The notes under the pieces: model-generated
What the model was told of the DNA's origin: nothing
Databases searched by the model: none
The model's input: the letters and a program-made list of their open reading frames with translations, nothing else
Shown: piece after piece, positions 1-35,335 of the stretch
Layout of the letters: each line of letters begins with the position of its first letter
How positions within the stretch are numbered: the stretch's first letter is position 1
Assembly (NCBI GenBank): GCA_016929555.1
Contig: JAFGIO010000092.1
Span: 1 to 35,335 of the forward strand
Direction: 5' to 3'
From: Deltaproteobacteria bacterium
GTDB taxonomy: Bacteria > Desulfobacterota > Syntrophia > Syntrophales > JAFGIO01
Length of the DNA stretch: 35,335 nt
Translations under genes and position numbers: made by a program

Positions 1-132
1 AAGAAGACGCGCTGATAGGCTCCCTTTGAACTCGCAGAGAGGTGCTCGGGAATAAACGGTCCCGATGGCCGCCTGAATCGAACATTTGCAGGGCTTACAA
101 TTCCTCTGGAGTTCCTGTCACCCCGGGGTGCT

Positions 133-909
133 TCACTTTTCAACCTTCTCGATTACCTGGATCACATCGGCCACTTGCCAAGAATCCTTCTGCACCCTGT
201 CCGCCCCCCGGCCGAGCACAAATCCTGCCGACCTTCCCCCGTCGAGGTTGAAGGCATCGGTGACGCCGAGTCCGGTGCCCATCAGGAAAGCGGCCATCTC
301 GGCGTAGGTCATTGCGCCCGTTTTGCTTACCGTGAAAATGACGTTCCCCCCATCGGTTATGGCCATCACGGTTCGCATATGGGCGCCGGCGGCATTGAAG
401 GCGAGCGGCCGACCCCTTCGGATCAGGTGGGGACCGCTTTTCAGCGCATGCCGAAAACCGGTCAAATCGACGCTGCTCCATGGCACACTCGCCATGTCGG
501 TGATCGCGACGTTTCCCTCGCGGGAAACCGAAAACAGTCCGAAGTGCCTATTTCGGGTATTGGGCGCCTTGATGATCCGTCCGTCGGCTATACAGAGATC
601 CGTAGGCCGGTATTTGTCGTCCCAGTAGCCGCCGTTCACCGTCAGCAAGACCTTGGGAAGCCGGTCGTGGAATTGGCCGACTGTCATTGGGGGATTTGCA
701 AAGACCACAGAAAAATCGAACCGACTCGGGTCCATCATCATGACGCTGACGATCCTGCCCTTGTTTTCATACTCGATGTATTTCACGACGGCAGGTTCGA
801 CGCCGAACGTCATCTGGTTGATCAATTGAAACGGCTGATCGGCCCGTGCAGGCGCCACCAGCAGAAACAACAATAAAGCATTTCCGATTGCAGAACGTGT
901 AACGTTCAT
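133..909 (-). CDS. Exported phosphodiester glycosidase (NAGPA) family protein
   Basis: A 258-residue protein. The first ~23 residues form a Sec signal peptide (MNVTRSAIGNALLLFLLVA, cut after the Ala-Arg-Ala stretch), so it acts outside the cytoplasm. The body has the marks of the phosphodiester glycosidase family (NAGPA domain): an NGGYW motif in the first half and NLDGGRSAGF near the C-terminus. Family members cleave phosphodiester-linked sugars or belong to poorly characterised cell-surface enzymes; the substrate here is unknown. The frame stays open upstream to 1083, but the ATG at 909 is preferred because it follows a purine-rich ribosome site (GAGG/GAGGGA) and begins the signal peptide directly. 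It diverges from the CTERM protein gene at 1201. No terminator is visible downstream. Family assignment is firm; the reaction is not. Confidence 0.85.
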   Translation of the reverse strand: MNVTRSAIGNALLLFLLVAPARADQPFQLINQMTFGVEPAVVKYIEYENKGRIVSVMMMDPSRFDFSVVFANPPMTVGQFHDRLPKVLLTVNGGYWDDKYRPTDLCIADGRIIKAPNTRNRHFGLFSVSREGNVAITDMASVPWSSVDLTGFRHALKSGPHLIRRGRPLAFNAAGAHMRTVMAITDGGNVIFTVSKTGAMTYAEMAAFLMGTGLGVTDAFNLDGGRSAGFVLGRGADRVQKDSWQVADVIQVIEKVEK

Positions 910-1041
910 TCCCTCTTCAACCTCATAGAAGATGATGCTGTCGCTTCCATAACCGACACCCCCCTCAGAAGTCAAGCGGTGATTCCGGCGGACTCGCAAA
1001 AGAACCATGACGCCTATACGCAAAAATACGCGAAACACCTC

Positions 1042-1070
1042 TTGACAGGCAAAAACAGCCTTCCTATACT
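1042..1070 (+). promoter_or_regulatory. Sigma-70-type promoter for the CTERM protein gene
   Basis: TTGACA at 1042-1047, a 17-bp spacer and TATACT at 1065-1070, close to consensus. Predicted transcription start is near 1077, leaving a ~124-nt leader before the start codon at 1201. Confidence 0.7.
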
Positions 1071-1156
1071 GCAACTCGACCAATGCGATCGTTTAAGGGG
1101 CGTCGATTCTCATCATGGGGAGCGCCCCCGCCTCGGATACCGGACCAAGGAAAACA

Positions 1157-1228
1157 ATGAAGGCCATCATCTTTATTCGTTACAGACAGGAGGCACAGCG
1201 ATGGGAACCAAAGCGCGTCTTGGACTGA
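1157..1228 (+). CDS. Possible 23-codon upstream ORF overlapping the CTERM gene start
   Basis: An ATG at 1157 is preceded by AAGGAAAACA and opens a 23-residue frame that stops at 1226-1228. It therefore runs out of frame through the ribosome site and start codon (1201) of the next gene. The peptide is basic and matches nothing I recognise. It could be a leader that modulates initiation downstream, or chance. Position and the ribosome site are the only support. Confidence 0.25.
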   Translation: MKAIIFIRYRQEAQRWEPKRVLD

Positions 1229-1947
1229 TAGGACTGGTAATCCTAACCTTGATGATCGCCGCTTCGATTTCGGATGCGACGACCTATGAAGAGGATTTCG
1301 GTTCAATCGGCGATTTGAGCCGCTGGATTGCCGGCCCCTCCCATATAGATTCCTACGGCATCTATGAAGGAGAGCTTTTCATCGATGGGAAAGGTTCCCC
1401 AAGCAGTTCAGGAGGCTGGGGCGTTCTGCAATATGACGCCAACCTGGGCGATACCTTCGTGGCGTCATGGCAGACGCGCATCACTTATCATGAGTACGCG
1501 AATTTCGTTCTTTTCGCCGGTCCGCCTTGGTACTTCAACGTCACCACCGGCTATGCAAAAAACGGCTATGTATTCTGGCTCGATATCAACGACCCGACGT
1601 ATCCCAAGCTCGACATCATGAAGATGAAGAGCGGCACGGGCGGCGATTTGCCGGGTGCAACCCGAAACGTCAGTCTTGCCGAGGACATCGACCTGAACCA
1701 GTGGTTCGACTGGCGGCTCGAAAAAGCGCCTGCTTATATCAGGGTCTTTATCAACGGTACCCAGGTAATCGATACCTACGATGCCGAGTTCGCTCATTCG
1801 GATTTCAAACTCGGCTTGAGCTTCGGTGAGGACAGCCGAGGGTACATCGATAACCTGAGGATAACGACTCCCGTACCCGCCGCCCTGTGGCTTTTCGGCT
1901 CGGGGCTCCTGGGGCTCGTCCTTCTCCGGAGGAAGCCCGCCCACTGA
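1201..1947 (+). CDS. Exported protein with VPxPA-CTERM sorting signal, lectin/LamG-like body
   Basis: A 248-residue protein. It begins with a Sec signal peptide (about residues 1-25, ending near SISDATT). The body is rich in Trp, Tyr, Gly and Asp and resembles concanavalin-A-like/LamG beta-sandwich proteins (for example a DWRLEKAPAYIRVFINGTQV stretch). It ends in VPVPAALWLFGSGLLGLVLL plus RRK (from about residue 223), a textbook PEP-CTERM/VPxxA-CTERM tripartite tail: motif, hydrophobic helix, basic end. In such systems exosortase removes the tail and the protein goes to the surface or to exopolysaccharide. No exosortase gene is in the window. The start at 1201 is chosen for its AGGAGG ribosome site and the signal peptide. 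It ends 10 bp from the convergent sbcC stop with no terminator between. The sorting signal is certain; the lectin-like fold is inference. Confidence 0.85.
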   Translation: MGTKARLGLIGLVILTLMIAASISDATTYEEDFGSIGDLSRWIAGPSHIDSYGIYEGELFIDGKGSPSSSGGWGVLQYDANLGDTFVASWQTRITYHEYANFVLFAGPPWYFNVTTGYAKNGYVFWLDINDPTYPKLDIMKMKSGTGGDLPGATRNVSLAEDIDLNQWFDWRLEKAPAYIRVFINGTQVIDTYDAEFAHSDFKLGLSFGEDSRGYIDNLRITTPVPAALWLFGSGLLGLVLLRRKPAH

Positions 1948-1957
1948 ATGGGATTCC

Positions 1958-4900
1958 TCAAATCCTCCTGCATCCCGGACCGGACAGGATACTGCGCCCC
2001 CCTGTCTCGGGCGTAACCTGTATTCGGGCGGCGATGCGTTCCTTCAGCGCCGATACGTGCGAGATGACGCCGATGAGCTTTCCTTCCTGCCGCAGCCCCG
2101 CAAGCGTCTCCAGGGCCGTTTCCAGGGCGTCCTCGTCGAGGGTGCCGAATCCTTCGTCGAGAAAGAGGGAGTCGACCCGGACATTCCGGCCGGCCATTTG
2201 AGAGAGGCCGAGGGCCAGGGCGAGGCTGACGATGAAGCTCTCGCCGCCGGAAAGATTCTTCGTCGAGCGGACTTCGCCCGCCTGATAGTTGTCGATGACG
2301 TTCAATTCCAGGGGTTCCGCTTCGTCGCGAAGCAGCAGGTAGCGGTCCGTCATCTCCCGCAGCCGTCGGTTGGCCTGGGCGATCACCATTTCAAAGGTCA
2401 GCCCCTGTGCGAAGTTCCGGAATTTCTTGCCATCGGCCGACCCTATGAGCTGATGAAGCCTGTCCCAGCGTTCGCACTCCTTTCTTTGCGCTTCGATCCT
2501 CTTCGTGCGTTCGTGCTGGCTGCGTTTCTGCTTTTCATTGTCCGACAGGCTTTTCATGACGCCGCCGATGTCGAGGGTCAGCTGTTTTAGGTCGGCTTCC
2601 ATGATGCGGATGTTTTCCCTCAGGGTTTCAGCGGATTGATCGGCCAGATCCTTCCCGCGTTCCGCAGCAAGGGTTTCCGCCCTGTCCTTCCGCCGGGCTT
2701 CCAGTTCCGCCTTTTCCCCGAGGAGCGCCTGCTCCCTCGCGGCAAGCGACTCCCGCTGCTCTTCCCCGAGACGTGAGGACAGGTAGTCCTCCTCGCCGGC
2801 AAATCCCGCCCCGGTGATCCGCTCACGCCATTTTTGCTCCGCCTTCACCTGCTCTGCCGACCGATGGCCCGTTTTCTCCCGCAACGAAGCGATTCTTTCC
2901 TTCAGTGCGCCGATTTCTCTTTCAATCCGACCGTAGTCTGCGCGGGCCGTTTCCAGGACCTTGCCCGCCCTGTCGACCGTTTCCGCCAACCGCCTCTCCT
3001 CCAAATCGGCGCTCTTTTCTCCGAAAAGCGCCCGGCGCGAACCTTTCAGGGATTCCCATTCCCCTTTCAGCCCGTCCCGTTCCCTGCGCCTTTCCGCCAG
3101 GTCGTTTTCGAGGTTTTGCAGCAGGGCCCGCTGCTTCTCGATCCCGGCCTTTTGTTCGACGATTTTCCTCTCGCAATGGACGCTTTCGCCCTCCTTCGCC
3201 TGCCAGGTGTTCCTGCGATCCGTCAAATGCTCCAAGAGGGCATCGAGGCCGTCCAGCGGAACCCGTCCGACCCCGAAAGGTTCGACATCCCCAAGAACCG
3301 AAGCCCTGGCGTTCTCGAGCTGTGCGGCCAGAGCGGTGCAGTCTTCGTCCAACCGTTCGCAATCCCGCCGGGCCGTCTCGAGGTTTTGCCTGGCCTCCTG
3401 CAGGGCCTTTCCGGAGGCTTCGAATGTTGCCCTGATCTTCTCCAATGTCTTCAGCGTCGACTTTTCCTGCCCGTCCTTTCTGTCGGCGAGGGAAACAATC
3501 CCTGTTGTTTCCGCAAGCTTCCTCTGCACACCGGCGATCTCTACACGAATCTTCCCGGCGCGCTCCTCCGGCAAAGCGGCAATATCCAGCTGCTCCAGGA
3601 CGGCTGCAAGCTGTTTTTCGTCGGCACGGAGCGTCGCCTTCTTTTCGTCCAGATCCTTTTGCGCGTGACGGATGTCGGCCGAGGTCCGAATGCGGTCGTT
3701 CTCCAGCTTCTTGAGATGAATGTCCTCCTTCCCGAGCGCTTCCCTGGACTTATGAAGCGCCGCCTCCGTCTCGTTCATGGCCGGAACGTTTCCCCCGGCA
3801 TAGGGATGCTCCGTTGCGCCACACAACGGGCAGGGCTTGCCGTCTTCGAGGCGTTTGCGTTCTTCCTCCAGATCGCGGATTCGGCTGAGAAGCGACACCT
3901 GCATATCCAGGAAAGCCACATCCTTCTCCAGGAGGGCTTTTCGTTCGGCAACGGATTTGATTTCCTCCATCAGCCTGACATCGTCTGCGCTCAGTGCCTC
4001 CAGGTTCGATCCAAGGCCGCCCAGGACCTCAACAGTCTGCTCGATCCGATCGAGGGTTTCTCCCGCTCTGCCCAAGAAACGCTCTCTCTCCTTGAGGGCC
4101 TCCGCTTCGGCGCGCCACAGGGCGACGTCTCGTCCCTGGAGGATCGCCGCCGTCTCATCTCTCAAACCATCGAGGGCTTTCCGACGTTTCTCGAAATCCC
4201 CGAGGACCTTCTCATGTTCGGCCTCTCGCTCGGCGCATGTAGAGGCGGCGACATCCCTTTTCCCGGCGGCTTCTTTAAGCTCCGTCGATGCCTTCTCATG
4301 CCTTGCCGCAGCGTCCCGCAGCGTCGAAAACCCTCTCTCGATGGCGCCGAGACTCCCCGTCAGGGCAGCATCGACGGCATGCTTCTCCTGATAACTTCGG
4401 ATCGCTTCCAGGGCGGCCTGCTCCTTTTTCAGCTCCCCTTCGGCGTTCTCGAGACGGCGGCAATCGTCTTTTCTCCGGGTCTCGCTCCTCTCGATTGACC
4501 TTTCCCCTTCCTTAAGCCGCCTTTCACGCTCACTGATTCGGGTATCGAGATCGCGCACGCTTTTGATGGTTTCCCCCTCCGTCAACTGCCTGGCTCGCGC
4601 CTCCTGCAGCATCCCCTCCGATTTTTTCCTTGCGGCAAGGATCTGCTCGGCGGATTTCTCCTTCTCGGGCAGCACGGCAAGAGCGTCCTGCAGCTCCTTC
4701 ATCTCGGAGGCCTGCAGTTCCCGCAGGGCCGCCAATCCCCGGTAATCGCCTTCCAGGCCAAGAGCCCTCCGCGATTTTTCCAGCCTCCGGGATTCCGGCG
4801 CAAAGGCGCGGCGCCGCTCCTCGAGTTCATGAAGTCCTGCGGCCAGTTCCCCCAGCTCCCTCTCCAGGGCGTCCATCCCCTCGATCCAGGCCAGGGCACC

Positions 4901-5629
4901 GCCCTTCGCCTTTCTTTCCTCCGCAAGTTCGGCTTCCCGCTTTTGTTTTTCCATCAGGCCGGTCCGCAAATCCGCCTCTTCCTCTTCACCCAGAACCTGG
5001 ATGCCCTTCAGTTCGGCCTGCAGCAGCTCAAGGCGGCCCCGTTCAGCAGCGCGGCGTTCATGGACCTTCATGGAGATCTGTGTGTAAATTTCCGTGCCGG
5101 TTATCTGTTCGAGAAGGGGGGACCTCTCACCGGGAGGCGCCTGTAGAAAGACGGCGAATCCCCCCTGGGCCAGGAGCATCGAACGGGTGAACCGCTCGAA
5201 ATTCATGCCCGTTGTCTCCTCGATGAAATCACCGACCTGGTTTATCTTGGATTCCAGGACCCTGCCGGTATCGGTGTCCGAAATTTCGTGCCTGGCCTGC
5301 TGCAATTCGCCTTCCGGCTTCCTGCGGGCGCGATGCTGGCTCCAGTGACAGCGGTATCGGCCCTTGCCGGTCTCGAAGGTCACCTCGGCAAAACATTCCC
5401 CCGTCTGCCGCGACATGATCTCGTTGCCGCCCTTCGTAACCTTGCCGAGGCGGGGGGTGCTGCCGTAAAGGGCGAGGCAGATCGCGTCCATGATGGTCGT
5501 CTTGCCGGCTCCCGTGGGACCCGTGATGGCAAAGATGCCGTCCGATGCGTAGGCCGGATGGGTGAAATCGACCTGCCATTCGCCGGTGAGCGAGTTTAGG
5601 TTCTTGAAGCGAACACCGAGAATTCTCAT
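1958..5629 (-). CDS. sbcC: Exonuclease SbcC, SMC/Rad50-type ATPase subunit
   Basis: A 1223-residue protein. SbcC pairs with SbcD to open and cut DNA ends and hairpins, acting on palindromes, stalled forks and blocked ends. The N-terminal half-ATPase has Walker A GPTGAGKTT at residues 37-45 and a Q-loop region around MLLAQGGF. Two long Glu/Lys/Arg-rich coiled-coil arms flank a CPLC zinc hook at residues 600-603, exactly mid-protein. The C-terminal half-ATPase has the ABC signature LSGGES at 1126-1131, Walker B LFLDEGFGTLD at 1155-1165 and a switch His in the ISHVSAL segment. The length is slightly above the E. coli protein (~1050). The gene starts 11 bp after the sbcD stop, so the two are co-transcribed. 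Function is known from the family and every motif is present. Confidence 0.97.
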   Translation of the reverse strand: MRILGVRFKNLNSLTGEWQVDFTHPAYASDGIFAITGPTGAGKTTIMDAICLALYGSTPRLGKVTKGGNEIMSRQTGECFAEVTFETGKGRYRCHWSQHRARRKPEGELQQARHEISDTDTGRVLESKINQVGDFIEETTGMNFERFTRSMLLAQGGFAVFLQAPPGERSPLLEQITGTEIYTQISMKVHERRAAERGRLELLQAELKGIQVLGEEEEADLRTGLMEKQKREAELAEERKAKGGALAWIEGMDALERELGELAAGLHELEERRRAFAPESRRLEKSRRALGLEGDYRGLAALRELQASEMKELQDALAVLPEKEKSAEQILAARKKSEGMLQEARARQLTEGETIKSVRDLDTRISERERRLKEGERSIERSETRRKDDCRRLENAEGELKKEQAALEAIRSYQEKHAVDAALTGSLGAIERGFSTLRDAAARHEKASTELKEAAGKRDVAASTCAEREAEHEKVLGDFEKRRKALDGLRDETAAILQGRDVALWRAEAEALKERERFLGRAGETLDRIEQTVEVLGGLGSNLEALSADDVRLMEEIKSVAERKALLEKDVAFLDMQVSLLSRIRDLEEERKRLEDGKPCPLCGATEHPYAGGNVPAMNETEAALHKSREALGKEDIHLKKLENDRIRTSADIRHAQKDLDEKKATLRADEKQLAAVLEQLDIAALPEERAGKIRVEIAGVQRKLAETTGIVSLADRKDGQEKSTLKTLEKIRATFEASGKALQEARQNLETARRDCERLDEDCTALAAQLENARASVLGDVEPFGVGRVPLDGLDALLEHLTDRRNTWQAKEGESVHCERKIVEQKAGIEKQRALLQNLENDLAERRRERDGLKGEWESLKGSRRALFGEKSADLEERRLAETVDRAGKVLETARADYGRIEREIGALKERIASLREKTGHRSAEQVKAEQKWRERITGAGFAGEEDYLSSRLGEEQRESLAAREQALLGEKAELEARRKDRAETLAAERGKDLADQSAETLRENIRIMEADLKQLTLDIGGVMKSLSDNEKQKRSQHERTKRIEAQRKECERWDRLHQLIGSADGKKFRNFAQGLTFEMVIAQANRRLREMTDRYLLLRDEAEPLELNVIDNYQAGEVRSTKNLSGGESFIVSLALALGLSQMAGRNVRVDSLFLDEGFGTLDEDALETALETLAGLRQEGKLIGVISHVSALKERIAARIQVTPETGGRSILSGPGCRRI

Positions 5630-5640
5630 GTCCTCTCCTC

Positions 5641-6870
5641 CTACTGCTCCATCACATCCGCTTCGTTCAGCGATAGAATGATTTCCCGATAGGCGTTCAA
5701 AAGCTCATCCCGCTGTTCCTCGGGAATTTCGTGCGCCTTCAAACAGCGGTTGAAGACATCGATGGCGCCGAGATCGTCGAGGGTCTCCCCCGCGCCCATC
5801 CGGCTGAGAACGCGTTCCAGTATCCGACTGTTCCTGACGGTCAGGATCTCCAGGCCGGAGCCGGCTGCCAGTTCGTCGAGACGCAGGCGAAGATCGCCGG
5901 CGATTTCATCTCCTTCATAGAGGACCTCCAGCCAGGCACCGCTGCCCGCCGCCTTCAAGGCTTCGATCGCCCCGGCAATGGCATTCCAATCACCCTTCAG
6001 GGTCTTCAGCTCCCGGAAGGAGGGTACGGGAATCTCGGAGATCCCGGGCGTTCCTTCCGCAAACTCGACGAGAACCACGCACTTTGGTTGCACGGCCTCC
6101 GCAAAGCCGATCGGCAGGGGCGAACCGGAATAGCGGATAAAATCCGACCCTCCCACCTTCTGCGGGATATGGAGATGTCCCAGGGCAAGGTAGTCGATGC
6201 ATTCGGGAAATACGTCCATGCCGACATGCAGCAGGGAGCCGATGTACAGCTCGCGGACCCCGTCTCCGTCAGCGGTCCTGCCTCCCTCGGTGTACAGATG
6301 CCCCATGGCGACAATGGGCACGGGCTTTTCAAGAGTGTCCCGTCTTGACAGAGCTTCCTCATAGACCATCCGGTAGTGGGCCCTGATCCCTTCTATGATT
6401 TTGCGTTCCTTGTCTTCGATGCTCTCGCCTGCCTCGGCAACTCGGATGTCTCGGTCCCGGAGATAGGGGATAGCGCACACAATCATCCGCGGCTCATCAT
6501 CGGCTCCTGCAATCACGATGGTTTCATCACCCGGAAATTCGGACGCGGACCCCACGATATGGATGTTCAAGAATCTAAGAATTTCCCGGGGTGCATTCAA
6601 AAAGGAAGGCGAATCGTGGTTGCCACCGATAACGACCACATGCCGGTTCGGCGAGGCGGCCACGCGGCAGAGGAATCGGTAGTACAGTTGCTGGGCGTGG
6701 TTGCTGGGCGTGCTGCTGTCGAATAGGTCTCCCGCCACGAGCAGCACATCGATGTCCTCGCTCTCGATGAGCCCCGCAAGCCAGTCGAGGAAGGCTTCCT
6801 GTTCGTCGTATCGCTTGCGGCCGTGCAAGGCGCGGCCGAGGTGCCAGTCGGAGGTATGGAGAAGCTTCAT
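5641..6870 (-). CDS. sbcD: Exonuclease SbcD, Mre11-type nuclease subunit
   Basis: A 409-residue metallophosphoesterase, the nuclease half of SbcCD. Mn-binding motifs appear in order: DWHLG (residues 8-12), GDLFD (47-51), GGNHDS (82-87) and, after the capping insertion, LGHLH. The C-terminal third matches the SbcD capping domain that touches the SbcC coiled coil. The frame is open upstream to 6999, but the ATG at 6870 begins the conserved MKLLHTSDWHLG start and follows a GAGGA ribosome site. It is the first gene of an sbcD-sbcC operon. It diverges from the 4Fe-4S protein gene at 7044. The 173-bp spacer has A/T-rich stretches but no promoter I would commit to. Confidence 0.97.
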   Translation of the reverse strand: MKLLHTSDWHLGRALHGRKRYDEQEAFLDWLAGLIESEDIDVLLVAGDLFDSSTPSNHAQQLYYRFLCRVAASPNRHVVVIGGNHDSPSFLNAPREILRFLNIHIVGSASEFPGDETIVIAGADDEPRMIVCAIPYLRDRDIRVAEAGESIEDKERKIIEGIRAHYRMVYEEALSRRDTLEKPVPIVAMGHLYTEGGRTADGDGVRELYIGSLLHVGMDVFPECIDYLALGHLHIPQKVGGSDFIRYSGSPLPIGFAEAVQPKCVVLVEFAEGTPGISEIPVPSFRELKTLKGDWNAIAGAIEALKAAGSGAWLEVLYEGDEIAGDLRLRLDELAAGSGLEILTVRNSRILERVLSRMGAGETLDDLGAIDVFNRCLKAHEIPEEQRDELLNAYREIILSLNEADVMEQ

Positions 6871-7043
6871 GCTGTCCTCACATTCCTTTACAAGCTGATA
6901 TTTTATTAAAAGTACAAACCCCCAATCATTATCGCTTGACGAACCCTCCCCAAAGATGAGATGAAGCGACGTTATTTCCTGAAACCCTCCGCAGCCCAAG
7001 AGGCAACCGAGGAAATTTCGATCAAGAAAAGGAGACGACCCAT

Positions 7044-8135
7044 ATGGCCGAACAAGGTATTTACGAAGATCTGAGGAAGGCGATCAAGCGTGCCGGAGGG
7101 GCCCTGCCCGCCATCGGCATCGACGAACTCTACGCCCTGCTCAAGGAGCTGTTCACCCCCGAGGAGGCGGCGCTGCTGATTTCCATGCCGAATGCATTGA
7201 TCACCGCAAAGGACCATGCCGCAACGCTGGGCAGGGCACCCGATGAAATCGAGGCGATGATGGAGGCCATGACCAACAAGGGTCTCCTCCATGCAGGGAA
7301 AAATGCCGAAGGAATTTACGAGTACATCCCGATCCCGCTTCTTCCGGGGATTTACGAAATGCAGTTTTATCGCGGAACCAAAACGGAACGCGATTATCGC
7401 CTCGCCCGGCTCTTCAAGGACTATCTGGACACCCTGCAGAAGCTGAGGGAGTCGCTCCCGACGCCTCCTCCCCTGCCCGAGACCTCCTATTTTCGCGTCC
7501 TGCCCGTCGAAAAGGAGGTCTCATCGGCGATGACGGTGCTCCCCTACGCACAGCTCTCCAAATATGTGGAGCAGACATCGGCCATTGCCGTCGGAACCTG
7601 CTATTGCCGGCATCATGCCATCCTGATCGACGAGAGGGACAACTGCGGTGTTTCCCATTCGAACTGCATGGCCTTCGGCGCAGGCGCCATCTTCGCCGCT
7701 GAAAGAAACATGGGCCGCCTCATAAGCAAGGAGGAGGCCCTCAAGATCCTCGCCGAGGCCGAAGAGGAGGGGCTCGTTCACTGCACCGCCAACACTTCTG
7801 AGGAACTGATCTTCATCTGCAACTGCTGCTCCTGTCACTGCGGCATCCTGAGACAGGCGAAATGGGTGCCGGACTCCTGGCGCGTGCTCACTTCGGGCTA
7901 CCACGCCGAAATCGACGACACGCTCTGCAGCGGTTGCGAGGTCTGCCTCGACCGCTGTCCCGTTTCGGCGATTAAGGTAACGGACACGGCAAACGTCGAC
8001 ACGATGCGGTGCATCGGCTGCGGCCTCTGCGTCGATACCTGCCCCACCGAGGCGATCCGGCTCGTCCTCAGGGCGGAGGCACCGGCACCGCCGAGGCGGA
8101 TGGGCCATCTGGAACGCGCCGTAAAGAAGCCTTGA
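7044..8135 (+). CDS. Cytoplasmic multi-cluster 4Fe-4S protein with winged-helix-like N-terminus
   Basis: A 363-residue soluble protein with no signal peptide. Residues ~1-100 look like a small helical, possibly winged-helix, region. The middle has Cys-rich motifs GTCYCRHH and, further on, CNCCSCHCG, with extra Cys between them (DNCGVSHSNC). The C-terminus is a bacterial two-cluster ferredoxin: C295xxC298xxC301xxxC305P and C323xxC326xxC329xxxC333P. Proteins of this architecture are common in anaerobes and are annotated only as 4Fe-4S binding proteins; the electron partner is unknown. The middle Cys sets could hold a further cluster or a metal. The ribosome site AAGGAGA sits 10 bases before the ATG. 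The neighbour across a 33-bp convergent gap is a flavin oxidoreductase, a possible but unproven redox partner. Confidence 0.88.
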   Translation: MAEQGIYEDLRKAIKRAGGALPAIGIDELYALLKELFTPEEAALLISMPNALITAKDHAATLGRAPDEIEAMMEAMTNKGLLHAGKNAEGIYEYIPIPLLPGIYEMQFYRGTKTERDYRLARLFKDYLDTLQKLRESLPTPPPLPETSYFRVLPVEKEVSSAMTVLPYAQLSKYVEQTSAIAVGTCYCRHHAILIDERDNCGVSHSNCMAFGAGAIFAAERNMGRLISKEEALKILAEAEEEGLVHCTANTSEELIFICNCCSCHCGILRQAKWVPDSWRVLTSGYHAEIDDTLCSGCEVCLDRCPVSAIKVTDTANVDTMRCIGCGLCVDTCPTEAIRLVLRAEAPAPPRRMGHLERAVKKP

Positions 8136-8168
8136 ATCCTTTCTTTACGGGGAGACCGGAGCGCCCGA

Positions 8169-9182
8169 TCAGGCCTTCCAGTACTTGCGCGCCGACAGCT
8201 TGTTGATCACCGTTTCGGCCTCGGCAACGATGTCGTCGACGATCTTCTTTACCGGCTCGATCTTGTTGATTCGGCCCGAGACCATGCCCAACGGCAGAAT
8301 CCCCTGGACGGTGTCGCCGGTGTTCATGGCGGTGGGGCCGCTGAAGCTGAGGCCCTCTTCTTCGTGCAGTTTCTGCAAATATTGGATGATGCCCGCCGCC
8401 CCCTCATTCTGCTCGATCTCCAGGATCTTCTGTGTGCGCTCGGTGCGGATGGCGCGGACGGGATCGCCGATGGACATGAGAATGTAATCGGTTTCGTTGT
8501 AGTTCGTCTCGATCATTTTCTGCTTGACCTTCGGGTGAATGATGCATTCATCGGATGCGCAGAAACGGGTGCCCATGTAAACCGCCTCTCCGCCCATGGC
8601 CAGCACCGCTGCAAGTCCCCGACCGTCACAGAAACCTCCGCCGATTGCCACCGGAACATCCACCATATCCACCATAAGGGGCCCCACCACGCTTGTGGCG
8701 GATCGTTCCGCCCCGGGATGTCCCCCTTCCTCGGATCCAATGATGGTTATGCCGTCCGCCCCCAGCTTTGCAGCCTTCACGCCGTCCTTGATCCTCGCCA
8801 CCTTGTGAATCCATGGAACCCCCATGTCCTTGATGCGCTTGACCCACTTTTCGGGACTCCTCGCCGAGGTTTCGATGGCCGGCACCTTGTGCTTTTCGAT
8901 CAAATCGAAGGCGCGTTCAAACCAGGCCTGATCGAGCTCCGTAAAGAGCGTCACGTTGACCCCGAAGGGTTTGTCCGTCAGGTCCTTCGTCTTTTTGATC
9001 TCGTCTTCCATCTTGCCGAGGTCGTCCGCCCATTGAATGGCGCACATGAAGCCGATGCCTCCCGCATTTCCCACCGCTGCTGCCAGTTCGGACGTGCTGA
9101 TCAGCCCCGCCGCCATGCCGCCCTGGATGATGGGGTACTCGATGCCGAACAACTCCGTAATCCTCGTCTTGAAGAAACTCAT
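8169..9182 (-). CDS. Nitronate monooxygenase / FMN-dependent NAD(P)H oxidoreductase family
   Basis: A 337-residue TIM-barrel FMN protein. It starts with the family signature FGIEYPIIQGGMA (FMN-binding loop). It then shows GFMCAIQW, FGVNVTLF, the catalytic-region motif EGGHPGAE with its conserved His, and the phosphate-binding GGG plus MGTRF segment. The family includes nitronate monooxygenase and FabK-type enoyl-ACP reductase; in strict anaerobes these proteins probably act as flavin reductases rather than oxygenases. Two ATGs are adjacent (9185 and 9182). The second is chosen because AAGGAGG lies 6 bases before it and only 3 before the first. It is convergent with the 4Fe-4S gene and divergent from gspN. 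The substrate cannot be decided from sequence. Confidence 0.88.
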   Translation of the reverse strand: MSFFKTRITELFGIEYPIIQGGMAAGLISTSELAAAVGNAGGIGFMCAIQWADDLGKMEDEIKKTKDLTDKPFGVNVTLFTELDQAWFERAFDLIEKHKVPAIETSARSPEKWVKRIKDMGVPWIHKVARIKDGVKAAKLGADGITIIGSEEGGHPGAERSATSVVGPLMVDMVDVPVAIGGGFCDGRGLAAVLAMGGEAVYMGTRFCASDECIIHPKVKQKMIETNYNETDYILMSIGDPVRAIRTERTQKILEIEQNEGAAGIIQYLQKLHEEEGLSFSGPTAMNTGDTVQGILPLGMVSGRINKIEPVKKIVDDIVAEAETVINKLSARKYWKA

Positions 9183-9287
9183 CATGAACCTCCTTTGTCG
9201 TCATTTCGTTATGAGGAATGTAGGAACGAGGCTATCCCTATCGCAGGCCGCCGCAAATTGTCAATAGATTAAAAGCCGTTTCACCGT

Positions 9288-9316
9288 TTGACATTGGGGT
9301 GCGATTCCTATATGGT
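9288..9316 (+). promoter_or_regulatory. Probable promoter for gspN
   Basis: TTGACA at 9288-9293, a 17-bp spacer and TATGGT at 9311-9316 (an overlapping TATATG at 9309 gives a 15-bp spacer). The predicted start near 9322 would give a ~170-nt leader before gspN. Confidence 0.5.
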
Positions 9317-9443
9317 CGATGGAAATCGGGGAATTACCGAACCGAATCGAGGAAAAAACGGGTAAAGTACTTGGCGGCATCGGGCATTAGCGCTGAGGTG
9401 AACGGCCCCGTTGATTCCCTTTGTACCGTAATTTCTCCTGTCC

Positions 9444-9472
9444 CCCTCGGGGGGTGAGGGTTTTTGTATTTT
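9444..9472 (+). terminator. Terminator-like hairpin in the gspN leader (possible attenuator)
   Basis: CCCTC (9444-9448) pairs with GAGGG (9456-9460) around a 7-nt loop and is followed at once by TTTTT and a second T-rich run. The same C-run can instead pair with the G-run of the loop (CCCC/GGGG), giving two mutually exclusive hairpins. It lies between the promoter and the start codon at 9496. The stem is short, so this is tentative. Confidence 0.35.
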
Positions 9473-9495
9473 TTAACGGTTTGGGGCATACTGCG

Positions 9496-10338
9496 ATGAC
9501 CGTCAACAGGAAATTGCTCAAAGCGACACTGCTTTACGTCTGCGTCGGTCTGCTCGCACTGTTCGTGTTTCTCTATATCCGTTTTCCCTCGGACATGTTC
9601 AGGAACTACCTGATCGCCGCCGTGTCGGCAAACCATCCGGATTTCTCCCTCTCGGTGGGCGATGTGAATCTGAAGTTCCCTCCGGGCCTGGTTATTTCGA
9701 AGGTGGTTCTGCAATCCAAAACCCGGTCCGAAGCGCGCCTTGAGGCCGACTCCCTCTTCATTCAACCCGTCTTTACATCGCTCTTCAATGGCCGAACCGA
9801 CATGCAATTTCTGGCCCGGGGTTACGGGGGCCGCATGGAGGGCACGACCAGGCACAACGAAGCCTTCTCCCTTTCCGGCCCTTCGGAGCTTTCGCTGAGC
9901 TTCGAGAATCTACCCGTCGAGAGAGTCTCGTACCTGCAGGATTTCCTTGGGCGTGCGATCAGAGGGAAGCTCCGCGGCTCCCTGAGCTTCGACGGGTCTA
10001 TCGAGAAGCCGAGGGAAGGGAAAGGAAAGCTGAAATTCACGCTTTTGAATGGAAGCTACCAGATCTTCGAGAACCTTGCCGGTTTCGACAGGATCGACTT
10101 CAACGCCGTCGACGGACAGGTCCATCTTTCGAACCGCATTCTCAAGATCGTCAAACTGACCATGACGGGTGAAAAGCTGAATATTTCGATGAAAGGCGAT
10201 ATAACCCTCGGAGCGAATACCTTCAAAAGCAGCCTTCTGAACCTCTCCGGAAACATCGAAATCCGGACCCCGGCGATAAGACGCATCCGATTCACCCTGA
10301 CGGGCACCGTGGAAAACCCCGTTACGCAACTGTCCTGA
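9496..10338 (+). CDS. gspN: Type II secretion system protein GspN
   Basis: A 280-residue inner-membrane protein. It has a short cytoplasmic start, one membrane helix (about residues 10-30, LLYVCVGLLALFVFLYI) and a periplasmic beta-rich domain. The domain contains the AsmA/GspN-like alternation of LSLSFENLPVERV, GKLRGSLSFDGS and GKGKLKFTLLNG segments. In GspN proteins of delta-type T2SS this domain is an accessory of the assembly platform, with no fixed biochemical role. The upstream frame is open from 9421, but the ATG at 9496 begins the membrane-anchor region and follows a GGGG ribosome site. Unusually it is not in the gsp operon: it lies on the other strand and converges on gspE across a shared terminator. 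Proximity to T2SS genes supports the call. Confidence 0.82.
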   Translation: MTVNRKLLKATLLYVCVGLLALFVFLYIRFPSDMFRNYLIAAVSANHPDFSLSVGDVNLKFPPGLVISKVVLQSKTRSEARLEADSLFIQPVFTSLFNGRTDMQFLARGYGGRMEGTTRHNEAFSLSGPSELSLSFENLPVERVSYLQDFLGRAIRGKLRGSLSFDGSIEKPREGKGKLKFTLLNGSYQIFENLAGFDRIDFNAVDGQVHLSNRILKIVKLTMTGEKLNISMKGDITLGANTFKSSLLNLSGNIEIRTPAIRRIRFTLTGTVENPVTQLS

Positions 10339-10384
10339 TGCACACCCAGCCATTGGCAAGAAGCATCAATTTCTGGTTGCCATG

Positions 10385-10423
10385 AAAAAGGGCGGCGTTT
10401 TCTTGGTGAACGGCCCCTTTTTT
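10385..10423. terminator. Bidirectional terminator between gspN and gspE
   Basis: AAAAAGGG at 10385-10392 pairs with CCCTTTTT at 10415-10422, with further partial GC pairing inside. The A-run and T-run give a U-tract in either direction, fitting the convergent ends of gspN and gspE. Confidence 0.7.
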
Positions 10424-10459
10424 GTTGTAATCTGAGAGAAATCCCGAAAGGAAAACCGC

Positions 10460-12256
10460 TCAGGTATCGATGTCCATATCCGATTCCCTCTTCAGGATCC
10501 TCGTTACCCGCAACACTTCCTCTATGGTCGTGACACCCTCCAGGACCTTCTGCGTACCGTCGCCAAGGAGGGTCGTCATTCCCCTCCGTACGGCTTCTTC
10601 ATTGATCTGGTTCGAGTCGGAGGTCCTGAGAATGAGCTTCTTGATCGGCTCGTCCATGATCAGGATTTCGAAGATAGCCGTTCGCCCCCGATACCCCGTG
10701 TGCATACAGGAAAGGCAGCCTCGCTTCCTGAATATCCGATCTTTTCCGAGCATCTCCGCCGTCATGTCGATGTTCGCCAGGTATGCTTCGTCGGGGACAT
10801 AGGGTTCCTTGCAGTTCGGACACAGGACCCTCACCAGTCTCTGGGCCACGATGGCGATGACGGAGGATGTGACGAGATAGGGTTCGATGCCCATGTCGAT
10901 GAGCCGTGTGACGGCGCTGGCCGCATCGTTCGTGTGGAGCGTGGAGAAGACGAGGTGGCCCGTCAACGAGGACTGGATGGCGATCTCCGCAGTCTCCAGA
11001 TCGCGGATTTCGCCCACCAGGATGACGTCGGGATCCTGGCGAACGATGGATCGGAGGCCGTTGGCAAAGGTGAGGTCTATCTTGGGGTTCACCTGGATCT
11101 GTCCCACACCTTCGATCTGGTACTCGATCGGGTCCTCGATGGTGATGATATTGATCTCCGGATGGTTGATCTGGGACAGGGCCGCGTAAAGCGTTGTGGT
11201 CTTGCCGCTGCCCGTGGGCCCCGTCACGAGGATGATCCCATAGGGCGACTTGATCAGCCGGTTGAAGATCCGGATGTGGTTTTCGTCCATGCCGAGATCG
11301 GACAGTTGAAGCATGGAGGCGCTCTTGTCGAGGATGCGGAGGACCACCCGTTCACCGAAGGCCGTTGGGAGAACGGAAACCCGGATGTCCACGTTGCGCT
11401 CGCCGATTTTGATGTCGATGCGCCCGTCCTGGGGCAGCCTCTTTTCGGCGATGTTGAGCCTCGCCATGACCTTGACGCGAGATACCAACGGCGACTGGAT
11501 TCTCCGTGGAAGGTTCAGGATATCGTAGAGAATGCCGTCGATGCGGTAGCGGATCTTCAGGGCATTCTGATAGGGCTCGATGTGGATGTCGCTGGCCCGG
11601 TCCTTGATGGCACCGGATAGAAGCAGGTTGACGAGCTTGATGATGGGGGCGTCGCTGGTTTCGTCGAGGAGATCTGCCGTCTCTTCGATCTCGGAGAGGA
11701 TCTTGTCGGGCGTCACACCGTTCATCTCCTGCTGGAAGAAGGCTTCCGCCGAACTTCGGCTCCTGTCGTAGATGAGATTGACCGCCTGCAGGATGGCCGC
11801 CTGGGTGGATATGACCACCTCCGCACCGTCTCGGTCCAGAAGCCTGCAGAGATCGTCGATGGGCTGGAAATCGGAGGGATCGTGGACGGCAACGATGAAT
11901 TTCCCGTCGGTCTCCAGCGGTACCATCCTGTATTTCTTCAGGTATTGGATGGGGATGTGCCGGGTAAAGTCCGTCTTGACATGATCCGTCTGCAGCTCCT
12001 TTGTGAAGGGCACGGTGAAGGCCTCGCCTAAAAGGGTCAGCAAATCGTTTTCGCCGACGGCCTTTCTTCGAAGCAGAAATTCCACGAGACCCTCTCTTGC
12101 GGTTCGGCGAACCCGGCGAGCCTCTGCAAGGAGATCCTCCCCAACACCCAGGGCGGCCAAGCGGCTGTCAAGGGAGAAGGGGGGAGGCGGCCCGACCTGT
12201 CCGACCGTCATCCCCGACGGACCAGGGGCCGCTGCCTGCGTCACATGCCGCTCCAT
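10460..12256 (-). CDS. gspE: Type II secretion ATPase GspE
   Basis: A 598-residue cytoplasmic motor ATPase of the GspE/PilB family that drives pseudopilus assembly through GspL and GspF. An N-terminal MshEN/N1E-type region is followed by the catalytic core. The core has Walker A GPTGSGKTT at residues 346-354, the Asp box and Walker B region (DPDVILVGEIRDLETAEIA) and the His box STLHTNDA. The zinc-binding tetracysteine is complete: C479PNC482 and C514LSC517, as in GspE rather than PilT. The start at 12256 follows a GGGGGA ribosome site that lies in the end of gspD, 4 bp away. It is the last gene of the operon and ends at the bidirectional terminator. All catalytic elements are present. Confidence 0.97.
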   Translation of the reverse strand: MERHVTQAAAPGPSGMTVGQVGPPPPFSLDSRLAALGVGEDLLAEARRVRRTAREGLVEFLLRRKAVGENDLLTLLGEAFTVPFTKELQTDHVKTDFTRHIPIQYLKKYRMVPLETDGKFIVAVHDPSDFQPIDDLCRLLDRDGAEVVISTQAAILQAVNLIYDRSRSSAEAFFQQEMNGVTPDKILSEIEETADLLDETSDAPIIKLVNLLLSGAIKDRASDIHIEPYQNALKIRYRIDGILYDILNLPRRIQSPLVSRVKVMARLNIAEKRLPQDGRIDIKIGERNVDIRVSVLPTAFGERVVLRILDKSASMLQLSDLGMDENHIRIFNRLIKSPYGIILVTGPTGSGKTTTLYAALSQINHPEINIITIEDPIEYQIEGVGQIQVNPKIDLTFANGLRSIVRQDPDVILVGEIRDLETAEIAIQSSLTGHLVFSTLHTNDAASAVTRLIDMGIEPYLVTSSVIAIVAQRLVRVLCPNCKEPYVPDEAYLANIDMTAEMLGKDRIFRKRGCLSCMHTGYRGRTAIFEILIMDEPIKKLILRTSDSNQINEEAVRRGMTTLLGDGTQKVLEGVTTIEEVLRVTRILKRESDMDIDT

Positions 12257-12260
12257 CGTC

Positions 12261-14681
12261 TCATCCCCCCTTCTGTGCTCCTTTTTTCTTTTCCTCCTTC
12301 TTCTCGCGCATCTTGATAACGCCGCCCGTTACCTCGCCAACTTCCTCGTGTTTCTGTTTGGTGATGGCCGCGGCGTCGGAGTAGGTCCGAATGATATGGG
12401 GCGTGATGAAGACGAAGAGGTTCGTCTTTTCCCTGGCCGTAACCCGGGACTTGAAGAGCCAGCCCAGCAGGGGAATGTCGCCGAGCAGGGGGATTTTGTA
12501 GGTCCCCATATCCGTGCTGTCGCCGACGAGGCCTCCGATGACGACGGTCTCCTTGTCCTTGACAACCACGACGGTCTTGGCCGTCCGCTTCAGGGTCGTG
12601 GGAAGACCCGTCGTCGACTCCGCCGTGACCACCTTCGAAACCTGCTGATCGATCTTCAGGCGGACGTAATTCTCATCGTTGATATGCGGGGTCACCTTCA
12701 ACATAAAGCCGACATCCTTGTATTCGTAATTGCTGTAATCGATGCTCGTCGTGCTCGTTTCCTGCCGGGTGATATAGGGAACGTTCTTTCCCACGTTTAC
12801 CTCGGCCTCTTCGTTGTCCAGGGTCAGTATCTGCGGCGTGGACAGGATGGAGACGTCGGAGTCGTTCTGGTAGGCCTGCAACACGGCACCGATCGTGGGA
12901 AACACGACACCGCCGATGGTAATGCCGGCACCCAGAATGCCGATGGAAAATCCCGTCGGGAGCGACAGGCTGGCGGTTCCCAGTGCCGTACTGATCTGGG
13001 TGCCGGGTATGATTCCCCCTGCGGCTCCGCTGGCCGTCGATCCTGCGAAGGCAGCCGATCTGCCCGTGTCAAAGCCGGAGATACTGCCCGTATCCTTGGC
13101 GCCCCGCCATTCGACGCCGATCTTGAAGTCCTTGTTCACGTTCACTTCCATGATCAGGGCCTCGATATAGACCATGGGGCGGGGCGTATCCAGCTTCATG
13201 ATCACGTCCTCGATGATCCGATAATCGTCGCGGTTTGCGGTGATGATAAGCATGTTGGTGGCCTTGTCAGCGGTTACGTGCACTTCCTTCGACAGCAGAG
13301 GCGATTGTCCCTTCTGGGCGTCCTTCGATTCCCTGGGGAGGGCCGCCAGGACCTTGGCCAGGTCTTCCGCTGTGGCGTTTTGCAGACGGTAGACATGCAG
13401 CGTCGTATCTCCCTTGGGGACCTCCTTGTCCAGCATCCCGATGAGCTGTTTCACCCGGGCCGCGTCGGTCTCCGTCGCCACGAGAATGATCGAATTTGTG
13501 CGGCTGTCGGCGACGAATTTGACGGGTGCCAGGGCGCCCCTCTGCTGCTGGAAGACGGCGGTCAAGGCTTTGACCATTTCGTCGGCGTCGGCATAGGTCA
13601 GCGGAACAAAGGAAATCTGTTCTCCCACTCCGGCCACGTCCAGCGCGCCGATAATCTCCTGAATTTTCTTGATGTTGGACAAAAGATCCGTGATGATCAG
13701 CATCCCCGTGGGGGCATAGGAGAGAATAACGCTGGTTCTGGCGATGAGAGGATCGAGAACCTTTTTGATTTCGTCGGGATTGGCGTAATCCAGCGAAACG
13801 ATCTGGGTCACGACCTTGTCCTCGGGGGTGATGGCCTCCTCCGTCAGGCGGGTCTCCATGTTCTTTTCCCTGGCCTGCTGGGAGGGGATGACCTTGATCA
13901 TATCGCCCGCCGGAACGGCTGCGAAGCCGTAAACGTCGAGGACGGACTCGAAAACCTTATAGGCCTCGTCGACGGAGATCTTTCGCGGCGAAAGAATGGT
14001 AACCTTGCCCTTGACCTTATCGTCGATGATGAAGTTCTTGCCCGTCAGCTCGCTGATGAACTTGATGAAGACCTGTATGTCCACATTGTCGAAATCGATG
14101 GTGATATAACGGGTGTCCTTTCCTTGCTGAACACTCGACGGTGTCGTTGTGGGCGGGACGGGCGGCTCCTCCAAAACAGGCAGCGGTTCTGTCGGCGGGG
14201 GCCCGGCAGGCATCGCCGCTTCCGCACCCGCCGCAGGCGGCCGGGTATGCACTGGCGGTGCCGGCATCGTCGGAGGCACTGGAAGCTTCTGCACCCCTGA
14301 CGGCGAAGGACCGACCGCCGGTCGGGATGGCGCGGGCGGCGCCGTCACCGTTGGCGGCGGCGGTGCGGCGACAGGCTTCGCAGGCGACGTCGGTTGCGCA
14401 GCCTGTTCGGCCTTTTTTTCGGTGGGAAACGCATCGGTCTTCGCCCCGGCACTTTCCGCAGCCGAAGATTTTGCCGGCGGGGCCGCAGGGCTTTTCTGCG
14501 TATGTGCCGTCGGAACGGGCTTGTCTTCGCCGGTCACACGGGCCGCCGAGCAATCGCCGGGCAAACACAAGAGGAGACACGCCAGGGTTGCCAGCAAGAC
14601 CAGCCAACAACCTTCCCGTCGCAACACCGGGAAGATTCGTTCCCGGCGATCATCCGGAGCATTTCGACACCATGCAATCAT
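12261..14681 (-). CDS. gspD: Type II secretion secretin GspD
   Basis: An 806-residue outer-membrane secretin. A signal peptide (hydrophobic stretch about residues 25-45, ending GDCSA) is followed by a ~140-residue Pro/Ala/Thr/Lys-rich linker. N0 begins near residue 190 (ITIDFDNVDIQVFIKFISEL); N1-N3 repeats follow (for example VVTQIVSLDYANPDEIKKVL and LHVYRLQNATAEDLAKVLAA). The C-terminal secretin domain carries VPYITRQE and ends in the canonical NLFVFITPHII strand. The start is the ATG at 14681, which overlaps the TGA of the upstream TPR gene (ATGA), indicating translational coupling. The linker is unusual: most GspD proteins start N0 right after the signal peptide. It may span peptidoglycan or bind the ExeA/GspB module. 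Identity is certain. Confidence 0.96.
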   Translation of the reverse strand: MIAWCRNAPDDRRERIFPVLRREGCWLVLLATLACLLLCLPGDCSAARVTGEDKPVPTAHTQKSPAAPPAKSSAAESAGAKTDAFPTEKKAEQAAQPTSPAKPVAAPPPPTVTAPPAPSRPAVGPSPSGVQKLPVPPTMPAPPVHTRPPAAGAEAAMPAGPPPTEPLPVLEEPPVPPTTTPSSVQQGKDTRYITIDFDNVDIQVFIKFISELTGKNFIIDDKVKGKVTILSPRKISVDEAYKVFESVLDVYGFAAVPAGDMIKVIPSQQAREKNMETRLTEEAITPEDKVVTQIVSLDYANPDEIKKVLDPLIARTSVILSYAPTGMLIITDLLSNIKKIQEIIGALDVAGVGEQISFVPLTYADADEMVKALTAVFQQQRGALAPVKFVADSRTNSIILVATETDAARVKQLIGMLDKEVPKGDTTLHVYRLQNATAEDLAKVLAALPRESKDAQKGQSPLLSKEVHVTADKATNMLIITANRDDYRIIEDVIMKLDTPRPMVYIEALIMEVNVNKDFKIGVEWRGAKDTGSISGFDTGRSAAFAGSTASGAAGGIIPGTQISTALGTASLSLPTGFSIGILGAGITIGGVVFPTIGAVLQAYQNDSDVSILSTPQILTLDNEEAEVNVGKNVPYITRQETSTTSIDYSNYEYKDVGFMLKVTPHINDENYVRLKIDQQVSKVVTAESTTGLPTTLKRTAKTVVVVKDKETVVIGGLVGDSTDMGTYKIPLLGDIPLLGWLFKSRVTAREKTNLFVFITPHIIRTYSDAAAITKQKHEEVGEVTGGVIKMREKKEEKKKGAQKGG

Positions 14682-15466
14682 CGCTTTTCTTCCATCAACT
14701 TCCTGTACCCCGGCAGAGACCGAAGCGTCTTCAGGTCCGCATCCGCCGACGCCCATTTTCTAACCTCCCCGCTGATGGCCAGGGCATCTTTCAAATATCG
14801 GAGGCTTTGGATGTGATCCCCCGCCTGGGCGTACAGACAGGCCAGGTTGTAATAGGGATCGACATAATCCCCTTCTATGGCGATGGCCCTGCCGAAGAGC
14901 TCCGCAGCCCGGCCTCTTTGCCGCTGCGCCATGACGATAACCCCAAGATTATTCAGGGATTTCGCGTGGCGAGGCTCCTGAAGCAGGATCCGCTCATAAA
15001 GCGCCGCCGCCTCGCCGTTCCGGCCGACCTTCTGCAAGTCGAGGGCAGATTCATAGAGGGCTTCCGTCTCCGGTCCCGCCTGCGGAGCCTTCGGGCTTGG
15101 CTCCGCCGCCTTCCGCTCAGGCGCCGAAACCGGCTTTTCGGTGACGGTTTGCGGCGCATCCTCCCGGTGATTCTTACCAGCTTCCGCCTGCACCGCCGAC
15201 ACGGATGGTTCCGCAGTCTTCGGCTTGTCCGTCTCTGCACCCCTCTCCGTTACGGTCAGGGCTTGCCTGCCGCCGTTCGGAAGGGTCACGACGAGGAAGA
15301 TCACGACTGTCAGCAGTACAACAAGAAAAAACAGGAAAAAAAGAACCCAGCGACCGCGGCTCCCGATCGGTTCCTCCGAAGCCCGCCGCAGGATACCGCC
15401 GAAATCGATGTAACGGCTGTCCTTTTCGCGCTGGGCCTTTCTCAATGCATCGTTAATATAACTCAT
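14678..15466 (-). CDS. GspB-like membrane protein with TPR repeats
   Basis: A 262-residue protein starting MSYINDALRKAQREKDSRY, the short cytoplasmic signature typical of GspB/ExeB-like and TPR secretion-associated proteins. A single membrane helix (about residues 40-62) precedes a Pro/Glu/Ala-rich linker and roughly three TPR units (residues ~135-245) placed in the periplasm. It lies between the exeA-type ATPase and gspD. Known ExeA/ExeB pairs help insert the secretin through peptidoglycan, so a secretin-assembly role is likely; TPR domains replace the usual ExeB C-terminus. A double ATG exists (15469, 15466); the second matches the conserved start. Its stop overlaps the gspD start by 4 bp. 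Confidence 0.8.
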   Translation of the reverse strand: MSYINDALRKAQREKDSRYIDFGGILRRASEEPIGSRGRWVLFFLFFLVVLLTVVIFLVVTLPNGGRQALTVTERGAETDKPKTAEPSVSAVQAEAGKNHREDAPQTVTEKPVSAPERKAAEPSPKAPQAGPETEALYESALDLQKVGRNGEAAALYERILLQEPRHAKSLNNLGVIVMAQRQRGRAAELFGRAIAIEGDYVDPYYNLACLYAQAGDHIQSLRYLKDALAISGEVRKWASADADLKTLRSLPGYRKLMEEKR

Positions 15467-15487
15467 CATCCCCGCCGTCAAGACATA

Positions 15488-16345
15488 TTAAGAAAACATC
15501 CTGGTCCGGATCCGCCGCCACCAGCCCGAAGGCAGGTAATTCCTGCCGATATCCCGGACGGCTTCCCGGACGATCCGACCGTCGATGATTCGATGATCTT
15601 TCGTATAGGCGATCAGCAGGGCACGGTCGCATATGGCATTGATGCGCCGGGGATTCCCTTCGGACTGATCGTAGATCCTCCGATAGGCCCCGCGCGAAAA
15701 GATCACGTTCCCTCCGCCGGCCACATTGAGCCTGTGTTCAATATACCGCCGGACATGCTCGCTGTTGAGGGCGACAAGATCGTAACGGACGGTTATCCGT
15801 TCGTTCAGCTGGCGCAGCGACGGCAGGGCCAGAAGATCCCCCAGTTCCGGCTGGCCCACCAGGACGATCTGCAGGATCTTTTCGCGCTCCGTTTCGAGAT
15901 TGGAGATCATACGGATCTGCTCCATGACGGCATGGGACAGATTCTGCGCTTCATCGATCAGGAGAACGGCGTTGCGGCCCGCCGCAAAATTTCTGAGAAG
16001 AAACTCGTTGAGCTTATCGATATAGCGCTTCCGGGTCCGTCTCAGCCTTCCCATGGCGATGCCGAATTCCTGGATGATCGTCTCCAGAAGCTCGATCTCC
16101 GCTACGGCGGAATTGAAAACCAGGGCCGTCGCCACGGAATCGTTGAGGTCGGCCAGCAGCGACCGGCAGAGCGTCGTTTTTCCCGTACCGATGCCGCCGG
16201 TGATCACGATGAATCCCTTTTTTTCATGAATCCCGTAAAGGAGGTGGTTCATGGCCTCCCGGTGCTGAGGACTCAGAAAGAGATACCGCGGATCCGGCGA
16301 CAGGTTGAAGGGATTCTCCTTGAATCCGAAATATTCCGTATACAT
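15488..16345 (-). CDS. gspA: ExeA/GspA-type AAA ATPase of the T2SS
   Basis: A 285-residue AAA ATPase starting MYTEYFGFKENPFNLSPDP, the hallmark of ExeA/GspA proteins. Walker A GGIGTGKTT is at residues 50-58, Walker B AVLLIDEAQ near 126-134, and there is a sensor-like VLVGQPEL segment and a lid region (GNPRRINAICDRALL). Only the ATPase half is present. The Aeromonas ExeA (~550 residues) adds a membrane helix and a peptidoglycan-binding domain, both missing here, so peptidoglycan contact would have to come from the TPR partner gene next to it. It lies 18 bp after gspC and 21 bp before the gspB-like gene, inside the operon. Confidence 0.88.
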   Translation of the reverse strand: MYTEYFGFKENPFNLSPDPRYLFLSPQHREAMNHLLYGIHEKKGFIVITGGIGTGKTTLCRSLLADLNDSVATALVFNSAVAEIELLETIIQEFGIAMGRLRRTRKRYIDKLNEFLLRNFAAGRNAVLLIDEAQNLSHAVMEQIRMISNLETEREKILQIVLVGQPELGDLLALPSLRQLNERITVRYDLVALNSEHVRRYIEHRLNVAGGGNVIFSRGAYRRIYDQSEGNPRRINAICDRALLIAYTKDHRIIDGRIVREAVRDIGRNYLPSGWWRRIRTRMFS

Positions 16346-16363
16346 GTCCCCCGTCCAAGTCCA

Positions 16364-17287
16364 TCACTTGAACTGGTAGTTCATCGTTTCCTGCCTGCCC
16401 GCCCTTTTGATCTTGACCGACAGGGTCGATCCCGATTTCAAGGTATTGTAAAGGCCGACCACGTCGTCGGCGCTGGCGATTTTCTGGTCGTTGATCTCCT
16501 GGATGACATCGCCGTCGACCAGTCCCATCTTCTGGTATATGCTGCCCTGATGGATTCTGCTCACCATAAAGCCGCTGGGCATCCCCCTGTGAAAATAGGG
16601 TCGGATCTGAGCCTGCCTCATGACCTGTCCTATATTCTGCAGCGTGGCGGCGATATCGGATCTATCCAGGGTCAAGGCGCCGGCTGTGCCGGCCGCCGCC
16701 TGCGCATCGGCACTCACGGGAGGAACGATCGCCGTTTCCGCTGCGTCCCTCTTCTTCAGGGTCTCCTCCTTATCGCCCAACTTGAGGACGACCTGATCCC
16801 TTACGATACGGGCAAGGGTCGCACCGGCAATCTTGTCTCCGATTCTGTAGAGGCCCTGCTTGTTTTTCCCCTTTTCCTCGATGACGGCAAAGCTCAGCTT
16901 TCCGATACCGGCAACGGTCCCGCGGAGTTCGAGCAGCGCGGTTATGGGTTGAGCAGACTCCGATTTCATCTGCTGTTTCGTAAGGTCATCGGCCAGTGTC
17001 TTATCGGTCGAGCCGAAAAGGTTTCGCTCCGAGACGATCCGGTAGTAGTCCTGGCCCTCCTTCGGAGGCGCTTGGAGCACTGCCGACATTGTCGCCGGGT
17101 TAGGCGTAACGGAAGGTTGAACGACAAGCCGCAGGCCCAGGACCTTGTAGAAGATGCCCGCCCCTTGAAACATGAACAGGACAATGGCACACAGGATAAA
17201 GAGACGTTGCGGGTTCGTCGCCTTGAGCCGCAGCGCAACGACATTGATTCCCCTGAGGAGCGGCCCTTTTATATCGATCGATCGCAT
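16364..17287 (-). CDS. gspC: Type II secretion protein GspC with PDZ domain
   Basis: A 307-residue inner-membrane protein linking the platform to the secretin. The order is a cytoplasmic start, a membrane helix (~29-48) and a homology-region domain (~80-180). That domain contains the typical SERNLFGS and a beta-sandwich (LRGTVAGIGKLSFAVIEEKG, YRIGDKIAGATLARIVRDQV). A linker and a C-terminal PDZ domain (~225-300: GFMVSRIHQGSIYQKMGLVD, GDVIQEINDQKI) follow. In the family the HR domain binds GspD N0 and the PDZ domain helps substrate recognition. The frame is open to 17446, but the ATG at 17287 has GAGGAG in front and leaves only 4 bp after gspM. Its place after gspM rather than first in the operon is unusual compared with Enterobacteria. 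Confidence 0.92.
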   Translation of the reverse strand: MRSIDIKGPLLRGINVVALRLKATNPQRLFILCAIVLFMFQGAGIFYKVLGLRLVVQPSVTPNPATMSAVLQAPPKEGQDYYRIVSERNLFGSTDKTLADDLTKQQMKSESAQPITALLELRGTVAGIGKLSFAVIEEKGKNKQGLYRIGDKIAGATLARIVRDQVVLKLGDKEETLKKRDAAETAIVPPVSADAQAAAGTAGALTLDRSDIAATLQNIGQVMRQAQIRPYFHRGMPSGFMVSRIHQGSIYQKMGLVDGDVIQEINDQKIASADDVVGLYNTLKSGSTLSVKIKRAGRQETMNYQFK

Positions 17288-17291
17288 GTCC

Positions 17292-17864
17292 CTATCTCCT
17301 CGCCGCTCCGGGGGCTGCAGGTTCACCCTTCGGGTTCTGGAAGGTCGCGACCTGAATCGTCGCGTTGAGATATTCCGGCTCATCCTTCGCCTTGGCGACG
17401 GCGATCTTCCGCAGGGCGATAAGATCCTCCCGCGATTCGACCACATAGAGAAAATTCACCAGTTGGTTGAGGGTGATTTTCTCCAGCTTCAGATCCACCG
17501 ATATCTCCTCGTAGCTGCCGGACACCGAGGCCTTCGAAGGGTTGATATACTTGAGGTTTTGCTTTACGCCCGCCTCGCCCGTCTTCTTTTCGAGATAGGA
17601 AAAGAGGGTGAAATTTCCGGGACGTCTGGCCAGGATCTGCTGCACGGCCTGCGCCCCCTCTTTCAGGATCCTGTGCTCGGTCCAGAGGGGCCCTAACTGC
17701 TGGAGGACCTTCTCGTTGGCCGCAATGGACCGTTTTGTCCTCTCCCGGGCATCGTAAATGGGAAAGGCGACGAACTGCACGAACAGTCCCAAGACGAGGG
17801 CCACGGCGCCCATCATCAGCACAATTCTCTGATCTCTCGGAAGCTTATCCCAGAATTCCCTCAT
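17292..17864 (-). CDS. gspM: Type II secretion protein GspM
   Basis: A 190-residue bitopic inner-membrane protein. It has a short basic cytoplasmic start (MREFWDKLPRDQR), a membrane helix (~15-35) and a coiled segment (ARERTKRSIAANEKVLQQL). A periplasmic ferredoxin-like domain follows (SVDLKLEKITLNQLVNFLYV, LIALRKIAVAKA). It binds GspL in the platform. It lies between gspL (2-bp gap) and gspC (4-bp gap). GspM is poorly conserved, so the call rests on topology, size and position as much as on sequence. Confidence 0.88.
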   Translation of the reverse strand: MREFWDKLPRDQRIVLMMGAVALVLGLFVQFVAFPIYDARERTKRSIAANEKVLQQLGPLWTEHRILKEGAQAVQQILARRPGNFTLFSYLEKKTGEAGVKQNLKYINPSKASVSGSYEEISVDLKLEKITLNQLVNFLYVVESREDLIALRKIAVAKAKDEPEYLNATIQVATFQNPKGEPAAPGAARR

Positions 17865-17866
17865 GG

Positions 17867-19399
17867 CTACCGATTCACCACCATCCGCATCTCAAACTCC
17901 ACCCGGTCTCCCTGCTTCATGATGTTGGTGGAATTGATCAGCACCGTCTTGAAATATTTGGATCGCTCTATTTCCCTCTTCAGGACCTCTACGGCATCGA
18001 AATTCTCGGTCTCGCCCTTCAGGCTGACCAGATCGTTCTCATAGTTGAAGGCCGTGATGAGGAGCGGCGATGATTTCGGCGCCAGCAGCGATAGGTCTCG
18101 AAGCATCTCCAGGACCGTGATCGACGTTACCCTGGTGCCGCGCCCCGCTGCAAGCTTTTGCATTTCGCCGATTTTCGCCTTTAGCTGCGAGACGGGATCG
18201 ACGATCCGGGTAATCTCCGGGCAGCACTGCTTGAAACTGGCCGAAATCTCCGCTTTTAGATTCGACAGGCGGGCGTGCGCAAGGCGATAATCCAGATAAG
18301 ATTCCAGGCCTGCCAGCACAATGGCCGCGGCCGCGACGGCGGCGACCCAGGGAAGCTTTTTGATCCACTCTCTCGATCCGCGCCTTTCTCTCAGGAGGGC
18401 GCCGCGGAAATCGAAACCGGCGGAACTTCGGTGCGGCCGCAATGCCAGGGCAAGGGCCTGGTTCATCACCGACGGCTGCCAGTCTTTCTTCACCGCCTCA
18501 TCGAAGATCACACCCGCCTCCGCGGCCAAGTCCGGGCATTCGACGGGCAGGCAGAGGTATTGTGCCAGGGCCTCTCGCAAGGGAGCACAGAAGGCGCCGC
18601 CACCGGTCAGGTAAACCGCCGGCGGCATTCTTTCCATGTCGCCATTCCACTGGAGATAATCGAACGTTCTTTTCAGTTCGGCAAAAAATTGCCGCCAGAA
18701 CGCCTGAACGCTTCCCAGAGCCTCTCCGAAGTCGCCAGCCTGCTTGCGTTTTTCTGCCTCCGCCTCATCGATGCGCAGCGCCTTCGCCAGGATTTTCGTC
18801 AGAGCGTCCGCGCCAAAGGCGAAATGCCTGACCTGTACGACCTGTCCCCCCCCAATGAAGATACCGATCGATCCCTTCGCCCCGATATCCAGCACGAGCC
18901 CCTCTCTCAGGGAATGCAGCGAAAGAAGCATCGCCGCCACCGGCAGGGCCTGTGCATCAAGGGACGAAAGGGTTCGCACGCCCTTTTCGACCAATGCTGC
19001 CCGTTCCCGTACGACGGTCTTGGGCGCGATGGCCGCCAGGATCTTCGATCCCTTGGGACCGGTCGAGGCAAGATGGCTGATGAAAACCTCATCGATGGGA
19101 AAGGGAATCAGGGGTTCCAGCTCGAAGGCCACGGTCTGGGCGATCCTTTTCGAATCCTGGAAGGGAAGATCAATACGTCGGAAGGAAACGTTCCGGGCGG
19201 CCAGAACGGTCGAGCAGGAGGATCCCGCAAATCTTTCGTCCGCAAAAAGCTTTTCAAGCGCCCCCGCTGCGCCGCCCTGTTCGTCTATAGGGATTTTCGC
19301 GGACGCCACGATTCGGCCGGCCCCCTGGAAACTACGCATGACGACAACCGCCTTCAGGGCGCTTTCCCCGATGTCGAGGCCTAAGATCCTTTCAGCCAT
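17867..19399 (-). CDS. gspL: Type II secretion protein GspL (PilM/PilN-like)
   Basis: A 510-residue bitopic protein that docks GspE to the membrane. The N-terminal cytoplasmic part is an actin-like PilM fold with ILGLDIGESALKAVVV at the start (phosphate-1 loop), LVLDIGAKGSIGIFIGGG (phosphate-2) and VYLTGGGAFCAPLREAL (adenosine motif). A membrane helix follows at ~347-367. The periplasmic C-terminus has a coiled coil and PilN/GspL-like ferredoxin fold. The intact actin-like motifs resemble PilM more than enteric GspL, which has degenerate ones; nucleotide binding is possible. The gene lies 20 bp after gspK and 2 bp before gspM. The ATG starts MAERILGLDIGE. Confidence 0.92.
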   Translation of the reverse strand: MAERILGLDIGESALKAVVVMRSFQGAGRIVASAKIPIDEQGGAAGALEKLFADERFAGSSCSTVLAARNVSFRRIDLPFQDSKRIAQTVAFELEPLIPFPIDEVFISHLASTGPKGSKILAAIAPKTVVRERAALVEKGVRTLSSLDAQALPVAAMLLSLHSLREGLVLDIGAKGSIGIFIGGGQVVQVRHFAFGADALTKILAKALRIDEAEAEKRKQAGDFGEALGSVQAFWRQFFAELKRTFDYLQWNGDMERMPPAVYLTGGGAFCAPLREALAQYLCLPVECPDLAAEAGVIFDEAVKKDWQPSVMNQALALALRPHRSSAGFDFRGALLRERRGSREWIKKLPWVAAVAAAAIVLAGLESYLDYRLAHARLSNLKAEISASFKQCCPEITRIVDPVSQLKAKIGEMQKLAAGRGTRVTSITVLEMLRDLSLLAPKSSPLLITAFNYENDLVSLKGETENFDAVEVLKREIERSKYFKTVLINSTNIMKQGDRVEFEMRMVVNR

Positions 19400-19419
19400 G
19401 GAACTATGTTACCTAATGC

Positions 19420-20394
19420 TTATTGAACCTTCCAACCGATAAGTTTCACCGTTTTCTTCGGCAGATCCCTCTTTACGACCCCCGAGACGCGCTCCCGCAT
19501 GCGTCCGAAATATCCCGTGGCCGTTATCCGGAAATAATCGCTGCTGGTGGTGATAAAGAGCGAGTTGATACCGACGGCGCCCATACCGGAAACCTGCCGA
19601 TACCATTGGGGATTGGAAAGATCCCTCCCGGGCTCCCGCCGGACGGCATCCATGTGTTCCGCCATCTCATCGGTTATTTCCGGTGCCAGTACCCTGAGGA
19701 TCTGCCGGGGTGCCGTGTTGATATTGATCTTCCCGTCGCCGTAAAGGGTCAACAAATGCCTCAGCCCCGGCGATTCCTCCGTACCATAATACATCTGTTC
19801 CGTCACGCCTTTTATCATCAGAAGCTCATCCAGGCTGTCCAGCGGACCGTTCTTCGCGTCGTAGGAAATCGGCAGGCTTCGATAATGGTCATTTTCCGCC
19901 CCGGCGCCCGTCACATCGCTGTCCGTATCCATCCAGTCCTTCATGGCATTCACGACCGCCTCGGCCTGTTCGGGCCCGAGACTGAAAGGGGGTTCCTTCA
20001 ACAGGCGGATCAGCATGTCCCGGATGAACTGATTGACGGCAGTCCCCTGAACGAGCCGGTTGATGGGAATTTTCCCCGACTCGTCCTCGACGGAGACCTC
20101 GAAGCCCCCATCAGAAAAGAGTTCCTTTGATTCATCGGAAATCGCACTCGAATCCGCCCACGCATCAGTAAGGGTATCCTGGACGGTTTCATCATCGAGG
20201 AGCCGGACGACGCCAAAGTTGAAACCCGATTTGGCGATGTAGGTCAATCGGATACCGTCGCTGAAATTGGCGGCCTCGTAAAGGTCGGATCGGGTTCCGT
20301 AATTCAGCTGGACCGTCAACGCAACGAGGATGCTGACGACGAGCAGGACCACGATCAGCGCGATGCCGCGCTGTCCCTTGTCAGGCGCCTTCAC
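19420..20394 (-). CDS. gspK: Type II secretion minor pseudopilin GspK
   Basis: A 324-residue minor pseudopilin, the tip protein with GspI and GspJ. The class III leader MKAPDKGQRG is followed by IALIVVLLVVSILVALT and, as usual for GspK, lacks the Glu at mature position 5. The large globular part holds a SAM-like helix-hairpin segment (GKININTAPRQILRVLAPEI) and a C-terminal pilin-like strand region (YFRITATGYFGRMRERV). The start is a GTG at 20394 with GGGAGG just before it, overlapping the gspJ end by 14 bp. Prepilin peptidase (gspO) needed for processing is not in the window. The family match is clear. Confidence 0.93.
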   Translation of the reverse strand: MKAPDKGQRGIALIVVLLVVSILVALTVQLNYGTRSDLYEAANFSDGIRLTYIAKSGFNFGVVRLLDDETVQDTLTDAWADSSAISDESKELFSDGGFEVSVEDESGKIPINRLVQGTAVNQFIRDMLIRLLKEPPFSLGPEQAEAVVNAMKDWMDTDSDVTGAGAENDHYRSLPISYDAKNGPLDSLDELLMIKGVTEQMYYGTEESPGLRHLLTLYGDGKININTAPRQILRVLAPEITDEMAEHMDAVRREPGRDLSNPQWYRQVSGMGAVGINSLFITTSSDYFRITATGYFGRMRERVSGVVKRDLPKKTVKLIGWKVQ

Positions 20395-21106
20395 GCCCCA
20401 CCTCCCCCGAAGAAAGATAGATGCGGGTCGAAAAGGGAAAAGGGGCTTCGGGATTCTCCGGATTGATGAGTTTCAAGTCGATCCGGACCACAGCCGGGGC
20501 CTTCTTCTTTTGAGAGGGCGTTTCGGAGACGGAATCCCAGCGTTCATACTCCTGCCCCTGTGCGTCGTAGAAAACGTACCGGAGGGATTGAATCCTCTCG
20601 CAAAGGACGTAGCCGCCCGCTTGATCCTCTACGGCCTGTTCCGCCTCCCTGCCGCCCTGGATGTCATCGACGCGCCAGAGGACATATCCTTCCTCGTGCG
20701 GGTCCTTCCGGATGTCATAGGTGACGATCCCCACACCCGTACCAGCCTCGTTGCCGCGGAAGGCCAGATGCGCATCCGATCGGAAAGTGAGCCGGAGGAA
20801 CGGCTCGCCTGCCAGATCCAGAACTTCGGACCGGAATTCATAGCCTCCGTTATAGGGACTCAGGGCTCCCAGATCTCGGATCATCCGGCTCATGGCGCTT
20901 CGGGCCATGCTGTAGACCTCACTATCGTAATCGAATCCCCGGACGATCCGCAGCGTACCGGTATAAGCGGCATAGATCGTCGAAAGGACCACCGCCAGGA
21001 TAAAGATTGCGATGAGGATTTCTATGAGGGTGAAACCCCGGTGCCTTTCCCGGACGCCTCCCCCGCTATTCCCGGCCTTTCTCCCTTTCACTTTTCCGAT
21101 CGTCAT
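20381..21106 (-). CDS. gspJ: Type II secretion minor pseudopilin GspJ
   Basis: A 241-residue minor pseudopilin. After a basic leader, the class III signal HRG^FTLIEILIAIFILAVVLS shows the cleavage Gly, Phe+1 and Glu+5. The pseudopilin body contains a YSMARSAMSRMIRDLGALSP helix and a C-terminal beta region. The start is uncertain. The ATG at 21106 has only a weak ribosome site and gives a long leader (~23 residues). A TTG at 21139 would overlap the gspI stop (TTGA), and a GTG exists shortly after the ATG. It lies between gspI and gspK, overlapping gspK by 14 bp. Confidence 0.9.
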   Translation of the reverse strand: MTIGKVKGRKAGNSGGGVRERHRGFTLIEILIAIFILAVVLSTIYAAYTGTLRIVRGFDYDSEVYSMARSAMSRMIRDLGALSPYNGGYEFRSEVLDLAGEPFLRLTFRSDAHLAFRGNEAGTGVGIVTYDIRKDPHEEGYVLWRVDDIQGGREAEQAVEDQAGGYVLCERIQSLRYVFYDAQGQEYERWDSVSETPSQKKKAPAVVRIDLKLINPENPEAPFPFSTRIYLSSGEVGREGA

Positions 21107-21135
21107 GATCGTCAAAGGATATAAGATACTGCAAT

Positions 21136-21510
21136 TCAATTCGTTTTCAGCCTATAGAGCACCAGTTGGTAGGTATTGTTTTTCACCAGCAGTTCATGGA
21201 CAACCCGTACCTCGATCCGCTTCATGGATTCCAAATCCGTATCGACAATATCCACCCGCCAGATGTAATCGGGATAATCCTCTCCAAAATCGCCGGTTCC
21301 CGAGCTGAGACCGGCCATGTCGGCCGCTTCCATCTCCGCCATCTTTCCCTGGGCAAGAAGCGCCGCCGTTGTCAGAAACCTGGCATTGCCCGCCATGGAA
21401 ATGCTTTGAGACTGGGATTGAAAAACGGCGACCAGGGCAATGGCCAGAATCGCCACGGCGATCATGACCTCCAGCAATGTAAAGCCTCGATCCGTCCTTC
21501 CCTTACCCAT
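21136..21510 (-). CDS. gspI: Type II secretion minor pseudopilin GspI
   Basis: A 124-residue minor pseudopilin that initiates the pseudopilus tip. Leader MGKGRTDRG is followed by FTLLEVMIAVAILAIALVAV, with Glu at +5 and a long hydrophobic helix. The globular part is small and fits GspI length and the WRVDIVDTDLESMKRIEVRV strand pattern. The ATG at 21510 is chosen because it gives a normal short leader and has GGGG seven bases upstream. A GTG at 21543 overlapping the gspH stop (GTGA) is an alternative and would couple translation. Confidence 0.92.
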   Translation of the reverse strand: MGKGRTDRGFTLLEVMIAVAILAIALVAVFQSQSQSISMAGNARFLTTAALLAQGKMAEMEAADMAGLSSGTGDFGEDYPDYIWRVDIVDTDLESMKRIEVRVVHELLVKNNTYQLVLYRLKTN

Positions 21511-21539
21511 AATGAAACCCCGAATACCCGGCTTGAATG

Positions 21540-22097
21540 TCACATTTCTTCCAGGGACTGTTCGTAATCCACGTAACCTTCGAGGACCTTGACCGTGCTC
21601 AAAAAGGGTTCAAGGACAAGGGTAAGCCGCCGTTCTCCCCAGGCCAAATGGATCAGGGCGGGCTGAACATAACCCTGTTTGAAGAAGGTGATCGTCCCCT
21701 CGTCCTCCTCCTGCCTCTCACGACCGACCAAATGGATGTCCTGTACCCGCACCCCTTCCGGCAAGGACTTGGCGTAGTGCCGCCGTTCATCTCTCTTTTC
21801 AGGGGTCATATCGGCGGTGTAGGTCCAGTAGCTGTTGCGGCTGAAATCGAAAAGCAGGACGTAATCGACCTGTTCCCGTACGGCCTCGCTCCGCAGCTCT
21901 CTGACCGCGCCGACAAGCTGCCTGGATGCCGACTTGAGGCTGTCGTCGAGGAGGGTGTCCCTAAGCGCCGGCAGGCCGAGGTAGAGGACGATGCCGATCA
22001 GGACCGTAACGACAATGAGCTCTATGAGGGTGTAGCCGCTGTTATTCAAGCTCCCAACTGTTGATGTCCCTGTTTTTTTCTTCACCGCCCACTTCAC
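21540..22097 (-). CDS. gspH: Type II secretion minor pseudopilin GspH
   Basis: A 185-residue minor pseudopilin. The class III signal NNSG^YTLIELIVVTVLIGIVLY has Tyr instead of Phe at +1 and Glu at +5, and the body has the GspH/FimT-type pattern (LRSEAVREQVDYVLLFDFS). Start choice is open: the GTG at 22097 (GGGGGC upstream) gives a 20-residue leader and a 56-bp overlap with gspG; a GTG at 22085 is nearly as good. It ends overlapping the possible GTG start of gspI. Confidence 0.88.
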   Translation of the reverse strand: MKWAVKKKTGTSTVGSLNNSGYTLIELIVVTVLIGIVLYLGLPALRDTLLDDSLKSASRQLVGAVRELRSEAVREQVDYVLLFDFSRNSYWTYTADMTPEKRDERRHYAKSLPEGVRVQDIHLVGRERQEEDEGTITFFKQGYVQPALIHLAWGERRLTLVLEPFLSTVKVLEGYVDYEQSLEEM

Positions 22098-22482
22098 CGT
22101 CAGCCCCCATGGAACTTAGATCGAAATCACCGTGCGCGCCCGGCGAGAGATAGATGAAGTCGTTTCCCCAGGGATCTTTGGGCACCCTCGAGCGTTCGAG
22201 ATACCCTCCCGTGCGCCAGTTCCTGGCGGGCTGTCCGACCGAGGGCGCCTCGACGAGGGCTTGAAGGCCCTGTTCGGTCGTCGGATAGGTGCCGCTATCG
22301 AGCTTGTATAGTTTCAGGGCCGTTTCGAGACTTTCGATCTGCATCTTCGCCTTCGCTATCCGGGCTTCGTCCGGCCGCCCCATCACCCGCGGTATGATCA
22401 GGCCTGCCAGTATTCCGAGAATCACGATGACCACCATCAGTTCGATCAGCGTAAAACCCCGATCATCTGCCTTTCGTCTCAT
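22042..22482 (-). CDS. gspG: Type II secretion major pseudopilin GspG
   Basis: A 146-residue major pseudopilin that builds the T2SS filament. Leader MRRKADDRG is cleaved before FTLIELMVVIVILGILAGLI (Phe+1, Glu+5). The conserved YKLDSGTYPTTEQGLQALV segment and the calcium-site region (DPWGNDFIYLSPG, DFDLSSMGADGEVGG) are intact, so calcium-stabilised folding is expected. ATG at 22482 with AAGGAGC upstream. It lies 10 bp after gspF. Confidence 0.96.
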   Translation of the reverse strand: MRRKADDRGFTLIELMVVIVILGILAGLIIPRVMGRPDEARIAKAKMQIESLETALKLYKLDSGTYPTTEQGLQALVEAPSVGQPARNWRTGGYLERSRVPKDPWGNDFIYLSPGAHGDFDLSSMGADGEVGGEEKNRDINSWELE

Positions 22483-22492
22483 CCTAAGCTCC

Positions 22493-23722
22493 TTATCGTA
22501 CCAACTGATTCATCTCAAAGATGGGCAGCAGAATGGAAACAACGATGAAGCCCACCACGAGTCCCATGGTCAGCACCATGACGGGTTCCAGCAGCGACAT
22601 CATGATGAGGATGCTTGCCTCCACTTCCTTTTCGAAGGCATCGGCAATGCGGAAGAGCATCGTCTCAATGGTTCCGCTCTGCTCTCCGACGGATATCAAT
22701 TCAATGGCCATGGGAGGGAAAAGACCGTTTTCAGCCAGGGTTGCAGCGAGCCCCTGGCCTTCCTCCACGGCTTTGCCGGCGCTTTGGAGCTCATCGGCGA
22801 TGAGCCTGTTGTTCATGATGTTCCGGACGATCTCCAGGGCCCCCAAGAGAGGCACGCCGCTTTGCAGAAGCGTCCCCAAGGTGCGGCTGAACCTGGCGAC
22901 GGCCACCTTCTGGCTCACAGGCCCGAAGAGAGGTGCCTTGAGTTTCATGCCGTCAAAGATATACCGCCCCCGGTCGGTTTTCGTTACGGCGTAGCGCAGA
23001 CCGAAGATCAGACCGAACAGCAGCAGAAGGCAAACCCACCAAAAAGTCTTGAGAAACCCGCTCACGGCGATCAGAAAGATCGTAATGCCGGGCAGGTTCT
23101 GATGCATCTCGCCGAAGATCCGGGTAATGTTCGGAACGACGAAGGCTACCAGAAAAAAAAGTACGACGCTTCCGACGAGAAACATCAGCAAGGGATAGGC
23201 CAGGGCGGCACGGATTTTCATCCTCAAGGCCTGCTGGTTTTCGAAGAAGTCGGCCAGCCTCTCCAGGATGAGATCCAGGGTGCCCGAGGCCTCGCCCGCA
23301 CGAACCATGTTGATGTAAAAGGGAGAAAATATTCCCGGGAAATGGGAAAGGCTTCCCGTGAGGCTGTTGCCTTCATTCACCTCTTCCCTGATCTGAACCA
23401 GCGTTTTTTTGAGCTGGGGATGTCGTGTCTGCGCCACCAGCACCGTCAGGGAAGGGACAAGGGGCAAACCGGCCTTCAGCAGGGTAGCCAACTGCCGGGT
23501 CATGACGGCGATTTCTGCCAAGCCCGCCTTTTTGAAGAGACTTCCGCCGGTTGCTTCGGCCCCCGTCTGGGCCTTCCCTTCCGAGAAGGTCTCCTTCATG
23601 TCCGTTGGAAAGACACTCATTTCCCGAAGTTTCTGTCTCGCCGCAGCCATGCCCGCTGCATCGACAATCCCCTTTTGCCTGCGGCCCTTCTCATCCAGGG
23701 CTGTGTATTCATAAACCGGCAT
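22493..23722 (-). CDS. gspF: Type II secretion platform protein GspF
   Basis: A 409-residue polytopic inner-membrane protein of the assembly platform. It starts MPVYEYTALDEKGRRQKG, the standard GspF start. It has two repeated cytoplasmic T2SSF domains (TRQLATLLKAGLPLVPSL near residue 75; FSRTLGTLLQSGVPLLGALE near 275) and three membrane segments (~165-195, ~220-245, ~375-400). The frame is open upstream to 24118, but the ATG at 23722 follows GAGAGGG at 8 bases and matches the family start. It is the first gene of the operon; the usual order E-F is broken because gspE is at the far end. Confidence 0.96.
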   Translation of the reverse strand: MPVYEYTALDEKGRRQKGIVDAAGMAAARQKLREMSVFPTDMKETFSEGKAQTGAEATGGSLFKKAGLAEIAVMTRQLATLLKAGLPLVPSLTVLVAQTRHPQLKKTLVQIREEVNEGNSLTGSLSHFPGIFSPFYINMVRAGEASGTLDLILERLADFFENQQALRMKIRAALAYPLLMFLVGSVVLFFLVAFVVPNITRIFGEMHQNLPGITIFLIAVSGFLKTFWWVCLLLLFGLIFGLRYAVTKTDRGRYIFDGMKLKAPLFGPVSQKVAVARFSRTLGTLLQSGVPLLGALEIVRNIMNNRLIADELQSAGKAVEEGQGLAATLAENGLFPPMAIELISVGEQSGTIETMLFRIADAFEKEVEASILIMMSLLEPVMVLTMGLVVGFIVVSILLPIFEMNQLVR

Positions 23723-24102
23723 GGATTGAACCCTCTCCCTTTCTTCGAATTTTCCTACCATCTCCACGCCGAAAAATCCAGCCGCAAAGTGTCGCTGCCC
23801 GGCCGGCACAACCGTCCCGCCGATCGCCGTATCCAGTGACGCTCTTCGACCGGCATTATCCCTGAAGGACTTTATCTTTGATACAAAACCATGAATTTTC
23901 TTGCCATCGATAAAATAATCCTGTATTGATTTTAGCGCATTACAACATTTCATCCCCGGGATGTCAAAACAGCGCTTCAGGGAACCGCCTTGGGCAGGAA
24001 CATGATCACCCGCCTCTAAAATAAGGTTCAGGAAGGTTTGCCATGGTTCTTCAGGATCATTCGCAGGCTTGAGAACAGAACACAAGGGCAGGAACGGGAG
24101 GC
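23723..24102. other. Intergenic region between gspF and the RelA/SpoT-like gene
   Basis: This 380-bp spacer separates divergent genes. It carries the gsp operon promoter (23939-23967, - strand), giving gspF a ~210-nt leader. I searched that leader by eye for a cyclic-di-GMP (GEMM) fold or other riboswitch core and saw none. An open frame continues through it in the gspF phase but has no start with better support. No promoter is clear for the + strand gene at 24103. Confidence 0.5.
23939..23967 (-). promoter_or_regulatory. Sigma-70-type promoter of the T2SS operon
   Basis: Read on the - strand: TTGACA (23967-23962), a 17-bp spacer and TGTAAT (23944-23939). Predicted transcription start is near 23932, about 210 nt before the gspF start codon. 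Confidence 0.65.
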
Positions 24103-25290
24103 ATGTATCTAACTTCATTCATACATCGGGATCCTTTGTTTGAAATTGCCGAGCGCTGGTTCCGCAGTTGTCCCGAGCCGGGCGATTGCCGGTCCCTCAC
24201 CGAGATTCTGATCTGTGACGGCTTCGTCATCAACGAAACCTTGGAAGTGCTGACGAAATGTCTGCTCGACATGACGCACCGTTGTCCCTATCATCGGAAG
24301 GAAATCCGGACCAAGGGGGAATTGCGCGACCTTATCTGTAACGGACATCGCGATGAACAGCCGCGGGTGGCTGAACTCGTGAAACGCTACAGGGAAAATC
24401 CCGACTACTATTACCGGGAAGCCCCCATCAATGCCGTGGTTTATCTCGACGACCAGGATCAATTGCTGGGATCGTTCAGAATAAAACGTCCCAAGAGAAT
24501 CGCAGAGAAGGCAAACCGAAAAATCGCGGAGTGGATCTTCGAAAAAGTCATTGAACGGGCACGGGAGATGGCCCGCCAGAGGGCGCAGCTCTCCGGCGTT
24601 CCTTTGAACGGTTTCGTGACCCCTGCCGATGAAATGATCCGGGAATTCATCCGCGCGGAAGAGGACATCGCCGCAGGATTCAGAGACGGCGACATCCGGT
24701 TCGACAAAGAAGCTTCGGCAATCCATGACGTGGCCGCGATAAAGATCGTGGCATCCTCCGACGACCTGTGGCGTCTTGAGAACATATTGCAAAAGACCGA
24801 TGACATCCGGGTTGTCGAAAAGCAGGAATTCAGCGGCAACTACCGGGCCATAAGCCTGATCATCGAGGTTTTCTGGAACGGCGAATATATATGCCGGCAA
24901 TACCGCGAAAACAGGGTCTGGAAAAGGTATCTCGATCGCGGCATTCCCGAAGCCGATCTCGAAAGGGGTTTGGAGGTCTCCTTTGCCGATGCCGAGCCGA
25001 AGATGAATGTCGAGCTGATCCTTTCGACCTATCCCGACATGGTGGAATCCGAACTCGGCAGAAGCATCCATGAAGAGAGGATCATCGCCCAGAGAGATAA
25101 CAGGAAATACAAGGGCTATATTCCCATGAACATCGAGTTCCTTGTCGAATCCCTTTTCGCCGTCGGATTCAGCCCCAGGATCGATGTCGACCAGGTGCCG
25201 ATCAAATTGTGGGGAAGGTACCTGCCCGAAACGCTGAGCTCTTATATCCGACGACTGCACAACCTGCCCGAATACGATCTCATCCAGTAA
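24103..25290 (+). CDS. Divergent RelA/SpoT-like nucleotidyltransferase domain protein
   Basis: A 395-residue soluble protein. Residues ~195-330 can be laid on the RelA/SpoT synthetase fold. IHDVAAIKIVASSDDLWRLE fits the strand-helix with the metal-binding Asp (D209). FSGNYRAISLIIEVF fits the GYQSLH region with the base-stacking Tyr (Y247). NVELILSTYPDMVESELGRS fits the EIQIRT-type motif with its Glu (E304), followed by a RSIHEERI helix. The basic RPK...YSIxxK segment of true synthetases is not evident and no HD hydrolase domain is present, so (p)ppGpp synthesis is unproven. The N-terminal ~190 residues are unrecognised. GGGAGG lies one base before the ATG, with AGGA further up. A long frame exists on the other strand, but it has no motifs or ribosome site. 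Confidence 0.6.
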   Translation: MYLTSFIHRDPLFEIAERWFRSCPEPGDCRSLTEILICDGFVINETLEVLTKCLLDMTHRCPYHRKEIRTKGELRDLICNGHRDEQPRVAELVKRYRENPDYYYREAPINAVVYLDDQDQLLGSFRIKRPKRIAEKANRKIAEWIFEKVIERAREMARQRAQLSGVPLNGFVTPADEMIREFIRAEEDIAAGFRDGDIRFDKEASAIHDVAAIKIVASSDDLWRLENILQKTDDIRVVEKQEFSGNYRAISLIIEVFWNGEYICRQYRENRVWKRYLDRGIPEADLERGLEVSFADAEPKMNVELILSTYPDMVESELGRSIHEERIIAQRDNRKYKGYIPMNIEFLVESLFAVGFSPRIDVDQVPIKLWGRYLPETLSSYIRRLHNLPEYDLIQ

Positions 25291-25305
25291 TCGGCAACCA
25301 TCATC

Positions 25306-25353
25306 AACCGGACAGATTGTGCGCTGCAAAACCGGACATATCATGCGCTACTA
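25306..25353. repeat. Two 24-bp imperfect tandem repeats
   Basis: AACCGGACAGATTGTGCGCT (25306-25325) is repeated as AACCGGACATATCATGCGCT (25330-25349) with a 24-bp period; about 19 of 24 positions match. Repeated CCGGACA blocks occur at the ends of some IS21-type elements, but there is no transposase here. They could be an element end remnant or a regulator site just upstream of the promoter at 25373. Confidence 0.5.
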
Positions 25354-25372
25354 ACACACATGCCTTTCGCCA

Positions 25373-25401
25373 TTGACAGACAAAGACCTCCTTCGTATAT
25401 T
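25373..25401 (+). promoter_or_regulatory. Strong sigma-70-type promoter
   Basis: TTGACA at 25373-25378, a 17-bp spacer and TATATT at 25396-25401. It would transcribe the small ORF at 25465 and probably the AmmeMemoRadiSam cluster beginning at 25660. Confidence 0.72.
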
Positions 25402-25464
25402 ACCTTTGAAAACTGTTGCGAACAGGACCATTATGAAAGAAGCAGCAGAATACCGACGGAAACA

Positions 25465-25614
25465 ATGAAGGTCCGCAACCTGATGAGGCCGATTGTTGAA
25501 TTTTCGAGCAGAACCTCCCCTGCGACATTTTCGGAAATTGTCCTGGTGCCGCTCTTTTCCGATGTTTACAGAAACATTGCCCAGACCTTCTACGAGCGCT
25601 GTTTGCCGGAATAA
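25465..25614 (+). pseudogene. Small ORF resembling a truncated CBS domain
   Basis: A 49-residue frame starting MKVRNLMRPIVEFSSRTSPA. This resembles the first strand and loop of a CBS domain (MKVRDLMxP... then xATxxEAV), here with SPATFSEIVLV. After about residue 30 the likeness ends and the frame stops, so only a fraction of one CBS motif is present; functional proteins need a pair. GACGGA lies before the ATG, and it starts ~57 nt after the predicted transcription start. It is probably a decayed gene or a short leader ORF. The CBS likeness is by eye only. Confidence 0.35.
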
Positions 25615-25659
25615 GACCCTTTTCGGAGGGTATTACTGACAGGGAACCAAAAGGCAGAG

Positions 25660-26898
25660 ATGTTCGATCGACGCGAAATTTTGGCCGGGATGATCCGACT
25701 GGCAACCCTGCTTGGAGGCGCCGGTTTGATCTTGACGGATCCCTTCCTGTGGGAGATCCTCGGAAAATTCGAAGGGGGGTGTGTTTCGGCCCAGGATCGG
25801 CTGGAAGCCTTCATCCGCCAGGCCCCCCGGGCCAGATATTGGACCTCGACCGCCCTCGCAGGCAACGATTGCCTCCAATGCCACAGCGCCACGGAAACGC
25901 TCGGCGGCCGTTATGTCCATCAAAGCGGTCTCGTCAAATGCCTGCTCTGCCCGCAGGGCTGCATGCTGCAGCCCGGCGAGCGGGGTCGCTGCAGCGCCCG
26001 GATGAACGTGGACGGTGAAATGCGGAGCCTCGTCTACGGACGTCCCGTGGCCATCCACATCGATCCCATTGAAAAAAAACCCCTGTATCACTACCTGCCC
26101 GGCTCCTCAGCCTTCTCCCTGGCGACCGCTGGATGTCCCCTCCGGTGCAAGTTCTGTCAGAACTGGGAAATATCACAGTCACGGCCTGAAGACCACGATT
26201 CCCCCTATGTGGAGCCCGAAAAGATCGTGCAGACCTCCCGGCAGCGGCGGGCGCCCGTGATCGCCTTCACCTACAACGAGCCGACGGTCTTTATGGAATA
26301 CCTGACCGACATCGCCCGCAGTGCCCGGAAAGAGGGACTTCGGTCGGTCCTGATCAGCTGCGGTTTTATGAACGAGGCGCCGCTGGCCGAGATGTGCGGG
26401 GTTCTGGAGGCCATCAAGATCGACCTGAAGGGATACAGCGAGTCCTTTTACCGGAACGTCTGCGGCGCTGAACTTCGCCCCGTGCTCCGGAGTATACGCC
26501 AGGTCTCCCGCAGCGGCGTTCATCTGGAAATCGTCAACCTGGTGGTTCCGACCCTGAACGATTCGGACGGGATGCTCCGGGGACTGGCCGACTGGATCCT
26601 GGGAGAGATCGGTCCCGATGTGCCCGTCCATTTCACCCGTTTTCATCCCGACTACCGCCTCCTCAACCTCCCTCCGACACCCGTGGCGACCCTGGAGCGC
26701 GCCCGGGAAATCGCCATGGAAAAGGGCATTCACTATGCCTATGTCGGCAATGTGCCCGGTCATCGGGGGAACCACACCTATTGTCCGAACTGCAAAAAAA
26801 TGATAATAGAAAGACACGGTTTCTTCATCACGAATCTGAAGCTGAAGGACGGCCGCTGTTCCTACTGCGGCCGGAAGATCGCCGGCGTTTGGACCTGA
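25660..26898 (+). CDS. amrS: AmmeMemoRadiSam system radical SAM enzyme, with Tat-like N-terminus and CxxCH
   Basis: A 412-residue radical SAM protein of the AmrS type. From residue ~90 the family pattern is complete. It includes VKC94LLC97PQGC101, GRCSAR, the radical SAM cluster C159PLRC163KFC166QNW, FTYNEPTVF, IKIDLKGYSESFYR and a rubredoxin-like C-terminal CPNC...CSYC pair ending AGVW. The first ~80 residues are extra: a DRREILAG start followed by a hydrophobic stretch (MIRLATLLGGAGLIL) resembles a Tat signal, and C71LQC74H75 is a c-type haem motif. Radical SAM enzymes normally work in the cytoplasm with SAM and reduced ferredoxin, so export would be odd. The helix may instead be a membrane anchor. 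The natural substrate of AmrS is unknown. It is the first gene of a three-gene cluster; AAGGCAG precedes the ATG. Confidence 0.88.
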   Translation: MFDRREILAGMIRLATLLGGAGLILTDPFLWEILGKFEGGCVSAQDRLEAFIRQAPRARYWTSTALAGNDCLQCHSATETLGGRYVHQSGLVKCLLCPQGCMLQPGERGRCSARMNVDGEMRSLVYGRPVAIHIDPIEKKPLYHYLPGSSAFSLATAGCPLRCKFCQNWEISQSRPEDHDSPYVEPEKIVQTSRQRRAPVIAFTYNEPTVFMEYLTDIARSARKEGLRSVLISCGFMNEAPLAEMCGVLEAIKIDLKGYSESFYRNVCGAELRPVLRSIRQVSRSGVHLEIVNLVVPTLNDSDGMLRGLADWILGEIGPDVPVHFTRFHPDYRLLNLPPTPVATLERAREIAMEKGIHYAYVGNVPGHRGNHTYCPNCKKMIIERHGFFITNLKLKDGRCSYCGRKIAGVWT

Positions 26899-26930
26899 GG
26901 GGGTGATGCCTCCGCAAGGGAGCGAATACC

Positions 26931-28475
26931 ATGAGGAAATTTCCTCTTGTCGTTTTTGTAATCATCCTTTTGACGACAGGAATAGGTGTTGCCATGGCAC
27001 TTCAGGGGAAAAAACAGATGGATCATCACGTTAGAGAGCCAGCGGTTGCCGGCCAGTTTTATCCCGCATCGGAGGCGATGCTTCAGAGGGCCGTCGAGAA
27101 ATTCCTCCAGGATGCAACACCCGTCAGGGTCAAAAGGCCCATCGCGATCATCGTGCCCCACGCCGGCTATATCTATTCCGGCCAGATCGCGGCCGATGGT
27201 TTCAAACAGGCTGCCGGGGGCGATTACGACATCGTCGTCATCCTGGGGACCAACCATACCAGCGCCGAATTCCGGAAGGTTTCCCTCTATAACGGCAGCG
27301 GTTTCCGCACCCCTCTCGGGGTCGCCCCGATCGATCTGGAGATCGCGCAGGCCCTGGCGGCAGCGAACCCCGAATGCACGATGGAAAGATCCGTCCACGA
27401 GCGCGAGCACTCCATCGAGGTTCAGGTGCCCTTTGTGCAGATCCTCTTCCCGAAGGCGAAGATCCTGCCCGCAATCGTCGGCACGCCGGAGGTGGGCCTT
27501 TGCAACCGCTTCGGCCAGACCCTGGCCTCGGTGCTCAGGGATCGCAAGGCCCTGATCGTGGCCAGTTCGGACCTTTCCCATTATCCCTCGGCGGAAGACG
27601 CCAGGGCAGTCGATCATGAAACGCTGCGGGCGGTTGCGACGATGGATCCGGCCACCCTTCGGGCTGCCATCGCCGCACATCGAGAGAGACGCATCCCAGG
27701 GCTGCACACCAGCGCCTGCGGTGAGGCTCCCATGCTTGCAGCCATGGCGGCAGCGAAGGCCCTGGGCGCCACCAGGGGGGTTGTCATCAGCTATGCCCAC
27801 TCCGGCGATGTGTCCATCGGCGACCGCTCCCGGGTCGTGGGCTACGGAGCCGTGGCGCTGTCCGCCGAGGAAGGCCGTGCAGACACCAGCGCCCTGGATG
27901 AGGGAAACACCGCCCCGCAGGAACCGTCTCTGACGCCGGCGGATAAAAAGGCCATGCTTCGCTTCGTCCGGGAAACGATCTCCCGCTACCTTTCGACCCA
28001 GACCGTACCCCTGGCCAGGGGATTCTCGCCGGACCTTCAATACCCCCAGGGCATCTTCGTCACGCTCAAGAAGAAAGAACAACTTCGGGGCTGCATCGGC
28101 CGGATCGTTCCCGATGCCCCTTTGTCGAAATTGATGGGCACCATCGCCCTTCAGTCAGCCTTCGAGGATCCGCGGTTCAAACCGGTCACTGCGAAAGAAC
28201 TCGATGATCTTGAGATCGAAATATCCGTGCTCACCCCGATGAAGCAGGTAAAGGGTCCCGGAGACATCGTCGTCGGGAGGGACGGCGTCGTCCTCAGAAA
28301 GGGGGGCCGTTCCGCCGTCTTTCTGCCCCAGGTGGCGCCCGAACAGGGTTGGGGAAGGGACGAAATGCTCGACCACCTCAGCATGAAGGCCGGCCTGTCG
28401 AGGGGAAGCTGGAGGGAGGGAGCCGAATTTTTCACCTTTCAGGCCATCGTCTTCAGCGAAAAGGAGTTTCAATAA
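26931..28475 (+). CDS. Exported Memo-AMMECR1 fusion (AmmeMemoRadiSam proteins B and A)
   Basis: A 514-residue fusion. Residues 1-24 form a signal peptide or anchor (MRKFPLVVFVIILLTTGIGV). Residues ~33-310 are a Memo domain. It keeps the residues matching the metal-binding His/His/Cys of human MEMO1: H77 in PHAGYIYSG, H109 in GTNHT and C263 in HTSACGEAP, with REHSIEVQVPF and SSDLSHY also intact. Residues ~335-505 are an AMMECR1 domain with the diagnostic LRGC388IGRI. Memo resembles class III extradiol dioxygenases; AMMECR1 has no assigned reaction. In other genomes the two domains occur with AmrS, fused or separate. The export signal on this fusion agrees with that on the neighbouring AmrS and places the system at the envelope. 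GGGAG lies 8 bases before the ATG; it starts 32 bp after amrS. Confidence 0.93.
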   Translation: MRKFPLVVFVIILLTTGIGVAMALQGKKQMDHHVREPAVAGQFYPASEAMLQRAVEKFLQDATPVRVKRPIAIIVPHAGYIYSGQIAADGFKQAAGGDYDIVVILGTNHTSAEFRKVSLYNGSGFRTPLGVAPIDLEIAQALAAANPECTMERSVHEREHSIEVQVPFVQILFPKAKILPAIVGTPEVGLCNRFGQTLASVLRDRKALIVASSDLSHYPSAEDARAVDHETLRAVATMDPATLRAAIAAHRERRIPGLHTSACGEAPMLAAMAAAKALGATRGVVISYAHSGDVSIGDRSRVVGYGAVALSAEEGRADTSALDEGNTAPQEPSLTPADKKAMLRFVRETISRYLSTQTVPLARGFSPDLQYPQGIFVTLKKKEQLRGCIGRIVPDAPLSKLMGTIALQSAFEDPRFKPVTAKELDDLEIEISVLTPMKQVKGPGDIVVGRDGVVLRKGGRSAVFLPQVAPEQGWGRDEMLDHLSMKAGLSRGSWREGAEFFTFQAIVFSEKEFQ

Positions 28476-28573
28476 ACGGATTATCGCCACGAGCCATGAA
28501 ATCCCTCCGGAACGCCTTTCCATGGATCGGGGGGATTTTCCTATGAGGAGGTACAACCTCTGCCTTCAATCCG

Positions 28574-30739
28574 ATGAGTCCCCTCTACCTGTTCGCCGTC
28601 GGCCTGCTGTCCATTCTGGGGCAGGTAGCCCTGTTGCGGGAGCTGAATGTCGCCCTTTACGGCGTCGAACTGTTCTATCTGCTCGCCCTGGGCACCTGGC
28701 TCCTCTGGGGCGCCCTGGGAGCCCTGGTGGGGGCTATGCGGCGGGATGTGTCGCCCGAACTGGTCATCCTGCTGTTTCTTCTTTTGGGCCTGATCCTTCC
28801 GCTGGACCTGGCTTTCATCCGCTACAGCCGCCTCCTGCTGACCGGAGTCCCCGGCGCTTACCTCTCCTTTCCCCGTCAGTTTTTCCTCATACTGATCGCA
28901 CTTGCCCCCCCAGGAATCGTCCTGGGCGTCCTCTTTCAGTGGTCTGCCAGGCATTACGTGGGCGGCGAGAAATCTCTGGCGAGAGCCTACGCGATAGAGA
29001 GCCTGGGCGGTCTTGCGGGCGGCATCCTGTCCACCCTTTCTCTGACCTGGGGCATTCAGAATGGGGCCCTCCTGCTTGCCTCTGCCATTACGACCCCCTT
29101 CTTGGCACTGGCCCTTCCGTCAGGCGGTAAGTCGATCTTTTGTAAGATGTCCGCGCTTGCCCTCTTCTGCCTCCTCTCCCTGATGCTCTGGCAGCACTCC
29201 TCCATCCACCGGGTCATGACCCGGTGGAATTACCCCGCTATGCTGGAAAGTCTGGACACCCCCTACGGCCGGGTCACGATCACCCGCTGGGCCGATCAGG
29301 TATCGGTCTTCGAAAACGGCAGCCTCGCTTTCGAGACCGGCGGCACCGACGCTGAATCCATCTGCCATCTTGCCGCCCTTCAACACCCGCGGCCCAAGGA
29401 TGTGCTGATCCTCGGAGGCGGCATCGAGGGCATCGTTCGCGAGATGTTGAAACACGACCCCCGGCGCATCGACTACGTAGAGATCAACTATGCCATGTTC
29501 GACCTTGTCACCAAGCACATGCCCAGGGATACAAGGGAATCCCTGAGAGACACAAGGGTGCATATTTTCTTCGCCGATCCGAGAACCTTCATCCTGCGCG
29601 ACCGCTCCTACGACCTGATCCTGATCGGCATGCCCGAGCCGTCCTCGGGCCAGGCCAATCGTTTCTACACCAGCGATTTCTTCATCCAATGCGCTGCGAG
29701 GCTGCATCACGGGGGGGTTTTGGCGCTGCGTCTGCGCTCCGCCGAGAACTACTGGACAGTGCCTCTGGGCCGGCGCATGGCAAGCGTTTACCGGTCCTTG
29801 ACCTCCGTTTTCCCCCACGTGCAATTTCTTCCCGGCGCCGTGAACGTGATCACGGCCTCTTCCGGAGAACTGCCCCGAACAGAGGAGGAACCCATCGCCC
29901 ACCTTCAGCAAAGACAAATCCGGGCGAGATTGATCACGGTTCCCTATATCCGATATCTTTTCACGAACGACCGCTACTTTGAGATCGATCGATTCCTGAA
30001 AGAGGAAAAGGCTCCCCTCAACACCGATGCCGCACCGGTATGCTACCGCTATACCCTCATGATCTGGCTTTCCAAATTCTTCCCCCGGATCAACACCATG
30101 GCCTATGCCCCTGTCCTGAACGGACAACTGCCCGGATCTATGTTCCTATGGTCAGCATGGTTATCCCTTGCGATGCTTTTCCTGTTGTCGAGGCTTAAAC
30201 CCTTCTGCCGCCGGGTTCTGTTCGTCGCCTTCGGCGGCTTCACGGGAATGGTCATCGAATCCGTGCTCCTGCTTCACTATCAAGTCAAGCAGGGGGTTCT
30301 CTATCAGGATCTCGGACTGTTGCTGATGAGTTTCATGCTGGGGCTAGCGCTGGGTGCCGCGGCCGTCGACAGGTTTGCCGGCAGGGGGAGGGAAAATCGA
30401 TCTTCGCTCGTGAAATGGGGTGTGAGTCTCGGGTTTGGCCTGATCCTACTCTGCGGCCTCACCCTCCATGTGGTTTCGGCATGCGGTTTCAAAAGCCTCG
30501 TCCAAACGGCCGGGCTTCTGGCAGCGGCTGGCTTCCTCGTGGCGGGTGTCTTCGCCTACGCAAGTCTCGGGGACACCGAAGACCCCAAAGGGGCGATTGC
30601 GGCCCTCTACGCGGCGGACCTTGCCGGCGGCTGCCTCGGCTCCGTCCTGAGCGGTCTGATGCTGATCCCCCTTTACGGGCTGGATTCAACGGCGGCACTC
30701 ATAACCGGACTTTCCATCCTTTCTATACTCCTCGTATAG
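28574..30739 (+). CDS. Polytopic membrane protein with SpeE-like SAM-binding domain
   Basis: A 721-residue protein. About seven membrane helices (residues 1-215) precede a soluble spermidine-synthase-like Rossmann domain (~225-470), and about six more helices follow (510-721). The SAM/dcSAM loop is GGGIEG (281-286) where SpeE has GGGDGG; the acidic residue after beta-2 is present (DYVEINYAM) and ADPRTFI follows. The DxxDP motif carrying the catalytic Asp of SpeE is replaced by G352MPEP356, so true aminopropyl transfer is doubtful; NRFYTSDFF is retained. Similar membrane SpeE-like proteins are known but not characterised. It follows the Memo-AMMECR1 gene by 98 bp on the same strand. The ATG has no ribosome site right before it. 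GAGGAGG lies 23 bases upstream and can pair with ACCTC just after it. Confidence 0.85.
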   Translation: MSPLYLFAVGLLSILGQVALLRELNVALYGVELFYLLALGTWLLWGALGALVGAMRRDVSPELVILLFLLLGLILPLDLAFIRYSRLLLTGVPGAYLSFPRQFFLILIALAPPGIVLGVLFQWSARHYVGGEKSLARAYAIESLGGLAGGILSTLSLTWGIQNGALLLASAITTPFLALALPSGGKSIFCKMSALALFCLLSLMLWQHSSIHRVMTRWNYPAMLESLDTPYGRVTITRWADQVSVFENGSLAFETGGTDAESICHLAALQHPRPKDVLILGGGIEGIVREMLKHDPRRIDYVEINYAMFDLVTKHMPRDTRESLRDTRVHIFFADPRTFILRDRSYDLILIGMPEPSSGQANRFYTSDFFIQCAARLHHGGVLALRLRSAENYWTVPLGRRMASVYRSLTSVFPHVQFLPGAVNVITASSGELPRTEEEPIAHLQQRQIRARLITVPYIRYLFTNDRYFEIDRFLKEEKAPLNTDAAPVCYRYTLMIWLSKFFPRINTMAYAPVLNGQLPGSMFLWSAWLSLAMLFLLSRLKPFCRRVLFVAFGGFTGMVIESVLLLHYQVKQGVLYQDLGLLLMSFMLGLALGAAAVDRFAGRGRENRSSLVKWGVSLGFGLILLCGLTLHVVSACGFKSLVQTAGLLAAAGFLVAGVFAYASLGDTEDPKGAIAALYAADLAGGCLGSVLSGLMLIPLYGLDSTAALITGLSILSILLV

Positions 30740-30753
30740 CTCGAGTGCCGCCG
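30690..30753. repeat. Nested inverted repeats over the end of the SpeE-like gene
   Basis: CGGCGGCACTC (30690-30700) and GAGTGCCGCCG (30743-30753) are a perfect 11-bp inverted repeat. Inside it CTATAC (30723-30728) pairs with GTATAG (30734-30739), which includes the TAG stop. There is no T-run after it, so it is not a classical terminator, but it may stabilise the mRNA end between convergent genes. Confidence 0.45.
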
Positions 30754-30850
30754 GATAGATGTTTGCAGCAAAACGATACCGACCAGGCATCAAGGACTGC
30801 CCGTCCCTATTCCCGCCAGGCAGAAAAAGAACGGCGCCGATGCCGTATCC

Positions 30851-31675
30851 TCACTCCATGCATTTCGTCTCGGCCCTCATCCGGTCACGGACCTTCGGCG
30901 GCAGGGATTTATAGACACCCTTCTGGGATTTGCCCAGCCCGACGCTCCTTTTGAGATCGACGAGGAGTTCCGCCATCTTGACGGCTGCCTGGGTCACGTC
31001 GATGACGGGTACGCCCGTACCCGGCACCTCTTTGTAGCCCAGCAGAGATGTCGCGGGGCTCAGGGCAGCGCAGGCCGGGATGATCACTTCGGCGCCGTCG
31101 GCGATGCAGGCCCGGCAAAGCTCATCGAACTGGGGGTTGATCGCCTGGGGATCGAAGATCATGCCGCCGAGCGCCATGAAGGGATCGCTGCCCAACTGAT
31201 AGACCCGCACCGGCCTCGTGGCACGCCATTCCAGCCCGTAGCTGTTTATATTGCGCTCGCAGAGGGCAACGAAGTCCTCCATGACCGTGATCACGCCGAA
31301 CTTGAAACCCAGGGTGCAGGCCAGCAGCATGGCCGCCTCGGTGGGACCCACGACGGGAATATCGACGGCCTGACGGGCCTGCTGAAGCCCCGGATCGTTT
31401 CCGCAGCCGATGATGGCGGCATCGTAACCCTGCTTTTCCGCCTCGATGATGCCGTCGATTAGCCAGACGTTGTTGAGCATCTCCAGGTAAGAAGCCTGAA
31501 CGATGTAGGATGAATGCTTGATGCGATGGATCTCGATCATCGTATCCTCGCGGGCGACCTTCCTGAGGTTGCCCATGATCTTATCGTCACCGGCCTTCTG
31601 GATCTCCTTGTCGCTGCCTACCAGCGACTGTCCCGCCTCCGGCAGGATATCCTGCCACCAGATTTTCATGGACAT
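30851..31675 (-). CDS. Hydantoin / Asp-Glu racemase superfamily protein
   Basis: A 274-residue cytoplasmic protein of the Asp/Glu/hydantoin racemase superfamily, cofactor-independent racemases using two Cys as acid and base. Both are present: C91 in IIGCGNDPG and C202 in IIPACAALSP. The pseudo-symmetric halves are visible (DIPVVGPTEAAMLLA and TGVPVIDVTQAAVKMAEL). The frame is open upstream to 31852, but the ATG at 31675 has GGGAGG five bases before it. It is 17 bp after the AhpD-like gene, so the two form an operon. Substrate is unknown; some relatives act as maleate isomerases or hydantoin racemases. Confidence 0.87.
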   Translation of the reverse strand: MSMKIWWQDILPEAGQSLVGSDKEIQKAGDDKIMGNLRKVAREDTMIEIHRIKHSSYIVQASYLEMLNNVWLIDGIIEAEKQGYDAAIIGCGNDPGLQQARQAVDIPVVGPTEAAMLLACTLGFKFGVITVMEDFVALCERNINSYGLEWRATRPVRVYQLGSDPFMALGGMIFDPQAINPQFDELCRACIADGAEVIIPACAALSPATSLLGYKEVPGTGVPVIDVTQAAVKMAELLVDLKRSVGLGKSQKGVYKSLPPKVRDRMRAETKCME

Positions 31676-31692
31676 GACGCACCTCCCTCGTT

Positions 31693-32025
31693 TCAGCCCT
31701 TTTTCCCCATGGCATCCATGGCGATGCAGGAGTGGGCCACGGCTGCACCGGCGCTCATCGCAATCCCCACAAAAACCGCTTCGGCGATCTCCTCGTCCGT
31801 GGCCCCGGCCTTTTTGGCCCTCCTGACATGGCCGTCGATACAATAAGGGCAACGAGTGACATGGGCCGCGCCGATAGCGATGAGTTCCTTGACCTTCGTC
31901 GGCAGAGCGCCCTCGGCGAAGACCTTCTGGTCGAAGATGAAAAAGGCGTTAAAGAGATCGCCCTTGAGTTCCACGAGTTTCGCAATGTTTTGCAAGCCGT
32001 CCTTTGCATAGTAATGATCGCCCAT
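31693..32025 (-). CDS. Carboxymuconolactone decarboxylase / AhpD-like family protein
   Basis: A 110-residue all-helical protein with the AhpD-type motif C59PYC62xxxH66 (the redox Cys pair and His) inside the conserved VKELIAIGAAHVTRCPYCID region. Family members act as peroxidase partners or as small decarboxylase-like enzymes; a Cys pair points to thiol redox or peroxide chemistry. The ATG at 32025 follows GGGGGAAGA and is the first gene of the pair with the racemase. The frame upstream to 32139 has no better start. No obvious biochemical link to racemase activity. Confidence 0.88.
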   Translation of the reverse strand: MGDHYYAKDGLQNIAKLVELKGDLFNAFFIFDQKVFAEGALPTKVKELIAIGAAHVTRCPYCIDGHVRRAKKAGATDEEIAEAVFVGIAMSAGAAVAHSCIAMDAMGKKG

Positions 32026-32083
32026 GACTCTTCCCCCTTCGCAAACCTCCTGTAGCCGAACATGTGGTAATAAAGCGGATGTA

Positions 32084-32112
32084 TATGTAACAGAAATATT
32101 TTTTGCATACAA
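32084..32112 (-). promoter_or_regulatory. Probable promoter of the AhpD-like/racemase pair
   Basis: On the - strand: TTGTAT (32112-32107), a 17-bp spacer and TACATA (32089-32084), in an A/T-rich stretch about 60 bp before the start codon at 32025. Confidence 0.45.
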
Positions 32113-32185
32113 GATGAATATCCGACCAGCCGGCGTCATCAGATACCCTTGCGGCCGGCCCTTTTCCCAAGGGGCGTTATTTTCG

Positions 32186-32212
32186 TTGACAGGCTCCCTC
32201 CCTGCCTATATT
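32186..32212 (+). promoter_or_regulatory. Probable promoter of the MA-peptidase gene
   Basis: TTGACA at 32186-32191 and TATATT at 32207-32212, both near consensus but with a short 15-bp spacer; a shifted TATTGA gives 17 bp. The predicted start near 32220 precedes the small ORF at 32244. Confidence 0.45.
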
Positions 32213-32243
32213 GAAGTACAATTATGACCTGGGCGGGCATGTG

Positions 32244-32360
32244 ATGAATTCGGTCGCACAAAGATTCAAAACCGGCATATTGGTGACACTGCCTCTCGGG
32301 ATAGGACAGGGTGGATCGCCAGGACAATCCAAAAGCCGGAGCATGGATCCTTTCCCATGA
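32244..32360 (+). CDS. Small 38-codon ORF coupled to the peptidase gene
   Basis: A frame starting MNSVAQRFKTGILVTLPLGI and ending in a TGA that overlaps the next start codon (ATGA at 32357-32360). GGGCGGG lies six bases before its ATG, and it begins just after the predicted transcription start. It has no recognisable domain and no strong membrane helix. It could be a leader that couples translation of the peptidase. The ATGA junction is the main evidence. Confidence 0.35.
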   Translation: MNSVAQRFKTGILVTLPLGIGQGGSPGQSKSRSMDPFP

Positions 32361-33316
32361 CGAGGTTTCTTTTAGCCACGATCGTTCTTTTCGCGAAATC
32401 GACCATCCTTCCAATGATCTTCCCAGCCCTGGTAGCACCCTCCTGTGCTGCCGAGTATCGTGCGCTGGCCTCTGATAATTTCATCTTCCAATTCAGCGAA
32501 AAGGACAAAGCGACGGCGGATTTGCTGCTGGAAAAGGCAGAGGACGTCAGAACGCGAATCCTCAGGGACATCGGCCTTGATTTTCCCGGAAAGACGGTCG
32601 TAATCATCGCCCCGACGATCGAGACCTTTCAACGGCTTGGTCCGGGGATGTCCTGGATTCCCCTCTGGGCGGCAGGGGCCGCCTTCCCGGAACGAAACCT
32701 GATCATCCTCCGTTCTCCCCGGGCAATCCAGAAAGGACATATCGATCCTCTGACCGTATTCGCACATGAATTCTCGCACATTGCCCTAGGTATCGCTCTC
32801 CGGGATACACCGGTGCCGGTCTGGCTCGCCGAAGGACTGGCCATGTACGAGGCGCGGGAGTGGACCTTCGACAGGACCATGGTGCTCACCAAGGCGGCCT
32901 TATCCGGTCGGTTGATTCCCCTCCAGGACCTTTCCCGGGGCTTTCCCATCGAGAAAGATGAGGCAGAGCTTGCTTATGCGGAAAGTTTCCTGTTCATATC
33001 CTTTCTCATCAACCGGATGGGGCGCGACGTTTTCCACCGTTTCATCCTGGATTACAGCCGCAGCGGCGATCTGAGAGGCTCTCTGAGACGGGCGGCGGGG
33101 CTGTCGCTGGAGGAACTAGAGAACCAATGGCTCTTCTACCTGAAGGTCCGGGTATCCTGGATCCCTATCCTGACCAGCGCCGGCGCCCTGTGGTTCACCG
33201 CGTCTTTGATATTTCTCTATGGATACCTCAGAAAGCGACACCGGGCTCGCTTGAAACTCCGGGAATGGGCGGAAAAAGAATCCGAACAGGACAAGGCGAT
33301 CGGCAGGTCGTCATGA
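32357..33316 (+). CDS. Membrane-anchored MA-family (gluzincin) metallopeptidase
   Basis: A 319-residue protein. A signal peptide (about residues 1-31, ending PSCAA) sends the catalytic domain outside the cytoplasm. Zinc site H137EFSH141 and a downstream E159 in WLAEGLAMYE give the gluzincin HExxH...E set. A single C-terminal helix (~272-292) followed by a Lys/Arg-rich tail anchors it in the membrane with the tail inside. This is the layout of peptidase MA-like proteins common in delta-type bacteria; no substrate is known. The ribosome site is weak and the start overlaps the small ORF stop, suggesting coupled translation. PSCA could also be read as a lipobox-like end, but the -3 residue is wrong for that. 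Confidence 0.85.
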   Translation: MTRFLLATIVLFAKSTILPMIFPALVAPSCAAEYRALASDNFIFQFSEKDKATADLLLEKAEDVRTRILRDIGLDFPGKTVVIIAPTIETFQRLGPGMSWIPLWAAGAAFPERNLIILRSPRAIQKGHIDPLTVFAHEFSHIALGIALRDTPVPVWLAEGLAMYEAREWTFDRTMVLTKAALSGRLIPLQDLSRGFPIEKDEAELAYAESFLFISFLINRMGRDVFHRFILDYSRSGDLRGSLRRAAGLSLEELENQWLFYLKVRVSWIPILTSAGALWFTASLIFLYGYLRKRHRARLKLREWAEKESEQDKAIGRSS

Positions 33317-33419
33317 TCCCTTCACAGGATCGCTTACACCTTTTCCCTTGTCAGATCGAAGGGGATGAGATATGGGTTTGAGAACCCCCTTACAGAAAAA
33401 CGCAGTGTAGAGGTGGCCC

Positions 33420-34157
33420 ATGAGCAATATGGCGGTCGAAACCGAGGTGTTCAGGCTCCAGAGCGAGGGACTTCTGCTTCGCGTATTTGTCGCCTGTCCG
33501 GCTTCGCCTTCGGTTCCCCTTCCCTCGGTTCAGATCCATCACGCCGGCGGCGGCTACGAACCGACCTACGAAGAGATGGCCGTAGAGCTGGCCTCGAGAG
33601 GCATTGTCGGCATCGCCTTAATTCACCGGGGTTACCCGGGCTCGCAGGGAGCCATGGAATACGGCAAGGGGGAAATCAGGGACATCGGCAATCTGGTTGC
33701 GGAGCTTCGAGGCAGGGCCTTTATCGATCCGGATCGGATGGGCATCATGGGATACTCCCGAGGGGCCCACAATGCCTTGCTGGCCCTGGAACGCTACGAT
33801 GCCTTCCGTGCCGGGGCCCTTTGGAGCACGCCGGTGGACATGGTGGATCATGTCCATGTCAATCCCTGGATCGCAGAGATGTTCGGCGGTTACCCCGAAG
33901 ACGTTCCGGAAGAATACCGGATACGTTCATCCATCCTCTTCACGGACCAGATCAACTGCCCACTGCTTCTCATCCACGGGGAAATGGACGATGTCGTTCC
34001 GGTCCGCCATACCCTTCGCCTCGCCCAAGCGCTTAAAGACCGTCATAAACCCTTTGAAATTCACCTGTTCCCCGATGAAGGTCACATCTGGTCTTACGAG
34101 GGCTTCACACACAACTGGGAGCTGACCGTAGACTTCTTCGAGAGACACCTGAAGTAA
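33420..34157 (+). CDS. Alpha/beta hydrolase, dienelactone-hydrolase / prolyl-oligopeptidase type
   Basis: A 245-residue cytoplasmic alpha/beta hydrolase. The triad is complete: nucleophile S113 in GYSRG, D190 in GEMDDVVP and H222 in DEGHIW. The oxyanion region is IHHAGGGYEPTY, where HHAGGG replaces the common HGGG. It shows the S9-peptidase/DLH fold core (RGIVGIALIHRGYPGS, CPLLLIHGEMDD). Substrate could be an ester, lactone or short peptide; sequence does not decide. GAGGTGG precedes the ATG by three bases. It follows the peptidase by 103 bp with no terminator and precedes the MFS gene by 123 bp; a link between hydrolase and transporter is possible. Confidence 0.87.
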   Translation: MSNMAVETEVFRLQSEGLLLRVFVACPASPSVPLPSVQIHHAGGGYEPTYEEMAVELASRGIVGIALIHRGYPGSQGAMEYGKGEIRDIGNLVAELRGRAFIDPDRMGIMGYSRGAHNALLALERYDAFRAGALWSTPVDMVDHVHVNPWIAEMFGGYPEDVPEEYRIRSSILFTDQINCPLLLIHGEMDDVVPVRHTLRLAQALKDRHKPFEIHLFPDEGHIWSYEGFTHNWELTVDFFERHLK

Positions 34158-34280
34158 ACCGCCCGTCGTCCAACATGATAGGCGAAAATCACGACAAGCC
34201 GCGATATCTTTTCCGAGTCCTCACCGACAAAGGGCGGGAGATGCCCGCACCTGCGACATTCATGATGCGAAAGCGGGAAT

Positions 34281-35335
34281 ATGCCAAAAAGACAAAAGTG
34301 TTTTTTCTATGGTTATCTGGTGGTGGCGGGCGCCTGGCTGTCCATGTTCGTCTGTTCCGGAGCCCAGTACAGTTTCGGTATTTTCATGCCCGTGCTGATC
34401 GGTGAATTCGGCTGGAGCCGGAGCGCCCTCTCGCTTGCCTTCACCCTCAACACCCTTATCATGCCCTTCCAGGGTCTGCTCGGCGGTTACCTTGTCGATC
34501 GGATCGGACCCCGTTGGACGGTCGCCATGGGAGGAATCATCGGAGGCATCGGCATCGCCTTGCTGGGAACCGTAGATGAAGTCTGGCAATTCATCGCCAT
34601 CTTCGGGGTGCTGGTTCCTTCCGGCATCGCACTTTCCTACTGGGTATCCACAATCGCTACGGTCAGACGATGGTTCACCAGGCGGGCCGCTCTGATGGTT
34701 TCCCTGGCCATGACGGGCTCCGGCCTTGGGATCGCCCTGTTCACGCCCCTTTCCCATGTGATGATCCGCGCCTGGGGATGGAGGGCCTGCTACGCGGTAC
34801 TCGGAACGATCCTTTTTGCGGGAACCTTGATCGGGGGATCTCTCCTCAAGCGCGACCCGCAGTCCGCGGGCACCTATCCAGACGGGGAACAACCCATCGA
34901 TGCACAACGGTATTTCGGAAAAGCGTCCTTGAACGCCACCTCGAACTGGTCTGTATGGGAGGCCTTTCACCAACCGGCCTGGTGGCTCATCATCGCCGCC
35001 CAGTTGGGATACTCGCTTGCCCTCATGGGATTTCTCGGCCATCTGATTACCTGGGGCTCCAGGGATCTGGGGATTCCTCTGGGCACGATGGTCGTCATCT
35101 TCTCCTGGGTTTACCTCCTGTCGGCCGTCATCGGGCGCATCGCCGGCGGGTACGCCTCCGACAAGCTCATTATCCGTTACGGCTTCAGCCGGAAGCCGGT
35201 CCCCTATTTCTGCACCTTCGGCGTGGCGGCCAGCGTCTTCCTCTGCCTTTTCATCACCACAGCCGGTGAACTGGCAGCCCTCTCGATCCTTCTGGGCTTC
35301 TGCTACGGAAGCGGGCTGGCGGTCTTTCCCGTTTA
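34281..35335 (+). CDS. MFS transporter, oxalate/formate-antiporter-like, cut by window end
   Basis: The first 351 residues of a transporter whose stop lies beyond the window. It starts MPKRQKCFFYGYLVVAGAWL and shows about ten membrane helices so far. The MFS loop signature GGYLVDRIGPRW lies between helices 2 and 3, and the matching second-half motif GRIAGGYASDKLIIRYG between helices 8 and 9. The first helix (SMFVCSGAQYSFGIFMPVLI) and FGWSRSALSLAFTL resemble the oxalate/formate antiporter and monocarboxylate group, so a carboxylate substrate is plausible. The ATG at 34281 has only a weak GCGGGA upstream. It follows the hydrolase on the same strand. Confidence 0.85.
   Translation, partial: MPKRQKCFFYGYLVVAGAWLSMFVCSGAQYSFGIFMPVLIGEFGWSRSALSLAFTLNTLIMPFQGLLGGYLVDRIGPRWTVAMGGIIGGIGIALLGTVDEVWQFIAIFGVLVPSGIALSYWVSTIATVRRWFTRRAALMVSLAMTGSGLGIALFTPLSHVMIRAWGWRACYAVLGTILFAGTLIGGSLLKRDPQSAGTYPDGEQPIDAQRYFGKASLNATSNWSVWEAFHQPAWWLIIAAQLGYSLALMGFLGHLITWGSRDLGIPLGTMVVIFSWVYLLSAVIGRIAGGYASDKLIIRYGFSRKPVPYFCTFGVAASVFLCLFITTAGELAALSILLGFCYGSGLAVFPV

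Follow-up and report, generated by a model that had tools for sequence, protein, structure and literature searches.

The described system closest to the locus reported here is AmmeMemoRadiSam, represented by the families TIGR04335 (A), TIGR04336 (B), and TIGR04337, the last being that of its radical SAM enzyme, AmrS. The closest solved fold to AmrS is the pyruvate formate-lyase activating enzyme (PDB 3cb8/3c8f), with which it has a CX3CX2C motif in common, and the Memo domain is homologous to that of human MEMO1 (PDB 7kq8), whose iron ligands are H49, H81, and C244 (PMC11081632). For the third gene of the locus the nearest solved proteins are spermidine synthase and triamine/agmatine aminopropyltransferase (1uir, 3anx), which have the SpeE domain fold and adenosyl-binding positions in common with it, while the fused MFS/spermidine synthases (NF037959) and the membrane SpeE proteins of PRK03612 have, as here, helices joined to a SpeE domain.

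Within the window (the whole 35,335-nucleotide stretch of DNA that was analyzed) the ORF positions of three genes were confirmed at 25660-26898, 26931-28475, and 28574-30739, all on the plus strand (as are all features below), with gaps of 32 bp between AmrS and Memo-AMMECR1 and 98 bp between Memo-AMMECR1 and the SpeE-like gene, so the same-strand arrangement with short gaps described in the initial annotation stood. That annotation had also placed a strong promoter upstream of the cluster; we did find a putative promoter-like site (TTGACA-17-TATATT, 11/12 consensus matches) at 25373-25401, ~260 bp upstream, but since the interval 25200-31000 held three such sites where 1.7 were expected by chance (shuffled sequence), the strength ascribed to it is only plausible. 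As in AmmeMemoRadiSam, all three families scored above their cut-offs in adjacent genes and the metal residues of Memo were kept. The locus differs from that system in having export signals on AmrS and on Memo-AMMECR1, a fusion of Memo with AMMECR1, a CxxCH insert, a membrane SpeE-like third gene, and an AmrS from a separate branch of the tree.

AmrS (412 residues; 25660-26898), assigned to an exported branch of the AmmeMemoRadiSam radical SAM enzymes from TIGR04337, its fold, and its tree position, scored 385 bits against TIGR04337 (cut-off 220) and 62.5 bits against PF04055. The best solved fold for its AlphaFold model (pLDDT 87.7) was the activating enzyme 3cb8 (TM 0.81 on target), and the cluster motif CPLRCKFC (C159/C163/C166; 26134-26157) was invariant in aligned homologs; a CX3CX2C motif within a radical SAM fold is a mark of the superfamily, and AmrS has both. 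AmrS has three elements that the activating enzyme lacks (Cys4 toward the N-terminus, CxxC/CxxC toward the C-terminus, and the Tat signal), and no glycyl-radical enzyme was recognized among the neighboring genes checked. The N-terminus of AmrS is MFDRREILAGMIRLATLLGGAGLIL, a twin-arginine signal that extends the Tat-like N-terminus of the initial annotation to a predicted Tat signal of DRREIL followed by a hydrophobic stretch (residues 1 to ~47; 25660-25800). Because a loose Tat rule also fired in 50 of 615 other proteins, we counted conservation, rather than one match, as evidence: the RR pair was kept in at least 90% of 38 AmrS homologs, mostly as SRRxFL, and on a tree of 135 AmrS sequences, built without the signal region, the Tat label needed a single change (none of 500 shuffles was as low; shuffle mean 18). 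Together these ruled out a chance RR motif, and mis-called start codons were ruled out as the homologs share the same N-terminus. As the Tat trait changes only once, the tree places exported AmrS in an old branch; by this evidence it is a separate, ancient lineage, a point that the initial annotation had missed. The same genome also encodes a cytosolic pair, an AmrS (341 residues) and a Memo (276 residues) without signals, which serve as an internal control. It has a TatC as well, whose gene is incomplete where the contig ends (153 bits against a cut-off of 25.1). We found no work on exported AmrS in the literature searched, and the phrase "periplasmic radical SAM" was absent from the open-access literature searched.

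A short insert in AmrS carries CLQCH (CxxCH; residues 71-75, 25870-25884), a candidate site that may hold heme c or could bind another metal, and two cytochrome c assembly proteins are encoded in the same genome. Given that CxxCH was present in 49 of the 63 sequences of this AmrS clade, missing in 14, and lacking in the other exported AmrS branches, we rejected heme c as a general feature or requirement of exported AmrS.

The Memo-AMMECR1 fusion (514 residues; 26931-28475) scored 256 bits against TIGR04336 (cut-off 26) over its Memo domain (residues 35-309; 27033-27857) and 170 bits against TIGR04335 (cut-off 99) over its AMMECR1 domain (residues 341-512, TIGR04335/TIGR00296; 27951-28466). Its N-terminus, MRKFPLVVFVIILLTTGIGVAMA (26931-26999), is a predicted Sec signal with an AxA site, and Memo homologs bear a hydrophobic signal or a lipobox, in agreement with the Sec-type signal proposed initially. 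The predicted metal-site residues H77, H109, and C263, which correspond to H49, H81, and C244 of MEMO1, were invariant in 47/47 aligned Memo homologs. In its solved structure human MEMO1 is a stand-alone Memo domain (294-297 residues), whereas an export signal and an AMMECR1 fusion are present here.

The third gene (28574-30739) encodes a 721-residue protein identified from PF01564 and helix prediction; it had been described as a polytopic membrane protein with a SpeE-like domain, and it consists of seven predicted N-terminal transmembrane helices (residues 3-206; 28580-29191), a SpeE-like domain on the predicted periplasmic side (residues 213-519; 29210-30130), and six or seven C-terminal helices (residues 521-720; 30134-30733), 13-14 in total. 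Although it scored 71 bits against PF01564 (cut-off 22.9), it fell far below the cut-off of the SpeE equivalog TIGR00417 (79.7 bits, cut-off 249.55) and missed those of NF037959 (21.5, cut-off 40) and PRK03612 (103, cut-off 472), from which it also differs in carrying the SpeE domain between two helix bundles; distant relatives of the protein do pass NF037959 (43.5-46 bits). The domain itself matched 1uir with an E-value of 2.5e-32 and the aminopropyltransferase fold (1uir, 3anx) with a TM of 0.75 on target, kept the ligand-binding positions GGG281-283, E303, and D335, and had a conserved NRFYT loop. The catalytic acidic positions of aminopropyltransferases, however, were replaced by I284 and G352 (GGGE of spermidine synthase is GGGI here, and IIDLTDP is IGMPEP); with these residues gone and the curated cut-offs missed, we rejected the gene as a true spermidine synthase, which also differs in that 13-14 helices and a predicted outward-facing domain are found here. 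This orientation was predicted from charge distribution: K+R density was 0.195 in predicted inside loops versus 0.051 in outside loops, and was higher inside in 46/46 sequences, so the SpeE domain is predicted to face outward in all of them. No known transporter match was obtained for the membrane part, the 50 fold matches listed all being to SpeE domains. The outward SpeE domain and the lost aminopropyltransferase catalytic residues, both read from sequence, are further points missed initially.

In a survey of genomes Tat-AmrS was found in 49 of 57 with the SpeE-like protein, versus 2 of 77 AmrS-bearing genomes without it, and the SpeE-like gene lay within 8 kb of 18/51 Tat-AmrS genes versus 4/99 non-Tat AmrS genes. 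With one genome taken per family (55 families) the co-occurrence had a median p of about 1e-11, and within-family contrasts were concordant in seven cases and opposite in none. The genes were adjacent in most of 80 loci from several phyla; more than half of SpeE-like genes do not adjoin AmrS. Within one phylum their order varied (AmrS-Memo-SpeE, Memo-SpeE-AmrS, and convergent), and the Aminicenantes loci kept AmrS and SpeE with Memo absent. Because the genes occur in different orders and their link across genomes does not depend on being adjacent, we rejected inheritance of a single operon as its source. Weak AmrS matches had first been known mainly in SpeE genomes, an ascertainment bias that was ruled out when 80 SpeE-less genomes, searched with the same AmrS profile and with N-termini checked, gave Tat cases only in G041 (85% complete) and G016 (100% complete). 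Exceptions of the converse kind were five genomes with the SpeE-like protein and no verified exported radical SAM enzyme (G011, G049, G085, G022, and G143), and a single family (f12) has a SpeE-like gene adjoining a non-Tat AmrS. Among named isolates, Desulfonema magnum 4be13 carries a Tat-AmrS. A second, distinct radical SAM family also has a Tat branch, which is encoded within a SpeE operon in two genomes and in six others lies next to Tat-AmrS, and all 11 of its verified cases (11/11) are in genomes with the SpeE-like protein; by this distribution the SpeE-like protein is also the companion of a second exported radical SAM family, again overlooked in the initial annotation.

Export and partnership are thus well supported at the sequence level. 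The conserved link of the SpeE-like gene to AmrS/Memo/AMMECR1 was borne out by its recurrence across phyla, in several gene orders, and at the whole-genome level, which likewise favors the idea that the three genes work jointly. All three proteins had been thought to be envelope-directed, and this gained support from the retention, rather than loss, of N-terminal signals in relatives of AmrS and Memo and from the outside prediction for the SpeE domain. The modification pathway, acting on a substrate in the membrane or periplasm, that was also suggested initially is a tentative proposal, no substrate gene having been found.

We consider it somewhat probable that the cluster is an exported (periplasmic) AmmeMemoRadiSam variant and that exported radical SAM enzymes have the SpeE-like protein as their partner. 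AmrS would fold and acquire its [4Fe-4S] cluster before leaving the cytoplasm by Tat, Memo-AMMECR1 would cross by Sec, and both would act on the periplasmic surface of the inner membrane, next to the SpeE-like protein, whose SpeE domain would likewise face outward. In a general role for exported radical SAM enzymes, the SpeE-like protein would most likely not make polyamines but deliver S-adenosylmethionine (SAM) or remove the spent adenosyl product, and the ligand would bind in its outward-facing SpeE domain; we know of no described periplasmic SAM pool. The CxxCH insert of this clade may hold a heme c that relays electrons to the cluster from cytochromes in the periplasm, and AmrS, iron-binding Memo, and AMMECR1 would together modify or mature an envelope substrate; no conserved substrate gene adjoining the cluster was found among the neighboring genes. 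The location and partnership steps draw on sequence and comparative evidence, while SAM supply, the electron source with its heme, and the envelope substrate are steps that we infer.

Within the same exported system, the SpeE-like protein could instead be an enzyme in its own right, a transferase in the membrane that would take a group (methyl, aminopropyl, or another) from SAM, or from a product of SAM, and attach it to the envelope substrate as a second step in a single pathway. We regard this as possible but rather unlikely: the domain is clearly SpeE-like (1uir, E 2.5e-32), with its ligand-binding positions and NRFYT loop conserved, but it has lost the acidic residues of aminopropyltransferases and misses the SpeE cut-off (79.7 versus 249.55), and since two different families of exported radical SAM enzymes have it as a companion, general service fits better than a single pathway step. 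That loss of catalytic residues would also suit a dead SpeE enzyme serving as a mere scaffold or anchor on which exported radical SAM enzymes dock, with SAM arriving otherwise or enzyme-bound, as would the strict partnership with these enzymes and the fact that Tat carries proteins folded and cofactor-loaded. Conservation of GGG, E303, and D335 would be unexpected in a scaffold, however, 13-14 helices exceed the needs of an anchor, and one enzyme-bound SAM would allow one turnover, so we think this reading improbable.

Least probable, and to our minds very doubtful, is that the hydrophobic N-terminal segments anchor the proteins in the membrane and leave their catalytic domains in the cytoplasm, so that a regular AmmeMemoRadiSam system would be tethered at the cytoplasmic face. 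It has in its favor that, for every bacterial radical SAM enzyme known to us, the SAM, the flavodoxin, and the iron-sulfur chemistry are found in the cytoplasm. Yet Tat substrates, which are oriented N-in and C-out, typically have RR followed by a Gly/Ala-rich stretch of weak hydrophobicity, the lipoboxes of Memo homologs place Memo outside, and the prediction puts the SpeE domain outside in 46/46 sequences; three independent signals would all need to mislead. Beyond the exported variant that we prefer for this locus, we tentatively entertain, as something short of probable, a general bacterial apparatus of at least two Tat-exported radical SAM families and a dedicated membrane protein that would supply SAM to the periplasm or clear products.

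To our knowledge radical SAM enzymes are known as cytoplasmic (or organellar), because SAM and low-potential electrons are located there. The apparent export of AmrS with its partners, and the near-constant company of one unusual membrane protein across many bacteria, suggest radical SAM chemistry outside the cytoplasm, which was not described in the papers searched. Memo and AMMECR1 have human relatives, and for human MEMO1 the primary molecular function is given as unknown (PMC11081632). If our reading is true, an old, widespread exported branch with a near-obligatory membrane partner would mean that SAM and electrons are supplied across the membrane, with the SpeE-like protein as a defined candidate for SAM supply. 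It would also offer a way into the AmmeMemoRadiSam reaction, long unknown, as the substrate of the exported branch should be in the envelope.

The AmrS gene of the window (25660-26898, + strand) scored over the curated cut-off of the AmrS profile TIGR04337, and it was followed on the same strand by the Memo-AMMECR1 fusion (26931-28475, over the curated cut-offs of both TIGR04336 and TIGR04335) and the gene for a 721-residue SpeE-like membrane protein with a spermine/spermidine synthase (PF01564) domain (28574-30739), with intergenic gaps of 32 and 98 bp. Past the SpeE-like gene, the next gene lies on the opposite strand. Upstream of AmrS there is a promoter-like site (25373-25401), itself weak evidence. 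Elsewhere in the window, an Asp/Glu racemase family gene (30851-31852, - strand) overlaps a carboxymuconolactone-decarboxylase/AhpD-like gene (31693-32139, - strand; 85 bits to TIGR04169, under the cut-off of 120), and the longest ORF of a GspF-like gene (22493-24118, - strand) is extended N-terminally by ~130 residues, the true start probably being downstream.

The window AmrS begins with DRREIL and then a Gly/Ala-rich hydrophobic stretch. Since our loose Tat rule was also positive in 50 of 615 unrelated proteins, we placed weight on conservation of the twin arginines, which was ≥90% in 38 homologues (48-69% identity to the window AmrS), mostly as SRRxFL. Hydrophobic signals also open the Memo homologues, many of which carry a lipobox (e.g., LxAC), and the three Memo iron ligands, the same as those in human MEMO1 (PMC11081632), were retained in 47/47 sequences. 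The window's own genome encodes TatC, a second, signal-free Memo (276 residues) and a second, signal-free AmrS (341 residues; locus L305, 6009-7031, - strand, contig C153) that directly adjoins a MoaA-like radical SAM gene; by these sequence features, therefore, the genome carries one cytoplasmic and one predicted exported set. In a tree of 135 AmrS cores, built with the signal excluded, Tat and non-Tat AmrS were split by a single change, a value as low as which was reached in none of 500 shuffles of the Tat label (mean 18). The window AmrS fell within a well-supported clade of 63, with record titles naming Syntrophales, Desulfobacterales, Acidobacteria, Calditrichaceae, KSB1, Latescibacterota, Ignavibacteriales and others. 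We found no earlier report of an exported AmrS in the one open-access library searched. The AmrS of one family, f13 (loci L086, L087 and L093 in genomes G049, G085 and G011; L093 cut at a contig edge), lay on the exported side with no visible signal; these genomes carry the SpeE-like protein, and a Memo with an N-terminal membrane segment is encoded close to AmrS. The signal has possibly been lost there, or export possibly occurs through a partner.

Across 148 genomes belonging to the window's phylum we counted 60 full-length SpeE-like genes, set off by a clear gap from lower scores. Outside the window, AmrS lay within 8 kb of 25 of 59 in several orders and orientations, and a SpeE-like gene was this close to 18/51 Tat-AmrS versus 4/99 other AmrS (150 loci; Fisher p 9e-7). 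Most loci of the window's clade in the genome collection had AmrS and Memo-AMMECR1, then the SpeE-like gene, while those of Aminicenantes had Tat-AmrS then the SpeE-like gene, without Memo and with a DUF362 gene upstream. This DUF362 pairing was seen in eight Aminicenantes-type loci (L066, L068, L069, L071, L072, L079, L082 and L083), where a divergently oriented upstream gene encodes a DUF6599-type protein whose N-terminus has a signal-like stretch.

At the genome level, a first count, in which a few Tat labels (e.g., genomes G031 and G072) came from a neighbourhood survey around SpeE-like genes only, placed the SpeE-like protein in 46/47 Tat-AmrS genomes versus 9/61 with only non-Tat AmrS. 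Weaker AmrS matches were then sought in both SpeE-like and SpeE-less genomes, adding Tat-AmrS in three of the former (G004, G036 and G089) and two among 80 of the latter (77 with AmrS), namely G016 C8:14698-15687 and G041 C215:3247-4239, the only Tat-AmrS found in genomes without a detectable SpeE-like protein. In the final count, Tat-AmrS was present in 49/57 SpeE-like genomes versus 2/77 SpeE-less AmrS genomes (p 1e-25). Some genomes are incomplete, a small number of short or truncated AmrS from SpeE-less genomes were classed by frame length alone, and the last search covered 80 SpeE-less genomes, its limit, with eleven more outside it. Because kinship of the genomes makes this p too small, the family-level count matters: with one genome from each of 55 families the median p was about 1e-11, and seven of nine families holding both kinds agreed, with none opposite. 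On the other side, the exceptions to the co-occurrence were the SpeE-like genomes G011, G049, G085, G022 and G143, in which no exported radical SAM enzyme was verified; in G094 a contig edge cuts the sequence.

The SpeE-like gene of G024 and of G062 shares an operon with a different, PflA/NrdG-like radical SAM protein (about 26 bits to TIGR04337). Most observed members of this family were signal-free, and all 11 verified Tat members (loci L310-L312 and L314-L321; G024, G062, G006, G111, G081, G122, G140, G010, G045, G007 and G026) sit in SpeE-like genomes, adjoining an AmrS in G111, G081, G010, G045, G007 and G026. The SpeE-like protein thus follows predicted radical SAM export, not AmmeMemoRadiSam as such.

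The family average of the SpeE-like protein (n=46) places seven helices before the SpeE domain and about seven behind it, in agreement with an AlphaFold model (37 sequences, pLDDT 89, pTM 0.89; six or seven helices on the C-terminal side of the domain). Positive-charge density was 0.195 inside versus 0.051 outside, higher inside in 46/46 sequences, and this alternation predicts an outward-facing SpeE domain. The domain resembles Thermus aminopropyltransferase, with GGG, E303 and D335 retained across nearly all family members; however, I284 and G352 occupy the catalytic acidic positions of the window protein, so that it is unlikely to be a polyamine synthase.

To work outside the cytoplasm, a radical SAM enzyme requires a folded iron-sulfur cluster, electrons and SAM, and Tat is able to carry a folded iron-sulfur cluster protein. 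As to electrons, a CxxCH motif occurs in a short AmrS insert in 49/63 members of the window's clade, and the window's own genome encodes cytochrome c assembly proteins; haem-c electron entry via this motif is possible, and would not be general. Because the SpeE-like protein is the component common to both exported families, and is kept where Memo is absent, we infer that it supplies SAM to the outer face, or clears adenosyl products from there.
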